Positions 1-64,000 of a stretch of DNA of 64,000 bases are shown here, one piece after another. Position numbers and translations under genes: made by a program. Location: contig JBBFKY010000009.1 in the NCBI GenBank assembly GCA_037481875.1, forward strand, positions 87,364 through 151,363, written 5' to 3'. The notes under the pieces are model-generated. The model made no database searches, was not told the DNA's origin, and saw nothing but the letters and a program-made list of their open reading frames with translations. Numbering within the stretch: position 1 is the stretch's first letter; each line of letters begins with the position of its first letter. Origin of the DNA: Desulfosoma sp. Its GTDB lineage: Bacteria; Desulfobacterota; Syntrophobacteria; Syntrophobacterales; DSM-9756.

Positions 1-389
1 CGACCTGCCGAGATCACAAGCCCCATTGTTCTCTCATGGCTTACGTGACCGATCAGGAGGGCCTCACGGTGTATATGGCCACACTGAGGAACACAACCAA
101 GTTTCATAACATTTTGCAAAACGGACATGTAAGCCTTCTTGTGGATACTCGACAAAACACTCCAGACCGCTCACACATTTTGTCCCTTACCGTGGAAGGA
201 TGGGCTGCACCGCTAACCGATGCGTCCCGCGAAATGGATGTGCGTCGCCTTCTTCAAGAAAAGCACCCTCAAATTCGAGGACTCTTGAATCACGAGCAAT
301 CGGCAGTGCTTGAAGTGAAGGTTCGGGCTTTGCTCTTGCTGGAGGGACCCGAAAAAGCCACCCATGTTCAGGTGCAGCGGTCGAGCTGA
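1..389 (+). CDS. pyridoxamine 5'-phosphate oxidase-family FMN-binding protein, 5' truncated
   Basis: The reading frame is already open at the window edge (frame begins at base 3). It reads T-C-R-D-H-K-P-H before the first internal Met at 36, which matches the usual N-terminal strand of small PNPOx-like split-barrel flavoproteins (AT-x-D-G-x-P-H-x-S-L-M-A-Y-V). The Met at 36 is therefore internal and the true start lies outside. Typical family segments follow: ATLRNTTKFHNI, then VSLLVDTRQN. Such proteins bind FMN or related flavins and are often flavin reductases or haem/pyridoxal-handling enzymes; the substrate cannot be read from the sequence. No operon partner is visible: the next gene starts about 120 bases downstream with its own ribosome-binding site. 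Confidence 0.75.
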   Translation, partial: TCRDHKPHCSLMAYVTDQEGLTVYMATLRNTTKFHNILQNGHVSLLVDTRQNTPDRSHILSLTVEGWAAPLTDASREMDVRRLLQEKHPQIRGLLNHEQSAVLEVKVRALLLLEGPEKATHVQVQRSS

Positions 390-508
390 AATTCGACCCT
401 GCTCACGTTTTTCTGCTGTCACCTCTTGCCTTGCCTTCATGGAATGATTTTGTTCAGGTGTGGACAAACCCCGACAGGTTGCTGTCCGCATACAGAAAGG
501 AGCAAGGC

Positions 509-1564
509 ATGGCCGAAAGAAACACATTGCAGCAAAAGGTACAACAATGGATCTACACGGAGGACGCTTTTCAAAGACTCGACGAAACGGATGATACGGT
601 TTTCTACAGCACGGACCGGTTTGTGTCGCACCTAGACCGCGCAGCTTTGGAAACCGTGGAGCAGATCATCGGCACTTTGATCATTGAAGATCATCCGGTG
701 ATTTTGGACCTGATGGCGGGATGGGATTCTCATATTCCCGACACTGTCCAGGCTGCGGAGGTGGTCGGGTTGGGACTCAATGAAAACGAACTTAAGGCCA
801 ACAAGGCGCTCACACGCCATGTCCTTCATGACCTCAACCGGGATCCTCGGCTTCCTTTCCCCGACAACACCTTTGATGTGGTCCTGAACACGGTGTCCGT
901 CGACTATATGACGCAGCCTTTTCGTGTTTTTGCGGAAGTGGCTCGTATTCTCAAACCGGGCGGCATGTTTCTGGTCATCTTCTCCAACCGTATGTTCCCT
1001 CAAAAAGCCGTCAAGATATGGAGACAGAGCAGCGAAGAAGAACGCATTATGCTTGTGGAAGATTTCTTTACCAGCGTGCCGGACTTTGAACAGCCGCGCC
1101 TTGTGATTTCCAAGGGGAAACCTCGCCCTGCCGACGATAAGTACGCCCATCTGGGTATTCCCAGCGATCCTATTTACGCCATGTGGGCGGAAAAGAAAGG
1201 GGCTCCCAAGGGTAGGCGTGCGAGACCGATGGTGAACTTAAGTGCCGGGGAAGCAAAGTCCTCGGAAGAGGTGGAAGAAAGAAAGCGTCACGTGGCGAAA
1301 ACCCTGCAATGCCCTCACTGTGGGGAGCGAATGAAAAAGTGGAGGGTTCCGCAGACACCCTTTACGGAATGGGATAACGAGTTCATGTACATCTGCTTCA
1401 ACGACGCTTGTCCATACCTGGTGAGGGGTTGGAGCGTCATGGAGTGCCAAGGGAACCGAGGCTTTTCCTATCGCATGATGTACAATCCGGACCGGAACAT
1501 TCTCCTGCCTGTTCCCGTACCCTGTCTTCGAGCCCTGAAGGAGAGCATCGTGGACGAAGAGTAA
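509..1564 (+). CDS. SAM-dependent methyltransferase with C-terminal zinc-ribbon-like domain
   Basis: A protein of 351 aa. I chose the ATG at 509 because AAGGAG lies seven bases upstream; an in-frame ATG at 431 has no such site. The middle is a class I Rossmann methyltransferase: an ILDLMAGWDSH segment stands where the SAM-binding loop is expected, followed by PFPDNTFDVVLNTVSVDY and the ARILKPGGMFLVIFSN strand typical of UbiE/BioC-like enzymes. The SAM loop is unusual, since the common DxGxGxG is replaced by DLMAGWDS. The last 80 residues hold a CPHC...CFNDAC pattern that probably binds zinc. The substrate is unknown. The gene ends in a strong bidirectional hairpin shared with the converging TetR gene. 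Confidence 0.7.
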   Translation: MAERNTLQQKVQQWIYTEDAFQRLDETDDTVFYSTDRFVSHLDRAALETVEQIIGTLIIEDHPVILDLMAGWDSHIPDTVQAAEVVGLGLNENELKANKALTRHVLHDLNRDPRLPFPDNTFDVVLNTVSVDYMTQPFRVFAEVARILKPGGMFLVIFSNRMFPQKAVKIWRQSSEEERIMLVEDFFTSVPDFEQPRLVISKGKPRPADDKYAHLGIPSDPIYAMWAEKKGAPKGRRARPMVNLSAGEAKSSEEVEERKRHVAKTLQCPHCGERMKKWRVPQTPFTEWDNEFMYICFNDACPYLVRGWSVMECQGNRGFSYRMMYNPDRNILLPVPVPCLRALKESIVDEE

Positions 1565-1590
1565 GCTTGAGCTAAAGACTCCATGAAGAA

Positions 1591-1616
1591 AGGGCCGCCG
1601 TGAAAACGGCGGCCCT
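1591..1616. terminator. bidirectional rho-independent terminator
   Basis: A perfect 11-bp inverted repeat (AGGGCCGCCGT, loop GAAA, ACGGCGGCCCT) lies between the convergent methyltransferase (stop 1564) and TetR gene (stop 1622). A short T-rich tail follows on the plus strand and a run of T on the minus strand, so it should stop transcription from both sides. Confidence 0.85.
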
Positions 1617-1621
1617 TTCGT

Positions 1622-2260
1622 TTAGGGTGTGAGGCACTGACGGTAAAGTTTCCAGGCCGTGCGAGCGTGTTCCAAAAAATCAAATCGGCCTCCGCTCGCA
1701 TGCCATAAAATGGCTGCAGGCTGCACAATGCCCAAAAACATGACGGCGGCGGCTTCAGGCGGCACATCGGAACGCAATTCACCTTCCTGTTGTCCTTCAC
1801 GAATAATGGCTGCAATGCGCATGACATGAGCGTGAATGATTTCGCCCAGCCGAACCCGCCTTCGATCTGCATCCCCGATGATTTCTTCCGAAAAAAGGAT
1901 ACGAGGAAGAGCCTGATGGGAAGTGATGAAAAAGACGTGCCGAGCCAGCAAGGCGTCCAGACGGGCTAAGGAAGAAAAATGTTCCTGGCGCACCTTTTCC
2001 ACGTGCTCCGCCAGCCGCTGCCCCACCAGTTCCAAGACCGCATCCAAAACGGCGTCTTTGTTGGGGTAATGCCGATAGAGGGCCGAAGGCACCACGCCCA
2101 CCTCTTGCGCCAGCCGTGAGACACTCAGACGCTTCAACCCCTCTCGATTCACAATCCGTAAAGCCGCCTCGGCAATCTCCGCTCGACGCCCTATAAGCTC
2201 AGTGGGTGATTGAGAAGCGTGTTTTCCATGAGAATTTTCTTTCACTTTTCGTGCTGCCAT
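1622..2260 (-). CDS. TetR/AcrR-family transcriptional regulator
   Basis: A 212-aa protein with an N-terminal TetR helix-turn-helix at residues ~25-75: IAEAALRIVNREGLKRLSV, then VGVVPSALYRHYPNKDAVLDA, which contains the near-invariant LYRHYPNKD recognition segment. The remainder is an all-helical ligand-binding and dimerisation region without a recognisable ligand signature. It is divergently oriented from the cooS-like gene with about 290 bases between them, so it may repress that gene, itself, or both. No clear operator palindrome was found by eye in the spacer. Confidence 0.85.
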   Translation of the reverse strand: MAARKVKENSHGKHASQSPTELIGRRAEIAEAALRIVNREGLKRLSVSRLAQEVGVVPSALYRHYPNKDAVLDAVLELVGQRLAEHVEKVRQEHFSSLARLDALLARHVFFITSHQALPRILFSEEIIGDADRRRVRLGEIIHAHVMRIAAIIREGQQEGELRSDVPPEAAAVMFLGIVQPAAILWHASGGRFDFLEHARTAWKLYRQCLTP

Positions 2261-2552
2261 GCCCGGGCCTCAGGATGTCTGGATTTTTCGAAAACATTGG
2301 GGTCCTGGGAACGCACTGAAGCGTGCGCCCTCATGTTCGAGCCGTAGCTAAGGATTTTGGGACAGATACCATGGGCCGCCCTTTACAGAAAAAGGACTTG
2401 AATCGTGGGTGAACACTTGTTCGTCCCCCTCTTGACCTTTGAGCCCTCATGGGCTCCAATGTGTCCAGTAGGTGAAAAAATATTCACTTCATGCCGGGGC
2501 TTTGGTTCAGGAACGCCCCACAACAGGAACTTTCATACCATGGAGGATACGT

Positions 2553-4457
2553 ATGGAAAAAGAACGATTGTCCTACCACGAATCGGTGCAGACCATGGTG
2601 GAGCGCATTCGCCGCGACGGCATGACCAACATTTGGGATCGCTATGCGGCTCAGGGACTTGGCAGCGATCCTGATAAACGTTGTCCCTTTTGCATGGGCG
2701 GTGTGCGATGTGATCTGTGTTCCAACGGGCCCTGTCGAGCCGATGCGGAAAAGGACAAACGGGGTGTATGCGGGATTAAAGCGGACGGCATGGCCATGCG
2801 CATGATGGTTTTGCGCAATATTATGGGAACATCCACGTATCATTATCATACGGAACAGACCTTACGCACGCTTCGTGCCACGGCTCGAGGTCAAAGCCCT
2901 TTTCGCATTGCGGAGCCGCAGAAGTTGAAAAGTTTTGCGCAACGCCTTGGTGTGGACACATCGGGTTCCGTGGAAGACACGGCTTTGCGTCTGTGCGATT
3001 TCGCCCAGAAAGATTTCAACCGACCCGCTCATGAACCCAGCGAAATCGTCTCAAGGTTGGCGCCGGCGGATCGGCAGGCTTTGTGGAAAAAGTTGGATAT
3101 TTTTCCCGGAGGTGTTTACGGGGAGATGCTTCGTGCGTGCAGTTCTTGCCTGACCAATGTGGACGGTTACTACGTCAGTTTGGCGCTGAAAGCCATGCGT
3201 ATGGCCGTCGCCATGGCGTACCAGAGCCAAATCGTCAATGAGTACTGCCAAGACGTGCTCTTTGGTGTTCCCAGACCGCACCGTATGCGCGTGGATTTGG
3301 GAGTGTTGGATCCTGACTACGTGAATGTGCTCCCGAACGGTCATGAACCTTTTTTGGGTTTTGCCATGGTGCAGCTGGCTCGCCGACCCGAGTGGCAAGA
3401 GAAGGCCAAAGCTGTGGGTGCCAAGGGGCTTCGTGTCATTGCGTGCATTGAAACAGGGCAGGAAATGATTCAGCGTTGGACCATGGACGATGCCTTTTAC
3501 GGCTTTACGGGCAACTGGATCATGCAGGAAGCCGTCTTGGCGAGCGGCTGCGTGGATCTTTTTGCCTGCGACATGAATTGTTCCATGCCCATTGACCCGC
3601 TCTATGCCCAAAAATATCAGTTTAAACTTATTCCGGTAAGTGACCTCGTGGCCTTTGAAGGCATTACGGATCGTTTGGATTATGTACCGGAACAAGCGGC
3701 TGAACAGGCGGCTGCACTTTTAACCATGGCCATCGAGAATTTTCCAAAAAGGCGTAAGGCCGTCGAACCTGTCACTGGATTACGGCTCGGAGAAGCGGTG
3801 GTGGGCTTTTCTACGGAAAGTATTGTAGACGCCTTGGGAGGATCCTTGGATCCCTTGCTTAAAGCCATCAAGGATGGAGCCATTCGAGGGGTGGCCGGGT
3901 TTGTTTCCTGCACCACGTTGAGGGATTCCGGCCAGGATGTGCATAGTGTGCGTATGGCCAAGGAATTGATTCGTCGAGATATTCTCGTGTTGTCTATGGG
4001 CTGTGGGAATGCAGCCTTGCAGGTGGCGGGACTGTGTCTGCCCGAGGCCAAGGATTTGGCCGGGCCGGGTCTTAAGGCGGTCTGTGAGGCTTTAGGGGTT
4101 CCACCGGTGCTCAGTTACGGCACGTGCACGGATGTGGGCCGATGTGCGGACCTGGTGGCCGCCGTGTCGCAGGCTTTGGGAGGCGTGCCCATTCCCGATC
4201 TGCCCGTGGTGGCATGCGCACCGGAGTACATGGAACAAAAGGCCACCATTGATGCCATCTTTGCTCTGGCTTTTGGGTTGTACACCTATGTGAATCCCGT
4301 GCCTAATGTGACAGGGGCGCCCAATCTGGTGAAGCTTCTCACCGAGGATCTCGTCAACGTTACCGGTGGGCTGCTGAATGTCAATCCCAACGCTCAGGAA
4401 GCCGCCGATGCGCTTCTAGCGCATATTGAAAAAAATCGTCAGAAACTCGGCCTTTAA
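2553..4457 (+). CDS. CooS-like Ni,Fe-CODH-family protein with noncanonical active-site motif
   Basis: A 634-aa protein; the ATG at 2553 has GGAGG six bases upstream. The N-terminal C-x2-C-x4-C-x2-C-x4-C block (from residue ~43, ending GPCR) supplies the D and B [4Fe-4S] clusters of monofunctional CO dehydrogenase. Putative C-cluster ligands align as His264 (NGHEP), Cys343 (MNCSMP), Cys453 (VSCTT), Cys484 (MGCGN) and Cys525 (YGTCTD). The canonical CCTGNE motif reads C298-I-E300-T-G-Q-E, so the cysteine directly before TG(N/Q)E, the usual ligand of the unique iron, is a glutamate. A CooS variant of this kind (Carboxydothermus CooS-V) is reported to carry a hybrid Fe/S/O cluster and to react with hydroxylamine rather than CO. 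No CooF, CooC or hydrogenase gene is nearby, which fits a non-CODH role. The family call is firm; the function is inferred. Confidence 0.85.
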   Translation: MEKERLSYHESVQTMVERIRRDGMTNIWDRYAAQGLGSDPDKRCPFCMGGVRCDLCSNGPCRADAEKDKRGVCGIKADGMAMRMMVLRNIMGTSTYHYHTEQTLRTLRATARGQSPFRIAEPQKLKSFAQRLGVDTSGSVEDTALRLCDFAQKDFNRPAHEPSEIVSRLAPADRQALWKKLDIFPGGVYGEMLRACSSCLTNVDGYYVSLALKAMRMAVAMAYQSQIVNEYCQDVLFGVPRPHRMRVDLGVLDPDYVNVLPNGHEPFLGFAMVQLARRPEWQEKAKAVGAKGLRVIACIETGQEMIQRWTMDDAFYGFTGNWIMQEAVLASGCVDLFACDMNCSMPIDPLYAQKYQFKLIPVSDLVAFEGITDRLDYVPEQAAEQAAALLTMAIENFPKRRKAVEPVTGLRLGEAVVGFSTESIVDALGGSLDPLLKAIKDGAIRGVAGFVSCTTLRDSGQDVHSVRMAKELIRRDILVLSMGCGNAALQVAGLCLPEAKDLAGPGLKAVCEALGVPPVLSYGTCTDVGRCADLVAAVSQALGGVPIPDLPVVACAPEYMEQKATIDAIFALAFGLYTYVNPVPNVTGAPNLVKLLTEDLVNVTGGLLNVNPNAQEAADALLAHIEKNRQKLGL

Positions 4458-5110
4458 AACGGCAGAGGGTGCTGGGATTCCCAGCGCCCTTCATAAAGCC
4501 CGATGGTGCCGTGAAAGTGAAAGGTGCACGAAAGAATTCGAAGGCCTGCGGCCTCAAGCAGTGCTTGGGTGGCGCCTCGCTTCATAAAGTCGCGAAAAGC
4601 TTTGTAATGGTTTCGACCCGCCATACATTCCACCATGTTCAAAAGGTTCATAAACATTCGAGCAGACCCGTGGGTGGGGCAAGCATAGTCCAGCACGAAG
4701 ACAGTGCCGCCAGGTTTTAAGACACGATACCCTTCGGCCAGCATGGCAAGGCGTTTTCCATGCGGTTTTTCATGAAGGGAAAGAGAATAGATGAGGCCGT
4801 CAAATACCTTGGCGGGAAAAGGAAGGAGGCAACCGTTGCCTCGAACAAAAAATCCTGCGTGCCGCACCTCGCGCCCAACACGTCGAAGCATAGGCCACGA
4901 AATATCGATCCCCACGGCGGCTGATCCAGCAGCTCGAAGCCTGATCACTTGTGTGCCCGTGCCACAGCCCATATCAAGGATTCTGGAAAGGTTGTGCTTT
5001 TGAACCGCCTCGGTGACACTCTGGCGACAGGAGTGAAGCGCTCTGTCCACCCAGGGATAGAGGACGGCAATCAGGGCGTAGTCATTCCCGGTTCGATCAG
5101 CTCTTTTCAT
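4454..5110 (-). CDS. class I SAM-dependent methyltransferase
   Basis: A 218-aa methyltransferase. It shows the canonical SAM loop ILDMGCGTGTQVIRL (residues ~43-57), an acidic strand-2 end (VGIDIS) and the YRVLKPGGTVFVLDYACP region. This resembles UbiE/ArsM-type small-molecule methyltransferases, but the substrate is not identifiable. Its stop overlaps the cooS-like stop by a few bases tail to tail, and its start overlaps the end of the upstream IF-2-like gene by 14 bp, so the two minus-strand genes are probably cotranscribed. Confidence 0.8.
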   Translation of the reverse strand: MKRADRTGNDYALIAVLYPWVDRALHSCRQSVTEAVQKHNLSRILDMGCGTGTQVIRLRAAGSAAVGIDISWPMLRRVGREVRHAGFFVRGNGCLLPFPAKVFDGLIYSLSLHEKPHGKRLAMLAEGYRVLKPGGTVFVLDYACPTHGSARMFMNLLNMVECMAGRNHYKAFRDFMKRGATQALLEAAGLRILSCTFHFHGTIGLYEGRWESQHPLPF

Positions 5111-5789
5111 ACACTTCCACCAGATCTCCCAAGTGAGCCTCTTTCCAGTCGGGAATTTTAATGCCCACCTGCTTGCCTTTGCCGGCTTCTTTGACGGGGT
5201 TTCGATCGATTTGCATGGATTGAATCACCCCTGCATACACCGGTCCCATGGCGGAAAAGATACGAAAGGGAGCCCCCAGTCGAAAAATGCCCTCTGTGAT
5301 CTCACATCCGATAATGATGCCGTGCCGGCTGCTCTTGAAAAGGGCAATGATTTTGCCTTGCCCAAGAATCTTTTCCGGCTCTGCGGTTTGGCTCTGAACT
5401 TGTCTGGTCTGAAAAATGCGAGCGGTGACGGCGTCCACCAGATCATGAATGACATCAAAGAGAAAAATTTCCACTCCCATGTCTCGAGCGATTGCCGCCA
5501 CCTTGGGACCCAAATCCACACCCAATGCCAGCACCAGGCGGCTTCCGGTAGCCGCCATCAGGATATCGGACTTGGAGACCGTACCCACGCCTCGATGAAT
5601 GATGCGAATGGAGTGGCCTTTCGCGGTGAGGTTTTCCAAGGCCTTTTCGATGGCTTCACAGGTTCCCACCGTATCGGCCTTGATCACCACTTCAAGGGTC
5701 TCTTTCGACGAAAGAGTCTTTTTCGGGGTTGAGAGGCTTTCTTTTGAAATTTTGGACTTGGAAGACTTCTGTTCTTTGGGGTCGGCCAT
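5097..5789 (-). CDS. stand-alone translation initiation factor IF-2 C-terminal-like protein
   Basis: A 230-aa protein that corresponds only to the C-terminal half of IF-2. After a basic, Ser/Lys-rich leader comes the domain III signature (VVIKADTVGTCEAIEKAL, then IIHRGVGTVSKSDILMAA). Next come the C1/C2 beta-barrel segments, with GCEITEGIFRLG where IF-2 usually has GC.V..G.. and the closing GDLVEVYE. There is no GTPase domain. The ATG at 5789 was chosen because CTGGAG precedes it; the ATG at 5825 has no ribosome-binding site. In IF-2 the C2 domain binds formyl-Met-tRNA, so this could be a tRNA- or ribosome-binding paralogue. It precedes a methyltransferase gene that overlaps it by 14 bp. Similar orphan proteins may exist in related genomes, but that was not checked. 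Confidence 0.75.
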   Translation of the reverse strand: MADPKEQKSSKSKISKESLSTPKKTLSSKETLEVVIKADTVGTCEAIEKALENLTAKGHSIRIIHRGVGTVSKSDILMAATGSRLVLALGVDLGPKVAAIARDMGVEIFLFDVIHDLVDAVTARIFQTRQVQSQTAEPEKILGQGKIIALFKSSRHGIIIGCEITEGIFRLGAPFRIFSAMGPVYAGVIQSMQIDRNPVKEAGKGKQVGIKIPDWKEAHLGDLVEVYEKS

Positions 5790-6039
5790 GTTTGTGCTCC
5801 AGGTGTTGGGATCGTCGTAGGCCATGGGGCTTTGAAAGCTTTTTCCAGAAAACTCGCGGCTTGGCTTATGGTTCCGCTAAGGCGTTTTTAACTTCGATTT
5901 GTGTAGAGTCAATCAATGGAGGCAAGGATGTCGGGAAAGTCAACAAAATTTTGCGGTGCATAGGCACTGGATATTCAGAAAGAATTCGAGAGGTCGAAAT
6001 CCAGCGTTCGCTTGGGAACCTGAATCTATCACGTTATTC

Positions 6040-6570
6040 GCCCTGCAGGGGCGTACCGGTGTGTGCGCCCCTACGAAAGGGTTTTGCAGGCGTACGGGTA
6101 TTTCACGCAAAACCCAGAATGTGTTGGAAAGGGCCCATGGTGCATCGGTCGGTGGACGGCACGCAGAGTGTTTTCGGAAATGTCACCGATATACCCAGGA
6201 GTGCCTCTGTCGGGGTTGATCGATGTGTCAGCCCCTGAACCTGCGCCAAGGGGCTGACTTTCGGGCGGACACGTCGGTCCGCCCCTCGGAATCCCCAAAT
6301 CGATCCCGTGTGTAGACCTGCAGGAAATCCCCGCTGTTTCGTGCCACGGGAAACCCAGAAAAGCCGCAGTCGGCATCAAAAACCCTGTAGGGGCCAACCC
6401 ATGTGTCCGCCCCAAATGCGCCGCCACGGCCTTAGTGCCCAGGCCCATCCACCAATTCCCGCCCACGGACCATAAGGTAGGGGCGGACCGATGTGTCCGC
6501 CCCAAAACCCACCGGGAACGGGAAGTCCAGGGCGCATACATCGGTGCGCCTCTTCAGAAAAGGCAAATGG
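6040..6570. repeat. intergenic cluster of GGGCGGAC palindromes (composite unit copy C, reverse orientation)
   Basis: The gene-free stretch 5790-6650 holds at least five palindromes. Near-perfect stems are 6048-6071, 6227-6258 (10-bp arms GTCAGCCCCT/AGGGGCTGAC), 6263-6284 (GGGCGGAC, 6-nt loop, GTCCGCCC) and 6480-6503 (9-bp arms GGGGCGGAC/GTCCGCCCC, 6-nt loop). A weaker copy lies at 6390-6413. Bases ~6225-6410 are the reverse complement of the units at ~13181-13360 and ~16483-16665, including the linker AAACCCAGAAAAGCCGCAGT. All reading frames across it look like shadows. No promoter or RNA gene is evident. Confidence 0.85.
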
Positions 6571-6650
6571 GTCTTTTGGGACGGGGTGCTAGGCGCTTTC
6601 CCGTCCCTTATGCCGGCATTGTCGCGTCCTTTACGCCCTTGATGTGTCAG

Positions 6651-8048
6651 CTAGGGGCCGAACACCTCTTTGGGACGTTCCGTGCTTCCCGTGGCGTTTG
6701 GAAAATCGGTGGCCTTATAAGCCTTTTGGTTCGTTTCCAGCAGATGACGTGCCTCTTCCATGAAATTGTTGTAACGCTTTTTGCATTCGTAAAAACCATG
6801 CCACCAGGAATAATCGGGCGCCATCATGGCCGCCCCCATACGGGCTCGCCGTCCTTCGTGGTGCCACAGCTCGTAGTATTCCACTTCCAATCGCTCGTCA
6901 AAAAACTTGGTTTTGTCCAGAAGGCCTTTAGCGTAAAGATCATCCAACATCGCCTTGGCCGGTTTGAAATAAACCTGGTTGTACTCTTCTATCACCTTGT
7001 CAAGTTTTACATAGTGATCTTGAACCCAGGTCTTGCCGTGGCATTGCATGCAGATAACCTGCATTTTCTCCCTTTCCACCTGCCAGTTCGTCTGAGCCGG
7101 AAAGGCCGCAAATTCGGAAGGGCGAATGGTCAAGGGCGCCTGGGTTTCCCAGGAGAGGCGTTCCGTCACGTCATGGGAAGTGAGCACAGTGCCGGCCCCT
7201 GACATGTGGCAGGATGCGCAGGTAGGGGCGCGATAATCCACACCCGGAGTCCATGTGCCCCCAGCGGCGGTCCAATTGTATTGATCGCCGAAGGCGGTGT
7301 AGATGTCTCCGTGCTTGGACTCCATGTAAATCTCAATTTGCGGATGGTCCGGACCCAGATGACACTGGCCGCAGGCTTCGGGTTTGCGAGCTTCCATGAC
7401 CGAAAAACGATGGCGGGTATGACAGCTGGTGCAGCTCCCTTTACTCCCGTCCAGGTTGACCCTTCCCACGCCCACGTTAGGCCAGGTGGCCGGATCCAGG
7501 ACGCCGTCCTTAATACGAAGCACCGTGCCGTGACAATGGAAACAGCCGGCTTCCCGTTCGGTGTCGCTGTTCATGCCCAACTGAAGCCATGGGTCGATTT
7601 TCCACATGATTTCCACCGTATTGGCGTGTTTGCTTCGACTGTACTGTTTGGCTTCGTCCGGATGGCATCGGGAACAATCCTTAGGGGTCACCACAGCCGC
7701 CACTGGAACCCGGTATTCTTTGTTCCCATAAGGCACATCGTTTCTTTCGTATTGCTTGTAATGCTCTTGGCTTACGTCCGGATCAAACGCTTCCGCTTGA
7801 TGGCAGTCCAGGCACGTAATGTTGGCACTGGCGTGGCGGCTATAAGCCCAATCGGCGAAAATACCAGGACTCTCCCTGCGGTGGCACTCAAGGCAAGCGA
7901 CAGCTTCCTTGGGCATGCTGCGTTCGATGCGGAATTCCTTGACCTTGGGCGTATTCAACGCCGTTTGAGCTAAAGCCACGGCCCCAAGGACGACGGCCAT
8001 CAACAAAGCACCTGCCAAAACCTTTCCCAGCCGATGTCCTTCCTTCAC
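6651..8048 (-). CDS. octaheme c-type cytochrome of the hydroxylamine oxidoreductase (HAO/eHao) family
   Basis: A 465-aa protein. The start is a GTG at 8048 with AAAGGAGG seven bases upstream. A Sec signal segment (LGKVLAGALLMAVVLGAVALA) directs it to the periplasm. Eight CxxCH haem motifs follow in order: CLECH, CLDCH, CSRCH, CFHCH, CTSCH, CGQCH, CASCH, CMQCH. The C-terminal third is haem-free and helical with a WWHGFYE segment, as in octaheme HAO-family reductases. With an NrfH-like quinol dehydrogenase 39 bases upstream, it most resembles the eHao/NrfH pairing thought to reduce nitrite (to hydroxylamine or ammonium) rather than oxidise hydroxylamine. Whether the haem-crosslinking tyrosine of true HAO is present cannot be settled without an alignment. 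Other octaheme reductases are alternatives. Confidence 0.85.
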   Translation of the reverse strand: MKEGHRLGKVLAGALLMAVVLGAVALAQTALNTPKVKEFRIERSMPKEAVACLECHRRESPGIFADWAYSRHASANITCLDCHQAEAFDPDVSQEHYKQYERNDVPYGNKEYRVPVAAVVTPKDCSRCHPDEAKQYSRSKHANTVEIMWKIDPWLQLGMNSDTEREAGCFHCHGTVLRIKDGVLDPATWPNVGVGRVNLDGSKGSCTSCHTRHRFSVMEARKPEACGQCHLGPDHPQIEIYMESKHGDIYTAFGDQYNWTAAGGTWTPGVDYRAPTCASCHMSGAGTVLTSHDVTERLSWETQAPLTIRPSEFAAFPAQTNWQVEREKMQVICMQCHGKTWVQDHYVKLDKVIEEYNQVYFKPAKAMLDDLYAKGLLDKTKFFDERLEVEYYELWHHEGRRARMGAAMMAPDYSWWHGFYECKKRYNNFMEEARHLLETNQKAYKATDFPNATGSTERPKEVFGP

Positions 8049-8087
8049 GGCACACCCTCCTTTCAAACCCAAGAGCCTCTCGTCTTT

Positions 8088-8645
8088 TTACATGCCCAAA
8101 CCCCTGTAATTGCCCTCCAACTGCTTGTACCCAAAGCGATCCCGTGCCACGTGCACCAAATTGCGATGACAATCGACACAACGTTTTTCATAACCCGGTC
8201 GAGGATACAGCACAGACCGATGAGCCAGCATGGCACCCCTTTTTTCAGGCATATAAAGAATGTTTCGATGGCACTTCTGGCATTGGTTGTTCTTGAAAGA
8301 CGCATACGCTGCTTCTCGAGCCTTGGCCCGGTCATAAGCGTCGGGGCCCTGAGCGAAATGAACCACGATGTCCTTAATACCGTGCATGGTCTTGGCGTAA
8401 AAGAATTCCACAGTGTCGTGAGGGGCCGGCAGATGACAATCCATGCAGTCGGCCACAAAGCCTTGGGCATTGTTGGTATGGGTCGATGTTTTCCAGGTGT
8501 TGTAGGCGAAGCGAATCTCATGGCAAGAAGCACAAAACTGAGGGGTCGAGGTGCGGACCATGGTGTAGTAGGTCATGGAAAAAAGAGGGAAAGCCAGCAC
8601 AACCCCCACGGCGATCCATAATGAAGCCTTCACCCAACGCTTCAT
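8088..8645 (-). CDS. NrfH/NapC-type tetraheme quinol dehydrogenase
   Basis: A 185-aa membrane-anchored cytochrome. The ATG at 8645 is preceded by GGAGGG; upstream in-frame ATGs lack a site. One N-terminal transmembrane helix (ASLWIAVGVVLAFPLFSMTY) is followed by four CxxCH motifs (CASCH, CMDCH, CQKCH, CVDCH) in a periplasmic domain. This family takes electrons from the menaquinol pool and passes them to a soluble periplasmic multihaem enzyme, here most likely the octaheme protein encoded 39 bases downstream in the same operon. The first haem motif, CASCH, lacks the CxxCHxM methionine of some NrfH proteins (CASCHEI). Confidence 0.88.
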   Translation of the reverse strand: MKRWVKASLWIAVGVVLAFPLFSMTYYTMVRTSTPQFCASCHEIRFAYNTWKTSTHTNNAQGFVADCMDCHLPAPHDTVEFFYAKTMHGIKDIVVHFAQGPDAYDRAKAREAAYASFKNNQCQKCHRNILYMPEKRGAMLAHRSVLYPRPGYEKRCVDCHRNLVHVARDRFGYKQLEGNYRGLGM

Positions 8646-8892
8646 GGATTTTCCCTCCGGCGCGGGTTTACACGGATACGTTCCACCCCCAGGACCTTTA
8701 CGGGCGGTTGCCACTTCCTTCGTTAGATCCCAAAGACCGCAGAGAATGTGAATGTGTTTTCACGGTAAAGGAAGCTTCAATGCCTGTCAAGCGGAAATGT
8801 TTCTTCCCTCACCCAGCCAATTCCTCAGCTATTGAATACTCATATGGATCGGCGGAAGGAAGATGAAAGGGTTTTAGCATGTGACTTTGATT

Positions 8893-9495
8893 TCACTTGT
8901 TCGGCTGTTCCAACGATTCCAGGGCCAGGACGGTTTCCGGGTCTTTAGAGACGTTTCTTTGGCGAAGGTAGGCGGCGAGAGCCTTTCGATCTTCGAGGGA
9001 TTTGTACTGCCATAGATCAAACTTGGCCGAAATCTTTTCCGGAATGATTTCAATGACGGCGCATGCCCGAACTCCGGGAAGATCTTCGGTGACTTCAGGG
9101 ACCGAATGTCCTTTTTCATGGGCGGCCACCAGGGCGTTTAAGGCTTCGGTTTTTTGGGTCACATCTTCCACCAGGCGCGCTCGGCCGCGAATCACGACGC
9201 TCTTGTAAAGCTGGTGAAGCCGGCATGGTCCTTGACAAGGGCGGAATCGGGAGTCCACATAGGCCAGAGGGATATCCACTTGAAAGCCCACGCGATCGTC
9301 GCGACGAATATTGTCGATTTTTTCTCCTTCCGGTGCCGAATGGACATAGATTCGCCCAGCTCGAAAAACGTAATTCACGGGGGTCACATAAGGATATCCG
9401 TCTCGATCGGTGGTTGCCAGACGACCGATGGTACAGGATTCGAGAAGGTCGCGAATAGCTTCGGAATCCATAACTTCACACTGTTTCCTTCGCAT
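8893..9495 (-). CDS. pyridoxamine 5'-phosphate oxidase-related (NimA-like) flavin-binding protein
   Basis: A 200-aa protein; the ATG at 9495 has AGAGG upstream, while the longer frame up to 9642 would overlap the divergent MoxR gene. The split-barrel signature is clear: CTIGRLATTDRDGYPYVTPVNYVF, YVHSAPEGEKIDNI and FQVD at residues ~25-100, as in NimA/PNPOx-like FMN proteins. A C-terminal helical tail (SLEDRKALAAYLRQRN) follows. It probably binds FMN or haem and may act in flavin-dependent reduction or detoxification; the substrate is unknown. It stands alone and diverges from the MoxR gene across about 130 bases. Confidence 0.8.
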   Translation of the reverse strand: MRRKQCEVMDSEAIRDLLESCTIGRLATTDRDGYPYVTPVNYVFRAGRIYVHSAPEGEKIDNIRRDDRVGFQVDIPLAYVDSRFRPCQGPCRLHQLYKSVVIRGRARLVEDVTQKTEALNALVAAHEKGHSVPEVTEDLPGVRACAVIEIIPEKISAKFDLWQYKSLEDRKALAAYLRQRNVSKDPETVLALESLEQPNK

Positions 9496-9625
9496 GAGGT
9501 TTCCTCTTGAATGGGTTCCATTTTCATTGCGAGAGCGCCTGACTCGTGGCATTTTCCTTGACGCACTCAGCCTACGGGGCCTCAAGTAGGCTTCATTGAA
9601 TCGTGAACAATCAAGGTGAAAGAAG

Positions 9626-10564
9626 ATGAACGACGGTAACATGACTTCTGTGGAAGCCTTGCGTCAAGCCTTTCTTAATCAAGGCTACGTTTGTTCGGTG
9701 GAAGTGGCGACGACCCTGTTTCTGGCGGATCGTTTGGAAAAGCCCCTTTTGGTGGAAGGCCCTGCGGGCGTCGGCAAGACCGAAATCGCCAAAACGGCAG
9801 CCCGTGTCTTCGGTCGTCCTCTCGTTCGTCTTCAGTGCTACGAGGGCTTGGACGAATCCAAGGCACTTTACGAATGGCAGTACGGAAAACAGCTCTTATA
9901 TTCGCAAATTCTCAAAGACCGCATGGACGCCGTGCTTCGGGAAGCCCGGGATCTGCACGAAGCGGTGGGGCGGCTGCATGGTGTGAAGGACCTTTTCTTT
10001 TCCGAGCATTTTCTCGAACCTCGCCCTCTGCTTCGAGCCATTCGCCAAGAGGGGGGCGCGGTGCTTCTCATTGACGAAGTGGATAAGGCCGATGAAGAAT
10101 TTGAAGCCTTTCTGCTGGAAGTGCTGTCGGATTTTCAGGTTTCGGTCCCGGAACTGGGAACGATTCACGCCCTTCTAAGTCCTTTTGTGGTCATAACCAG
10201 CAACAGCACCCGCGAACTCGGGGAAGCTCTTAAAAGGCGCTGCCTTTATCTCTATTTAGATTTTCCATCCCCCGAACTGGAACAGGAAATTCTCAGAGTC
10301 CATGTGCCTGATCTGCCGGTCAAGCTGAGCGCTCAGCTCGTTGCCTTCATGCAGCGTGTGCGCCGCTTGGAACTGCGAAAGGTGCCTTCGGTCAGTGAAA
10401 CCATCGATTGGGCTAAGGTGCTCCTGCTGCTCAATGTGGGGACACTCTCTCGAGAGTTTGTGACACAAACCCTGAACATCTTTCTCAAGCATGAAGAGGA
10501 TCTGCGCACTCTGAGACCGCTGGTTTCGGAACTTCTTGCGGCCGTGCGTAGCGAGGCGCCCTGA
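9626..10564 (+). CDS. MoxR/CoxD-type AAA+ ATPase
   Basis: A 312-aa AAA+ protein of the MoxR/AAA_5 group. Walker A is VEGPAGVGKTE (residues ~40), Walker B is VLLIDEVDKAD (~150), sensor 1 is VVITSNSTREL, and the arginine-finger/sensor 2 region is LKRRCLYLYLDFP. Members act as chaperone-like ATPases, working with a VWA-domain partner to insert metals or mature protein complexes. The closest known pair is CoxD/CoxE of Mo-CO dehydrogenase maturation. The stop codon overlaps the start of the VWA gene (TGATG at 10562-10566), so translation is coupled. No molybdenum hydroxylase gene is nearby, so the client is unknown. Confidence 0.85.
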   Translation: MNDGNMTSVEALRQAFLNQGYVCSVEVATTLFLADRLEKPLLVEGPAGVGKTEIAKTAARVFGRPLVRLQCYEGLDESKALYEWQYGKQLLYSQILKDRMDAVLREARDLHEAVGRLHGVKDLFFSEHFLEPRPLLRAIRQEGGAVLLIDEVDKADEEFEAFLLEVLSDFQVSVPELGTIHALLSPFVVITSNSTRELGEALKRRCLYLYLDFPSPELEQEILRVHVPDLPVKLSAQLVAFMQRVRRLELRKVPSVSETIDWAKVLLLLNVGTLSREFVTQTLNIFLKHEEDLRTLRPLVSELLAAVRSEAP

Positions 10565-11913
10565 TGGACCGCGTGATCGCCGATTTTGTGAGGGTTTTAA
10601 GACGAGCCGGCGTTTTGGTTTCCCCGGCCGAACACATGGACGCTTTGCAGGCCGCCGAGGCCGCCGGCCTTGCCGATCGATCGGTGCTCAAAGCGGCTCT
10701 CCGATCCTGTCTTGCCAAAACACCCGCTCATAGGCGGGTCTTTGACAGGTGTTTTGATGGATTTTTTACGGTTGGCCCTTGGCTGCGTAGGACAGCGTGG
10801 CACGAGCATGCCGAAGAAGGGGTTCCGGAAGGTTTGTCGCCTTTGGCGGCCATGCTTCTTTCTGGAGATCAGGCCGATCTGGCGGTGGCCGTAGCGGATG
10901 CCATGCGCCAAGTGTGTCTGGAGGGAGCGCGGTCCATGATTCAGAGAGGGCTCTATGTGCAGGATGTCTTGAGGCGTTTGAATGTGGATCGGCTGAACCA
11001 GGACGTGGATGTGTTGCGCAGTTCCGGAGGGTCCGCCGCCAAGAGCCAGTATTTGGAGGAGGCCAAGGAAGCTCTGGTGGACATGGTTCGATCCTATGTG
11101 GACAGCCGCTTGCGCCTTCAGGGGACGGAATCGCCTGCCGTCGCCTTAAACGGTGTTGATGGGGATAGGGTGCGGCTTTCCGGTTCGGAATGGCGGGATG
11201 TGGAAGACATGCATCGTCTGGTTTCAGCCTTGGTTCGAAAGATTCATGCGCGCCATGGACGAAGGAAAAAACAGGAAAGGCTCGGATACTTGGATTTCAA
11301 GAGAAGCCTTCGCCAAAGCCTGGGGACTCAAGGACTTATTTTTGTTCCTCGATGGAAAAAGGCTCGTCCCCATCGACCAGAAATCGTGGCCCTTTGTGAT
11401 GTGAGCCGGTCGGTGCGGCATGTGACACGCTTTTTTCTCTTTTTCCTTCACAACCTGAACCAGTTGGTTTTACGCCTTCGTTCTTTCGTGTTCTGTTCAA
11501 ACCTGGTGGAAGTTACAGATATTTTTCGTAAGGAACCCTTGGAACGGGCTCTGGCCCGTATCGAAACGGGTCAAGGTCTGCCTCTGATCATGGGCCTTAC
11601 CGATTACGGACGAACCTTTGAAGACTTTGCTTCGCAGGAGCTCAAAACCATCTCGCGCCGCACAGTGCTCGTGGTGCTTGGGGATGCCCGCAACAATCAT
11701 GATGATCCCGCCGAAGGCGTCTTTCGGCGCCTTAGGGATCATGTCCGTCGAATCGTATGGCTGAACCCAGAACCCGAACCCCTATGGGACACAGGGGATT
11801 CGGTCATGCGTGTGTACCGGCCCTATTGCCATGTTGTTTTGCCGTGTCATTCCATGAAGGATCTGGAACGTCTTGTCGATGTGATCGCTTCCCCTTCCTT
11901 TTCAAAGGCATAA
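10564..11913 (+). CDS. CoxE-like von Willebrand factor A domain protein
   Basis: A 449-aa protein of the CoxE/VWA_CoxE family. The C-terminal half (from residue ~275) carries the MIDAS metal-binding motif CDVSRSVR (DxSxS), and later a T in GLTDYGRTFEDF and the strand TVLVVLGDARNN, matching the conserved TDxG and GDxR positions of this family. The N-terminal half is helical. It is translationally coupled to the MoxR ATPase upstream, and the pair is expected to form a MoxR-VWA remodelling complex in the cytoplasm. Its client is not indicated by the neighbours. Confidence 0.85.
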   Translation: MDRVIADFVRVLRRAGVLVSPAEHMDALQAAEAAGLADRSVLKAALRSCLAKTPAHRRVFDRCFDGFFTVGPWLRRTAWHEHAEEGVPEGLSPLAAMLLSGDQADLAVAVADAMRQVCLEGARSMIQRGLYVQDVLRRLNVDRLNQDVDVLRSSGGSAAKSQYLEEAKEALVDMVRSYVDSRLRLQGTESPAVALNGVDGDRVRLSGSEWRDVEDMHRLVSALVRKIHARHGRRKKQERLGYLDFKRSLRQSLGTQGLIFVPRWKKARPHRPEIVALCDVSRSVRHVTRFFLFFLHNLNQLVLRLRSFVFCSNLVEVTDIFRKEPLERALARIETGQGLPLIMGLTDYGRTFEDFASQELKTISRRTVLVVLGDARNNHDDPAEGVFRRLRDHVRRIVWLNPEPEPLWDTGDSVMRVYRPYCHVVLPCHSMKDLERLVDVIASPSFSKA

Positions 11914-11935
11914 CCCTTCTCCGGCATTCCTTCGT

Positions 11936-12979
11936 TCAGAAAAAGCCGCGCATGTGTTCGGCGAGTTTTTCCGGACGGATGATCATGATCTCGTTTTGAA
12001 GCAGCTTCTGAAAGTAATAGTCGTCCGTGCGGTAATGGGGAGTCACGTTTTGACGGACTACGATGCGAAGCAGGCAGGTAAAGGATTCGTCATCCTGGAG
12101 CAAGGGCGCGCTGAAGCAGGAAAAATTGAAAGTGGAAAAGCCCAGGGTGTGGTAAGCGCTGAGCACGCGGCTGAGTCCTTGAGCCGCGGCGCAAATGTGA
12201 GTGTCCTTCCACTGGAGAAAGCTCGGGGTGTTGGAAAACACGGCCAGGATTTCGTTAACCCCCATAGGTGAATAGGCCGCCATCCAGTGGGTCTCGTCGA
12301 TCTGCGCGATATAACGTTTGTTTTCCTGACGTTCCGACGCCACCAGGTCGTCCCAGTAGCGAATCCCCGTCCGCTCCTTGTAATCCCTGGAAGTATTCAA
12401 GAGCAGTCGATGATGGGTTCCCGGCTGAGTGGTCCCGAGAATTTGCAGATGTGGGTGGGTTACACTGGCGCCGGCGGGGAACAAGTAATTGGCGTTGATG
12501 GTAAAGAAAGGAATGTTTGGTGTTTTCTCGGCGCAGATTCTGACGAAATCCACGGCAAGCGTCAAAGCGTCTGCAAGAAGACCTTCGGGAAAATCGTTCA
12601 AAGGCCGGTAATGTTGGTTCCCCACCATGACCACGGCATGGTAGGCGGATAGCGGAAACAGGTTGGGGAATAAGACGGCCTCACCTCGAACCAGCCTTCC
12701 TTCGGAAATGAAATCCTTTGGGTAAGATGGGGTCATGGAGCGCCATTTTTCGTCGCACAAAAAGCAAGTGGCCTTGGTGGCGGCGGCGCGTTCCTCAAGG
12801 TAGTCTTCATCCGTGGCTGGGAAAAGAATGGACGCCTTGCCTTCCAAAGCGGCGTTGTAGATGCTTTGGTGGCCTGTGAGGGGGTCTTGTCGAACCTCGA
12901 TGGTTTGCTCGTCCAGGTTTCCGTTGTGAAGAGGACTGTGAAAGCGAGCGTTTTCGGTCCAGGATACCCACTGAAGCAT
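11936..12979 (-). CDS. galactose-1-phosphate uridylyltransferase-like HIT-superfamily protein
   Basis: A 347-aa protein; the ATG at 12979 follows GAGGAG. It resembles GalT/HIT nucleotidyltransferases. A zinc-site-like CFLCDEKW stands near residue 75, the segment FPNLFPLSAYHAVVM matches the NpFP...H strand, and SVTHPHLQILG contains the H-x-H motif of the GalT active site (HPHxQ). A histidine-rich C-terminal part with NEILAVFSN follows. Such enzymes transfer a nucleotide to a sugar-phosphate or cleave dinucleotides. The GalT motif spacing is loose, so the exact substrate is open. It converges on the VWA gene (22 bases apart) with no evident terminator. Confidence 0.65.
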   Translation of the reverse strand: MLQWVSWTENARFHSPLHNGNLDEQTIEVRQDPLTGHQSIYNAALEGKASILFPATDEDYLEERAAATKATCFLCDEKWRSMTPSYPKDFISEGRLVRGEAVLFPNLFPLSAYHAVVMVGNQHYRPLNDFPEGLLADALTLAVDFVRICAEKTPNIPFFTINANYLFPAGASVTHPHLQILGTTQPGTHHRLLLNTSRDYKERTGIRYWDDLVASERQENKRYIAQIDETHWMAAYSPMGVNEILAVFSNTPSFLQWKDTHICAAAQGLSRVLSAYHTLGFSTFNFSCFSAPLLQDDESFTCLLRIVVRQNVTPHYRTDDYYFQKLLQNEIMIIRPEKLAEHMRGFF

Positions 12980-13059
12980 AGCTGTTTTCTCCTCTGTTGC
13001 CTGTGCCCATGAAGCCAGGAGATATTTCAGGAAAAGCCCGGCCTTTGTCAATGGTGATG

Positions 13060-13420
13060 GTGTCGGGGGGGCACATGGGTCCGCCCGTACCCATTGGTCC
13101 ATGGGCGGGGATTTGGTTGATGGACCCGGGTATTAACCTTATGGCGGAGAATTTTGGGGTGGACAGAGATGGATATGCCCGTACAGGTTTTTTGATGCCG
13201 GCGGAGGTTTTTGTGGGTTTCCCGTGGTAGGAAACACCGGGGATGACCTGCAGGTGTGCCTACGGCGTGGATTTGCAGGGGCGAACCTGTGTGTCCGCCC
13301 GAAAATCGGCCCCTTGCGCGGGTTCAGGGGCGGACACATGGGCCCGCCCGTACAGGGTTTCCGTGGGTCCGATGCTATTCTGGGTCGGCATGACGGCCAT
13401 TGGGTCCGCCCCTACATGGG
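13060..13420. repeat. intergenic palindrome cluster with composite unit copy A
   Basis: The gene-free stretch 12980-13528 contains palindrome-like GGGCGGACACATGGGYCCGCCC elements near 13064-13090, 13277-13300, 13326-13352 and 13395-13420. A composite unit runs from ~13181 to ~13360: a TACAGG-TTTTTTGATGCCGGCGG lead, GGATTTCCC-like and GGGGATGACCT blocks, then two palindromes joined by a CGCGGGTTCAGGGG linker. It matches copy B at ~16483-16665 in the same orientation and copy C at ~6225-6410 inverted. Long open frames across it are low-complexity shadows of the repeat. Confidence 0.85.
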
Positions 13421-13528
13421 TTATGATGACGGACGAAGGAATCAAAGCGCCGCTTTCCATTAAAGAAGTCCCTATTCTATGCCGACTAGTAAAGCAGGTG
13501 AAGCGTCGAAAAAAGGAGGGACGAAAAG

Positions 13529-14732
13529 GTGGCGTGGCAGATTGTTTTTGTGGATGACGAGCCCAACGTCTTGGAAGGACTTCGTCGCATGCTACGGCCC
13601 ATGCGCAGGGAATGGACCATGTATTTCTGTGCGGATGCTCGAGAAGCCCTGAACCTTCTGGATCGAGAACCGGTGGATGTGGTCGTTTGGACATGCGTAT
13701 GCCGGGGATCGACGGAGCCCAATTTCTTCTGCAAGTCAAAAAGCAGTATCCAGACATCATTCGCATTGCTCTGTCCGGGTATTCGGAACAAGATCTTATC
13801 TTACGAGCGGTTCGATCTGCACATCAGTACCTTGCCAAGCCATGTGATGCAGAGAAATTGAAAAGCACCATCGAACGAGTCAAGACCCTTCGGACACTTT
13901 TGAACAAAAAACCGCTTCGAGCCCTGGTGTCCAGCATTGACACTTTGCCCAGTCTGCCGTCTCTGTATCGACAGATTATGGAAGAGCTGGAATCCGAAGA
14001 TCCAAGCGTCAAAAAGGTAGGGGAGATTATCGCTCGAGACGTGGCATGACGGCCAAGATTCTGCAATTGGTCAATTCGGCTTTTTTTGGGCTGAGCCGGC
14101 ATGTGAGCAGCCCGGAGCAGGCGGTGGTGCTCTTGGGACTCAACACCATCAAAACTTTGGTCATATCCACCCAGATCTTCAGTGACTTTCAAGAAAAGGG
14201 TGCGCCCGCGGACCGTCTCGACCAACTCTGGACCCACAGTCTGAACACCGCTGTTTGTGCCAAGACGGTGGCGCAAAAAGCCGAAGCGGATTCCATAATT
14301 GTGGATGATGCGTTTATGGCCGGCATGCTTCACGATGTGGGCAAGCTCATTCTCTTTCAGGCTTGGCCCGACAAGGCCGATGCCGTGCTGAAGCGGAGCG
14401 AGGAAACGGGAGATCCGGTCTGGAAAAGTGAAGAGGCTGTCCTAGGGACCACTCATGGGGAATTGGGAGGCTATCTGTTAGGGGTGTGGGGGCTTCCGGA
14501 CAACATTGTCGAAGCCGTGGCTTTTCACCACTTTCCAGACCGCTGCCCGCATCGGGAATTCAGTGCCCTGACGGCGGTCCATGCCGCCGATCTGCTGGAT
14601 TACGCCATTCATGGAGGACCACCCTATCAGGGACCGAACCTGGTGGATTCGACTTACCTGCAGCAGTTGCAATGCCTTGGGCGCCTCAAGGAATGGAAAG
14701 ACGCCTGCAAGACTGTCCTTTGTGGACAATAG
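13529..14732 (+). pseudogene. response regulator-HDOD protein broken by two -1 frameshifts
   Basis: Three reading frames join into one REC-HDOD protein of about 400 aa. The GTG start at 13529 (GGAGGG upstream) begins the receiver domain (VFVDDEPNVLEGL). Near 13686-13690 the frame breaks just where the phosphoacceptor D and the MRMPG loop should appear: VDVVV must be followed by SDMRMPG in the next frame, so one base is missing after GTCGTTT. The HDOD domain starts with SSIDTLPSLP and breaks at 14044-14049, where IIARDVA ends in TGA and MTAKILQLVNSAFFG resumes one frame over; again one base is missing. The second break leaves an ATGA overlap that could allow coupled reinitiation. Two separate deletions suggest decay or sequencing errors. 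HDOD proteins act in signal output downstream of receivers. Confidence 0.8.
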
Positions 14733-14741
14733 AGACGCATC

Positions 14742-15884
14742 ATGGCCGAAAGAATCCTTTTCGTGGACGATGATCCGAATATTCTATCGTCCTTAAAAAG
14801 AAGCTTGAGAAAGCACTATGACATCGAGACGGCGGTAGGCCCGGAAGAGGGCCTGCAGGCGGTTCGAGACAACCGTTCTTTAGCCCTTGTCATCTCGGAT
14901 CTGCGCATGCCCGTCATGGACGGCATACAGTTTCTAACCAAGGTCCGCGAAATCAGCCCGGACACGGTGCGCATGATTTTGACCGGAAATGCGGATTTAC
15001 AGGCGGCCATGGATGCGGTGAACCAAGGCAACATTTTTCGGTTTCTCACCAAACCGTGCGCACCTGAAACCCTCCTTCTGGCCATTCAGGCAGGGCTGCA
15101 ACAGTATCGGCTGGTCAGAGCCGAAAAGGAGCTGTTGGAAAAAACCCTGCGCGGAGCCATTCAAGTCATGGCCGACGTGCTGAGTCTGGTGAATCCCGAA
15201 GCCTTTGGAAGGGCATCTCGAATCCGCCGTTACGCCGTGGAAGTAGGTCGACGGCTCAGGTTGCCCAAACTGTGGCAGCTGGAAACCGCCGCCATGTTAA
15301 GCCAGATTGGGTGTGTGATTCTTCCTGTAGAAGCCCTGCACAAGATCTACACCGGGGAAGCGCTGACGGCCGAAGAACAGCAGCTCTTTTCCATGCATCC
15401 TTCGGTGGGAGCCGGTCTCATTGCCAAGGTTCCCAGGCTCCAAGATGTCAGCGAAATCATCGCTTACCAGGAAAAACACTTTGACGGTTCCGGTATTCCC
15501 AAAGACGACCGTTTCGGTGAAGCCATTCCCTTGGGGGCTCGAATCCTCAAGGTGGTGTTGGACTTCGATGCTCTGGAATCGGCAGGGCTGCCTCGAGCCG
15601 CAGCCCTGCTGCAGATGAAAAAACGCTCGGGCTGGTACGATCCACTTGTGCTCAAAGCCCTGGAAGCCGCTTTGGGTGATGAAGCCAGGTTCCAGGTGCG
15701 GGAAATGACCGTCCAGGATTTGAACCTGGGCATGATCGTCGGCCAGGATGTGATGAGTTCCAAAGGGGTGCTGCTCATCAAGAAGGGTCAGGAGATTACG
15801 CCGGCCCTGTTGGAAAGGCTCAAAAATTTCGCCAAAACGGTGGGCGTGCAGGAGCCGGTTCGTGTGCTGCTGCCCATCCAGTGA
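14742..15884 (+). CDS. response regulator with degenerate HD-GYP domain
   Basis: A 380-aa protein. The N-terminal receiver is intact: FVDDDPN acidic pair, phosphoacceptor D in SDLRMPVMDG, T in MILTGNAD, K in FLTKPCAP. The second domain aligns with HD-GYP c-di-GMP phosphodiesterases, but the metal ligands are missing: the LHDIGK box reads LSQIGC, HHE reads YQE and GYP reads GIP, while MHPSVG and LDFDAL remain. It is thus unlikely to hydrolyse c-di-GMP and may act as a binding or scaffolding output. A C-terminal ~55-residue tail (LNLGMIVGQDVMSSKGVLLIKKGQEIT) matches the extension common in such regulators. It lies 9 bases after the HDOD gene and overlaps a GTG of the next regulator, suggesting one operon. 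Confidence 0.85.
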   Translation: MAERILFVDDDPNILSSLKRSLRKHYDIETAVGPEEGLQAVRDNRSLALVISDLRMPVMDGIQFLTKVREISPDTVRMILTGNADLQAAMDAVNQGNIFRFLTKPCAPETLLLAIQAGLQQYRLVRAEKELLEKTLRGAIQVMADVLSLVNPEAFGRASRIRRYAVEVGRRLRLPKLWQLETAAMLSQIGCVILPVEALHKIYTGEALTAEEQQLFSMHPSVGAGLIAKVPRLQDVSEIIAYQEKHFDGSGIPKDDRFGEAIPLGARILKVVLDFDALESAGLPRAAALLQMKKRSGWYDPLVLKALEAALGDEARFQVREMTVQDLNLGMIVGQDVMSSKGVLLIKKGQEITPALLERLKNFAKTVGVQEPVRVLLPIQ

Positions 15885-15898
15885 AGAGAGTGCCTCCC

Positions 15899-16462
15899 AT
15901 GAGAAAGACCGTGCTTTTCGTGGACGATGAGCCCAATTTCACCAGCGCTGTCAAGAGGGCGTTGCGCCATGAGCCGTACAGGATTCTCACGGCCAACTCC
16001 GCCGCGGAAGCTCTGCGCCTCTTGAGCGAAGTCCCGGTGGATGTGGTGGTTTCCGATGAAAGAATGCCCGGAATGAGGGGCTCGGAGTTTCTGGCTTTGG
16101 TTCGAGAACGACATCCTCATACCACACGGATCATGCTCACGGGATATGCCACGCTGGAGGCGGCCATACGGGCCATCAACGAGGGGGAAATCTACAGGTT
16201 TCTCACCAAGCCGTGTCAGACTCAGGACCTGAGCCAGATCATTCGCCAAGCTCTGGCGTACCGGGAAGCTTTGGAGCGCTCGGCTGAGCGAGAAGGACGG
16301 AGTGCAGCGTCCAGCGAAGCCGAAGCGCTTATGCATGAACTGGAACGCAACCACCCCGGTATCACAAGCCTCAAAATGGACGAAACCGGAGCCATCCTGT
16401 TGGATGATGTGGACCTGGGGCTCATGGAACCTGCGGGAACGATCCCACGCTCCCACACGTAA
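15899..16462 (+). CDS. response regulator receiver protein with short C-terminal tail
   Basis: A 187-aa protein from the ATG at 15899 (MRKTVLFVDDEPN); a GTG at 15881 overlapping the previous stop is an alternative start. It has a complete receiver domain: DDEP acidic pair, phosphoacceptor D in VVSDERMPGM, T in MLTGYATLEAA, K in FLTKPCQ. The remaining ~65 residues form an amphipathic helix and an acidic strand (MDETGAILLDDVDLG) with no DNA-binding or enzymatic domain. It is the last of three receiver genes on this strand. They end against a convergent hybrid kinase, so phosphotransfer from the Kai-linked kinase is plausible but unproven. Confidence 0.85.
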   Translation: MRKTVLFVDDEPNFTSAVKRALRHEPYRILTANSAAEALRLLSEVPVDVVVSDERMPGMRGSEFLALVRERHPHTTRIMLTGYATLEAAIRAINEGEIYRFLTKPCQTQDLSQIIRQALAYREALERSAEREGRSAASSEAEALMHELERNHPGITSLKMDETGAILLDDVDLGLMEPAGTIPRSHT

Positions 16463-16788
16463 CCGGCCGGAGCGGACACATGGGTCCGCTCTTACAGGGT
16501 TTTTGATGCCGGCGGCGGTTTTCGTGGATTTCCCCTGGCAAAAATCGGTGGGGATGACCTCTGGGTGTACGGGTGGTAATTTAGGGGCGGACCTGTGTAT
16601 CCGCCCGAAAAACGGTCCCATGGCGCGGGTTCAGGGGCGGAGACGTGCATCCGCCCTTACGTATGTTTTGATGGCTCATGGGCTGGGCTTTATGGGTAGG
16701 CGCGGGAAATGGCCCATGGCGGCGAATTTGGAGCGGACACATGGGTCCGCCCCCGCGAATATTTACAAGGCCGGTAGGGGTGAACCTG
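16463..16788. repeat. intergenic palindrome cluster with composite unit copy B
   Basis: This gene-free stretch lies between the convergent receiver gene and kinase gene. A perfect palindrome at 16470-16491 has arms GAGCGGAC/GTCCGCTC and loop ACATGG; its A-T pair replaces the G-C pair found in the other copies. Further copies lie near 16584-16606, 16634-16656 and 16730-16753. The block ~16483-16665 is the composite unit in the same orientation as at 13181-13360. It may also serve as the transcription end for both flanking operons, since no separate terminator is seen. Confidence 0.85.
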
Positions 16789-18486
16789 TTACGGCTCGGA
16801 GAAAGTCTTCAAGGGTTCATCGCCAAGAATCTCTCGAATCTTCAAGGCGATGGCATCACGCGTGAAAGGCTTTTGAATGAACGGTGTGCGCGGGTCCAGC
16901 ACCCCGTAGGACACGATGGCGTTGTCCGTATAGCCCGACATGTAGAGCACCTTAAGGTCGGGTATGGTTCGCATGAGTCGATCGATCAGCTGTTTTCCGC
17001 TCATTTTGGGCATCACCACATCGGTGAGAATAAGATCAGGTTTCAGCCCGGATTCCTCGACCAGGAGCAAAGCTTCGCCGGCATTGGCCGCCAGGGTCAC
17101 CTTGTAGCCCAGCTCGTATAGAAGGCTTCCTATCATTTTGCGCAGCGTCTCGTCGTCTTCCACCACCAGAATATGTTGGCCTCGGCCTGCAGGGTGCATG
17201 ACCATGTGTCTCTCTACCTTAGCCTGTACCTTGGCTTCGCTCGCCGGAAGATAGATCTTAAAAGTAGTGCCCCGCTGCGGTTCGGAATAAACCCGGATAT
17301 GGCCGCCCGATTGCTTTACGATGCCGTATACCGTCGACAATCCCAGCCCGGTTCCTCGACCTCGCTCCTTGGTGGTGAAAAAAGGCTCAAAAATGCGATC
17401 CAAAATCTCCTTGGTCATGCCGCAGCCTGTATCAGTGACGGCAAGCCGCACATAAGCTCCGGGACTCACTCCGGAATGTGTGGACGCGTAGGCCTCATCC
17501 AAAACCACGTTGTTGGTTTCCATAAGAAGTGTCCCGCCTTGGGGCATGGCGTCGCGAGCGTTGACCGCCAAATTCATGATTACCTGCTCGATCTGCCCCG
17601 GGTCCACCAGGACGGGGGCAAGGTCCTCCGCCAACGCCATCTCCAGAGAAACATCTTCTCCGATAAGCCGGCGAAGCATTTTTTCAAGGTCACGCAGCAC
17701 ATCGTTCAGGTTCAAAATCACAGGTTGCAAGGTTTGCTTGCGGCTGAAGGCTAAAAGCTGACGAGTCAGTCCCGCCGCTCGGTTGGCGGCATTCAAAATT
17801 TCCTTCACATAACTGCGCAGAGGATCCTCTGGATAAAGCTTGTTGAGCACCATTTCGCCGTAGCCCAAAATGATGATCAGCAGGTTATTGAAATCATGGG
17901 CCACACCGCCCGCCAAACGTCCGACGGATTCCAGTCTTTGCGCCTGCTGCAGCTGTTCCTGAAGCTCAACCCTCTCATCCTCCGCGCTCTTGCGTTCGGT
18001 GATGTCCTGCATCACATGCACCGCCCCGAGAAGGCGGTGGTCTTCGCTCAGAATAGGGTCTACCGTGACATTGTACCAGCGGTCCTTGATCTGTATTTCC
18101 AGGCTTTCCCGCTTCAGACTGTGGCGCATGCGTCCCAGAGGGCAATCGGGAACGGGTTTCGGAGTTCCATGGGTGATTTCCCAGCATGGCTTTCCGATCA
18201 TGGCTTCATCGTCGTGGGCAAGGATCCGTTCCGCCGCCTTGTTGCAACGCATCACGCGATGGTCGGCATCCAGAATGAAAACGGCGTCGCTGAGGGCATC
18301 AAAGGTCGTCTTCCACTCTTGGACCAACCGCTCGTTTTCTTCCACAAGAGACCGGAAGCGCACCACCAGAGGCGCATCCAGTCCGATCACCAGATCCACT
18401 TCCCCGCGCCGCAAGGCTTCCAAAGCGGCTTCGGCCTTGGCAAGCCTTTCCCGCAGATCATCATCGAAAGCTCCGGTCTCGCTCAT
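16789..18486 (-). CDS. hybrid sensor histidine kinase (PAS-HisKA-HATPase-REC)
   Basis: A 565-aa soluble kinase with no membrane helix. A short coiled N-terminus precedes a PAS domain (residues ~60-170: FDALSDAVFILDADHRVMRC). The HisKA box is GRLAGGVAHDFNNLL (His ~205). The ATPase shows the N box (VIMNLAVNARDAMP), G1 box (VTDTGCGMT), F box (IFEPFFTTK) and G2 box (GTGLGLSTVYGIV). A C-terminal receiver (VVEDDE, phosphoacceptor D in LTDVVMPKMSG, K in IQKPF) completes it. Its ATG overlaps the kaiB stop by 4 bases (ATGA), so it is the third gene of a kaiC-kaiB-kinase operon and probably reads KaiB/KaiC state or ATP/redox status. Confidence 0.9.
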   Translation of the reverse strand: MSETGAFDDDLRERLAKAEAALEALRRGEVDLVIGLDAPLVVRFRSLVEENERLVQEWKTTFDALSDAVFILDADHRVMRCNKAAERILAHDDEAMIGKPCWEITHGTPKPVPDCPLGRMRHSLKRESLEIQIKDRWYNVTVDPILSEDHRLLGAVHVMQDITERKSAEDERVELQEQLQQAQRLESVGRLAGGVAHDFNNLLIIILGYGEMVLNKLYPEDPLRSYVKEILNAANRAAGLTRQLLAFSRKQTLQPVILNLNDVLRDLEKMLRRLIGEDVSLEMALAEDLAPVLVDPGQIEQVIMNLAVNARDAMPQGGTLLMETNNVVLDEAYASTHSGVSPGAYVRLAVTDTGCGMTKEILDRIFEPFFTTKERGRGTGLGLSTVYGIVKQSGGHIRVYSEPQRGTTFKIYLPASEAKVQAKVERHMVMHPAGRGQHILVVEDDETLRKMIGSLLYELGYKVTLAANAGEALLLVEESGLKPDLILTDVVMPKMSGKQLIDRLMRTIPDLKVLYMSGYTDNAIVSYGVLDPRTPFIQKPFTRDAIALKIREILGDEPLKTFSEP

Positions 18487-18818
18487 GACGGATCCCCATC
18501 TTTTGTAAGACCCAAGGCCGCTAAAACTTTTTCCTCATCGGTTAGGGACCCCAAAATGCTTCGCACAGGAGGCGGCCATTCCACGATCAAAGTGGGCACA
18601 ACCATCACCTGGTGCTCAATGGCCGCCTTGTAGTCCTGGAGTACATCCACGATCATAATCTTGCAGTTTTCAAGCAAATACTTTTCGCACAGCCGGTTCA
18701 GCATCGCTTTGGCCTTGGCCGAATTAGGTTCATCGCCGGCCACAAAAAGCCGCAGCCGATACTTTGGCTTTGATTCGTGGATCGGGACGTTTTGCCTTTC
18801 ATGCGCCTGTATCGTCAT
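18483..18818 (-). CDS. kaiB: KaiB-family thioredoxin-fold protein
   Basis: A 111-aa KaiB homologue. The start is the ATG at 18818, preceded by AGGAGG lying inside the end of kaiC; the upstream ATG at 18842 lacks a site. KaiB hallmarks are visible: RLRLFVAGDEPNSAKAKAML, IMIVDVLQDYKAAIEHQVMVVPTLI and the PPPVRSILGSLTDEEKVLAALGL tail (residues ~75-100). KaiB binds KaiC and switches its phosphorylation state in cyanobacteria; non-cyanobacterial kaiBC pairs are linked to stress or timing functions. It overlaps kaiC by 20 bases and the kinase by 4. Confidence 0.92.
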   Translation of the reverse strand: MTIQAHERQNVPIHESKPKYRLRLFVAGDEPNSAKAKAMLNRLCEKYLLENCKIMIVDVLQDYKAAIEHQVMVVPTLIVEWPPPVRSILGSLTDEEKVLAALGLTKDGDPS

Positions 18819-20493
18819 GACTTCCTCCTGATTCTTCTCCATCGCCGATCGGCGAAGGTCCCGGCATGGAAGACTTGGCCCGATCTACGGTCGCGGTTCG
18901 ATTAGCCAAAGCTTGTTGGACTTCTTTCTGCGCAAGCCGCAATCGTTTAAGTTCCAGTTCTTTCAATTGAATATCGAAGTCGAGGCGCTGGGCTTTCAGT
19001 CGATCCTTGAGTTCCTGGCGTTGGCGAAGCGTGCCTGTCAGCACATCGCCTTCGCCAACATACGGGTCGAGAATGTGAATGCCGTCGTCGCTGATGACAT
19101 ATTCGTGTTTGACGTTGGAATGTCTGGAGCCTCTGGACTTGAGCACGTGAAGGATCCGGTTGGTTTCGCCGGGACACGGCTGGTAGTGCAGAAAGAGTAC
19201 CGTATCCACCATGGAGGAGATTTCGTTCCCGGAAATTTCCACATAGCCCGTAGATCCCGAGAGCTGATTGATCAAAAAAACCGTGATCCCTCGCTCCTTA
19301 CAGGCATTGAGCAGCCTCATCAGATATTCGTAAGCGGCTTGTTTTCCGCCCATACGCTCACATGCGGAAATGGCATCCACCACTACGTGGGCCGGAGACA
19401 ATGCCTCAATGCGTTCCATGGCTCGGAAAAAGTGATCTTCCGCCCCCATGGCTTCTGGATAATGGACCAGGAAAGCGAGAAGTTCCGAGCGGGCATGGTC
19501 TCTGAGGTCCAAACCTGCACTTCGAACGTTTTCCAGCATTGCTTCCTGGGATTCCTCGAACCCGATATAAAGAACACGTTCTCCACGATCGCAGGCTTGA
19601 GCCACAAAGGTGCTCGCAAGAATGGTTTTTCCCGTCCCAGGCAGTCCGGCGAAAAGAATACAGGCTCCTCGTCGATAGCCTCCACCCAGCATGTCGTCCA
19701 AACGAGGAATGCCCGTGGTCATTCGTTCCCCCAAAGGTTTATGGCGAAGTCCCACGGTGGATATAGGGGCCAAGCGAAGGCCGCCCATGCCGATGGTATA
19801 AGGATACTCGTTACGGCCGAAATCGGAACCACGATACTTGATGACGCGAAGCCGCCGTGTGGTGATCTGAGCATCGACCCTTGCGTCCATGCGAATGAGG
19901 CAATCGGACAGGGAATCGAAAAACTCTTCATAAACCGATGGGCCACCACGGGTTTGGCGAATGGTCAAAATGGCCGAAAGGCCCCCAGCCTGAAGCCAGT
20001 CATGGAGGGCATGGAGTTCATTGCGCATGGTCTGAGGGGAATCAAAAAGGCGTAAAGCCACTTCAAGGGCGTCGATAACGACACGTCGAGCGTTCATTTC
20101 ACGCTGTTTTCCGGAGGTTATGGCCAAGAGTCCTCTCAGGCTGAAATCGCCGCTTATAAAAGTTTCCGGCCTGATGCGCCCATCCAGCAAAACAAGCCGG
20201 TTCCGTTCCACGAGGCTCTCCAGGTTCCAGCCCAAAACGGAGGCGTTTTCTCGAAGCTGAAGCGACGATTCTTCAAAACCGACAAAGATGCCCGGCTCTC
20301 CATGCAAGGCGCCGCGGTAGAGAAATTCCAGGCCCAAAAGGGTTTTTCCGGATCCCACACCACCACTCACCACGGTCGTTCGGCCTCGAGGAAGACCTCC
20401 TTCCAGAATGTGGTCCAATCCTTCGATGTAGGTAGGCGCCTTGTCCAAAACAGCGTTTCGGCCGGTCTTTTCAGTGTCCACAAAGATTGCCAT
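18799..20493 (-). CDS. kaiC: KaiC-family double RecA-like ATPase
   Basis: A 564-aa protein from the ATG at 20493. Two RecA-like domains are present: CI Walker A GGVGSGKT (~residue 50) and CII Walker A GLPGTGKT (~290), each followed by the catalytic-glutamate segment VGFEES or IGFEES. Where cyanobacterial KaiC is phosphorylated (SHISTITDT), this protein has NEISSMVDT, so two serines replace the Ser-Thr pair. A charged coiled C-terminus (QRQELKDRLKAQRL..KELELKRLRLAQKE) extends past the usual end. It heads the kaiC-kaiB-hybrid kinase operon. No KaiA gene is visible, as expected outside cyanobacteria. Autokinase activity is inferred from the motifs. Confidence 0.92.
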   Translation of the reverse strand: MAIFVDTEKTGRNAVLDKAPTYIEGLDHILEGGLPRGRTTVVSGGVGSGKTLLGLEFLYRGALHGEPGIFVGFEESSLQLRENASVLGWNLESLVERNRLVLLDGRIRPETFISGDFSLRGLLAITSGKQREMNARRVVIDALEVALRLFDSPQTMRNELHALHDWLQAGGLSAILTIRQTRGGPSVYEEFFDSLSDCLIRMDARVDAQITTRRLRVIKYRGSDFGRNEYPYTIGMGGLRLAPISTVGLRHKPLGERMTTGIPRLDDMLGGGYRRGACILFAGLPGTGKTILASTFVAQACDRGERVLYIGFEESQEAMLENVRSAGLDLRDHARSELLAFLVHYPEAMGAEDHFFRAMERIEALSPAHVVVDAISACERMGGKQAAYEYLMRLLNACKERGITVFLINQLSGSTGYVEISGNEISSMVDTVLFLHYQPCPGETNRILHVLKSRGSRHSNVKHEYVISDDGIHILDPYVGEGDVLTGTLRQRQELKDRLKAQRLDFDIQLKELELKRLRLAQKEVQQALANRTATVDRAKSSMPGPSPIGDGEESGGSHDDTGA

Positions 20494-20528
20494 TACCTTG
20501 ACTCCGTCTTTGATTCCCTTCAGTCTTT

Positions 20529-20765
20529 TCATGCGCCAAAACACGCGGGTCGGTCCGGCGCCCCGACGTGTCTTTCACTCCAGGCATCGGCTTTGGCTTC
20601 CAAGACGGTAAAGCCGCCCCAATCCTTTACGGCTTGCCTTCGGCGTTGGTTGCGAGAATGAAACAACCTGTGACTAACATTTTTTCGAATCGTGAGCCAG
20701 CCGAAACTCCTCACCGGTTTTCTAAGAAAAATTGCCCCCAAAAGACGTTGAACCTTGCTGTGCAT
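20529..20765 (-). CDS. small basic hypothetical protein upstream of kaiC
   Basis: An open frame of 78 codons with a strong ribosome-binding site (AAAGGAG, five bases before the ATG) ends 35 bases before kaiC. The N-terminal half is basic (LRKPVRSFGW, RNQRRRQAVKDW); no domain is recognised. Placement and the good initiation site suggest a real leader gene of the kai operon. The composition is not strongly protein-like, so it might be only a translated leader. Confidence 0.4.
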   Translation of the reverse strand: MHSKVQRLLGAIFLRKPVRSFGWLTIRKNVSHRLFHSRNQRRRQAVKDWGGFTVLEAKADAWSERHVGAPDRPACFGA

Positions 20766-21691
20766 GAATCTCCTTTCTCGCTTACACTTTTCTTACGAAG
20801 CTAATTTTATTCTTGAACCCAGACGCGGTGTGTATAGAAAAAAATAAGGTGCATGAAATTCGGCCTTATGTCCTGAGGTGAACGAAAGCCCCGCCATGAT
20901 GGAAATCATGACCGATGGATCTTCCCAGGTTTTATGGATAGAACCTGATAGAGAATAGGTGAGAAGACTCAAACGGGGCTACAGGATCGGTGCGACGTTT
21001 CTCATCTTTCTCGTGATTGGGTATCCCTTACTTATTCATTATGTTAGAGCCTTCGCTCGAAATGCTGTCTCTGTTTTTGCGCCACATCCCTTATGGTGTC
21101 TTGTGACACTATCCATGTGGTTAGAGTACAACACATTAGACAATCGTCTAGTGACGGATGGAAAAAAATCTACCCGGCGGACTATAAGGGTAAATTCTGG
21201 ACCGGGGGCCCAACGCATCTCGTCTATACGGAGAAAATGCCGGCGCATGTGGACATTAGAATTATGCTCAGAGACAAATTTTTGAGCCCTATTTACAAAG
21301 AATGTGAAGTAGACGATATTGTATGACGAAGTAACAAAATCTCTCAATTCAAATACTAATGTATTTATATGCCCAAACATAATAAATGGCTTATTTTCAT
21401 TTACTTTTTCTGCACGCCTTTCTTGGTTTTCTTTTCCGTACATGCATTCCTTAATCAGAGACCTCCCTTCTGACGGCAGGTTTTGTGGCACGGAAACAGG
21501 AGCCGGCAGAAAATCGCCCGTAAAGAAATGATGTGCCTCTGTCGCGGACGCCGGCCCTGCGTGAATTGCCAAGAACGGGCGTCAAAAAGATGCGGTATGG
21601 AAGGATTTTATTGACATCTTAACATTTGATATACAAAATATTAGCGCACTAACTGAATGTGCCGCATCAACCCGAGCCCAGGAGAGAGCCC
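20766..21691. other. AT-rich gene-poor stretch between kai operon and Fe-S protein gene
   Basis: About 925 bases with no convincing gene. Several short overlapping frames occur on both strands (20959-21285 plus, 21093-21326 plus, 21039-21572 minus) but none has a family signature together with a good initiation site. The 20959 frame begins with a hydrophobic helix (GATFLIFLVIGYPLLIHYV) after a GTG and could be the remnant of a membrane gene. The base composition is visibly richer in A and T than the flanks, which suggests foreign or decayed DNA. A kai promoter should lie at its left edge. Confidence 0.5.
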
Positions 21692-22438
21692 ATGAAAGAC
21701 GATGTCCAGAAACTTCGGGTTTATCTAGATCATATGCAGATTCCCTTTTACGGCACCGGAGAAGTTCGATGGTTGGAAAGCGAACCGCCAGGGTATCGGC
21801 CTTCGGATCTTCTCTCGGGTGCTCGAAGCGTTTTCTGCTTGGGGGTTCCGGTGCCAAAGGGGGTTTTTCGATCTGGAGGGCGCTCAGAGACCACCTACTG
21901 GCGCACGGCAAGTGTGATCTACCGTTTCTTGGATGCTGTTCTTGTGCGTTGTGCAGCGATCTTGGAGGAGGCTGGGGAAACGGCCGTTCCGGTTTTCGGC
22001 TGTTTTCCTTATGAGGTGAAAGGGAAAGGGGATTTCTGGGGATATCTCAACTTGGTCAAGGCTGCCGAAGCGGCGGGACTTGGAAAGATAGGCAAGAACG
22101 GAGTGTTGTTCCATCCCAAGGTCGGATGCCGCCTGTTGCTCGGCGGTATGGTGACTTCGGCGGCTCTTCCCTCGTGGCGTCTGCCGGGAGAAGCGAGAGG
22201 GTGTCCGGATAATTGTTTCGCATGCCGAGAAGCTTGCCCTGTCCAGGCCATAGACGCGCAGGGATCCGTGGATCGGCTGCGCTGTGTGCGGCATTCCATG
22301 AGGAGTCCCTTATTTATCCACCTTATGAAGAGCGGGGAAGTGGCGGATTCCGAAGCCGCTTTGATCAATCACATCAGTGCGGTGGACGATCATTCCATGT
22401 ACACATGCATCGCCTGTGTGGCTGCCTGCCCTTATTGA
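21692..22438 (+). CDS. 4Fe-4S protein related to epoxyqueuosine reductase (QueG-like)
   Basis: A 248-aa protein; ATG 21692 follows AGGAG. The N-terminal two thirds resemble the QueG-like fold (ARSVFCLGVPVPKGVF; GKIGKNGVLFHPKVGCRLLLGG, close to the QueG GWIGKNTxLI..GS.xFLG segment). It ends with two Fe-S motifs, C-x3-C-x2-C-x3-CP (CPDNCFACREACP) and C-x2-C-x3-CP (CIACVAACPY), the second at the very C-terminus. True QueG uses cobalamin to make queuosine; in anaerobes many relatives of this type have unknown electron-transfer roles. The next gene, a MarR regulator, begins 32 bases after the stop, so the two are probably cotranscribed. Confidence 0.7.
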   Translation: MKDDVQKLRVYLDHMQIPFYGTGEVRWLESEPPGYRPSDLLSGARSVFCLGVPVPKGVFRSGGRSETTYWRTASVIYRFLDAVLVRCAAILEEAGETAVPVFGCFPYEVKGKGDFWGYLNLVKAAEAAGLGKIGKNGVLFHPKVGCRLLLGGMVTSAALPSWRLPGEARGCPDNCFACREACPVQAIDAQGSVDRLRCVRHSMRSPLFIHLMKSGEVADSEAALINHISAVDDHSMYTCIACVAACPY

Positions 22439-22470
22439 CCTTTCTTTTTCATAACGAAAAGGAGGTCCTT

Positions 22471-22896
22471 TTGGCTGACGACAGACTGATTTTTCTCTTA
22501 TCCCGAGCGCACCACAAACTTCAGAATCACATTAAGGAACGGCTGGCCGCAGCAGGCGTTCGCCTCACCGTGGCTCAGGCCGGGATTCTTTTTCTCCTGA
22601 AGCACTTCGACGGGCGCACCATGACGGAGCTCAGCGGGGCGCTTTCCACGGACAACTCAGCGGTCACAGGCCTTGTGGATCGGCTTGAAAAACTGGGGTT
22701 CATTGTTCGACGCCCATGCCCCAAGGACCGTCGGGTTTATCGAATCCACATAACGCCGGAAGGAATCCAGGAGGTCAACAAGGCCAAGGATGTCATTCGG
22801 GCCGTCAATAAAGAAATCAAGGAAGGATTCAGCCCGGAAGAAATCGATGTTTTTCGAGCCGTTCTCAATGAAATTTTTACCAAGTTTTCGAAATGA
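22471..22896 (+). CDS. MarR-family transcriptional regulator (TTG start)
   Basis: A 141-aa MarR-type winged-helix protein. The start is a TTG at 22471 with an ideal AAAAGGAGG five bases upstream; the open frame upstream overlaps the previous gene and is not coding. The winged helix is at residues ~30-95: LTVAQAGILFLLKHFDGRTMTELSGALSTDNSAVTGLVDRLEKLGFIVRRPCPKDRRVYRIHIT, with the typical DRR-wing. The flanking helices dimerise. It sits between two Fe-S protein genes and may control one or both. Confidence 0.88.
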   Translation: MADDRLIFLLSRAHHKLQNHIKERLAAAGVRLTVAQAGILFLLKHFDGRTMTELSGALSTDNSAVTGLVDRLEKLGFIVRRPCPKDRRVYRIHITPEGIQEVNKAKDVIRAVNKEIKEGFSPEEIDVFRAVLNEIFTKFSK

Positions 22897-23050
22897 ACAA
22901 AATCTTCCATGGGATGATGGATCGGGTTGTGAGGTTTTATGACGGGAGCGGTAAGTGAGGGCCGCAGGCAACAGAGGCGCCTTTCCGTGTTTTGATGCGG
23001 ACGATGATCGAAGTGGCATGGGTTTAAGTGAAAAGAAGGGAGAAGTTAAA

Positions 23051-24157
23051 ATGGCGACCAGGGTTTACGAAAACTTGCTGGAAGTGATGCAAGGCCGTGG
23101 AGGCCCTTACGCAGGGTTGAATATTCCTGAGTTTTTTGCGCTGGTGCAGGAACTGTTTGATCCTGAGGAAGCCGAGATCAACAACGTTTTGAGCCGAAAA
23201 CCGGCCTCCGTGGCGGAGATTGCCGAGCGGGCCGCAAAGAGTCCCGAAAGGGTCGTCCATATTCTGGAAAGGATGGCTCGAAAAGGCCTCTGTGGGATCG
23301 TCAAAACATCCGACGGCGTGCTTTATCGAGGAGTCCCGTTCATGCCCGGAATTTTTGAGTTCACCTTTGTCGGAGGTGGGGAAACCGAACGAGAGAAGAG
23401 AATCGCACAATTGATACACGCTTACAAAAAAGCGTATGTGGCAGCCAAAGGCATGGAAAGGATCACATATCCCGTAACGCGGGTCATCCCCGTGTTGCGA
23501 ACCATCAAGGCCGGCAATATCGTTCACACGTACCATCAAGTAATCTCGTATATCGAAAAGTACGACGTCATCGGCGTTGGGGCCTGTTACTGCCGCCATG
23601 CGGCGGGGCTTCGTGGAGAGGATCTTCATGGAATGCCCGTGGATGTGTGCATGTGGTTTGGAGAGATGGCGGAAAACATCACCGAACGATTGGAAGGAAG
23701 GCGAATCAGCAAGGAGGAAGCAAAAGAAATTGTGAATCGATGTGAAGAAGCGGGACTGATTCATATGAGCCGCAACACCAGTGAGGACATCGACTTCATG
23801 TGCCACTGTGACCGCTGGCATTGTGAAGTCGTCCGTCAGGTTCTCAAACAGCCGAAGCCCGGACTTGTTTTCAATTCTGGATTTGAGCCCTCTTTTAATG
23901 CTGAAGCGTGCCTTGCCTGCGGTACATGTTTGGAACGATGCCCGGCGGAAGCCCTGACGATGGCCGAGCAAAGCGTGCCCGCGGTGGACAAGGATCGATG
24001 TTTTGGGTGCGGTGCTTGTGCTACCGGATGTCCGGAAGGGGCCATCGGTTTGGTCAACAAGCCGGCTTTTCCTGCGCCGCCGAAAACCACCAAAGACCTG
24101 GCCAAAGCCTTGAAAAAAGCGCTGGAAAGGGATGAAGCAGCTTCTCAAGGCTCATAA
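23051..24157 (+). CDS. winged-helix/4Fe-4S ferredoxin-type protein
   Basis: A 368-aa protein; the ATG at 23051 follows GGGAGAAG. An N-terminal helix-turn-helix-like part (residues ~45-95: SVAEIAERAAKSPERVVHILERMARKGL) precedes a middle region with cysteine motifs CYCRH...CMWFG and CHCDRWHC. The C-terminus has two classical ferredoxin motifs, C-x2-C-x2-C-x3-CP (CLACGTCLERCP) and CFGCGACATGCP. Proteins of this layout are frequent in sulfate reducers and are annotated only as 4Fe-4S proteins; a cytoplasmic electron-carrier or redox-sensing role is likely. A lysine-rich tail ends it just before the tRNA-Trp terminator. Confidence 0.75.
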   Translation: MATRVYENLLEVMQGRGGPYAGLNIPEFFALVQELFDPEEAEINNVLSRKPASVAEIAERAAKSPERVVHILERMARKGLCGIVKTSDGVLYRGVPFMPGIFEFTFVGGGETEREKRIAQLIHAYKKAYVAAKGMERITYPVTRVIPVLRTIKAGNIVHTYHQVISYIEKYDVIGVGACYCRHAAGLRGEDLHGMPVDVCMWFGEMAENITERLEGRRISKEEAKEIVNRCEEAGLIHMSRNTSEDIDFMCHCDRWHCEVVRQVLKQPKPGLVFNSGFEPSFNAEACLACGTCLERCPAEALTMAEQSVPAVDKDRCFGCGACATGCPEGAIGLVNKPAFPAPPKTTKDLAKALKKALERDEAASQGS

Positions 24158-24174
24158 TATGGCCATAAAAAAAA

Positions 24175-24200
24175 GGGATGAGGCCATCGGGCCTCATCCC
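24175..24200. terminator. strong hairpin terminator after tRNA-Trp and the Fe-S gene
   Basis: An 11-bp perfect stem (GGGATGAGGCC, loop ATCG, GGCCTCATCCC) is flanked on the left by eight A residues. Read on the minus strand this gives stem plus T8, an excellent rho-independent terminator for tRNA-Trp. Read on the plus strand a T-containing tail follows and may terminate the Fe-S protein gene. Confidence 0.9.
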
Positions 24201-24212
24201 CTTGATTTTCCG

Positions 24213-24289
24213 TGGCAGGCCAGGAGGGATTCGAACCCCCAACCCCCGGATTTGGAGTCCGGTGCTCTAGCCGTTCGAGCTACTGGCCT
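24213..24289 (-). tRNA. tRNA-Trp (anticodon CCA)
   Basis: A 77-nt cloverleaf on the minus strand. Acceptor AGGCCAG pairs with CTGGCCT, discriminator G and an encoded 3' CCA. Anticodon stem CCGGA/TCCGG holds loop CTCCAAA, giving anticodon CCA. The T arm contains GGTTCGAATCC. Confidence 0.97.
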
Positions 24290-24479
24290 GCACGCCCGGA
24301 CCTTATAGCGAGTCCCTTGAGGCTTGTAAAGGAAAATGTGGCCATTGGGGCCTGCAGAGCGCGGGCCGGCTGAAGCGTGAAGAAAAAAACAGGGAGCCCC
24401 GTTGCCTTCGGCACGCTTTGTGCTTAAAATAACTTAAAATTGCAAAGGAAATCCCTTAGAGGGATGGAAGGAGGGTGTG

Positions 24480-24743
24480 ATGAAGATTAAGTACTGTAAA
24501 AAATACGAAAAGTACGTGAGCCAGCAGCATTGTGAATTTTTCAATGAAGGGGCTTCCTGTGAATTTTACAGCCCTGTGACATGGAGCAGTATCAAGGAAC
24601 TGCTTCAGGACGTGAATCGTCCCAAGTGGGAAGTGAGCGAAGTCATCAAACCCTTTAAGTGCCATCTTTTGGATCGGCAATATCTGAACCAGATGAGCCG
24701 AAGGCGGCGGGAACAGCGAAAGAGGCCGACGGTCCGCGCCTAG
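24480..24743 (+). CDS. small cysteine-containing hypothetical protein
   Basis: An 87-aa protein; ATG 24480 has AAGGAGGG just upstream. It carries scattered cysteines (KYCKKY, HCEFF, SCEFY, FKCHL) and a strongly basic C-terminus (MSRRRREQRKRP). No family is recognised. The cysteines could hold a metal, and the basic tail could contact nucleic acid. The start signal and composition make it a likely real gene. It stands alone, between tRNA-Trp and the carboxylase genes. Confidence 0.6.
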   Translation: MKIKYCKKYEKYVSQQHCEFFNEGASCEFYSPVTWSSIKELLQDVNRPKWEVSEVIKPFKCHLLDRQYLNQMSRRRREQRKRPTVRA

Positions 24744-25009
24744 CCCGGTTCTTTTCATTTTGCTGAAACACAAGGCTTTCTTCCATCGAAACTCCCCCCT
24801 TGATCCCCGTGTTGGGCTCATGATACGAGCATCAGGTGACGCGGCGGAATTTTAGAGGCGCCGCGGTCCGAGCCGAGGATTCTTGGAATGGGCCGTGAAG
24901 CGTCATCATGTCGGCGTGGCATGTCAAAGGAGACCGCATCGGCAAAGGGTGAAGTTTTGCCGCCGGTGCCATCCGTCAGGTCCGTGGAACGTCAGAAGGA
25001 TGACCCCCT

Positions 25010-26455
25010 ATGTTCCGAAAGCTTCTTGTGGCCAATCGTGGTGAGATCGCCATTCGAATCATGCGATCCGCTCAGGAATTAGGCATTCGCACGGTGGCGA
25101 TCTATGAAGAAACGGACAAAACCGCCATGCACATCATGAAAAGTGATGAAGCGGTGTGCATCGGCGCCGGGCCTCGCAAAGATTATCTGGACATTGACCG
25201 CATCATTCAGGCGGCCAAGGCCACGGGAGCCGACGCCGTGCATCCCGGGTACGGTTTTTTGGCGGAAAATCCTTTATTTTCCAAGTGCTGCACAGATAAC
25301 GGGCTGCTCTTTGTGGGCCCTCCTCCCGAAGTCATCGCCGATATGGGCAGCAAGGTCGTGGCTCGCCGCATCATGATGGAGGCGGGAATTCCCGTGATTC
25401 CAGGAACCCCTGTGCTTTCGCAAGGTGAAGCGGGAGAGAGACAGGCGGTTCGGTTTGCCGAAGAGCATGGATTTCCCGTGATGATCAAGGCGGTGGCCGG
25501 TGGAGGAGGCCGTGGAATTCGTGCGGCGCATAACCTGGATGAGCTTGTCACGGGACTGAAGCTGGCCCGGTCGGAAGCACGCATGGCCTTTGGAGACGAA
25601 AGCATTTATCTGGAAAAGGGATTGAAGAATCCTCGGCATGTGGAAGTCCAGATCCTTGCCGATCGTTTCGGATCGGTCATCCATTTAGGAACACGTAACT
25701 GTTCCATTCAACGGCGTCACCAAAAACTGGTGGAGATCGCTCCCGCCAACCTTCCTGCTCGGATTCTGGAAAGAATTTGTGCGGATGCGGTGCGCGCCGC
25801 CAAAGCGGCGCGTTATGTCAATGCCGGCACAGTGGAGTTCCTCGTTGACGAAAAGGATCAGTATTATTTCCTTGAGGTGAACACCCGTATTCAGGTGGAA
25901 CACACGGTGACGGAAATGGTCACCGGTGTGGACATCGTACGGGAACAGTTGCGCATTGCCGCCGGAGAACCTTTGTCTCTAAGGCAGGAAGACATTCAGA
26001 TTCGAGGCTGGTCCATCGAGTTGCGGATCAATGCGGAGGATCCTAAAAATAATTTTATGCCAAGTCCGGGACTCATTCGCGTGTATCAGTCCCCCGGAGG
26101 CCACGGTGTGCGCTTGGATGGCGCCATTTACCAGGGTTATGAAATTCCGAGGTTTTACGATTCCATGCTGGTCAAGTTGACGGTCTACGGCTTCACATGG
26201 AGGGAAGCCGTGGATCGCTTGCGTCGAGCTCTGGACGGATTCAGCATTGTGGGAGTGCCGACCACCATTCCCTTTTACAAGCAGATCGTGCAGGACCCTG
26301 ATTTCATCGAACAGCGCTTCGATACCTCTTATATCGACACCCACCCGCACTTGTTGTCCTATCGCGAAGAGACCCCCCCGATGCATCGATTGGCGCGATT
26401 GATCGCCGAAATCAATGCTTACGGGTACAATCCCTATGCCCAAGATAAACCGTGA
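25010..26455 (+). CDS. biotin carboxylase subunit (pyruvate/acetyl-CoA carboxylase type)
   Basis: A 481-aa ATP-grasp enzyme that carboxylates biotin with ATP and bicarbonate. Hallmarks in order: KLLVANRGEIAIRIMR at the start, ADAVHPGYGFLAEN, the glycine-rich ATP loop KAVAGGGGRGIR (~residue 160), RNCSIQRRHQKLVE and the catalytic EVNTRIQVEHTVTE (~285), then the C-terminal SPGLIRVYQSPGG region. Length fits a free AccC/PycA subunit. A carboxyltransferase gene begins 16 bases downstream, so the pair probably forms a two-subunit pyruvate-carboxylase-like enzyme making oxaloacetate. 2-Oxoglutarate carboxylase is the alternative. Confidence 0.93.
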   Translation: MFRKLLVANRGEIAIRIMRSAQELGIRTVAIYEETDKTAMHIMKSDEAVCIGAGPRKDYLDIDRIIQAAKATGADAVHPGYGFLAENPLFSKCCTDNGLLFVGPPPEVIADMGSKVVARRIMMEAGIPVIPGTPVLSQGEAGERQAVRFAEEHGFPVMIKAVAGGGGRGIRAAHNLDELVTGLKLARSEARMAFGDESIYLEKGLKNPRHVEVQILADRFGSVIHLGTRNCSIQRRHQKLVEIAPANLPARILERICADAVRAAKAARYVNAGTVEFLVDEKDQYYFLEVNTRIQVEHTVTEMVTGVDIVREQLRIAAGEPLSLRQEDIQIRGWSIELRINAEDPKNNFMPSPGLIRVYQSPGGHGVRLDGAIYQGYEIPRFYDSMLVKLTVYGFTWREAVDRLRRALDGFSIVGVPTTIPFYKQIVQDPDFIEQRFDTSYIDTHPHLLSYREETPPMHRLARLIAEINAYGYNPYAQDKP

Positions 26456-26471
26456 AGGACGGAGTTTTTTC

Positions 26472-28121
26472 ATGGCCGAACGAGAACGCATCACCCCATC
26501 CATGAGCCCCCCGGAAATCCTCGCTTTTCTGCGGGAAACACCCGGCTACTTTCTGACCAACAACGAAAGGGACGTATCCCAATCGGATTTCAAATGCCGC
26601 ATTCTTCCGTGGACCACGCTGCGCGTGGCCCCCTACCGGGACGATACCGGTTATTTCGCCTTTGAAATCAGCGGCGGGGCTTCGGTGCACGTGGATCTCT
26701 TGGCCAAGCAGATCAATCCCTTTGAAAAGCTGCGCCTGGTACGCCGGCGCATGCCGAACACCCTGATTCAAACCGTGTGTCGAGGGCGCAACCTGTTCGG
26801 GTACCGACCCTATCCCGACAATGTGCTGACCATGGCGGTGTCACTTTTCAGTCGCTACGTGGATGTGTGGCGTGTTTATGATTTTCTTAATCATGTTCCC
26901 AACCTGGAAGTGGTCGGGCGTGCCGTCCAAAAAGCCGGAAAACTGCTCATGCCTTCCCTTTGTTTCAGCATCGGCATCGGGCACACGGACGAGTACTACG
27001 TGAACAAAGCCCAGGAGATCGTCGAGACTTTCGGTGAAGAGATTATTTTGGGCATCAAGAACCATTCGGCTTTGGGGACACCCAGGCGCATCGCATCTCT
27101 CGTGCAGTCCCTGCGCAAGCGTTTTCCAAACCTGGTATTGGCCTATCACGGCCACAACACGGACGGCAACGATTTGGGGCGTATGGTGGCGGCCGTGGAA
27201 AGCGGTGTCAAGATCGTGGAAGTGGCCGACCACGGTTTTGGAGGAATGTTTTCTCAAGCGCCTGCCTTGAGCCTCATTCAAACTTTGCACGATTACGGCT
27301 ATAAGGCTCCGGGCCTCAAGATTCAGCCCATTGTGGATGCCTCCGACCTCTTACGACGAGAACGACGTTACTACGAACGCTTTGAAACGCCGTTTCGAGG
27401 TTTCGACCCTACGGTCAAAAGACACCGCCTTACAGGAGGAGCGGCTTCCATAGCTTTTGAACAGGCGGAAAAACTGGGGCTTTTGGAACGTATTCATGAA
27501 GTTTTCAGCGAACTCATGAACGTCAACAAAGAACTGGGCAACATCTGGTCCGTGACTCCTGGAAGCCAAATCCTGTGGACTACAGCGGTGAGCAACGTGC
27601 TTCACGGCCGCTACGAGCAACCCAGTGATGATTTGAAGAATCTGCTTCTCGGCCGATACGGTCCTTTTCCTTTTTATGACCCTCAGGAATGGATTTACGA
27701 AAAGGTTCTGGAACACAAAAGACGCGATGGCAAGAAATGGTACCAAATTCTGGCAGACGAGGCGGGTCTTCAGAAACTGCCTGATGTGGACGTGGAACAA
27801 AAGAGACAGGAACTTGAGGCGCGGCTCAAAAGGCCGGTGGACGATGAAGACTTGTGCCTTTATCTTCAATTTCCCAAGGACGCTCTGGAATACTTTCGCT
27901 TTGAGGAATCCTTTGGAAAGACCTGGCTGTTGCCGCCCCAAGTTTGGTACCGGCGCGGAGGATTTCAGGACGGTGAAAAGATTCTCATTCCCGATGAACA
28001 GGGAAAGACTCACGAGATCGACATCCTGTCGACCATGCGGAAAGAAGGCGTCGTCGAAACATCCCTGTTGGTGGATTTTCATTTTCATACCTACGCCGTG
28101 CCCGTGGGCACCAAGGCTTAA
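26472..28121 (+). CDS. carboxyltransferase subunit, pyruvate carboxylase B / oxaloacetate decarboxylase alpha-like
   Basis: A 549-aa protein from ATG 26472. The TIM-barrel carboxyltransferase signature is present but divergent: ERDVSQSDFKCRI in place of RDAHQSLLATR, RGRNLFGYRPYPDNV as in pyruvate carboxylase, and the H-x-H metal site in YHGHNTDGND. The usual IKDMAG around the carboxylated lysine reads IKNHSA. The C-terminus (HEIDILSTMRKEGV...HTYAVPVGTKA) has no MKM biotinylation motif, so a separate biotin carrier protein is needed and none lies in this window. It is cotranscribed with the biotin carboxylase. Confidence 0.85.
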   Translation: MAERERITPSMSPPEILAFLRETPGYFLTNNERDVSQSDFKCRILPWTTLRVAPYRDDTGYFAFEISGGASVHVDLLAKQINPFEKLRLVRRRMPNTLIQTVCRGRNLFGYRPYPDNVLTMAVSLFSRYVDVWRVYDFLNHVPNLEVVGRAVQKAGKLLMPSLCFSIGIGHTDEYYVNKAQEIVETFGEEIILGIKNHSALGTPRRIASLVQSLRKRFPNLVLAYHGHNTDGNDLGRMVAAVESGVKIVEVADHGFGGMFSQAPALSLIQTLHDYGYKAPGLKIQPIVDASDLLRRERRYYERFETPFRGFDPTVKRHRLTGGAASIAFEQAEKLGLLERIHEVFSELMNVNKELGNIWSVTPGSQILWTTAVSNVLHGRYEQPSDDLKNLLLGRYGPFPFYDPQEWIYEKVLEHKRRDGKKWYQILADEAGLQKLPDVDVEQKRQELEARLKRPVDDEDLCLYLQFPKDALEYFRFEESFGKTWLLPPQVWYRRGGFQDGEKILIPDEQGKTHEIDILSTMRKEGVVETSLLVDFHFHTYAVPVGTKA

Positions 28122-28192
28122 AAGGCTGACCGACAAGCGGTGCGTTGGCTTGTCCGGCCCACGTGGGGTTTCAAGGCTTGGGGATTCAAGGT

Positions 28193-29077
28193 ATGCGGGA
28201 ATATGTGGATCTTTTCTTGGAATATCTTGTGGCGGAAAGACGTATGAGCCGTCACACGGTTTCGGCCTACGCCACGGATCTACGCATTCTCATGGATTTT
28301 TTGACCACGAAAGGCAGAGTTTCCTGGATAGAGGTGACCCCCCTGGATCTGGAGGCCTACCTCGTCGCGTGTGCCTCCAAAACGGCTCCCAAGACTCGAT
28401 CGCGCCGGTTAGCCTCCATGCGCTCTTTTTTTCGGTTCCTTGAAGCAAGGTCCATGCTTCCCAGCAACCCGGCAGTACCCCTGTCTTTTCCCAAGACCCC
28501 GAAATCTTTGCCCAAGACACTTTCTGCGCGTCAAGTGGAAAGCTTGCTGAACGCTCCCATGACCGGGACACCCCTGGGACTTCGAGACAAAGCCATCTTG
28601 GAGCTGCTTTACGCGACAGGAATGCGCGTGGCCGAACTGACGGCCCTTACCTTCCATCAATTGAATCTCAAGGCGGGCTTTCTTGTCATTCGAGGGAAAG
28701 GAGACAAGGAACGACTTGTTCCCATGGGCCAGTGGGCTGTGGAAGCCTTGGAAACGTACTTGGAGCGCGGACGCCCTCATTTGGTGGCGGGTCGGGATAC
28801 GGGGCGGGTTTTTCTAAACCATCGCGGCAAGCCCCTTTCGCGTCAAGGGATCTGGAAAATGATTCGCTCTTACGCCCGCCGCGTTGGCATTTCCGTAGAT
28901 GTCAGCCCTCATGTGCTACGCCATTCTTTTGCCACGCATCTTTTACAAAACGGAGCCGACCTTAGGTCCCTGCAGATGCTGCTCGGCCATGCGGATATCA
29001 GCACCACGCAGATTTATACGCATGTGGCGCGGGAACGCTTAAAGCTCATTCATCAGCAATACCATCCTCGAGCCTGA
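28193..29077 (+). CDS. xerD: tyrosine recombinase XerC/XerD
   Basis: A 294-aa tyrosine recombinase. The N-terminal SAM-like domain (YVDLFLEYLVAERRMSRHTVSAYATDLR) is typical of XerC/D. The catalytic residues are in place: Arg in ATGMRVAEL, Lys in GKGDKERLVP, H-x-x-R in SPHVLRHSFATHLL, His in LGHADISTTQ and the nucleophile Tyr in IYTHV. Length and the lack of phage-integrase features point to chromosome dimer resolution at dif rather than phage integration. Choice between XerC and XerD is tentative. It follows the carboxylase genes and is not obviously linked to a mobile element. Confidence 0.85.
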   Translation: MREYVDLFLEYLVAERRMSRHTVSAYATDLRILMDFLTTKGRVSWIEVTPLDLEAYLVACASKTAPKTRSRRLASMRSFFRFLEARSMLPSNPAVPLSFPKTPKSLPKTLSARQVESLLNAPMTGTPLGLRDKAILELLYATGMRVAELTALTFHQLNLKAGFLVIRGKGDKERLVPMGQWAVEALETYLERGRPHLVAGRDTGRVFLNHRGKPLSRQGIWKMIRSYARRVGISVDVSPHVLRHSFATHLLQNGADLRSLQMLLGHADISTTQIYTHVARERLKLIHQQYHPRA

Positions 29078-29204
29078 CCTGTGGCATTTATGGGCGCATG
29101 TCTGGGGTGGTCCTTTGGACGGGGGGAGATTTCCACCCCCTTGTGCACCACCGCCCAGTCCCTGCATGGCCGGCTCTTAGCCCGAAGCAACAGAAATTTT
29201 GCTA

Positions 29205-29222
29205 GGACACACCGGTGTGTCC
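29205..29222. repeat. 18-bp perfect palindrome of the GGACACA family
   Basis: GGACACACCGGTGTGTCC is a perfect 18-bp palindrome followed by GCCCGTGTGT. It sits in the 250-base gap between xerD and the DHH-CBS-nucleotidyltransferase gene and shares the GTCCGCCCG edge of the dispersed palindromes elsewhere in the window. Confidence 0.7.
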
Positions 29223-29328
29223 GCCCGTGTGTCAAGAATCAACTTGGCCTTTTGGCACAGCCCCGTTAACATCCTTGAGCGACATTCAAGAACAAAGATT
29301 TCTCGATAATCGGCATCGGAGCTCATGC

Positions 29329-31992
29329 ATGGAAGTGATCACCACCCATCTTAACGCCGATTTCGACGCCATGGCTTCCATGGTGGCGGCGAAAAAGCTC
29401 TATCCCGAGGCCCTTTTGGTTTTTCCCGGGTCCCAGGAAAAAAACCTGCGCGATTTTTTCGTCAACACAGCGGGCTATCTTTTTGATTTCACTAAACTCA
29501 AAGGGTTGGATCTAAACGGCATACGACGCCTCATTCTGGTGGATACACGCCAGGCTTCACGCATCGGCAAGTTTCAGGAAATCGCCCATCGCCCTGAGGT
29601 GGAGGTGCATATTTACGATCACCATCCTCAGGCGGAAGATGACATTCGAGGCTCCCTGGAAGTCATTCAGCCGGTGGGAGCGACGGTGACCCTTCTGACC
29701 CGCATCCTTCAAGAACGCGATGTGCCCATCACACCGGAAGAGGCCACCATCCTGATCCTCGGTATTTTTGAAGACACCGGCTCCTTCACCTTTTCTTCCA
29801 CAACCCCGGAAGATTTTCGGGCTGCAGCCTTTCTCCTGGAACGGGGGGCTGACCTCAATCTGGTAGCCGACCTGGTCACTCGAGAACTCACCGCCGAACA
29901 GGTAGCCCTTTTGCATGAACTGCTGCATTCCGCTCGCACCTACAACATTCAGGGTGTGGAGGTGTGCATCGCCACAGTTTCCGTGGATCGTTATGTGGGT
30001 GATTTCGCCGTCCTCGTGCATAAACTCAAAGATATGGAAAATCTGGATGTGGTCTTTGCCCTGGCCCGTATGGAAGATCGCATTTATCTCGTGGCCAGAA
30101 GCCGAATTCCGGATGTGAACGTGGGGGAAATCGCCGCTTATTTCGGCGGCGGAGGCCATGCCACGGCGGCATCGGCCACGATTAAGGAACTCACGCTGAT
30201 TCAGGCCGAAGACCGACTGTTTGAACTCTTGCAAAGCACCATCAAGCCTGCTGTGACAGCTCGAACCCTCATGAGTTCTCCCGTCATCACTATCGAGGCT
30301 CATGCCGACCTGGCCCAGGCGGAAGAACTTATGGTTCGGTACAATATCAATGCCATGCCCGTGCTGGAAAACGGCCGCATTGTGGGACTCATCAACCGCC
30401 AGGTGCTGGAAAAAGCCATCTACCATGGCTTGCAGGAAGAAAAAGTCAGCGAATACATGAATCCTGAATTTGCCGTCATTGATGTGAACGGTCCTCTGGT
30501 GGAAATCCAAAAGCATCTTGTGGAGCATCAGCAGCGCATTCTTCCCGTCATGGACGGAGAAAATCTGGTAGGCGTCATCACACGTCGCGACCTTCTGAAC
30601 CATTTGATCACGGATCGTTCCAGAGAACCGACAGCGCTTAAGGACGATTTGGGAACCGGTTCTTGGGGCAGACAGAAGAATATTGTTGGAATTATGGCCG
30701 AGCAGTTGCCCAAGGAGATCATCGAACTGCTGCGATCCTTGGGGGAACATGCTCAGGCCATGGGGTATAAGGTCTACGCGGTCGGAGGGTTCATACGGGA
30801 CCTTCTATTGCGCCGTCCTAATCTGGACATCGATGTGGTGGTGGAAGGGGATGGCATTTCCTTTGCCCGCACGTTTGCTGAAAAGGAGGGCATTCGAGCT
30901 CGTTGCCACAAGAAATTCAACACGGCGGTATTGATCTTTCCCAACGACTTGAAAGTGGACGTGGCCACCGCCCGCCTAGAGTACTATCAATATCCCGCCG
31001 CCTTGCCCATCGTGCAGTTCGGATCCCTCAAGATGGATCTCTACCGGCGCGACTTTACCATCAACACCCTGGCTGTGGCCCTCAACCCCAAGGAGTTTGG
31101 AACCCTCATCGATTTCTTCGGAGGCCAAAAAGACCTGAAGGAAAAGGCCATTCGTGTGCTGCATAACCTCAGTTTTGTGGAAGATCCCACGCGGATTCTT
31201 CGAGCCATTCGATTTGAACAGCGCTTTGGGTTTCGTGTCGGCAAACAGACGGCCAGTCTTATGCGCAATGCCGTGAAGATGGGGCTGATCGACCGACTGG
31301 GCGGACAACGACTCTTTCACGAATTGCAACACATCTTCATGGAAGAAGACCCGCTGCCGGCTTTACGTCGTCTAGGGGAATTCGGGGTCATGGAGGCCTT
31401 ATGCCCCAGAGCCTGCTTTGATGCCAAAGGGGAACAACTCTTTATCAGGATCAAGGAAGTCATTCTCTGGTATAAACTCAGCTTTTTGGACGAACCTTTG
31501 GAAGCGTGGCGAGTGTACTTTTTAGGCTTTTTGTCCCGCGTCAAACCCGCCGACTTGCCGAGCGTGCTGGCCCGGCTGGATCTGCCTCAGAATGCCAGGG
31601 AAAGAATAGTCTGGGCATTTCAAAAAGTTAACGATGTGCTCAACGACTTTTTGCGTTTGCCTGCCATGCGTCCCAGTGATATCTATCGGGCGCTTCAGCC
31701 GTATGGTGCGGAGGAACTGCTGTTCATGATGGCGAGGACCACCCGTGAAGAGGTGAAGCGTGCGGTCAGTTATTATCTGCATCGATACCGCTATGTGAAG
31801 CCCCATATTGGAGGCAAGGACCTCAAGGCCATGGGGCTTCCTCCGGGACCTCTTTACACGAAGATTCTTACGGCCGTACGGGACGCCAAACTCAACGGAG
31901 AGGTGAAGACGCTGGAAGACGAATATCGTTTGGCTCGAACCATGGCGGCGGCAGAAGAAGCAAAGGAAAGGCAAAGTGCAGGAAATTCTTAA
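29329..31992 (+). CDS. DHH phosphoesterase-CBS-tRNA nucleotidyltransferase fusion
   Basis: An 887-aa three-part protein from ATG 29329 (GGAG upstream). Residues ~1-310 form a DHH/DHHA1 phosphoesterase: THLNADFDAMAS, VDTRQASRIG, the DHH box YDHHP and DHHA1 GGGGHATAAS. Residues ~315-440 hold two CBS domains (TLMSSPVITIEAHADLAQA; ...RILPVMDGENLVGVITRRDLL). Residues ~455-880 are a class II poly(A) polymerase/CCA-adding enzyme: GYKVYAVGGFIRDLLLRRPNLDIDVVVEGDG, RRDFTINTLAV and EDPTRILRAIRFEQRFGF. Such fusions are known in anaerobes, usually as the A- or CC-adding enzyme; the DHH part may trim nucleotides or RNA. Its stop overlaps the protease start by 17 bases. Confidence 0.9.
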   Translation: MEVITTHLNADFDAMASMVAAKKLYPEALLVFPGSQEKNLRDFFVNTAGYLFDFTKLKGLDLNGIRRLILVDTRQASRIGKFQEIAHRPEVEVHIYDHHPQAEDDIRGSLEVIQPVGATVTLLTRILQERDVPITPEEATILILGIFEDTGSFTFSSTTPEDFRAAAFLLERGADLNLVADLVTRELTAEQVALLHELLHSARTYNIQGVEVCIATVSVDRYVGDFAVLVHKLKDMENLDVVFALARMEDRIYLVARSRIPDVNVGEIAAYFGGGGHATAASATIKELTLIQAEDRLFELLQSTIKPAVTARTLMSSPVITIEAHADLAQAEELMVRYNINAMPVLENGRIVGLINRQVLEKAIYHGLQEEKVSEYMNPEFAVIDVNGPLVEIQKHLVEHQQRILPVMDGENLVGVITRRDLLNHLITDRSREPTALKDDLGTGSWGRQKNIVGIMAEQLPKEIIELLRSLGEHAQAMGYKVYAVGGFIRDLLLRRPNLDIDVVVEGDGISFARTFAEKEGIRARCHKKFNTAVLIFPNDLKVDVATARLEYYQYPAALPIVQFGSLKMDLYRRDFTINTLAVALNPKEFGTLIDFFGGQKDLKEKAIRVLHNLSFVEDPTRILRAIRFEQRFGFRVGKQTASLMRNAVKMGLIDRLGGQRLFHELQHIFMEEDPLPALRRLGEFGVMEALCPRACFDAKGEQLFIRIKEVILWYKLSFLDEPLEAWRVYFLGFLSRVKPADLPSVLARLDLPQNARERIVWAFQKVNDVLNDFLRLPAMRPSDIYRALQPYGAEELLFMMARTTREEVKRAVSYYLHRYRYVKPHIGGKDLKAMGLPPGPLYTKILTAVRDAKLNGEVKTLEDEYRLARTMAAAEEAKERQSAGNS

Positions 31993-32629
31993 GGACATTT
32001 GTATCTATGCTGTGCCGCTGCTCTTGGCGGTGGTGAGTCATGAAGTGGCTCACGGGTGGGTGGCGGAAAAACTGGGGGATCCCACGGCTCGGCTTCTGGG
32101 ACGCATATCCCTGAATCCCTTGGTGCACATCGATCTGGTAGGCACCGTGATCCTTCCCCTGGTCCTGCTGGTCACGAACGCTCCGTTTCTTTTTGGATGG
32201 GCGAAGCCTGTGCCGGTGCAGTTCCACCGCCTGCATGGAGGCCGCAAAGCGATGGCCTGGGTGGCTCTGGCCGGACCTTTAACCAACCTCATGTTGGCGG
32301 CTGCCAGCGCTTTGGTGTATCGAATCGTGGTTTTGCTTTTCAGCACAGGGTTGGGCTCGGGCTTTTGGGGCCTTCTTTTGCATCCTTTGTTTCACATGGC
32401 CCGATTTTCCGTGGTGTTTAATCTCGTGCTCATGGCGGTCAATCTGTTTCCGGTGCCACCTTTGGACGGCGGGCGGGTGTTGACGGGGCTTTTGCCCCGC
32501 AGTCTGGCGCTTCAGGTGGCTCGTCTGGAACGCTACGGCATGATCATCGTCATGATTTTTGTCATCACCGGTTGGTGGGGATATATGCTGCGGCCGGTGG
32601 TCAATCTTTTCGCAAGAATTTTGCTCTAG
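31976..32629 (+). CDS. site-2-protease-type membrane metallopeptidase (M50 family)
   Basis: A 217-aa integral membrane protein with a GTG start at 31976 behind AAAGGAAAGG. The zinc motif HExxH appears as SHEVAHGW in the first helix (~residue 22), and the second ligand motif NLFPVPPLDGGR occurs near residue 155, as in compact S2P-like M50 proteases. Four or five hydrophobic helices are visible. Many bacteria carry this short form with no known substrate. It overlaps the nucleotidyltransferase gene by 17 bases and is followed about 100 bases later by trpS, a common neighbourhood for this family. Confidence 0.88.
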   Translation: MQEILKDICIYAVPLLLAVVSHEVAHGWVAEKLGDPTARLLGRISLNPLVHIDLVGTVILPLVLLVTNAPFLFGWAKPVPVQFHRLHGGRKAMAWVALAGPLTNLMLAAASALVYRIVVLLFSTGLGSGFWGLLLHPLFHMARFSVVFNLVLMAVNLFPVPPLDGGRVLTGLLPRSLALQVARLERYGMIIVMIFVITGWWGYMLRPVVNLFARILL

Positions 32630-32727
32630 ACCGAAGCCCGTCGCCGGCGGGCGTGAAGCGTTTTGAGAGACATTGGGCGTAGGAGATCAATCAAAAAAGC
32701 CGATCAACGCAGGAGGTGAAAGGTTTG

Positions 32728-33729
32728 ATGAACAAGGACAAGCGGATTCTGAGCGGCATGCGTCCCACGGGGCGTCTACACTTGGGAAACCTTCACGGGG
32801 CGTTGAAAAATTGGATTCAGCTTCAGGATCAGTATGATTGCTATTTTTTCGTAGCGGATTGGCATGCTTTGACCACGGATTATGCAGACCCGGGAGCGAT
32901 TCGCCAGAACACGTGGGACATGATTTTGGATTGGTTCGCCGCCGGATTGGATCCGCACAAGGCCGTGGTTTTCATTCAATCTCGGGTCAAGGAACATGCG
33001 GAACTGTATCTGCTTCTGGGTATGATCACACCGCTGGCTTGGTTGGAACGGAACCCCACCTACAAGGAACTGCAGCAACAACTGGACACAAAAGATCTTT
33101 CCACCTACGGCTTTCTGGGATATCCGGTACTGCAGGCGGCGGACATCATCATTTACAGGGCTCACGGGGTCCCCGTGGGCAAAGACCAGCTGCCTCATGT
33201 GGAATTGACTCGGGAGATCGCCAGAAGGTTCAATTTTATTTACAATCGAGAAGTCTTTCCTATTCCGGACGCTTTGCTCACGGAAGCTCCAGTCTTGCCG
33301 GGAACCGACGGGCGAAAGATGAGCAAGAGTTATGGGAACTGCATCTATATCTCGGAACCCGAGGAATCCATTCGTCGAAAAATTCTGCAGATGATGACGG
33401 ATCCGGCTCGAGCCCGTCGCACAGACCCAGGAGATCCTGAAAAGTGCCCTGTGTTTGATTACCATAAGCTCTATTCCACACCCGAAGAAATCGCTCAGGT
33501 GACACAAGGATGCCGCACGGCCGGCATCGGATGTGTTGACTGCAAGAAAATCCTTCTAGTTCACGTCCTGGATCAGTTGGCTCCCATTTGGGAAAAAAGG
33601 CAAGCTTTGGAAAAGGACATGGACGCCGTCAAGGCCTCCGTCCAGGAAGGCATCGAAAAGGCGGCTCAAGAAGCTCGAAAAACCATGGAACTCGTGCTGG
33701 AGACGGTCGGATTAGGAAACCATGCCTAA
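32728..33729 (+). CDS. trpS: tryptophanyl-tRNA synthetase
   Basis: A 333-aa class Ic synthetase that charges tRNA-Trp with tryptophan. The HIGH motif is GRLHLGNLHGAL at the N-terminus and the KMSKS motif is GTDGRKMSKSYGN near residue 195. YPVLQAADIIIYRAHGVPVGKDQ is the tryptophan-pocket region. I take the ATG at 32728; an upstream GTG at 32716 lies within the AGGAGG site itself. The stop overlaps the pseudouridine synthase start by 8 bases, so the two are cotranscribed. The cognate tRNA-Trp gene lies 8.4 kb upstream on the other strand. Confidence 0.97.
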   Translation: MNKDKRILSGMRPTGRLHLGNLHGALKNWIQLQDQYDCYFFVADWHALTTDYADPGAIRQNTWDMILDWFAAGLDPHKAVVFIQSRVKEHAELYLLLGMITPLAWLERNPTYKELQQQLDTKDLSTYGFLGYPVLQAADIIIYRAHGVPVGKDQLPHVELTREIARRFNFIYNREVFPIPDALLTEAPVLPGTDGRKMSKSYGNCIYISEPEESIRRKILQMMTDPARARRTDPGDPEKCPVFDYHKLYSTPEEIAQVTQGCRTAGIGCVDCKKILLVHVLDQLAPIWEKRQALEKDMDAVKASVQEGIEKAAQEARKTMELVLETVGLGNHA

Positions 33730-34519
33730 CACTCGGCCACCGAACACATCATCGTCTCCCATGCGGTTGCACAAATTTATCGCGCAGGCAGGTCTTGCAT
33801 CACGACGCAAGGCGGAGACCTGGATCGCTCAAGGGCGTGTTTGGGTCAACGGGGAGATGGTTACCGTTCCGGGCATCTCAGTGGACCCACATCGAGATGA
33901 GGTGTGTGTGGACGGGCATGTGGTGAAGCTTCCGGAAACCAGGGAGGTTCTTCTCTTTCACAAGCCCAGATGGTGTCTGACCACGGCCAAGGATCCTCGA
34001 GGACGCCCGACGGTCATGGATTACCTTCAGGGACTTTCAGTGCGAGTCTTTCCCGTAGGGCGCTTGGACTGGGATGCTTCCGGCGCCCTGATTTTGACCA
34101 ATGACGGGGATTTGGCGAACCGACTGATGCATCCGCGATATGGAGTGCCCAAGGTGTATCGGGTTGAGGTTCACGGAACCCCTACGGAAGAACAATTGGA
34201 AGCATTACGGCGCGGTGTTCGCTTAAGAGAAGGGGTGACGGCTCCGGCACACGTTCAACTTATGAGGCGTTTTTCGGAATCTGCATGGTTGGAAATCACG
34301 CTGCATCAAGGATGGTACCGGCAGATCAAACGCATGGGCGAAGCCGTGGGACTCCCTGTTTTGAAAATTCATCGAACGGCCTATGGTCCGATTCGTTTGG
34401 GCCGTTTGCCTGCCGGACACTGGAGGCGGCTCTCGGACCAGGAACTTTATCTTCTGCGAAAAGCGGTGCAACGGTCATCCTTAGATAGACTGGAAGACGG
34501 GCTCGCTCATGATGTTTAG
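33722..34519 (+). CDS. rluB: RsuA/RluB-family pseudouridine synthase
   Basis: A 265-aa enzyme that isomerises uridine to pseudouridine in ribosomal RNA. An N-terminal S4 RNA-binding domain (MRLHKFIAQAGLASRRKAETWIAQGRVWVNG) precedes the catalytic core. The catalytic aspartate lies in GRLDWDASGALILTNDGDLANRLMHP, and the RluB-type LHQGWYRQIKRMGEAVGLPV follows. RluB is more likely than RsuA or RluE from the overall layout, but the site modified is not certain. It overlaps trpS by 8 bases and the TPR gene by 11. Confidence 0.88.
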   Translation: MPNTRPPNTSSSPMRLHKFIAQAGLASRRKAETWIAQGRVWVNGEMVTVPGISVDPHRDEVCVDGHVVKLPETREVLLFHKPRWCLTTAKDPRGRPTVMDYLQGLSVRVFPVGRLDWDASGALILTNDGDLANRLMHPRYGVPKVYRVEVHGTPTEEQLEALRRGVRLREGVTAPAHVQLMRRFSESAWLEITLHQGWYRQIKRMGEAVGLPVLKIHRTAYGPIRLGRLPAGHWRRLSDQELYLLRKAVQRSSLDRLEDGLAHDV

Positions 34520-36419
34520 AAAACACACTCAAAGCCGTTCCGAAAAAACGGCATCCCTTTTCAGGCCTCGCAGGAAAAAGTCTGGAAGTTCAGCGACGTT
34601 CAAGGTGATGGCGGCCTCCCTTGCAGGGCTTGCCATTCTTGTTTCGGCGGGCAGCTATTGGAATCTGCTGGATCCTGTTTTGGCCAAGCTTCCTGTCCCT
34701 CATCGACTGCAGGCCATCGAGTTGGAAGTCAACGGGAATCTGGAAGAAATGCTTGCAGACACGGAAAAGGTGTTCAATCCGCGTGATGCCGTGCGACTTC
34801 TCGGTGTGAAAACCGACGGCTGGTTTTCCTGGGGTGTCAAGGTGGTGAGTGCCGATGTGGACTTTCGGCAATGGACGAAAAAGCCTGAAGTCTTAAGGGA
34901 CCTCATGCCGGAAGAAAGCTTTGAAACCCCGAAGAGGCTGAATTTAGAAGTCATTTGGATGGGAAAATCTCTGGGAGGGGTTCGGCTTCTGGTCCAATTG
35001 GATGCGAAAGATTGGCTGTCCAAGGCTCAGGAAGCGGGAAGCAGGGAAGAAAGGATTCGTTACTTGGAAAGAGTATTGGAAGCCGATCCGCGCAACGTGC
35101 TTGTCAAGACCCAATTGGCCGGTTTGTATGCGGAAGCCGGCCGTGACGGCGATGCGGAAAGACTCTACGAAGAGGTGTTGGAACTTGGGCGTTCCCGACC
35201 CGTTCTGGAAAGGCTTATCGCCGTTTACAAGAAAGAGAAGAAATATGCGAACGCCGTGGAAGCCTCTCTGGATTTGTTAGAGCTCGCCAATGACCCGCAG
35301 GTGTTTCAGGATGTGGTGCGTTACCTGCAAAACCAGGTGCCCACGAAGGAAGCCTTGAAGCTTCTCAAGCAGTATACGTCCAAGGTGCCCGGTGCCTATC
35401 GTGGTTCATGGCATTTGGTGCGAGCGGATTTGGCCACCAAGGCCGAAAGCTGGGCGGAAGCCGCTCAGGCTTACGAAAGCGCCATGGCGGCCGGGGTTCG
35501 AGATCCCAATATTCACTACAATCTTTCCGTGGTTCGAACGAAATCGGGCGATCTGGATCAAGCGGCCCAAGATTTGGAAAAATACTTGAAAGCCAATCCC
35601 GGCGATGTAACCAATTGGTTAAAGCTTGCCGCCATGTACGAAAAAGCCGGCGAGGAGTCCAAAGCCTTGAAGGTTTATCAGGACCTAGTGGCCAAGAACC
35701 CTTCAGAAAAACGAGCCCTGGTTCGGCTGGCAGCCCTTTTGGAAAAATCCGGGGACAAAAACGAACTGCTCAAGGTGTACCAAAACCTGGCGCAGCTGGA
35801 GCCTCAGGACCGAGTGATTCAATGGAACCTGGCCATGCTGCTTTACGACACCAAACAATGGGACAAGGCCACAGCGGCTTTTGAAAAATGCGCGGCTCTT
35901 TCGCCGGATGATCCCAAGCCTTTGAAATACCTTCTGGATCTTTATCAAAAGAGTAAGAATGCATCCAAGCAGATGGAAGTGCTACAAAAGCTTATTGCCT
36001 TGGATAAGGATAACCTAGCTTACTATGATGCTTTGTTTGTTTTGTATGATCAGGCCAAGAACTACGATGCCATCATCAAGGTCTTTGAAGAAGCGTCAAA
36101 AAAGTATCCTAAAGTGACGGCTTTTCACCAGTACCTTCTCTACGGAGCCCTCAAGAAGGGCCAAAAACAAAAGGCGTTGGAGGCTTTGGAAGAACTGTGC
36201 CGTCTGGAACCCAAGGAAGTCAAATACTTCAAGCAGGCGGCGCAGATTCATGAAAGCCTTGGGCAATTCAGCAAAGCCTTGGAAAAGATTAAACGCGTGT
36301 TGGAAATCAATCCCAACGATGCAGCGGCCAAGGACGATTACATTCGCCTGCGGCTTCTCCTGGCGGCGCCCAAGAAGACCGGCTTTTTCTATTGCACGGA
36401 AAAGCCGATTCGTGTATAA
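34509..36419 (+). CDS. membrane-anchored tetratricopeptide-repeat protein
   Basis: A 636-aa protein with tandem ATGs at 34509 and 34512. A basic N-terminus and one transmembrane helix (KVMAASLAGLAILVSAGSYWNLL) anchor it. Residues ~60-170 form a compact domain (AVRLLGVKTDGWFSWGVKVV), and residues ~175-620 hold about a dozen TPR-like helical pairs (for example AGLYAEAGRDGDAERLYEEVLEL and ALEKIKRVLEINPNDAAAKDDY). TPRs form a binding scaffold facing the periplasm if the anchor is oriented in the usual way. The partner is unknown. It overlaps the pseudouridine synthase gene by 11 bases. Confidence 0.85.
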   Translation: MMFRKHTQSRSEKTASLFRPRRKKSGSSATFKVMAASLAGLAILVSAGSYWNLLDPVLAKLPVPHRLQAIELEVNGNLEEMLADTEKVFNPRDAVRLLGVKTDGWFSWGVKVVSADVDFRQWTKKPEVLRDLMPEESFETPKRLNLEVIWMGKSLGGVRLLVQLDAKDWLSKAQEAGSREERIRYLERVLEADPRNVLVKTQLAGLYAEAGRDGDAERLYEEVLELGRSRPVLERLIAVYKKEKKYANAVEASLDLLELANDPQVFQDVVRYLQNQVPTKEALKLLKQYTSKVPGAYRGSWHLVRADLATKAESWAEAAQAYESAMAAGVRDPNIHYNLSVVRTKSGDLDQAAQDLEKYLKANPGDVTNWLKLAAMYEKAGEESKALKVYQDLVAKNPSEKRALVRLAALLEKSGDKNELLKVYQNLAQLEPQDRVIQWNLAMLLYDTKQWDKATAAFEKCAALSPDDPKPLKYLLDLYQKSKNASKQMEVLQKLIALDKDNLAYYDALFVLYDQAKNYDAIIKVFEEASKKYPKVTAFHQYLLYGALKKGQKQKALEALEELCRLEPKEVKYFKQAAQIHESLGQFSKALEKIKRVLEINPNDAAAKDDYIRLRLLLAAPKKTGFFYCTEKPIRV

Positions 36420-36431
36420 GGGCTGGAAATT

Positions 36432-36507
36432 GGGCGGGTAACTCAGCGGTGAGAGTGCCATCCTCACACGGTGGAAGTCGAGGGTTCGAATCCCCCCCCG
36501 CCCACCA
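36432..36507 (+). tRNA. tRNA-Val (anticodon CAC)
   Basis: A 76-nt cloverleaf. Acceptor GGGCGGG pairs with CCCGCCC, and a 3' CCA is encoded. Anticodon stem CCATC/GGTGG (one G-T pair) holds loop CTCACAC, giving anticodon CAC. The T arm has GGTTCGAATCC. It begins 12 bases after the TPR gene. Confidence 0.95.
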
Positions 36508-36612
36508 CGCATGAAACGTCCTGGCTTCGGCGTCGCCGAGGCTTTTTTTATGCGCTATGGCTGGAGAAGCTTCAAGGGCACCTTGTGACAACAAACGACG
36601 AGGAGCCGACAT

Positions 36613-36771
36613 ATGCATGGGGGACGAAGCTTTGGCAGGGTGTGGGCTTGGTTGTTGGCCTTGAGCCTTTTCTTGGGGGCTGCCACGGGTTGCAACACGG
36701 TCAAGGGCATCGGGAAGGACATTCGGTCTTTGGGGGGAGCCATCGAAAGATCGGCGGATGGCGCCAAGTAA
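36613..36771 (+). CDS. entericidin-like small lipoprotein
   Basis: A 52-aa frame starting at ATG 36613 with GAGGAG eleven bases upstream. It has a short basic N-terminus, a hydrophobic signal (VWAWLLALSLFLGAATG) and a cysteine at residue 27 that begins CNTVKGIGKDIRSLGGAIE, the characteristic start of mature entericidin A/B lipoproteins. After lipidation the ~26-residue peptide would sit in the membrane as an amphipathic helix. Entericidins are linked to stress and cell lysis as toxin/antidote pairs in enterobacteria; only one copy is seen here. The lipobox (A-T-G-C) is weak at its -3 position. Confidence 0.8.
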   Translation: MHGGRSFGRVWAWLLALSLFLGAATGCNTVKGIGKDIRSLGGAIERSADGAK

Positions 36772-36839
36772 ACCATCTCTTGCGGTTAGGCCATAACAAA
36801 GCCCTTACGTTGTTTTTTGTAGGAGGGTGTGTGCGCCTC

Positions 36840-36985
36840 GAAAACATGCCCTTGTGGTGTGATTTGGGGCGAACCCATAGGTCCGATCCTACGGGTTCCG
36901 GGGTGGCCCATGGCCTATGGGGTTGGCATGACCGAGGGGATGGATATGAAGGGCGGACACAGAGGTCCGCCCCTCGAGGATGGAA
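36840..36985. repeat. intergenic palindromes of the GGGCGGAC family
   Basis: Within 36772-37033, which has no gene, a perfect copy lies at 36951-36972 (GGGCGGAC, loop ACAGAG, GTCCGCCC). A degenerate copy lies at about 36865-36890. The linker GGCCCATGGCCTATGGGGTTG between them resembles linkers of the clusters at 13.1 and 16.7 kb. Confidence 0.8.
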
Positions 36986-37033
36986 AAGGGAAGGTGGTTG
37001 GGTGATCAAGGCCGCTCGGCTCTCGACAAAAAG

Positions 37034-37825
37034 CTAGCGAGGGCCGGTGGGAAGAAAACTTTCTTCACCCAGCATGGTAAACGGTGATTTGCCGTCCGGA
37101 ACACCTGTCTTGTAGTCAAAGATTCCTTCCACCAAACTGTTCACATGCTTGTAGAGCACCCTCAAGGGGATGTTCGACGGGCATGTTTCCTCACACATTC
37201 CACAATCAATGCATCGACCGGCCATGTGCACCGCTCGAACCAAATGAAAGGATGTATCCGGAGGCAGTTTTCCTGCGGGAATGAGTTCCTTGTGTTCCAG
37301 GCTGCATTCGGTGCAGAAGCACACAGGGCACACGTCTCGGCATCCATAACAGCGAATGCAGCGGTTGAAATGGCCCAGCCACCAGGCCAGCCTTTCTGTG
37401 TCGGGCATGGCTTCCAGTTCCTGAAGCCGCCGGCTCTGTGACACGGGCTTGGGAGCTTCCCCATAATCCAAGTGATCCGGGTAGGGCTTGGAACACTCGC
37501 ACGAAAAGGCGAGATCCTGCGGGCAAGCATGCCCTACGATCACCACCTTGTCAGGTTGAAGCTGGTTCCATTTGAAGAGTTCGTAAAGAGACCTTTCCTC
37601 GCAGCCACGAACCAGCACACCGAAAGTTTTGTCCGGATATTGTCGTGCCTGGGCCAACAGAAGCTTAGTGACGGGATAACGAGCCTTGAACGGCTGCCAC
37701 GTTTCCAAGGTGTTCAGGTCGTCCTTGGTAAAAACAGCGGGGAAAGGCAGCCCGTGGACCGTTTTGTAAGCGATAAAGGCGTCCACGCGACCTTCTTCCA
37801 GTAATTGTCGAACTTTGGTCTTCAT
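37034..37825 (-). CDS. 4Fe-4S dicluster protein of the HdrA/MvhD operon
   Basis: A 263-aa protein, starting at ATG 37825 (MKTKVRQLLEEGRVDAFIAYK) or at 37834. The first ~120 residues resemble the FrhB/FdhB-like module (FGVLVRGCEERSLYELFKWNQL; VIVGHACPQDL). Two ferredoxin motifs follow: C-x2-C-x2-C-x3-CP (CIRCYGCRDVCP, with CFCTEC close by) and CIDCGMCEETCP near residue 215. It is the last gene of the bifurcation operon, 27-36 bases after mvhD, and probably accepts electrons from or donates electrons to the HdrA-MvhD module in the cytoplasm. Confidence 0.75.
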   Translation of the reverse strand: MKTKVRQLLEEGRVDAFIAYKTVHGLPFPAVFTKDDLNTLETWQPFKARYPVTKLLLAQARQYPDKTFGVLVRGCEERSLYELFKWNQLQPDKVVIVGHACPQDLAFSCECSKPYPDHLDYGEAPKPVSQSRRLQELEAMPDTERLAWWLGHFNRCIRCYGCRDVCPVCFCTECSLEHKELIPAGKLPPDTSFHLVRAVHMAGRCIDCGMCEETCPSNIPLRVLYKHVNSLVEGIFDYKTGVPDGKSPFTMLGEESFLPTGPR

Positions 37826-37860
37826 GAGATCCATCCTGTGCGCTGAACGTGTGGTATCGT

Positions 37861-38301
37861 CTAAAGGCCCAATGCCAGCCGCGGACTCGCTTCAAAGGAC
37901 GGCGCAGGTCCCAAGGAGCGTATTTTCTCGGTAAAATCCCGCACCACTTCAGCGAATTTGATGCCTTCGGCCGAGGAGATCCATTCCAGACGGAACCTTT
38001 CCGGATTGTAGCCGGAAAATCGAATCAGTTCCTGCACGAATTTCATGCGTTTCAAGGTCATGTAGTTCCCTTTGAGATAGTGGCAGTCGCCGATATGGCA
38101 TCCTGCCACCAGAACACCGTCGGCACCACGTTGAAAGGCATGAATGACGTGATGAGGGGACACGGTGCCGGAACACATCACGCGCACGACACGCACGTTC
38201 GGCGGGTATTGAAACCGACTCACCCCCGCCAGGTCCGCCCCGGCGTAGCTGCACCAGTTGCACAAGATTGCCAAAATTCTCGGTTCAAAGCGTTCCGCCA
38301 T
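37861..38301 (-). CDS. mvhD: MvhD/FrhD-type [2Fe-2S] hydrogenase iron-sulfur subunit
   Basis: A 146-aa protein of the MvhD family. The cysteine signature is complete: ILCNWCSYAGADLAG, VMCSGTVSPHHVIHAFQRGADGV and VAGCHIGDCHYLKGN. In methanogens MvhD carries a [2Fe-2S] cluster that passes electrons from hydrogenase to HdrA. In sulfate reducers it is found with HdrA and dehydrogenases without any hydrogenase, as here. It lies 22 bases after hdrA. Confidence 0.93.
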   Translation of the reverse strand: MAERFEPRILAILCNWCSYAGADLAGVSRFQYPPNVRVVRVMCSGTVSPHHVIHAFQRGADGVLVAGCHIGDCHYLKGNYMTLKRMKFVQELIRFSGYNPERFRLEWISSAEGIKFAEVVRDFTEKIRSLGPAPSFEASPRLALGL

Positions 38302-38323
38302 GATTCCGTCTCCTGCCTACGGT

Positions 38324-41300
38324 CTAGGCGCTGAGGGCCTCGTCGATTTGGGTATAGAGCTGCAGGTGCGAAAATCCCAGCAGCGTGATGGCTTCCGAAG
38401 GACATGTGGCCGCACAGGTGCCGCAGCCTTTGCACAGAGCCTGGTTCACTTCGCATTTAGCTTCCTGTTCCAGGTAACTGATGGCACCGAAAGGACAGCA
38501 CTGCACACAACCCTGACAGCCGCAGCACAGATCCTTGTTGACCACCGCCACCACACCTCCTGCCAGGATCGAGTCCTTGGCCAGCACGGTGGCGGCTCGA
38601 GCCGCTGCCGCTTTCGCCTGCGCGATGCATTCTTCGGTCGGCTTCGGGAAATGAGCCAAGCCGGCGATAAAGACACCGTCCGTGGCGAAATCCACGGGGC
38701 GCAGTTTGGCGTGGGCTTCAAGGAAGAATCCATCGGCATTGAGAGGTACCTTGAACATTTTGGCCAGTTCGTCGGCTTCCGAGGTGCGCGTGACGATGGC
38801 GGAAGCCAGAGTGAGAATATCCGGTTTCAGGATGATCGGCCGTCGGAGAATATGATCCACGACAGTCACCGTGAGTGTTCCATCGGGGGCCACCTGGACC
38901 TGGGGTTTGTTTTCCAGGTCGAATCGAATGAAGAGCACACCCCGAGCTCGAGCTTCCTTGTAGAGATTCTCTCTGAGTCCGAAGGTGCGAATATCGCGGT
39001 ACAAAACGTAAACATCCAGATCCGGATTGAGTTTTTTCAACCGCAAAGCGTTTTCGATGGAATGGCTGCAGCACACTCGACTGCAATACGGTCTTTCAGG
39101 TTCCCGGGATCCAACGCATTGGATAAACACGGCCGAATTGGCATTGGTGATGCGAGGATCTCTTTGGCTGATAGCTTGATCCAGATCCAGGTTCAGAAAG
39201 ATCCGATCGCTCTGTCCATAACCGTATTCCGTAGGTTTCAGAGAGTGGGCGCCGATGGCCAAAATGGCGACCCCGTGATCGATTTCCTTGAGGGAACCGC
39301 CCACGTCCAGCACCGTATGGAAGTTCCCAACAAAGCCCTGAACATCGCGAATCTGGGCGTTGGTGAGCACCGTGATGCGTGGATGGTCAATGACCCTTTG
39401 AATGAGTTCATCCAAATACGGGGCGATGGGCTGACCGTCCCAGGTGGAATAGAGCTTACGGCCATGACCGCCCAGAACATCTTTGCGTTCCACAAGTGTC
39501 ACCGGATAACCCTGATCGGCCAAGGCCAAAGCGGCCGTCATGCCGGCGATACCCCCGCCGACCACGAGTCCCGATTTCGTCACGTTTAGTTGAATTTCAC
39601 CGAGCGGTTGCTGCAAAGCCACCTTGGCCACCGCCATTCGAACCATGTCTTTGGCTTTTTCCGTGGCGGCTTCCGGCTCGTTCATGTGCACCCAGGAACC
39701 CTGGTTTCGAATGTTGGCCATTTCAAAGAGATACTTGTTCAGTCCGGCCTGTTTCAGGGTTTCCTGGAAAAGAGGTTCGTGGGTTCTTGGAGAGCAGGCA
39801 GCCACAACGATGCGATTCAGGTTGTGTTCCTGAATGACCTGCTTCATTTTGTCCTGTGTATCCTGAGCGCAGGTGAACAGATTGCGCTCCACATAAACCA
39901 CGGAAGGTAGTGTTTCCGCGTACCGGGCCACGGCTTCCACGTCAATGACACCGGCGATGTTGACACCGCAGTGGCAGACAAAGACGCCCACACGAGGTTC
40001 TTCGGCTGCCACATCCTTTTCGGTAAGAACCGGCGGTTTTTGGGTGAGGGTGTTGCGGGCCGGCGCCAGCAAGGCTCCTGAATCGGCGGCCGCTGCCGAA
40101 GCTTCCATGACGGATAAAGGAATGTCTTTGGGGCTTTGAAAAACACCGCACACATAAATGCCGGTTCGGGATGTTTGCACGGGTTCAAAGGGTGACGTGG
40201 CCGCAAAGCGACCGTCTCCGATGTCAATCCCCAAGGATTCGGCCAGTTTCAAAGTGTCTTTGGAAACCTGAAGTCCCACGGAAAGAACCACCAGGTTGAA
40301 CACTTCTTCCACCAGCGTTCCATCTTCGGCAACGTATTGAATGGCCAGATCATCCGTACCGGGTACGGGATCCACGCTGTGCACGCGGGAACGAATAAAG
40401 CGCACTCCTTTTTCCCGTTCCGCCCTTTCATAGTACTTGTCGAAATCCTTGCCCGGCGTGCGCATGTCCATAAAGAAGATCGCCGTATCCAAACCTTCAC
40501 CCGCGTGTTCCTTGGCGATAACCGCTTCCTTAATGGCGTACATGCAACAGACGGCGGAGCAATAACCATTGTCGCAGTGGTGAATGTCCCGGGAACCAAC
40601 GCACTGAAGCCAGGCAATCTTTTTGGGTTCTTCATGGTCACTGGGACGCACCAGATGGCCTTCGAACGGTCCTGATGAGGAAAGAATCCGTTCAAATTCC
40701 ATAGAAGTGATCACATTAGGATGTTTGGTGTAATTGTAAGTATCGTAGATTTTGGGATCGAACGGTTCAAATCCAGGAGCCAGAATGATGCTGCCCACCT
40801 CGAGAGTGAATTCCCGGTCCTTATCGTCGAAATTCACCGCTTGGGTCGGGCAGAATTTTTCGCAGGCGCGGCATTTGCCTTTTTCAAAGTAGATACAGTG
40901 ATCCTTGTCAATCACATACTTTAAGGGGACGGCCTGGGGAAACTTGACATAGGCCGCCTTGCGCTTGCCAAGGCCTGCGTTGTATTCGTCATCGACCTTG
41001 CGAGGACATTTTTCCGCGCAGGTGCCGCAGGCGATACACTTGTCCATGTCGATGTAGCGGGCTTTTTGGAAAATAGTCGCCTGAAAGTGACCCGCTTCAC
41101 CCTTGACGTCTTTAACTTCGGAAAGCGTGTGAATTTGAATGTTCAGATGCCGGCCGACCTCGACCAGTTTGGGTGACAGAATTCACATGGCGCAGTCATC
41201 GGTGGGAAATGTTTTATCCAGCATACTCATGGCCCCACCGATGGCCGAAGTCTTTTCAATCAGATGGACGAAATATCCCGAATCGGCCAAATCCAAGGCT

Positions 41301-41383
41301 GCCTGGACGCCGGCGATGCCGCCCCCCACCACCATGACGGATCCGATAGGGTTTGAAGAGCTCAATTGCGTCGCATTGCTCAT
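38324..41383 (-). CDS. hdrA: selenocysteine-containing HdrA-like flavoprotein (in-frame UGA)
   Basis: One frame of 1020 codons is interrupted only by UGA at 41183-41185 (residue 67). The N-terminal FAD domain ([20 protein letters not shown], then [20 protein letters not shown]) runs into [19 protein letters not shown], which matches the HdrA DC-x2-(C/U)-IL(S/T)PK motif where other HdrA proteins have Cys or Sec. After the UGA the frame is open and continues at once with [12 protein letters not shown] and CRACEKFCP clusters. A second HdrA module follows: [33 protein letters not shown] and [19 protein letters not shown]. Two C-terminal clusters ([24 protein letters not shown]) end the 1019-aa protein. 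HdrA carries the bifurcating FAD. Automated callers would split or truncate it. Confidence 0.92.
41150..41185 (-). promoter_or_regulatory. bacterial SECIS element with UGA selenocysteine codon of hdrA
   Basis: On the minus strand UGA (41185-41183) is followed after 15 nt by CUGGUC (41167-41162), loop GAGGUC (41161-41156) and GGCCGG (41155-41150). The arms form a 6-bp stem with two G-U pairs. The apical loop contains GGU, the feature SelB recognises in E. coli fdhF, at nearly the same distance from the UGA (24-26 nt). Confidence 0.7.
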
Positions 41384-41407
41384 GATGTTCTCTCCCTTGT
41401 GCGCTCT

Positions 41408-42889
41408 TTATTCCGATTTCTCTTCGTCCTTTACGGGACTGGGAGGAATAATCTTCTTTTGTCCGTTGCTCAGGAACTCATGCATGGAGGCGGCGGCGAT
41501 GCGGCCTTCACCCATGGCGCTGATGACGGTGGCGCCTCCCGAGACGATATCGCCTCCAGCCCAGACTCGAGCCTTAGACGTGCGACCCCTTTCGTCGATC
41601 ACGACAGTGCCCCAACGCGTGACATTGAGGTCGGGTGTGGTTGAGGGGATGAGCGGGTTGGGGGAGGTTCCCAAAGAGACCACAACGGTGTCCACATCCA
41701 GAATGTATTCACTGCCGGGAATCGGTACCGGACGCCGCCGCCCGCTTTCGTCAGGTTCGGTGAGCCTCATGCGAATGAGTTCCATGGCCGCCACATTGTT
41801 TCGTCCATCACTCAAAAAGGCCGTGGGGTTGCACAGAAAATGGAATTCGATTCCTTCTTCTTCAGCGTTTTCCACTTCTTCAAGCCGTGCCGGCATTTCG
41901 GCACGCGTGCGTCGGTAGATCACGTACACTTCCTGGGCTCCCAGACGCACGGCACATCGTGCGGCGTCCATGGCCACGTTGCCTCCTCCGATAACCGCCA
42001 CCTTTTTGCCCATCTTAATAGGCGTGGCATATTCCGGATACCGGTAGGCTTTCATTAAGTTGGTGCGTGTAAGGAACTCATTGGCCGAATAGACCATATT
42101 CAGGTTTTCACCGGGAACCCCCATAAATTTCGGCAGACCGGCTCCGGGGGCCAAATACACGGCATCGTAATCGGTTCTGAGCAGTTCATCGAGGCTGTAG
42201 TTGATCCCGATGACTGTGTTCAACCGAAGATCCACGCCCAAGGATTGCACATACTGGACTTCCCTTTGAACAATCTCCTTGGGAAGCCGAAATTCTGGAA
42301 TGCCGTACATGAGCACGCCGCCGGCCACGTGCAAGGCTTCAAAGAGGACCACCTTATGGCCGAGAATGGCCAGGTCCGAAGCCACGGTCAGTCCGGAAGG
42401 ACCGGATCCCACGACAGCCACCTTCTTGCCCGTGGATGGGGCCATTTCGGGCATGGTCGGAGCCCCCTGGGTTCTTTCCCAATCGGCGATGAAGCGTTCC
42501 AATCGCCCGATAGCTATCGGGGCTCCTTTTTTGTTCAGTGTACAAGCCTCTTCGCATTGAAGTTCCTGGGGACACACTCGGCCGCAGACGCCGGGAAGCG
42601 AGGTTTTGCGTTTGAGAATCTTAGCGGCTTCTTCAATGTCTTCACGCTGCAAAGCTGCGATAAAATCCGGAATGTCGATATTGACCGGACAGCCTTGCTG
42701 GCACGGTCGCTTCTTACACTGAATGCACCGGGATGCTTCTTCCTTGGCCAATTCCCACGTGTATCCCAAAGCGACCTCGTCGAAGTTATGCCGGCGCTCA
42801 TGTTCCGACTGTTTGGGCATCTCGACCCGGTTCAGATTAAGTTTGGGTTTCTTTTCCGAGGCGCCCTTGGTTTGTTTTTGCTCCGTCAT
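41408..42889 (-). CDS. NfnB/SudA-type NAD(P)H-dependent oxidoreductase (GltD-like)
   Basis: A 493-aa flavoprotein of the glutamate-synthase-small-subunit family. The N-terminal Fe-S region has CIQCKKRPCQQGCP and CGRCP-type CGRVCPQELQCEEAC motifs. An FAD fold follows (KVAVVGSGPSGLTVASDLAILGHKVVLFE, GGVLMYGIPEFRLPKEIV). The NAD(P)-binding fold is KVAVIGGGNVAMDAARCAVRLGA with YRRTRAEMPA. Directly behind an NfnA-like gene, it is best read as NfnB/SudA, the large subunit of NADH-dependent ferredoxin:NADP oxidoreductase or sulfide dehydrogenase, rather than glutamate synthase; no large glutamate synthase gene is nearby. HdrA starts 24 bases downstream. Confidence 0.88.
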   Translation of the reverse strand: MTEQKQTKGASEKKPKLNLNRVEMPKQSEHERRHNFDEVALGYTWELAKEEASRCIQCKKRPCQQGCPVNIDIPDFIAALQREDIEEAAKILKRKTSLPGVCGRVCPQELQCEEACTLNKKGAPIAIGRLERFIADWERTQGAPTMPEMAPSTGKKVAVVGSGPSGLTVASDLAILGHKVVLFEALHVAGGVLMYGIPEFRLPKEIVQREVQYVQSLGVDLRLNTVIGINYSLDELLRTDYDAVYLAPGAGLPKFMGVPGENLNMVYSANEFLTRTNLMKAYRYPEYATPIKMGKKVAVIGGGNVAMDAARCAVRLGAQEVYVIYRRTRAEMPARLEEVENAEEEGIEFHFLCNPTAFLSDGRNNVAAMELIRMRLTEPDESGRRRPVPIPGSEYILDVDTVVVSLGTSPNPLIPSTTPDLNVTRWGTVVIDERGRTSKARVWAGGDIVSGGATVISAMGEGRIAAASMHEFLSNGQKKIIPPSPVKDEEKSE

Positions 42890-42979
42890 TGCCTGATCTC
42901 CTTAAAAAGCTACACATGCGTGTCGGCGCCGAAGAAAGCCGCCCCTAAATCCATGTGAAGGCGAGGCGGCGCCTCACCC

Positions 42980-43825
42980 CTACCACTGAGAACATCCGCG
43001 GCATTGAAAACCCTGCTGCAAAATGCTCTCATCGGCGTAGGTGCAGCGGCGTGCCATGAGCACTTCCCAGCCGTCTACTTCGTGGCCGTCAAATTCCGGG
43101 CCGTGCACGCAAGCGAATCGATTGGTGCGGCCCACACTCAAGCGACAGGCACCACACATGCCCGTGCCGTCCACCATCACCGGAGTCAAATGCACCATGG
43201 TTTTGATGGCATAAGGGCGTGTCATTTCTGAAAGGACGCGCATGAGGCACAAGGAACACATGGCGATCACGCGGTCGATACGGCGCTTTGGGTGCTGCTG
43301 CAGCAGTTTCCGCATGGCCACCGTGGTGCTTTCTATCATGCCATTGCCGTGAGTGCCCAAGGCCAGGATGAGGTTATCGCTGAGTTCTTCCAAAGGCTTT
43401 TGGCCAAAGAGGCGTTCTGAATCGGGGGCCTGCACGATGGTGGTCAGCGTGTTCCCATGCTCCTTTAAGGCCTTCAAAATAGGCACCATGGCAGCGATTC
43501 CGTACCCGCTGAGCACCGAGACCACATGGCCGTACTGGCCCACTTCCGCCGGACGGCCCAACGGTCCGATAAAACTGAGCAAGGTGTCTCCAGGCTGCAG
43601 GGTTGCCAACTGCTGCGTTGTTTTTCCCACCTCGATGAATACAAAGTCCACGGTGCCGGCTTCGGCGTTCCAGTCGCTGATGGTGAAGGGAACCCGCTCC
43701 CCTTTTTCGTCGATGATGAGAATCACGAACTGGCCCGGCTTGGCCTTTTCCGCCACCACCGGAGCCTGTACGCGAAGCCGGTGCACTCTGGGAGCCAAAA
43801 CTTCGTGATCGACAATCGAATACAT
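42980..43825 (-). CDS. NfnA/SudB-type ferredoxin-NADP reductase subunit
   Basis: A 281-aa protein with an FNR-like FAD domain at the N-terminus (LRVQAPVVAEKAKPGQFVILII, RVPFTISDW) and an NAD-binding core (VVSVLSGYGIAAMVPILKAL). The C-terminal [2Fe-2S] region is MVDGTGMCGACRLSVG...FACVHGPEFDGHEVDGWE, the near-invariant end of NfnA/SudB. It starts a few bases after the NuoG-like gene and is followed by the NfnB-like gene about 90 bases later. The Nfn pair bifurcates electrons from NADPH to NAD and ferredoxin; here it likely links pyridine nucleotides to the HdrA module. Confidence 0.88.
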   Translation of the reverse strand: MYSIVDHEVLAPRVHRLRVQAPVVAEKAKPGQFVILIIDEKGERVPFTISDWNAEAGTVDFVFIEVGKTTQQLATLQPGDTLLSFIGPLGRPAEVGQYGHVVSVLSGYGIAAMVPILKALKEHGNTLTTIVQAPDSERLFGQKPLEELSDNLILALGTHGNGMIESTTVAMRKLLQQHPKRRIDRVIAMCSLCLMRVLSEMTRPYAIKTMVHLTPVMVDGTGMCGACRLSVGRTNRFACVHGPEFDGHEVDGWEVLMARRCTYADESILQQGFQCRGCSQW

Positions 43826-43827
43826 GG

Positions 43828-46431
43828 CTATCTCTTCTCCACTTTTGCGGCCATCGTTGTGCCCGGAAGATGGGTCCCGCCGAGAACGCTTTGAAGTCGT
43901 TCCGCCGGCACGGCCACAAGCTTCAGGGGAAGATGGATGTTCAACGCCAAGCGTCCTGTGATTGCCCCCCCTTCAAAGACCACCGCCACCGTGTCTCCCG
44001 GCATGATTTCCAGGCGATAGGCATCCGTGGGGTTCATTTCAATCTCGCCGTCACAGGCCATCACCGCACGGGATTCCGGTGCCAAAAGAGGACCGAAAAA
44101 GGATGGGTACAGGCTTTCCTTGGCCGTGAGATGCAACGGAAATTCCTGACGCTTTTCCGCCGAAACTTCCGCCTTGACAGGCTGTGAAGGGCTCCAAGGC
44201 TTGTACACAGGAGGCGTGTCGGCAAAGAGAATCGGTGTACCTTCGTGATCCAAGGAAGGGCACGGCACTTGAACCGCCTCGTAACGGGCTCGACTGCGAT
44301 CCACTCCTGCGTACGCTTCAAGCCGGCTTCCCAGGGACTTGAACACCATGCCGGGTTCCTCTTCACTCAGTGGGGAACCGCCAAGGAAACGGGACCAAGC
44401 CGCCGCGGTCTGAAGCACCGTTCGAGATCCAGCGCCTGGGGTCAAGGCCTTCTCGGTCCACTGAACGCGGCGTTCCCCGTTGGTCAGAGAACCGTCTTTT
44501 TCCAAAATGGGCGTCAAAGGCAGCAGGACATGCGCCCCGACCGTTTCAGGGGGAGGCACCACGTCCTGGACCACTAGAAAGTCCAGAGGCTTGGCCAGAT
44601 TCAAAAGCGGTTGCCAACAGGCGTCATCGTAGGATTCCGCAGCCACATAGGCGGCCTTGATCCGTCCGGATGTCAAAGCCTCCATGACGGTAGTGTCCCA
44701 TCCCAAATCTCGAGCCCCCTGCATGTTGCTGGTGCCGAAGAGAGGCCAAAAGCCGCCGCCTTGTTTCCCAAAGCTGCCTTTGGCAAAGCCTAAAGTCATG
44801 AGGGCTCGCGTGAGATCGGCCACATCGAAGGCTTGAAGCACCCCCAAACCGGCCAAAACGGCCACGGTGTCCCGCGCCGCCAGCAGACATCCGGCTTCCA
44901 CCAGTTGCTCTTCATGAATGCCGGTGCATCTTGAAACTGTTTCCACGTCATAAGGGCCGGTCAGGTCTCTAAGGGCCGCCAGGAGGTCTGAACCGGCGTT
45001 TTTGTCCGTTCCTTTTTCGTCCAAAATGATGCGCACAAGGCCCAGGACCAAAACCGTTTCGGATCCCGGAACATACCGAAGGTGCACATGCGCATACCTG
45101 GCGACGGCCACATCATAAGGATTGGCCACCACGAGCTTGGCTCCTTTGAGCACCGCCTGACGGATGGCTACGCCCGCAATAGGCTGAGAAGCCGCCGGAT
45201 TGAGTCCCATGGCAAAGATAGCCGGCGCCTGGGCCAAGTCCTGTAAACTGTTGGTGGCTGCGGCTGTGCCCAGAAGTTCTCGAGCCGCTTTTTCAAAAAC
45301 CACCAGACCCGCAGGAGCCAAAAGACCTACGTTGTCGGTTTTGAAATATTCCCGAGCCAGACGATTCAGAACACAAAGTTCTTCATTGGTCAACCGGCCG
45401 TCTGTAAGCACGGCGATTTGATCCGGTTGGTAGCTTCGGAATTTTTCGGCGGCATACTGCAGGGCTTCATCCCAAGAAAGACTCTTCCAGCCGCCTCCGT
45501 TCTTGACGGCCGGTTGCCGAATCCTTTCAGAACGGGCCACGTAGCGCTTGAGGAGAAATCGGCCCTGCACACAGGCCTGACCTTTGTTGCTGGGGCCTTC
45601 CGGACTGGGTTTGATCTGAAGGATGGTTTCATCGGGGGTTTTTTCCAGCATCAAGCGGCAGCCGGCGCTACATACGGGACAAATGGCCGTGGACCAATGG
45701 GTTTCCAACTCCTTCTTGTAGAGGTCCGTTACAATGGTCGTTAAAGATTGGCAGACGGCTTCGATGGCGGGGCGTGTGTCCTGATGAAAGTCCGATAGAT
45801 TTTCTCGAAGCGCCCCCACGGGACACACATCCACACAGGCGCCGCAAAACTGACATCCCGACTCTTCCAAGGACCGTCCAAAGGGAGTGCCTACGGACTG
45901 ACGCCCGTCTTTGGATTCACGAAATACGATGGTGCGAGCGCCCCGCAGTTCGTGGCAGACGCGCACACAGCGCCCGCAACGCACACACAGGCTGTAGTCT
46001 CTCTCAAAATAGGAGCCGCCTGGCAATGGTTCCGGACGGCTGATGTCGGGGGCAGGGTAGGGGAAATCAATCCCTAAAGCTGCCACCAATTGCTGCAATT
46101 CACAGGTGCCGTTTCGAGGACACCCCAGACAGTGCCGCGGATGATCCTGAAGAATCAGCTGCAGCATCTCCCGGCGAAAGTCCAAGACCTTGCTCGTCTG
46201 GGTCTGCACACGAATCCCCTCCATCACAGGCGTCGTGCATGCCGCCGGCAGCCCTCGCTGCCCTTCGATTTCAACAGCGCACAAACGGCACGATCCACTG
46301 GGCTCCAAGGCCGGGTGAAAACATAACCGAGGAATATAAATCCCGGCCTCATCCGCGGCCTGAAGAATCGTCTGGCCCGCCTTTGCCTTGACTTGCTGGT
46401 CGTTGATCCAAATGTTGACGTCGCTCATCAT
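43828..46431 (-). CDS. NuoG-like 2Fe-2S/4Fe-4S molybdopterin-fold protein
   Basis: An 867-aa protein; the ATG at 46431 (or 46428) is preceded by AGGGG. Its N-terminal [2Fe-2S] domain has PRLCFHPALEPSGSCRLC. The His-ligated cluster is HCLGCPRNGTCELQ, followed by CVRCGRCVRVC and CQFCGACVDVCP (residues ~1-230). The MopB part starts with CPVCSAGCRLML. At the position where formate dehydrogenases carry the Mo ligand (Cys or Sec before H) this protein reads LLAPAGLVVFEK, so it is probably not a formate dehydrogenase but an electron-wire subunit like NuoG. It is the first gene of the six-gene operon, with no NuoE or NuoF. Confidence 0.82.
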   Translation of the reverse strand: MMSDVNIWINDQQVKAKAGQTILQAADEAGIYIPRLCFHPALEPSGSCRLCAVEIEGQRGLPAACTTPVMEGIRVQTQTSKVLDFRREMLQLILQDHPRHCLGCPRNGTCELQQLVAALGIDFPYPAPDISRPEPLPGGSYFERDYSLCVRCGRCVRVCHELRGARTIVFRESKDGRQSVGTPFGRSLEESGCQFCGACVDVCPVGALRENLSDFHQDTRPAIEAVCQSLTTIVTDLYKKELETHWSTAICPVCSAGCRLMLEKTPDETILQIKPSPEGPSNKGQACVQGRFLLKRYVARSERIRQPAVKNGGGWKSLSWDEALQYAAEKFRSYQPDQIAVLTDGRLTNEELCVLNRLAREYFKTDNVGLLAPAGLVVFEKAARELLGTAAATNSLQDLAQAPAIFAMGLNPAASQPIAGVAIRQAVLKGAKLVVANPYDVAVARYAHVHLRYVPGSETVLVLGLVRIILDEKGTDKNAGSDLLAALRDLTGPYDVETVSRCTGIHEEQLVEAGCLLAARDTVAVLAGLGVLQAFDVADLTRALMTLGFAKGSFGKQGGGFWPLFGTSNMQGARDLGWDTTVMEALTSGRIKAAYVAAESYDDACWQPLLNLAKPLDFLVVQDVVPPPETVGAHVLLPLTPILEKDGSLTNGERRVQWTEKALTPGAGSRTVLQTAAAWSRFLGGSPLSEEEPGMVFKSLGSRLEAYAGVDRSRARYEAVQVPCPSLDHEGTPILFADTPPVYKPWSPSQPVKAEVSAEKRQEFPLHLTAKESLYPSFFGPLLAPESRAVMACDGEIEMNPTDAYRLEIMPGDTVAVVFEGGAITGRLALNIHLPLKLVAVPAERLQSVLGGTHLPGTTMAAKVEKR

Positions 46432-46933
46432 GACCCCTGATTCTGTCGTTTTACCGTTCTCGGCGCCGGTCAAGAGAAAAAAATCACATTATGGGCCAAA
46501 AAAACAATCCAAAACACTAAGTTAAGAACCATGGGCGAAGTCGCCACACCCGGCTTTGGACCGACCTACCTTAAATGGAGAAGGGTCGCTTGTCAACCAC
46601 TTGCATCATGATTGTGTAGGTCGGCTCAAGGTAAAGTGTCTATGGGCAACCGCATTGTGCCTTGCGTCGGGCGGGTTTCTTCGATAAAGGAAAGCACGGT
46701 TGTTCGGCGCTTGGCGCCGGACGAACTTGACCCTGGGAGCGCGGGGGCGTCCCGCTCGCCCGAAAAGCGGGGCGCAGCTCCTCGTTCCCTGCAAAAGAGA
46801 CAGTTTCTGGCATGTAAGGGCGAGGCGTCGGCTCGTCCTTCCGTTGAAACGGCATAAGTTCCGTTGGTATGGTAAGTTCTCGAACACGCGCCCGAAGTAG
46901 CCGTGGGAGCGGACCTGGACGGTGGAGGCAAGC
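46432..46933. other. divergent intergenic region with GC-rich inverted repeat
   Basis: This stretch lies between the bifurcation operon (minus) and the phosphorylase gene (plus). It must hold promoters for both, but no clear -35/-10 pair was found. At 46702-46726 there is an inverted repeat (GTTCG, GCGC-TTG-GCGC inner arms, CGAAC). It is followed by a GC-rich segment to about 46790 with GAGCG...CGCTC symmetry that looks like another dispersed repeat type. Open frames here are shadows. Confidence 0.5.
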
Positions 46934-48550
46934 ATGAAGATCGCTTATTTCAGCATGGAAGTGGGCCTCAGTGAACACATTCCCACCTACAGTGGCGGGC
47001 TTGGGGTTTTGGCCGGGGATCACATCAAGTCCTCGGCGGACTTAAACATTCCCCTGGTTGCCGTGACCCTTCTTTATAAACGCGGCTATTTTATTCAGCA
47101 GATCAATGCCCTGGGACAACAAGAAGAACTGTATCCTTACTTTGATCCTCGAGCTTTCATGGAACCCTTACCCTTCAAGGTGACGGTTCCCATCGAAGGT
47201 CGAGACGTTCATGTGGGAGTCTGGAAATATAATCAAGTGGGTCAAAAGGGTCGAGTGCCCGTCTATTTTCTCGATACGGATCTTCCCATGAACCGGCCCG
47301 AAGACCGTATGATCACTCATTACCTCTATGGAGGGGACAAGCACACACGCATTTGCCAAGAAGCGGTCCTGGGCATCGGCGGCTATATGGTGCTCAAAAA
47401 ACTGGAACCCGGTGTCACCACCTACCACATGAACGAAGGCCATGCGGTGTTTTTGACCCTGGCCCTGCTTAAGGAATTCGGTGGCAACATCGAACGGGTT
47501 CGAGAAAAATGTGTTTTTACGACGCACACACCTGTGCCCGCAGGTCATGACATTTTTGATTACGGCATGGCCGAAGCGGTCCTTCAAGGGTATCTGCCGC
47601 CCAACATTCGAGATCTGGCCGGACGGGACGCTCTTAACACCACTCTTTTGGCCTTGAATCTTTCGCGGGCAAGCAACGGGGTGAGCGAATTGCATGGGGA
47701 GGTATCCCGGCAGATGTTTCCGGGGTTTGACATTGGGCATATCACCAACGGCGTGCACCATCTGACTTGGACCAGCCCCGAGTTTCAAGCGCTCTACGAT
47801 CAGTATTGTCCCGGTTGGCGTGAACAGCCTCAACAACTGGCCAAGGCTCGAAACATTCCCGACGATGCCGTTCGAGAAGCCAAGAAGGCGGCCAAGAAGC
47901 GTTTGATCAGCTACATCAACGCCATCTCAGGGGCCGGTTTCAGTGAAGAGCTTCTCACGGTGGGTTTTGCGCGCCGGGCGGCTTCCTACAAACGAGCCAC
48001 CTTGGTGCTGACCGATCTGGAATATTTGGTGAATCTTTCCTACGACCGGGTTCAATACATTTTTGCCGGAAAAGCCCATCCTCAAGACGGAGCCGGAAAG
48101 GAACTTATCAAGGAAATCGTGCATATCGCCAAGAAATACGAAGAGAAACTTCGCATCGTCTATGTGCCTAACTATAACATCTGGCTGGGAGCTCTCATGA
48201 CCCAAGGCACCGATGTCTGGCTCAACACGCCGCGTCGGCCTCGAGAAGCCTGCGGCACCAGCGGCATGAAGGTGTGTTATAACGGCGGGGTGAACATGAG
48301 TGTTCTGGATGGGTGGTGGCGAGAAGCCTGTCGAGATCGAGTGAATGGATGGGCGGTAGGTGACGACGAGGATCAAAGTGACGAAGAAGCGGCAGCCGAC
48401 CTTTACCGGGACATCGACGACATGGTAACCACGTACTACGCCAGCCCCAAGCACTGGATGCAGATCATGAAAAATTCCATCGCCGATGTCTGCCCCGTCT
48501 TCAACACCCATCGCATGGTCCTGGAATACCTGCACAAGTACTACCTGTAG
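46934..48550 (+). CDS. glgP: alpha-glucan phosphorylase, short form
   Basis: A 538-aa glucan phosphorylase releasing glucose-1-phosphate from glycogen or maltodextrin. The ATG at 46934 follows GGAGG by five bases. The N-terminus MKIAYFSMEVGLSEHIPTYSGGLGVLAGDH is diagnostic of the short thermophile-type family. HMNEGHAVF and THTPVPAGHD follow, and later FAGKAHPQDGAGKE and the pyridoxal-phosphate/phosphate region NTPRRPREACGTSGMKVCYNGGVNMSVLDGWW. It is monocistronic. It is the last clearly housekeeping gene before the gene-poor border of the accessory region. Confidence 0.93.
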   Translation: MKIAYFSMEVGLSEHIPTYSGGLGVLAGDHIKSSADLNIPLVAVTLLYKRGYFIQQINALGQQEELYPYFDPRAFMEPLPFKVTVPIEGRDVHVGVWKYNQVGQKGRVPVYFLDTDLPMNRPEDRMITHYLYGGDKHTRICQEAVLGIGGYMVLKKLEPGVTTYHMNEGHAVFLTLALLKEFGGNIERVREKCVFTTHTPVPAGHDIFDYGMAEAVLQGYLPPNIRDLAGRDALNTTLLALNLSRASNGVSELHGEVSRQMFPGFDIGHITNGVHHLTWTSPEFQALYDQYCPGWREQPQQLAKARNIPDDAVREAKKAAKKRLISYINAISGAGFSEELLTVGFARRAASYKRATLVLTDLEYLVNLSYDRVQYIFAGKAHPQDGAGKELIKEIVHIAKKYEEKLRIVYVPNYNIWLGALMTQGTDVWLNTPRRPREACGTSGMKVCYNGGVNMSVLDGWWREACRDRVNGWAVGDDEDQSDEEAAADLYRDIDDMVTTYYASPKHWMQIMKNSIADVCPVFNTHRMVLEYLHKYYL

Positions 48551-49188
48551 AGGCTGCCTTGGGGTGAAGACTTTCAGGAATCGGCGCCGCCTTAAGGGGC
48601 ATAAGCCTTCATGCAAACACAGCTTTGATCTTTTAGCGAGGCGAAGCCATGCCACGAGAAAGCCAAATATTGTCCGTACAGCCCAGATGTTGTCTTCATT
48701 GTTGATGCCCCTAAAGTGAAGAAAAAGATGAAAAAGGTTCCAGGCCCATAATCGAAATACTTTACCGACTTCGAACTTAACTTATAAAGCTAGACATATG
48801 CTTCCAGAAACAAGGGCAAAGCGGTTGATTCTATAGCCAATCAAAACTCAGGGGGTTCAGCTCTGCCGGCGTTCATTTCTTTCGTGTTGAGCGGCGCTCC
48901 TGCAAGAAGCTCATTGTGCGGGTCGCAAAACAATCCTTCTCACTGAAGTGTACCGTCGTCACGTAGCTTTGAATAGCGGCGGTCGTTTTAATGGCTTGCC
49001 TGAATACCGAGGCAAGGTATTATGCTATTTTTCCAGATTTACCCAATGGGAAAGAAAGGAAGCGGAGCAACCACTCATGTTACGTGGCGTACTGCAAAAG
49101 ATCAGTATAAATGGATACTTCTTAGTGGAGTCTTTGCTTTCAGGACAAGGTGAAAACAATCATTAAAGTTGTTACAAAAGGTGGAGCT
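48551..49188. other. gene-free stretch at left edge of accessory region
   Basis: About 640 bases with only short frames lacking initiation signals or recognisable content. The composition is less ordered than in neighbouring genes and no repeat of the GGGCGGAC family occurs. It marks the change from conserved genes to the accessory region. Confidence 0.5.
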
Positions 49189-49371
49189 ATGAACAGTCAA
49201 GACTACAATCGAGTCGTTGTTGTTGATGTAAAAATGCCCTTTTGGTCCATGGTGACCTTCATGGTTAAGTGGTCGATCGCATCCATACCTGCAATGATCA
49301 TTATCGTACTGATGGGAACCATCGTGTTTTTGGTCATTGGAGGACTATTCAACAGTATAGGCAGGTATTAG
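49189..49371 (+). CDS. small single-helix membrane protein
   Basis: A 60-aa frame from ATG 49189 (GGAG six bases before). A polar N-terminus (MNSQDYNRVVVVDVKMPFW) leads into a long hydrophobic stretch (SIASIPAMIIIVLMGTIVFLVIGGLF) that should span the membrane once, with a short tail. No family is recognised. The start signal and amphipathic layout support a real gene. It may be the first gene of a short pair with the frame six bases downstream. Confidence 0.5.
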   Translation: MNSQDYNRVVVVDVKMPFWSMVTFMVKWSIASIPAMIIIVLMGTIVFLVIGGLFNSIGRY

Positions 49372-49374
49372 CTC

Positions 49375-49593
49375 GTGAAAGAATCATTATGGCAGGCTTC
49401 TAACCCAAGTTTGTCATATTGCTATTTTCATTCGACGGATAAGGAAAAGGATTCCAAAGGTGGAACCATCTACTTTTTTCACGAGCAGGTTGAGTCCTAC
49501 AAGAAGGTCAGGCGGTTGCAGCGGAGGGCTCTTATCAATCTCCGAGAACAGGATCTAGAGCCTGAAAACCGTAATATTGGTAACACCCATTGA
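49375..49593 (+). CDS. hypothetical small protein
   Basis: A 72-aa frame with a GTG start four bases after the preceding small membrane gene. It is charged and soluble (SYKKVRRLQRRALINLREQDLEPENRN) with no recognised domain. Tight spacing hints at coupled translation, but it has no clear ribosome-binding site, so the call is weak. Confidence 0.3.
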   Translation: MKESLWQASNPSLSYCYFHSTDKEKDSKGGTIYFFHEQVESYKKVRRLQRRALINLREQDLEPENRNIGNTH

Positions 49594-50210
49594 AGAAAGT
49601 CTCGGCGGGCGATTCCGCGGCTTTCCCATCGATCATGAGAGTGAGCGGCTGTCGCTTCATTTCGCCTAGCTTTTGCGTACGCAATGTTTCGAAACAGGTC
49701 AACCTCGAAGCCGTGAACGGGAACGCATATGCCAGACGCTGCTGCTCGACTCGCTCAAATCCGAAAATGTTCGTACCGTGCGAGTAGAACCCATAAGAGC
49801 CTGAGCTTACAAACACCTTGAGGTGACAGAGACCTTTAAGACATGCGGCTTCAGCGAGACCGACATTGCCCGATCTTGAGCCTTGTACCCTATTTGAAGG
49901 GTGAGGCCGGGCTAAAGGCCCTTATGCAGAGTGGTTTGTATGGTGGTTTTCCCCACTGATTTAGCCTGCCTTGGCTAGCGAGGGCTGAACTGATCAACGC
50001 AGAGAGGCCATAGCGCACCTGGGCTTCAGGTTTTCGTGAAAGCGAAGTAAAACCTGATGCAAGGCGCTTAGGAGTGTGTAGCGAAAAAAGTTTAGGCAAA
50101 GGGTTAAAAAACAAGTGTTTTCAGTCGAGTAGTGAACTGGCTCCCTGTTGGGCATTATACTGGAATTGGATTCTTGAGGGGCAGGGAAAAGAGCAGTTGG
50201 GGAGGATGGC
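49594..50210. other. gene-poor spacer before the DISARM-like operon
   Basis: About 615 bases. A minus-strand frame (49535-49816) has no identifiable content and no start signal. The sequence near 49890-50110 is also without clear genes. The operon promoter should lie here, and the first gene has a good GGGGAGG site at about 50200. Confidence 0.4.
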
Positions 50211-53200
50211 ATGAGTATCTTCGAGTACGCCTCATCTGTAGTATCTGACTACCAGAACTATGTCCGCAGCTTTTTTAATATAGCTGATGAGCGGATAAGC
50301 CAAATAGTAGAGCAGGAATTGTTTGCTCTTGAAACCCTATGGCCAGAGGCTCTTGTCCAGCTGAACCCTCCCTATGAGCTAACAACATCGGTGGGTGAGC
50401 TTTGCCGGCAGAGCAAGCTACACCCGGCCTGTGCCGACATTTTCTGCGACGATAATGGCCGTCCCTTCATTCTCTACTACCACCAAGAAGAGGCTATTGA
50501 ATGCGCACTCCGGGGCGAGTCATACGTGGTTACTAGTGGCACCGGTTCCGGAAAGTCTCTGACCTACTTCATTCCAATCTTCGACGCGGTGCTGCGTGCT
50601 AATCCCGCCGAAGCGAGGGTGCGAGCGATAATTGTTTACCCTATGAATGCTCTTGTGAACTCTCAGCACAACGCGTTGCTGGAATTGAGAGATCGCTATG
50701 AGCGCCGGACCGGTCAGCCCCTCCCTGTTCGGTTTGCCAAGTACACAGGCCAAGAGAAGGGACCGGAGCGGCGCGAGATCCTGGATTGTCCGCCCCATAT
50801 CCTCCTCACCAACTATATGATGCTTGAGCTCATCCTTGTTCGGCCCCAGGAGCGCCACTTTGTCCACCGGGCAGTGGCCGGTATCGATTTTTTGGTCTTC
50901 GATGAGCTGCATACTTACCGTGGCCGCCAAGGCGCCGATGTAGCTCTCCTCATTCGGCGGCTGCGCCAACGCTGCGGCAACCCGAACCTGATCTACATCG
51001 GTACCAGTGCCACGATGGTTGGTGGTGAAGAAATAGGTAGCGGCGAGCGCCGCCAGGCCGTGGCCGACTTTGCCAGCAAGATCTTTGGCGTTACCGTTTT
51101 GCCAGGGAATGTTATCCAAGAGAGATTCAGGCCCCTTACTACGCTGGTCGGGGTAGACGCGCAGCCCTTGCGGGGAGCCGTTCAAGCCCCCTTGCCTGAG
51201 ACACTAGAAGAATTGAGAAAGCACCCCTTGAGCTGGTGGATAGAGCGGAATCTAGGCTTTCGTATTGCGCCGGACGGCACCAGCGAGCGTTGCCCGCCCG
51301 TCACCCTCTCTGAGGCGGCTCGCCGACTAGCAGAAGACACTGGTTTGGAGGAAGTCCGCTGCCGCGAGGCCCTTCGTGCCGCCCTTTTGCGCGGCACCAC
51401 TCTGAAGGTTGACGGCGACAATCCTCTTTTTGCCTTGAAACTGCACCAATTTGTTGGTCAGGGCCAGGCAGTCTACGCCACTTTGGAGCCACCCACAGTG
51501 CGCTATCTCACTTTGGAGGGCCAGTACTATGCCCCCGAAGGTGAAGAAAACAGGGTTCTTTTTCCATTAGAGTTTTGTCGCCAGTGCGGCCAAGCCTATT
51601 ACAACGTCTGGCTTGCTAAAGAGTCTAGCCTTTTCCTCCCGCGGGAGCCGGAGGGAGAATTCTTTGCCCCGGAAACCGAAATTATGCCCGGCTACTTAGT
51701 ATTAGCCGACGAGGTAGGGGACTGGACGGCCGATGCCGAACATTTGCCCCCCGAATGGCTGGATGACCGCGGGCGGGTGAAAAGCCACTACCGCCAGGGA
51801 GTTCCGCGCGAGGTATGGGTTAAGCCCGACGGTGCGCTAGCTTATGAAGAGTCCTCTGGGGCGATCCGCGCCTTTTTCCAGCCTAAGCCCTTCCGACTTT
51901 GCCTCGCCTGCGGCGAAACGTACTCTGGCCGTGATCGAGAGTTCCGGAAGTTAGGCCGGCTTTCTAGTGAAGGCCGGAGCAGCGCCACCACCGTGTTGAG
52001 CGTGGCCGCTTTGTTGCATGCTGCCCAGCACGGCATAAGGGAGGAACACCGCAAAGTCTTAAGTTTTACCGACAACCGCCAGGACGCTTCCCTTCAGGCA
52101 GGCCACTTTAACGACTTTGTACGCTACTCCCTGCTGCGGGCGGCCCTTTACAGGGCACTTGAGACCAAGGGCCAATTGGATCACGTAAATGTGGCCGATG
52201 AAGTGCTGGCTATCTTAGACCTTAGTCTGGCGGACGTGAGTAATTGCCCAGTGCACCCGCAAAGCCCAGTAGGGCGCAAACGCTGGGAGGCATTTCGGAC
52301 CCTCATTGAGTACCGTCTTTACGAGGACCTGCAGCGAGCATGGCGAGTCGTGCAGCCAAATCTTGAACAGTGCGGACTTCTGGTCATTGATTATCTGGGT
52401 CTAAAGGAATTATGCGAAGACGAAACTCGTTGGCACACTTGTCCGGTTCTAGCCCCACATACGGCAGAAAAGCGCTACCAAGTGCTTCATACCTTCCTTA
52501 ATTACATTCGCTACCACCTAGCCATCAACGCGCGCGTGCTCTCCGAACGCGAACAGCAGCAACTTAGGCGCCAGCTCGGTCAGAGTGAGGAAGAAAAATG
52601 GGTGCATGAAAAATGGTGGGAGCCCGACGAATGGCTCCGGCCAGCGGCGCGCTTTATCCTTTCCGGCACGACGGACTTGCGCTTGCAAAAACGGAGCTTA
52701 AGCGGGAAGACTCGACTCGGCCGGTACTTACGCCGAGATTTGAGGCTTTCGCCTGAGGCATACAATGAATTCGTGCTACAAATGGTGGATATCCTGTGTT
52801 CTCAGGGATTGTTGGTAAGACGCCAGGAGGGGGGCGAAGATTACATTCAGATCGAAGTCGGCTGCCTTCTTTGGCGACTGGGCGATGGTACGCCGCCTCC
52901 TCCCGACCCCGTGTATAGCCGCCGGGTGGAAAGCCCTGCCTACATTGAGGTCCAACGGAAGGTAAACGCCTTTTTCCGCGACTTTTACCGCATAGCCGCG
53001 GCTCACTTAAAAGGGATAGAAGGGCGGGAGCATACTGCCCAGATTTCCAACGACGTTCGCCAGGAGCGAGAGCAGCGCTTCCGGGAAGGGGATCTCAAAT
53101 GCCTTTTCTGTTCGCCCACAATGGAGCTGGGTATCGATATCGCTGACCTGCGAGTAGTGCACCTGCGTAACGTACCTCCTACTCCGGCTAACTACGCCCA

Positions 53201-55316
53201 GCGCAGCGGTCGGGCGGGCCGGCGTGGCGACCCCTCTCTGGTGCTAACCTACTGTTCCGCGCGCAGTGGCCACGACCAATACTTCTTTCGACGCCGTGGG
53301 GCAATGGTGGCTGGCGCGGTCAAAAGCCCTAAGCTCGACTTGGGCAATGAAGACCTGGTGCGCGCCCACGTCTACGCCGTTTGGCTGGCCAAGACAGGCC
53401 TTCGTCTAGGCAGTGCCATTGACGACGTCATTGAGCTGAACCCATGGCCCGAGCTGCCCCTCAAGGAGGAAGTGCGAGCCCAAATAGAACTCAGCGAGCT
53501 TCGCCTCGCCGAATGCCTTGCTGAAGCAAGGGAAATCTTGAACGCTTGCGGAGAGGATTTGGCTGAAAGCGGTTGGTATACGGACCAGTGGTTAGAAGAA
53601 CTTCTCCGAACTGCGCCCAAAGCTTTTGATGCTGCCTTCGACCGTTGGCGCGAGCTTTATCGCGCGGCCATAAGTCAGCTTGAAAGCGCCCAAAAGGATT
53701 TACTGCGTTCTCGCCGCCGTGAAGCGCAGGAGGAAGCCCAGCGGCTCCAGGAGGAGGCTATCCGTCAGCGCAACCTTCTAATAAATCAAGCCAAAAATGA
53801 GGAGTCCGACTTCTACCCATACCGATACCTGGCCAGCGAGGGCTTTCTACCTGGATACAACTTTCCACGTCTGCCTTTGCGCGCCTTCATACCACGCAAC
53901 GAAGGAGAATTCATCAGCCGGCCTCGGTTTTTGGCTCTTCGGGAATTCGGACCCGACAATATCATTTACCACAATGGGGCCAAGTACGAAGTGAAGCGCT
54001 TCATTGCTCCGCCCGGCGGACTGGCTCAGCGGCAGCGTACCGTCAAGCTTTGTCGTATGTGTGGCTACTATCATGAGGATGCCACGGCTGATCTCTGCAG
54101 CCACTGTGGTGTGCGGTTTGACGCCGAAACGAGCGAGGTGGCAGTACTGTTAGAGATGCCAAACGTGCGCGCCAGGCGGCGGGAGCGGATCACTTGCGAG
54201 GAAGAAGAGCGCATCCGGCGCGGTTATCGCATAACCACACATTTTCGGTTCGCTCTCTTGCCCGGCGGCCGGGAGCGCCGGGTGGAGGCTACAGTGAATG
54301 ACGAGACCAATAATCCGCTGCTGCGTCTAGTGTACGGGTCTTCGGCTACACTCTACCGAGTCAACCACGGCTGGCGCCATCGCCCCGAAACCGAGCACTT
54401 TGTCGTCGACTTTAACAGTGGGGAGATATGGCGACCGCTTTCCGAAGGCGAGGAACTTGAAGACTGGGCGGTGGAACTCCCTAGTACCTCTAAGGCCCGG
54501 GAGGTAGTCCGCCTGATGGTATGGAACACCGAGAATATCCTTTTAGTTTACCCGCTCGATCCCGCTTGGCGGGGAAACACGGACTTCTTGGCCACCCTTC
54601 AGTATGCTCTCCAACGAGGCATAGAAACCGTCTTTGAGGTGGAAGAAAGCGAGTTGGACTCGGAACGCATAGGCGAAGACACATACCGCGGCATCCTCTA
54701 CTGGGAAGCGGCCGAAGGGGGCGTCGGGGTTCTTCGGCAACTGGTCCAGGATCCCAGAGCATTAGCGGCCGTAGCCCGTGCCGCTCTGAAGCGCTGCCAC
54801 TTCAGCGTGGACGAAAACAATGGCGACTCGTGCGCCCGCGCCTGCTATCACTGCCTACTGTCGTACTACAACCAGATAGACCACCAGCTTCTGGATCGCC
54901 GGCTCATCCGGGAGGCCCTGGAGCGTCTGAGCCGCTCTTACACCGAATGGCATAGGGCCGAGCGCAACCTCGATGATCATTACCGCTGGCTGCGCTCTCT
55001 TACGGACTTGCGCTCAGAGCTAGAGCGACGTTTCATTGACCTACTCTATCACACGGGCCACCGTCTGCCTGACGAGGCGCAAAAGGCTGTGGCCAACTTA
55101 CCCTGCATTCCGGACTTCTTCTACGAACCCAATATCTGCGTCTTCTGCGACGGCGCAGTACACGACGAATCCGCCCAGAGGCAGCGGGATGCCGTAAGCC
55201 GGGCCGAACTTCGGGATCTTGGCTACCGGGTGGTGGTCATTCGCTACGACCGGGACCTCGAGGAACAGGTCCAAGCCTACCCGGATATCTTCGGCGAAGG
55301 GAGGAGGAGTGGATGA
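50211..55316 (+). CDS. YprA/DrmA-like DEAD-box helicase with DUF1998-like region and C-terminal nuclease-like domain
   Basis: A 1701-aa protein; ATG 50211 follows GGAGG. Superfamily 2 helicase motifs: YHQEEAIECAL (Q-like), TSGTGSGKSLTYF (Walker A, ~105), YPMNALVNSQ (Ia), FDELHTYRG (DExH-type DELH, ~230), GTSATM (III) and QRSGRAGRRG (VI, ~1000). Cysteine pairs CRQCGQAYYN, CLACGETY and CRMCGYY...CSHCG suggest zinc sites. The DUF1998/MZB signature CARACYHCLLSYYNQIDHQLL lies near residue 1540. The last 100 residues (IPDFFYEPNICVFCDGAVHD...RAELRDLGYRVVVIRYD) resemble Vsr/DUF559 PD-(D/E)xK nucleases. In DISARM the helicase (DrmA) and DUF1998 protein (DrmB) are separate; here they are one chain. It probably acts as a DNA translocase of an antiphage system. 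Confidence 0.85.
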   Translation: MSIFEYASSVVSDYQNYVRSFFNIADERISQIVEQELFALETLWPEALVQLNPPYELTTSVGELCRQSKLHPACADIFCDDNGRPFILYYHQEEAIECALRGESYVVTSGTGSGKSLTYFIPIFDAVLRANPAEARVRAIIVYPMNALVNSQHNALLELRDRYERRTGQPLPVRFAKYTGQEKGPERREILDCPPHILLTNYMMLELILVRPQERHFVHRAVAGIDFLVFDELHTYRGRQGADVALLIRRLRQRCGNPNLIYIGTSATMVGGEEIGSGERRQAVADFASKIFGVTVLPGNVIQERFRPLTTLVGVDAQPLRGAVQAPLPETLEELRKHPLSWWIERNLGFRIAPDGTSERCPPVTLSEAARRLAEDTGLEEVRCREALRAALLRGTTLKVDGDNPLFALKLHQFVGQGQAVYATLEPPTVRYLTLEGQYYAPEGEENRVLFPLEFCRQCGQAYYNVWLAKESSLFLPREPEGEFFAPETEIMPGYLVLADEVGDWTADAEHLPPEWLDDRGRVKSHYRQGVPREVWVKPDGALAYEESSGAIRAFFQPKPFRLCLACGETYSGRDREFRKLGRLSSEGRSSATTVLSVAALLHAAQHGIREEHRKVLSFTDNRQDASLQAGHFNDFVRYSLLRAALYRALETKGQLDHVNVADEVLAILDLSLADVSNCPVHPQSPVGRKRWEAFRTLIEYRLYEDLQRAWRVVQPNLEQCGLLVIDYLGLKELCEDETRWHTCPVLAPHTAEKRYQVLHTFLNYIRYHLAINARVLSEREQQQLRRQLGQSEEEKWVHEKWWEPDEWLRPAARFILSGTTDLRLQKRSLSGKTRLGRYLRRDLRLSPEAYNEFVLQMVDILCSQGLLVRRQEGGEDYIQIEVGCLLWRLGDGTPPPPDPVYSRRVESPAYIEVQRKVNAFFRDFYRIAAAHLKGIEGREHTAQISNDVRQEREQRFREGDLKCLFCSPTMELGIDIADLRVVHLRNVPPTPANYAQRSGRAGRRGDPSLVLTYCSARSGHDQYFFRRRGAMVAGAVKSPKLDLGNEDLVRAHVYAVWLAKTGLRLGSAIDDVIELNPWPELPLKEEVRAQIELSELRLAECLAEAREILNACGEDLAESGWYTDQWLEELLRTAPKAFDAAFDRWRELYRAAISQLESAQKDLLRSRRREAQEEAQRLQEEAIRQRNLLINQAKNEESDFYPYRYLASEGFLPGYNFPRLPLRAFIPRNEGEFISRPRFLALREFGPDNIIYHNGAKYEVKRFIAPPGGLAQRQRTVKLCRMCGYYHEDATADLCSHCGVRFDAETSEVAVLLEMPNVRARRRERITCEEEERIRRGYRITTHFRFALLPGGRERRVEATVNDETNNPLLRLVYGSSATLYRVNHGWRHRPETEHFVVDFNSGEIWRPLSEGEELEDWAVELPSTSKAREVVRLMVWNTENILLVYPLDPAWRGNTDFLATLQYALQRGIETVFEVEESELDSERIGEDTYRGILYWEAAEGGVGVLRQLVQDPRALAAVARAALKRCHFSVDENNGDSCARACYHCLLSYYNQIDHQLLDRRLIREALERLSRSYTEWHRAERNLDDHYRWLRSLTDLRSELERRFIDLLYHTGHRLPDEAQKAVANLPCIPDFFYEPNICVFCDGAVHDESAQRQRDAVSRAELRDLGYRVVVIRYDRDLEEQVQAYPDIFGEGRRSG

Positions 55317-58165
55317 GCGTGCAAATGGCTGTAGGAAGTATTGTACGCTGCCGCGGCCGCGAATGGGTGGTGTTACCTTCCAGGGAGCCGGAAGTGATAT
55401 ACTTGCGACCGGTGGCCGGTGATGAAGATGAAGCCTGCGGTATCTACCACCCTTTAGTGGAAGATGGGGTTGAGCAGCTTGAACCCGCAACCTTCCCCCT
55501 GCCCACACCTGAGGATGCGGGGGACGCGGTAGCCACCAGGCTCCTGTGGGATGCCGCCCGGCTTGCTTTACGCGACGGCGCCGGACCCCTGCGTTCCTTG
55601 GCCAGAATTTCGGTGCGGCCTCGAGCCTATCAGTTCGTGCCCTTACTAATGGCTTTGAGGCTTGACCCGGTGAGGATCCTAATTGCCGACGACGTAGGCG
55701 TCGGCAAAACCATAGAGGCCCTTCTTATCGCCCGAGAACTTCTTGACCGCGGGGAGGTCCGCCGTCTCTGCGTCCTCTGCCCGCCTTACCTCTGTGACCA
55801 ATGGCAAATGGAACTAGCGGAAAAATTTCATCTTGAAGCAGTGGTGGTTCGCTCCGGTACGGTAAGTCGTCTGGAGCGCTCTCTGCCCCCGGGCGAGCCC
55901 AGCATCTTTAAGTATTATCCTCATCTGGTGGTTAGCATTGATTACGTCAAATCGGACCGGCACCGCCCAGAGTTCCTAACCCATTGCCCCGAATTGGTCA
56001 TTGTGGACGAAGCTCATGGTGCTGCCTAACCGGGCACGGCTTCCAAAGGCCAGCAGCAGCGGCACGAGCTGTTACGACGACTGGCGGCCAATGAAAAACT
56101 CCATTTAGTGCTTCTCACTGCCACCCCTCACAGCGGCATCGAGGCGTCCTTTGTCTCACTCTTGGCCCTCCTAAAGCCTTCTTTTGCCAGCCTTAACTTT
56201 CGGCGCCTTACCGAAGAGGAGCGGAAAGAGGTGGCCTACCATTTCGTCCAGCGGCGCCGGCCCGACATCGTTAAGTGGCTGGACGAAGTGACCTCCTTCC
56301 CTGAACGAGAGAACGTCGAGGAAACGTACGACCTCTCCCCGGCATACCGAAAGCTTTTTGACCAAGTCTTTCATTTCAGCCGCGAGCTAGTGCGCACCGG
56401 CGAGACCCTCTCTGGCTGGCGCCGTCGCATCCGCTACTGGGCTGCCCTGTCCATCTTGCGCTGCGTGATGTCGAGCCCCGCGGCAGCCGCTGCTGCCTTA
56501 AGCAAAAAGGTCGCAGTCGAGGCTGAAATCCAGGAAGAGACGGACGCAGCCTATGCTCCTTTCATCTACGACCCGACAGACGAGGAGCCTTTGGACGTGG
56601 AACCTTCGCACGTGGTGGAGCAGGGCGAGGCTGAGCTGCCCGAAAGCGGCCGCCGCAAGCTGAGGCAGTTCGCCCGCCTAGCCGAAGAACTTTTGGCCAG
56701 CGGCGCGGATACCAAGATTGTTCGTTGTGCCGAGGTCGTGGAAAAGCTCTTGGGCCTCGGCTTTCATCCCATTATCTGGTGCCGTTTTATTGAAACGGCC
56801 AAATACGTCGCTTCTGAACTTGCCCGTCGGCTCGTCCCCGCCTTCCCAAACCTGGTGGTGGAGGCGGTCACCGGCAACCTGCCCGAGGAAGATCGGACCC
56901 TCCGCGTGGAGGAACTGGCGCGTAAATCGCCCCGGGTATTGGTGGCCACCGACTGTCTGAGCGAGGGCATCAACCTGCAGGAGCACTTTACCGCCGTTCT
57001 GCATTATGATCTCCCTTGGAACCCGAACCGCCTAGAGCAACGGGAAGGCCGTGTGGACCGTTTCGGGCAACAGGCGCCGAAGGTCCGAGCCGTGCTCTTC
57101 TACGGCCGCGACAATCCCATAGACGGCGCTGTACTCGAGGTGCTTCTGCGCAAAGCAGAAGAAATTAGGAAGAGCCTTGGCGTGGCAGTGCCAGTGCCGG
57201 CAGACAGCGAATCGGTTTTGGAAGCGGTCTTCAAAGCCGTAATGACCCGGGTAGAGGGGGCGACCTCAGGGTGGCGGCAGCTGCGGCTGTTTTCTGACAA
57301 GACGGTTCTCGATTTCCACCGTCGTTGGCACGAGGCCGCCGGTCGGGAAAAGGAAAGTCGGAGCCGGTTTGCCCAAGGAGCCATAAAACCCGACGAGGTC
57401 GAGCGGGAGCTTGCCGAGACCGACCACGTTTTGGGTGATCCGGAGGCAGTGCGGCGATTTGTCTTAAATGCCTGCCAGCGTTTGGGCCTAAAAGTGGAGG
57501 CAGCGAGCGACGGCACCTATCTACTCTCAGTGCCCTCGGGGCTCAGGTTACCTTCTCTGGTGGATGAGGCTCTGCCAGCCAGACCCTGGCGGGTGTCCTT
57601 CACCTCCCCACCGCCCAAAGGCGCAGCATGGCTGGGAAGAAACCACGCTTTTGTGGGCGCCATGGCTCAGTGGATCCTAGAAAGCGCCTTGGCGGGTGCT
57701 AGCCAGGCGGGGGCCCGCTGCGGGGTGGTGCGCACAACTGAGGTGGAGCGCCGCACCGTACTCCTATTACTCCGCCTGCGTTACCTTTTGGAGCAGCCTG
57801 ACCGCCCGCTGCTTCTAGCCGAGGAGGTAGCCGTGTTCGCCTTCCAAGGTTATCCGCCCGGACGCCTGGTCTTCTTGTCCGAAGAGGAAGCGCACCACCT
57901 TTTGCTACGTGCTCGTCCTGACGTGCTCGTGCCTCAGGGCGAGCGGCGGGAGGTGTTAAGTGAGGTTCTGGGCTGGTGGGAGGTACTACTGCCCTACCTC
58001 AAAGAACGGGCTAACGCACGGGCGCGGCGGGTATTTGATGCCCATCGCAGGGTGCGGGCAGCAGCGGGACTGGCACGCCGAGGCTTGGCAGTTCAACCGC
58101 AGTTTCCTCCGGACTTGTTGGGGGTTCTGGTCCTACTTCCCATTGCGCAAGGAGTGATGAGGTAA
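55313..58165 (+). pseudogene. drmD: DrmD-like SNF2 helicase interrupted by in-frame TAA
   Basis: A single 951-codon frame is open except for TAA at 56027-56029. The start (ATG 55313) overlaps the helicase stop (ATGA). The N-terminal piece has Walker A DDVGVGKTIEALLIARELL, CPPYLCDQWQMEL and motif II VDEAH; the stop comes three residues after motif II. The second piece resumes in the same frame with LLTATPHSG (motif III) and ends with VATDCLSEGINLQ and NPNRLEQREGRVDRFGQ (motifs V and VI), then DNPIDGAVLEVLLRKAEEIRK, typical of DrmD. A single base change or sequencing error could account for it. As written, the helicase cores would be made as two chains only if translation reinitiates (for example at ATG 56108). 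DrmD belongs to class 1 DISARM. Confidence 0.82.
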
Positions 58166-58166
58166 A

Positions 58167-61100
58167 GTGCGCTTTCCATGCTTAAGAATTGAAGGCGGGT
58201 TGATTGCCGCCGATCTTCTCGACCACATTTACGAGGGCAGCGCCCCAGGTCAGACTGCTGCTGACTTCGGCCTGAGGGCTCGCTTGGAAAACGAGATTTC
58301 CGGCGCTTGGCAGGTGGCGCTTGAGTACTGGGCAGCTTTTCAGCAGCGCCTAGAGCGCCTTCCGGAAACTGACCCGGCCACCACTATCACCCGAGACCAA
58401 TGGATCATTCCGCTCTTGAGCCTTTTGGACTATGAACCGGTCTACGTTCCACGGGCGGCCCAGATAGAGGGCAAGACCTATGCCGTCTCCCACCGTGCCG
58501 ATGCGAGTGAGAACGCGCCACCTGTGCACGTGGTAGGCTGCCGCCTAGTTTTAGACCGGCGCCCAGAGAGCGGTCGGCCTCGGCTAGCGCCCCATTCCCT
58601 CTTGCAAGAGTACCTAAACCGTAGCGAGCACCTTTGGGGCGTGGTCACCAACGGCTTTCTTCTGCGGCTTTTACGCCAGACCACCCGCCTTACCCGGCCC
58701 ACTTACATTGAGTTCGACCTCCGGGAGATGATGGGTGGCAAAAACTTTGCCGATTTCTCCCTGTTTTACAGGTTAGCCCACCGCTCCCGCCTGCCACGAG
58801 ACGACGCGGCGGCATGCTGGCTTGAGCGCTACTACCTCGAGACCATCAAACAGGGCGGCCGAGTGCGCGATCGCCTGCGAGAGAGCGTGAAGAATGCTAT
58901 TACCATCTTGGGAACGGCCTTTCTTGAGCACCCCGCCAACAATGACCTGAGGGAAAAGGTCCGCACTGGCCAGTTAGACGCGGTAGACTACTACCAAGAA
59001 CTTCTGCGCCTCATTTATCGCATGCTTTTCCTCTTGGTTGCCGAAGAGCGTGAGCTCCTCACCGCTAACCCAGTGTACCGGCGGCACTACAGCATCAGCC
59101 GGCTTCGGAACCTTTGCGAAAACCGCCGGGTCTGGAACCATCATACCGACCTGTGGGAGGCTGCTAAGATCGCTTTTCGCCTTTTAAGTGACGAAAACCA
59201 CGGGGTTAAGCTAGGTTTGCCTCCACTCAACGGACCGCTCTTCGATCCACAAGGCACCAAGAACATCAACGAATTGGCCCTTACCAACCAAGCCTTCCTG
59301 AAGGCCTTCTGGTATCTCTCCATGTACCAGGAAAACGAGCGGGCTCCGTGGCGACGGGTCAACTACGCCGCTCTGGATGTGGAGGAGCTTGGTAGTGTTT
59401 ACGAAAGCCTTCTGGAATACCACCCGGATCTGAAAGCGGCTAGTTCTGAGATGGCTTTTAACCTACTGGTCGGGATGGAGCGCAAATCCACAGGCTCGTA
59501 CTACACCCCGCGCACTCTGGTGGATGAGCTAGTGGCCAGCGCGCTGGTTCCGGTCCTCCACGATCGGTTGGCGGGCAAGAACACTCAGGAAGAAAGGGAG
59601 CCGACCATCCTTTCCATTAAAGTCTGCGACCCCGCCTGCGGATCGGGCCATTTTCTCTTGGCCGCGGCTAGGCGCTTGGGCTTGGAACTTGCCCGTGTGC
59701 GCAGTGAGGTTGACGAACCGTCACCAGAGGCAGTCCGGGAGGCAATCCGTGAGGTCATCGCTCATTGTCTTTACGGCGTGGACAAGAATCCAATGGCCGT
59801 GGAACTCTGCAAGGTGGCCTTATGGATTGAAGGGCACCTACCAGGAAAACCGCTCACTTTCCTCGACCACCGCATCCGCTGCGGCGACTCTCTGTTGGGG
59901 GTCTTCGACCTATCCGTGCTGGGAAAGGGCATCCCGGACGAGGCCTTCGCCCCTGTAGAGGGCGACGACAAGGCCGTGGCACGGTCCCTGGTCAGAAAAA
60001 ACAGGAAAGAGCGACTCGGCCAGACGAGGCGGCGTCTTCCCAAATTGGCCGATCTGGGGTGCTTCCTGGAAGAAACAGCACCGCTACTGGCCCTTCCAGA
60101 CAGCACCCTCGAGGTGGTTAGGGAGAAGACCAAAGCTTATCAGATCATGCGCAAAGAAGAGCCTCTACGTCGCCATCTCAGCGCCTGCCATCTCTGGACC
60201 GCCGCTTTCTTTACTAGGCTGAACAGAAACGTTGACCACGTCCCTCTCAGCGGAGACCTAGATGCTTTTCTCAACGGCCATGAGGACCGCCGGCTCACTG
60301 AAAAAGCCAGGAAACTGGCGGAAAAACACCGCTTCTTCCACTGGCCCCTGGAATTCCCCGAGGTTTCTAAGGATGGCGGTTTTGATGTGGTGCTCTGCAA
60401 CCCTCCCTGGGAGCGCATCAAGCTCCAAGAGGAGGAGTTTTTTGCTACCCGGGATACAGAGATTGCCAGAGCTCTCAATAAGGCAGAGCGACGGCGGCTG
60501 ATTCAAGCCCTTCCGAATAATCGCCCTGCTCTCTGGCAGGAATATCAAGAAGCCAAGCACGCTGCCGAAGCGCAAAGCAAATTCCTGCGGGGCAGCGGCC
60601 GCTTTCCGCTTACCGCCCGGGGTGACATCAACACTTACAGCATTTTTGCTGAGCTTTTTTCGCAGCTTCTTCGTCCGTGCGGCCGCGCCGGCGTGGTACT
60701 CCCCACGGGCATCGCCACCGATGACACCAACAAGCACTTCTTCGCCCACCTGGTGGAGACCGGGCGGCTGGTGAGCCTTTATGATTTCGAAAACCGTGAG
60801 AGAGTTTTTCCGGCAGTAGTTAGTCTTTACAAATTCTCCCTGCTTACCATTCGGGGCCGGACGGAAGAGAAGACTCCGCAGCGCTTTGCTTTCTTCCTCA
60901 CCCGCACCGAGCAATTGCGCGACGGTCGCCGCGTCTTTGAGATGAGCCCGGAAGACTTGGCCCTCTTTAACCCAAACACCGGCACCTGCCCTGTGTTTCG
61001 CACTCGCGAAGACGCTGAACTCACCAAGAAAATCTATCGGCGCGTGCCTGTGCTGGTAAACGAGAGGACAGGAGAGAACCCATGGGGCGTAAGGTTTATG

Positions 61101-62171
61101 ACAATGTTTCATATGGCCAACGACAGCCACCTTTTCCGAACCACGCAAGACCTAGAGGGCCAAGGATATGTGCTTATGCGCGGCCGAGACCTTGGCCGGC
61201 CCGACGGTCTCTACTACGTGCGTGGTGACGAGGTCTGGCTGCCTCTCTACGAGGCTAAGATGATCTGGCAGTTCGACCACCGCTTTGGCACTTACAAAGG
61301 GGTACCACCAAACACCACCAGCACCCAACTCCCCACACCGCAGGAGGAAGATTGCGCTGACCCACATCATTTTGTGCTTCCGAGGTATTGGGTGAGGGAC
61401 CAGATGGTGAAGGAGCGGCTCAAGCAGCGGAACCGCAACGGCGGGCAGATTCACTGGAAGTGGGACGGCGGGTGGCTGCTGGGGTTTAGGGACGTGGCTC
61501 GTGCCACTGATGTACGCACAGCCATCTTCACCATCCTGCCGCGGGTAGGGGTGGGGCACAAGCTGCCGTTAGTCCTGTACCCAGAGGATCTGAGCGTTCT
61601 TAGGGTGATGTGTTTTCTTAACAACATGAACTCTCTTGTGTGCGACTTTGCAGCACGTCAGAAAATAGGTGGGCCCTCCCTAAGCTACTTCATATTAAAA
61701 CAGCTCCCCGTCCTGCCACCCGATAGCTACACTGTAACTGACCTCTTCTTTACCATCCCCCGCGTCCTGGAGCTGATTTACACCGCCTGGGACCTAGAAA
61801 CGTTTGCGCGAGAGGTATGGCAAGAGAGCCAACGGGAGCTGCGACAAGATATTGCCCGCCGCTGGCAGGAGTGCTGCGGGTCGTCGCTACAGGTCCATCC
61901 GGAGGCCGAAACGATCCCGCCCTTCCGCTGGAATTCTGAGCGCCGTGCCGTCATTCGTGCCGAGCTCGATGCTTATTACGCAAGGCTCTATGGGCTGACC
62001 CGCGATGAGCTACGTTACATCCTCGACCCTAAGGACGTCTTTGGCCCCGACTTCCCCGGCGAGACATTTCGTGTGCTCAAAGAAAAAGAAGAGCGCCGGT
62101 ACGGCGAATACCGTACCCGCCGTCTGGTTCTGGAGGCATGGGAGAGATTGGAGAAAAGCGAAAGTCGTTAG
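58167..62171 (+). CDS. drmMI: Eco57I/DrmMI-like N6-adenine DNA methyltransferase
   Basis: A 1334-aa protein with a GTG start two bases after the helicase stop (GATGAGG upstream). The methylase core carries the gate SYYTPRTLVDELV, SAM motif I VCDPACGSGHFLLAAARRLG (~residue 490) and catalytic motif IV CNPPWERIK (~745). The N-terminal ~420 residues are the large helical region typical of Eco57I/PglX-type enzymes. The C-terminal ~450 residues, with the GVVLPTGIATDDTNKHFFAHL segment, probably contain the target-recognition domain. In DISARM class 1, DrmMI marks self DNA by N6-adenine methylation; here it likely plays the same part. No separate specificity subunit is present. Confidence 0.85.
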   Translation: MRFPCLRIEGGLIAADLLDHIYEGSAPGQTAADFGLRARLENEISGAWQVALEYWAAFQQRLERLPETDPATTITRDQWIIPLLSLLDYEPVYVPRAAQIEGKTYAVSHRADASENAPPVHVVGCRLVLDRRPESGRPRLAPHSLLQEYLNRSEHLWGVVTNGFLLRLLRQTTRLTRPTYIEFDLREMMGGKNFADFSLFYRLAHRSRLPRDDAAACWLERYYLETIKQGGRVRDRLRESVKNAITILGTAFLEHPANNDLREKVRTGQLDAVDYYQELLRLIYRMLFLLVAEERELLTANPVYRRHYSISRLRNLCENRRVWNHHTDLWEAAKIAFRLLSDENHGVKLGLPPLNGPLFDPQGTKNINELALTNQAFLKAFWYLSMYQENERAPWRRVNYAALDVEELGSVYESLLEYHPDLKAASSEMAFNLLVGMERKSTGSYYTPRTLVDELVASALVPVLHDRLAGKNTQEEREPTILSIKVCDPACGSGHFLLAAARRLGLELARVRSEVDEPSPEAVREAIREVIAHCLYGVDKNPMAVELCKVALWIEGHLPGKPLTFLDHRIRCGDSLLGVFDLSVLGKGIPDEAFAPVEGDDKAVARSLVRKNRKERLGQTRRRLPKLADLGCFLEETAPLLALPDSTLEVVREKTKAYQIMRKEEPLRRHLSACHLWTAAFFTRLNRNVDHVPLSGDLDAFLNGHEDRRLTEKARKLAEKHRFFHWPLEFPEVSKDGGFDVVLCNPPWERIKLQEEEFFATRDTEIARALNKAERRRLIQALPNNRPALWQEYQEAKHAAEAQSKFLRGSGRFPLTARGDINTYSIFAELFSQLLRPCGRAGVVLPTGIATDDTNKHFFAHLVETGRLVSLYDFENRERVFPAVVSLYKFSLLTIRGRTEEKTPQRFAFFLTRTEQLRDGRRVFEMSPEDLALFNPNTGTCPVFRTREDAELTKKIYRRVPVLVNERTGENPWGVRFMTMFHMANDSHLFRTTQDLEGQGYVLMRGRDLGRPDGLYYVRGDEVWLPLYEAKMIWQFDHRFGTYKGVPPNTTSTQLPTPQEEDCADPHHFVLPRYWVRDQMVKERLKQRNRNGGQIHWKWDGGWLLGFRDVARATDVRTAIFTILPRVGVGHKLPLVLYPEDLSVLRVMCFLNNMNSLVCDFAARQKIGGPSLSYFILKQLPVLPPDSYTVTDLFFTIPRVLELIYTAWDLETFAREVWQESQRELRQDIARRWQECCGSSLQVHPEAETIPPFRWNSERRAVIRAELDAYYARLYGLTRDELRYILDPKDVFGPDFPGETFRVLKEKEERRYGEYRTRRLVLEAWERLEKSESR

Positions 62172-62181
62172 GGCGTTTCTC

Positions 62182-63006
62182 ATGAGCGAAGAGGGAAAAT
62201 GCCTTAGGAAGGCTAGAGGTCGCCTTGCAGAGACCGAAAATAAGGAGGGTCAGGGAATATCTCGCCGGCTAATTAGATTAAAAGGCGACGATTTCGATCT
62301 TGAAAAGCTAGGGAGAGAGTTAAGTGGTAATTCGATCGTACGGGTTTTCCGGCACGATAAGCACCATTATTTGGAGGTACTCCACAAAGCCTTCGAGACC
62401 GCGAGGCAAATTTATGACTATGCGAAGGATGTCTTGGTACCTGCAATAAACGGTATCATGAGGGTTCGCTACCCCGGCTTTCGTAACGTGGAAGTCGACG
62501 CCATAGGCGAGGAGAAAGAAGACGGTAGGATAAACCATTGCTTTTTTGTCGAAACTTCGGGTGAACTTGGAGTGCGCTCCGAGCTGGTGGCTTCCGTCGT
62601 CACAGACAATGAAACGGTTGTTCATCATATCTTCGAATCAATAGCCGGCGTGGGTGAGCGATGGCTTGAAGTTTTGTTGAAAGAAGAAGGCTGTCTAAAC
62701 GCCTTTCGTCTTTATGCAGCCAGGCCTTATGATTGGGTGACTTTGTATAAGATTTTTGAAATTGTGGAATCAGACGGTGCACCGATTACCAACTGGGTGA
62801 GTAAAAATCAAGTGAAGCGATTCACCCGGACTGCCAACAGTCCAAAGGCTGTCGGTTTAGAAAAGGCGAGGCATGGAAAGGAACGTCCATCATCCTCCGA
62901 ATCATCTTTTAAGCCGATGTCCATTCAAGAGGCCACGCGTTTAATTGGGATCATCTTGGAGCGTTGGCTTGAACAAAAAGTTTCTCAATGCGGCTCTATA
63001 GCATGA
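62182..63006 (+). CDS. hypothetical protein with HEPN-like RHG motif, last gene of DISARM-like operon
   Basis: A 274-aa protein from ATG 62182, ten bases after the methyltransferase stop. No named domain is certain. The middle is helical (HYLEVLHKAFETARQIYDYAKDV). The C-terminal part carries DWVTLYKIFEIVESD, then NQVKRFTRTANSPKAVG and ARHGKE, and a final MSIQEATRLIGIILERWLEQK helix. The R-x-H-type charged pattern in a four-helix setting recalls HEPN ribonuclease-like proteins of defence loci, and similar RHG-containing hypotheticals occur in accessory DNA. Function is inferred; it could be an effector or a regulator of the operon. Confidence 0.55.
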   Translation: MSEEGKCLRKARGRLAETENKEGQGISRRLIRLKGDDFDLEKLGRELSGNSIVRVFRHDKHHYLEVLHKAFETARQIYDYAKDVLVPAINGIMRVRYPGFRNVEVDAIGEEKEDGRINHCFFVETSGELGVRSELVASVVTDNETVVHHIFESIAGVGERWLEVLLKEEGCLNAFRLYAARPYDWVTLYKIFEIVESDGAPITNWVSKNQVKRFTRTANSPKAVGLEKARHGKERPSSSESSFKPMSIQEATRLIGIILERWLEQKVSQCGSIA

Positions 63007-63031
63007 ATGCTCAACGCACTGAAACAGATCC

Positions 63032-63060
63032 CCCGAAAACTCGGGCTCTTTGTTCTTTTT
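63032..63060 (+). terminator. probable terminator of the DISARM-like operon
   Basis: A short hairpin (CCCGA, loop AAAC, TCGGG) followed by a T-rich run (CTCTTTGTTCTTTTT) lies 25 bases after the last operon gene. The stem is only 5 bp, so termination may be partial. Confidence 0.5.
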
Positions 63061-63277
63061 TTTGGGCAAGAGCTTTCCTGAATCCGTGAGGTGTGGCGAA
63101 GAGAGCTGAGTTGCGAGCATGGTGTCAGCGTTTTGTGCCGCCCATGATGACCTGTTTCAGCCTGTTGCCCGAATCATCGGCTCTCCAGTGGCAGAAAAGT
63201 GGTGATGACTGGGATCATCCGGCCCTTTTCGGGCATACTCGCCCCCCTTTAACGTGAACATAGAATAGATCCAGGCT

Positions 63278-63422
63278 CTTGCAGCGACCCCTTTTTGCCC
63301 TACCCAGGGGAGAAATGAGTGATTGAATCATTAAGTCATTAAGTCATTCAATCATTGAGTCATTCAGTCATTGAGTCATTGAGTCGTCAACTTGCAGCGA
63401 CTTCCTTTTGCCTTAACCTGGG
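63278..63422. repeat. imperfect ~32-bp direct repeat flanking the tandem array
   Basis: CTTGCAGCGACCCCTTTTTG... at 63278-63310 recurs as CTTGCAGCGACTTCCTTTTG... at 63391-63422, and both copies end in a CC(C/T)TA(A)CC(C/T)(A/G)GG-like block. The right copy overlaps the end of the transposase remnant, so the left copy may be a second element end or a duplication. Confidence 0.6.
63322..63385. repeat. 8-bp tandem repeat (ATTGAGTC-like) x 8
   Basis: Eight contiguous octamers: ATTGAATC, ATTAAGTC twice, ATTCAATC, ATTGAGTC, ATTCAGTC, ATTGAGTC twice. Variation is confined to positions 4 and 6. There are no spacers, so it is a simple tandem array, not CRISPR. Confidence 0.9.
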
Positions 63423-64000
63423 CAAAATTTGAGAAAGACGCTCCGAAACGCTTGAAAGGCGGGACAATGGCGACCAAACTGGAGCTTCAGCCGACGACCG
63501 CTTCGAATCACGCGCCCTGCCAGAGAGATCAGTTCCTGGATCAAGGTCTTGATGCGACGCCGCATGGCCCGATTCGAGCGGGCGAAAAATGGGCGAGGGG
63601 CCCGTTTTGCCCAAGGATGCAGAAGATGTTGTCAGCCAGTCTGCCCAAGGTCAACACCAAAGCTTTGGGAGCAAACTTTCTAGAGGGCAGTCGCTCCAAG
63701 TCTTGATCTCACTGGGAAACTGTTCACTCAGACCCGGCTTTTCATCCAACCGAATCCCTTGATCCTCATCGATGGAAAGAGACGTCCACCAACCCTCCAG
63801 CGTGATATCGGGCTGGATCAGCATTTGTCCCTTGGCATCCGATATTCGCTCGGTGACCCGGATCACCAGGCGAAACCGATAGCTTTCCCCTCCATAGTGT
63901 CGTGTCACCCATGTGCTGAGGATCGCCACTTTCTTGCCGGGCCGAGGCTCCGTCACACGGCCCTCCCTGAAGGCCCGATCACGCCAAGAAAGGCGGTCCG
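63413..64000 (-). pseudogene. frameshifted IS1380-like transposase remnant (C-terminal part, runs off window)
   Basis: On the minus strand the frame is open at the window edge (DRLSWRDRAFREGRV). It continues through TEPRPGKKVAILSTWVTRHY, YRFRLVIRVTERI and SEQFPSEIKT, the conserved Y..SEQ...E.K region of IS1380-family DDE transposases. It then shifts frame near 63687 to LERLPSRKFAPKALVLTLGRLADNI and again near 63560 to RAMRRRIKTLIQELISLAGR, ending at TAA 63413. The pieces in order match the family's C-terminal half, so the element is dead as written. It lies directly after the defence operon. Confidence 0.75.

Follow-up and report, generated by a model that had tools for sequence, protein, structure and literature searches.

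The locus described here occupies positions 50211 to 63006 on the plus strand of the window, by which we mean the whole 64,000-nucleotide stretch of Desulfosoma sp. DNA that was analysed; the window ends where the contig ends, and the context downstream of the locus is absent there. Five plus-strand open reading frames (50211-55316, 55313-56029, 56108-58165, 58167-62171, and 62005-63006) make up four genes. Gene A (50211-55316, 1701 residues) encodes a YprA-family SF2 helicase, homologous to the YprA protein of ARMADA Type I, and gene B (55313-58165) a BrxHII/RapA/DrmD-like SNF2 helicase. Gene C (58167-62171, 1334 residues) encodes a PglX/DrmMI-like adenine-specific DNA methyltransferase of the Eco57I type. 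Gene D (62182-63006), a 274-residue orphan, lies outside the conserved cassette; its ATG at position 62182 is a more likely start than position 62005. Genes A and B overlap by 4 nt (ATGA), genes B and C are separated by 1 nt, and gene D follows gene C after 10 nt, counted from its ATG. The original prediction of four adjacent genes that overlap or nearly touch is borne out for gene content, strand, and junctions, and genes A and C and the downstream frame ending at 63006 are all present in the ORF list. It overlooked that the SNF2 gene, correctly placed in its family, is not one open frame but two, with an in-frame TAA (56027-56029) between them. Downstream of gene D, before the contig ends, lie about nine tandem copies of the 8-mer TGAGTCAT (63316-63385); searches of the region for tandem repeats and RNA families returned nothing that bears on the cassette.

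Gene A carries a Walker A motif (Gly-110 to Lys-115), a DELH box (residues 231-234), CxxC pairs at 456/459, 564/567, and 1281/1284/1296/1299, and the MZB/DUF1998 cysteines 1545/1548. Three Pfam domains score above their cut-offs (DEAD, residues 91-269; Helicase_C, 933-1006; MZB/DUF1998, 1463-1549), and the protein is thus a YprA-type helicase with a DUF1998 region, as predicted. As in ARMADA Type I, helicase core and DUF1998/MZB region reside in a single protein. The closest relatives among the matches listed come from a Clostridiales metagenome-assembled genome (89% identity) and from Desulfofundulus thermobenzoicus (71%). In a quick tree, which contains some long branches and was built without the published Type I reference WP_108720193.1, gene A falls into a clade of 62 rows (SH-aLRT 99), apart from the Type II protein ArmC of Escherichia coli ATCC 8739, from DruE III, and from the MrfA-like protein of the host.

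The C-terminal segment of gene A (54936-55313, residues 1576-1701) had been predicted to be nuclease-like. The corresponding region matches DUF559 in 33 of 46 family members and can be classed as a DUF559/MTES_1575-like domain. Its putative catalytic residues Glu-1605, Asp-1635, Asp-1647, and His-1651 are kept in 81, 83, 82, and 80, respectively, of the 88 loci listed (the window's own copy and the 87 related loci described below), three of which do not cover the region. A profile of the domain retrieves, weakly, the PDB entries 3hrl and 3r3p (I-Bth0305I). An AlphaFold2 model of the domain (pLDDT 85.4) superimposes with VIA-align on 3r3p (Z 9.6, 2.8 Å, 90 residues) and on Vsr (PDB ID 1cw0, Z 8.5). 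A Foldseek search of the PDB with this model gave no hit below an E value of 0.001 and ranked I-Bth0305I first, as expected. E. coli ArmC contains the same CRPDY...FLDGFAFH pattern. Residue conservation and the predicted fold confirm that gene A ends in a Vsr/EDxHD-type PD-(D/E)xK nuclease domain with conserved, presumed catalytic residues. Such a nuclease is a common ARMADA trait and not peculiar to this locus. In agreement with the earlier failure to see a PLD motif, a Pfam search scored no PLD domain in any of the cassette genes.

The assignment of gene C as an Eco57I-type methyltransferase is supported by both Pfam and PADLOC (DrmMI, 288 bits). Against the nearest sister, an 84%-identical cassette, genes A and B show 87-89% identity and gene C 77%. 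Within gene C, identity is as low as 36-50% over residues 851-900 and 1051-1200, and DNA similarity is lost at 61295-61685 (approximately residues 1043-1173). From this pattern it looks as if target-recognition segments of the methylase have diverged or been exchanged, with 61295-61685 the likely target-recognition region.

ARMADA systems were described in a preprint by Bell et al. in September 2025 (PMC12458937). In Type I, the first protein is a YprA helicase whose C terminus is a Vsr nuclease predicted to be active; a BrxHII/RapA-like helicase and then a PglX-like methylase follow, and an alternative order B-C-A is found in cyanobacteria (PMC12458937). A BrxA-like insertion after RecA1 defines the Type I lineage. 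Because the A-B-C order and the protein architecture match the published description, we consider it very probable that the locus is a horizontally acquired ARMADA Type I anti-phage cassette, followed by one orphan gene and recently hit by a nonsense mutation in the gene for the SNF2 helicase. It differs from the published Type I in this stop codon and in the extra gene behind the methylase. The defence-operon reading of the original prediction holds, an anti-phage role being inferred from the gene set. The three-gene core, however, is not a new arrangement but already catalogued as ARMADA Type I; what is newly seen is this copy, which is apparently broken.

To collect related loci, a profile built from six sequences was searched against 84,980 species genomes, from which at least 80 loci were kept; seven more came from relatives of the host (n = 87). 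Among these 87 listed loci, the gene order is A-B-C in 33, B-C-A in 18 (cyanobacteria included), and C-A-B in one, while 18 contain two of the three genes and 17 gene A alone, many of the latter on short contigs. At least one partner gene thus accompanies the gene A helicase in 70 of the 87 loci, which come from many phyla. A plasmid hit from Azotobacter (H50) proved to be an unrelated, short helicase fragment and was rejected. On plasmid pMP1 of Deinococcus radiodurans R1 (L119:12001-24471), the cassette has its methylase annotated in two pieces and is followed by an IS630 element. Two Cellulomonas loci (L087:12792-15053 and L098:21947-24208) encode an AAA_5 protein with an Mrr_N domain directly behind the methylase, consistent with the reported association of these cassettes with McrBC.

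The cassette was probably gained by horizontal transfer. Similarity to two genomes of the same genus ends at position 48557, behind a phosphorylase gene common to all; both genomes retain this flanking gene and lack the cassette. Similarity to the sister cassette is limited to positions 50191 to 62153, and therefore genes A, B, and C moved as a block. A same-genus genome from a sister species (G001, L120:5875-15953) contains a different YprA cassette, in which a 1613-residue DrmMI-like methylase frame lies upstream of a 1783-residue DruE-like helicase with an MTES_1575 nuclease at its C terminus, an order resembling ARMADA Type II. Another genome (G030, L121:977-13998) encodes a Druantia-like helicase of the YprA family that ends in a PLD domain, in a row with a DUF932 protein and a DUF4011/Hhe-like helicase.

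Gene D begins just behind gene C and reads in the same direction, as might be expected if it supplied this ARMADA copy with a functional fourth subunit or a regulator. On the Nostoc plasmid pNLP3, moreover, a gene D homologue has a type ISP methylase on one side and a PLD-SNF2 helicase on the other. Yet no D-like frame occurs in any of the 87 related loci listed, including 22 A-B-C loci with room for one downstream, and the frames behind gene C differ from locus to locus. The Desulfofundulus locus (L029) lacks gene D over 3.2 kb downstream of its gene C, whereas the absence of gene D from the sister cassette is uninformative, because that contig stops 172 bases past the end of similarity. Homologues are scarce, occurring in 5 of 395 genomes from this phylum and in 12 plasmid records, and two remote ones are located among housekeeping genes. 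A role as fourth component is thus unlikely, and gene D is most likely a passenger from a rare orphan family. Gene D carries an F-x2-TAN-x(5)-G-x(3-4)-RH motif, and its homologues share F-x2-TAN...RH. Gene D had been labelled HEPN-like, which we could not substantiate: it has no family match, HEPN included, in Pfam, PADLOC, NCBIfam, or PHROGs, and no significant match among PDB sequences. Neither single-sequence nor profile searches located relatives in viral contigs, and no phage homologues were found. A single-sequence fold model is too poor to judge (pLDDT 47.7). That some methylase-helicase defence operons recruit the F-x2-TAN...RH proteins, as an undescribed family of accessory sensors, regulators, or toxins, and that this lineage thereby has an ARMADA variant of four genes, is a speculative proposal to which we give little weight.

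Gene B matches the DpdE, DrmD, and BrxHII models. Its two frames (55313-56029 and 56108-58165) share one reading frame, and translation of 55313-58165 yields a single SNF2 protein, broken by the TAA directly after the sequence IVDEAHGAA that contains the DEAH box. The two closest relatives, like the other readable ones, have a sense codon at this position (B239), where the residue varies among the gene B alignments from the other loci and, among those listed, no second stop is seen; intact copies of gene B occur in relatives, and the Desulfofundulus cassette (L029) contains no internal stops. When we compared the window with its two closest relatives, the N/S ratio on the window branch was 0.18 for gene B after the stop, 0.125 before it, and 0.17 for gene A. 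Since purifying selection acted on nearly the whole of this branch, the stop is either recent or an assembly error. The same constraint, and the motifs retained in both halves, could also be read as gene B being made in two functional pieces corresponding to RecA1 and RecA2, with the second one starting at a GTG (56108) and the system still active. We regard this as improbable: none of the other alignments listed has a stop at this site, a two-piece protein would lose 26 codons just beyond the DEAH box, and constraint on both halves is expected equally if the stop is very recent. With gene B truncated, the recent nonsense mutation has probably switched off this cassette copy; if the stop is an assembly error, the copy is intact. 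The stop is a defect of the copy and not of its descent. Broken copies recur, as two other loci also carry stops, one with two in-frame TGA codons in gene A (L018) and one with a single stop in gene C (L097).

The locus had been interpreted as a DISARM variant in which a single protein replaces DrmA, DrmB, and DrmC. The underlying kinship is genuine: the two halves of gene B score 130 and 163 bits against DrmD (NF038317), and gene C scores against DrmMI as given above, the likeness to class 1 DISARM being confined to this helicase and methylase. The gene B scores fall well short of the 610 bits that NCBIfam sets for DrmD, however, and separate DrmA, DrmB, and PLD nuclease DrmC genes, typical of class 1 DISARM, are all missing. 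Gene A is not DrmA-like, scoring 44 bits against DrmA and 318 bits against DruE, its best PADLOC match. The 1701-residue protein is indeed a helicase-nuclease in one chain, as had been noted, but it represents the normal, published ARMADA Type I architecture rather than a substitute for DrmA, DrmB, and DrmC, which makes a fused or replaced class 1 DISARM very improbable. A Druantia-type system is hardly credible. DruE models are the top PADLOC matches of gene A, and DruE, likewise a helicase-nuclease (PMC13192584), is its nearest known helicase family there. The partners of gene A, however, are an SNF2 helicase and a methylase, the latter lacking in Druantia Type III; neither DruH nor any other Druantia partner is found at the locus; and annotated relatives, D. 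radiodurans pMP1 among them, have no DruH homologue beside gene A. In the tree, the DruE III proteins of E. coli and Klebsiella branch elsewhere, and the nuclease is Vsr-type where that of Druantia III is PLD (PMC12458937).

A further comparison for an ARMADA Type I cassette is with Type II, represented by ArmABCD of E. coli ATCC 8739. Its SNF2 helicase is homologous to gene B (27% identity over 604 residues), and so are its methylase and YprA-nuclease to genes C and A, the ArmC tail showing the same D...DGxxxH pattern. In contrast to our locus, Type II is ordered ArmA-ArmB-ArmC-ArmD, its 2113-residue ArmC contains further C-terminal sequence, and it includes a GajB-like helicase, ArmD, which is absent here. 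Type II protects E. coli non-abortively, without growth arrest, and requires the helicase motifs and the NPPW motif of the methylase, whereas Type I was not assayed against phage in that study (PMC12458937). The related helicase-nuclease DruE loads on 3' single-stranded DNA and cuts long DNA (PMC13192584).

By analogy with these systems, gene A would translocate and cut in Type I, and sensing or licensing would fall to genes B and C. In an intact system, the gene C methylase may mark host DNA at a target adenine, and the gene B SNF2 translocase together with the methylase may survey incoming DNA. The gene A helicase would load on single-stranded or unmodified, replicating invader DNA, translocate, and feed it to its own C-terminal nuclease, which would nick or cut the DNA without killing the cell. 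Substrate choice, division of labor, and anti-phage activity of the cassette are inferred here, and a simple model in which unmodified DNA is cut may be wrong, because the methylase is required for Type II defence.

Named in 2025, the system is not yet covered by older defence libraries; PADLOC 2.0, for example, splits ARMADA Type I between DruE, DpdE/DrmD, and DrmMI labels. The Desulfosoma copy illustrates that a seemingly complete locus can harbor a nonsense mutation. Our analysis contributes further Type I loci, drawn from many phyla, in which the predicted nuclease site is uniformly conserved, and this conserved site would provide a direct, testable prediction for the family.
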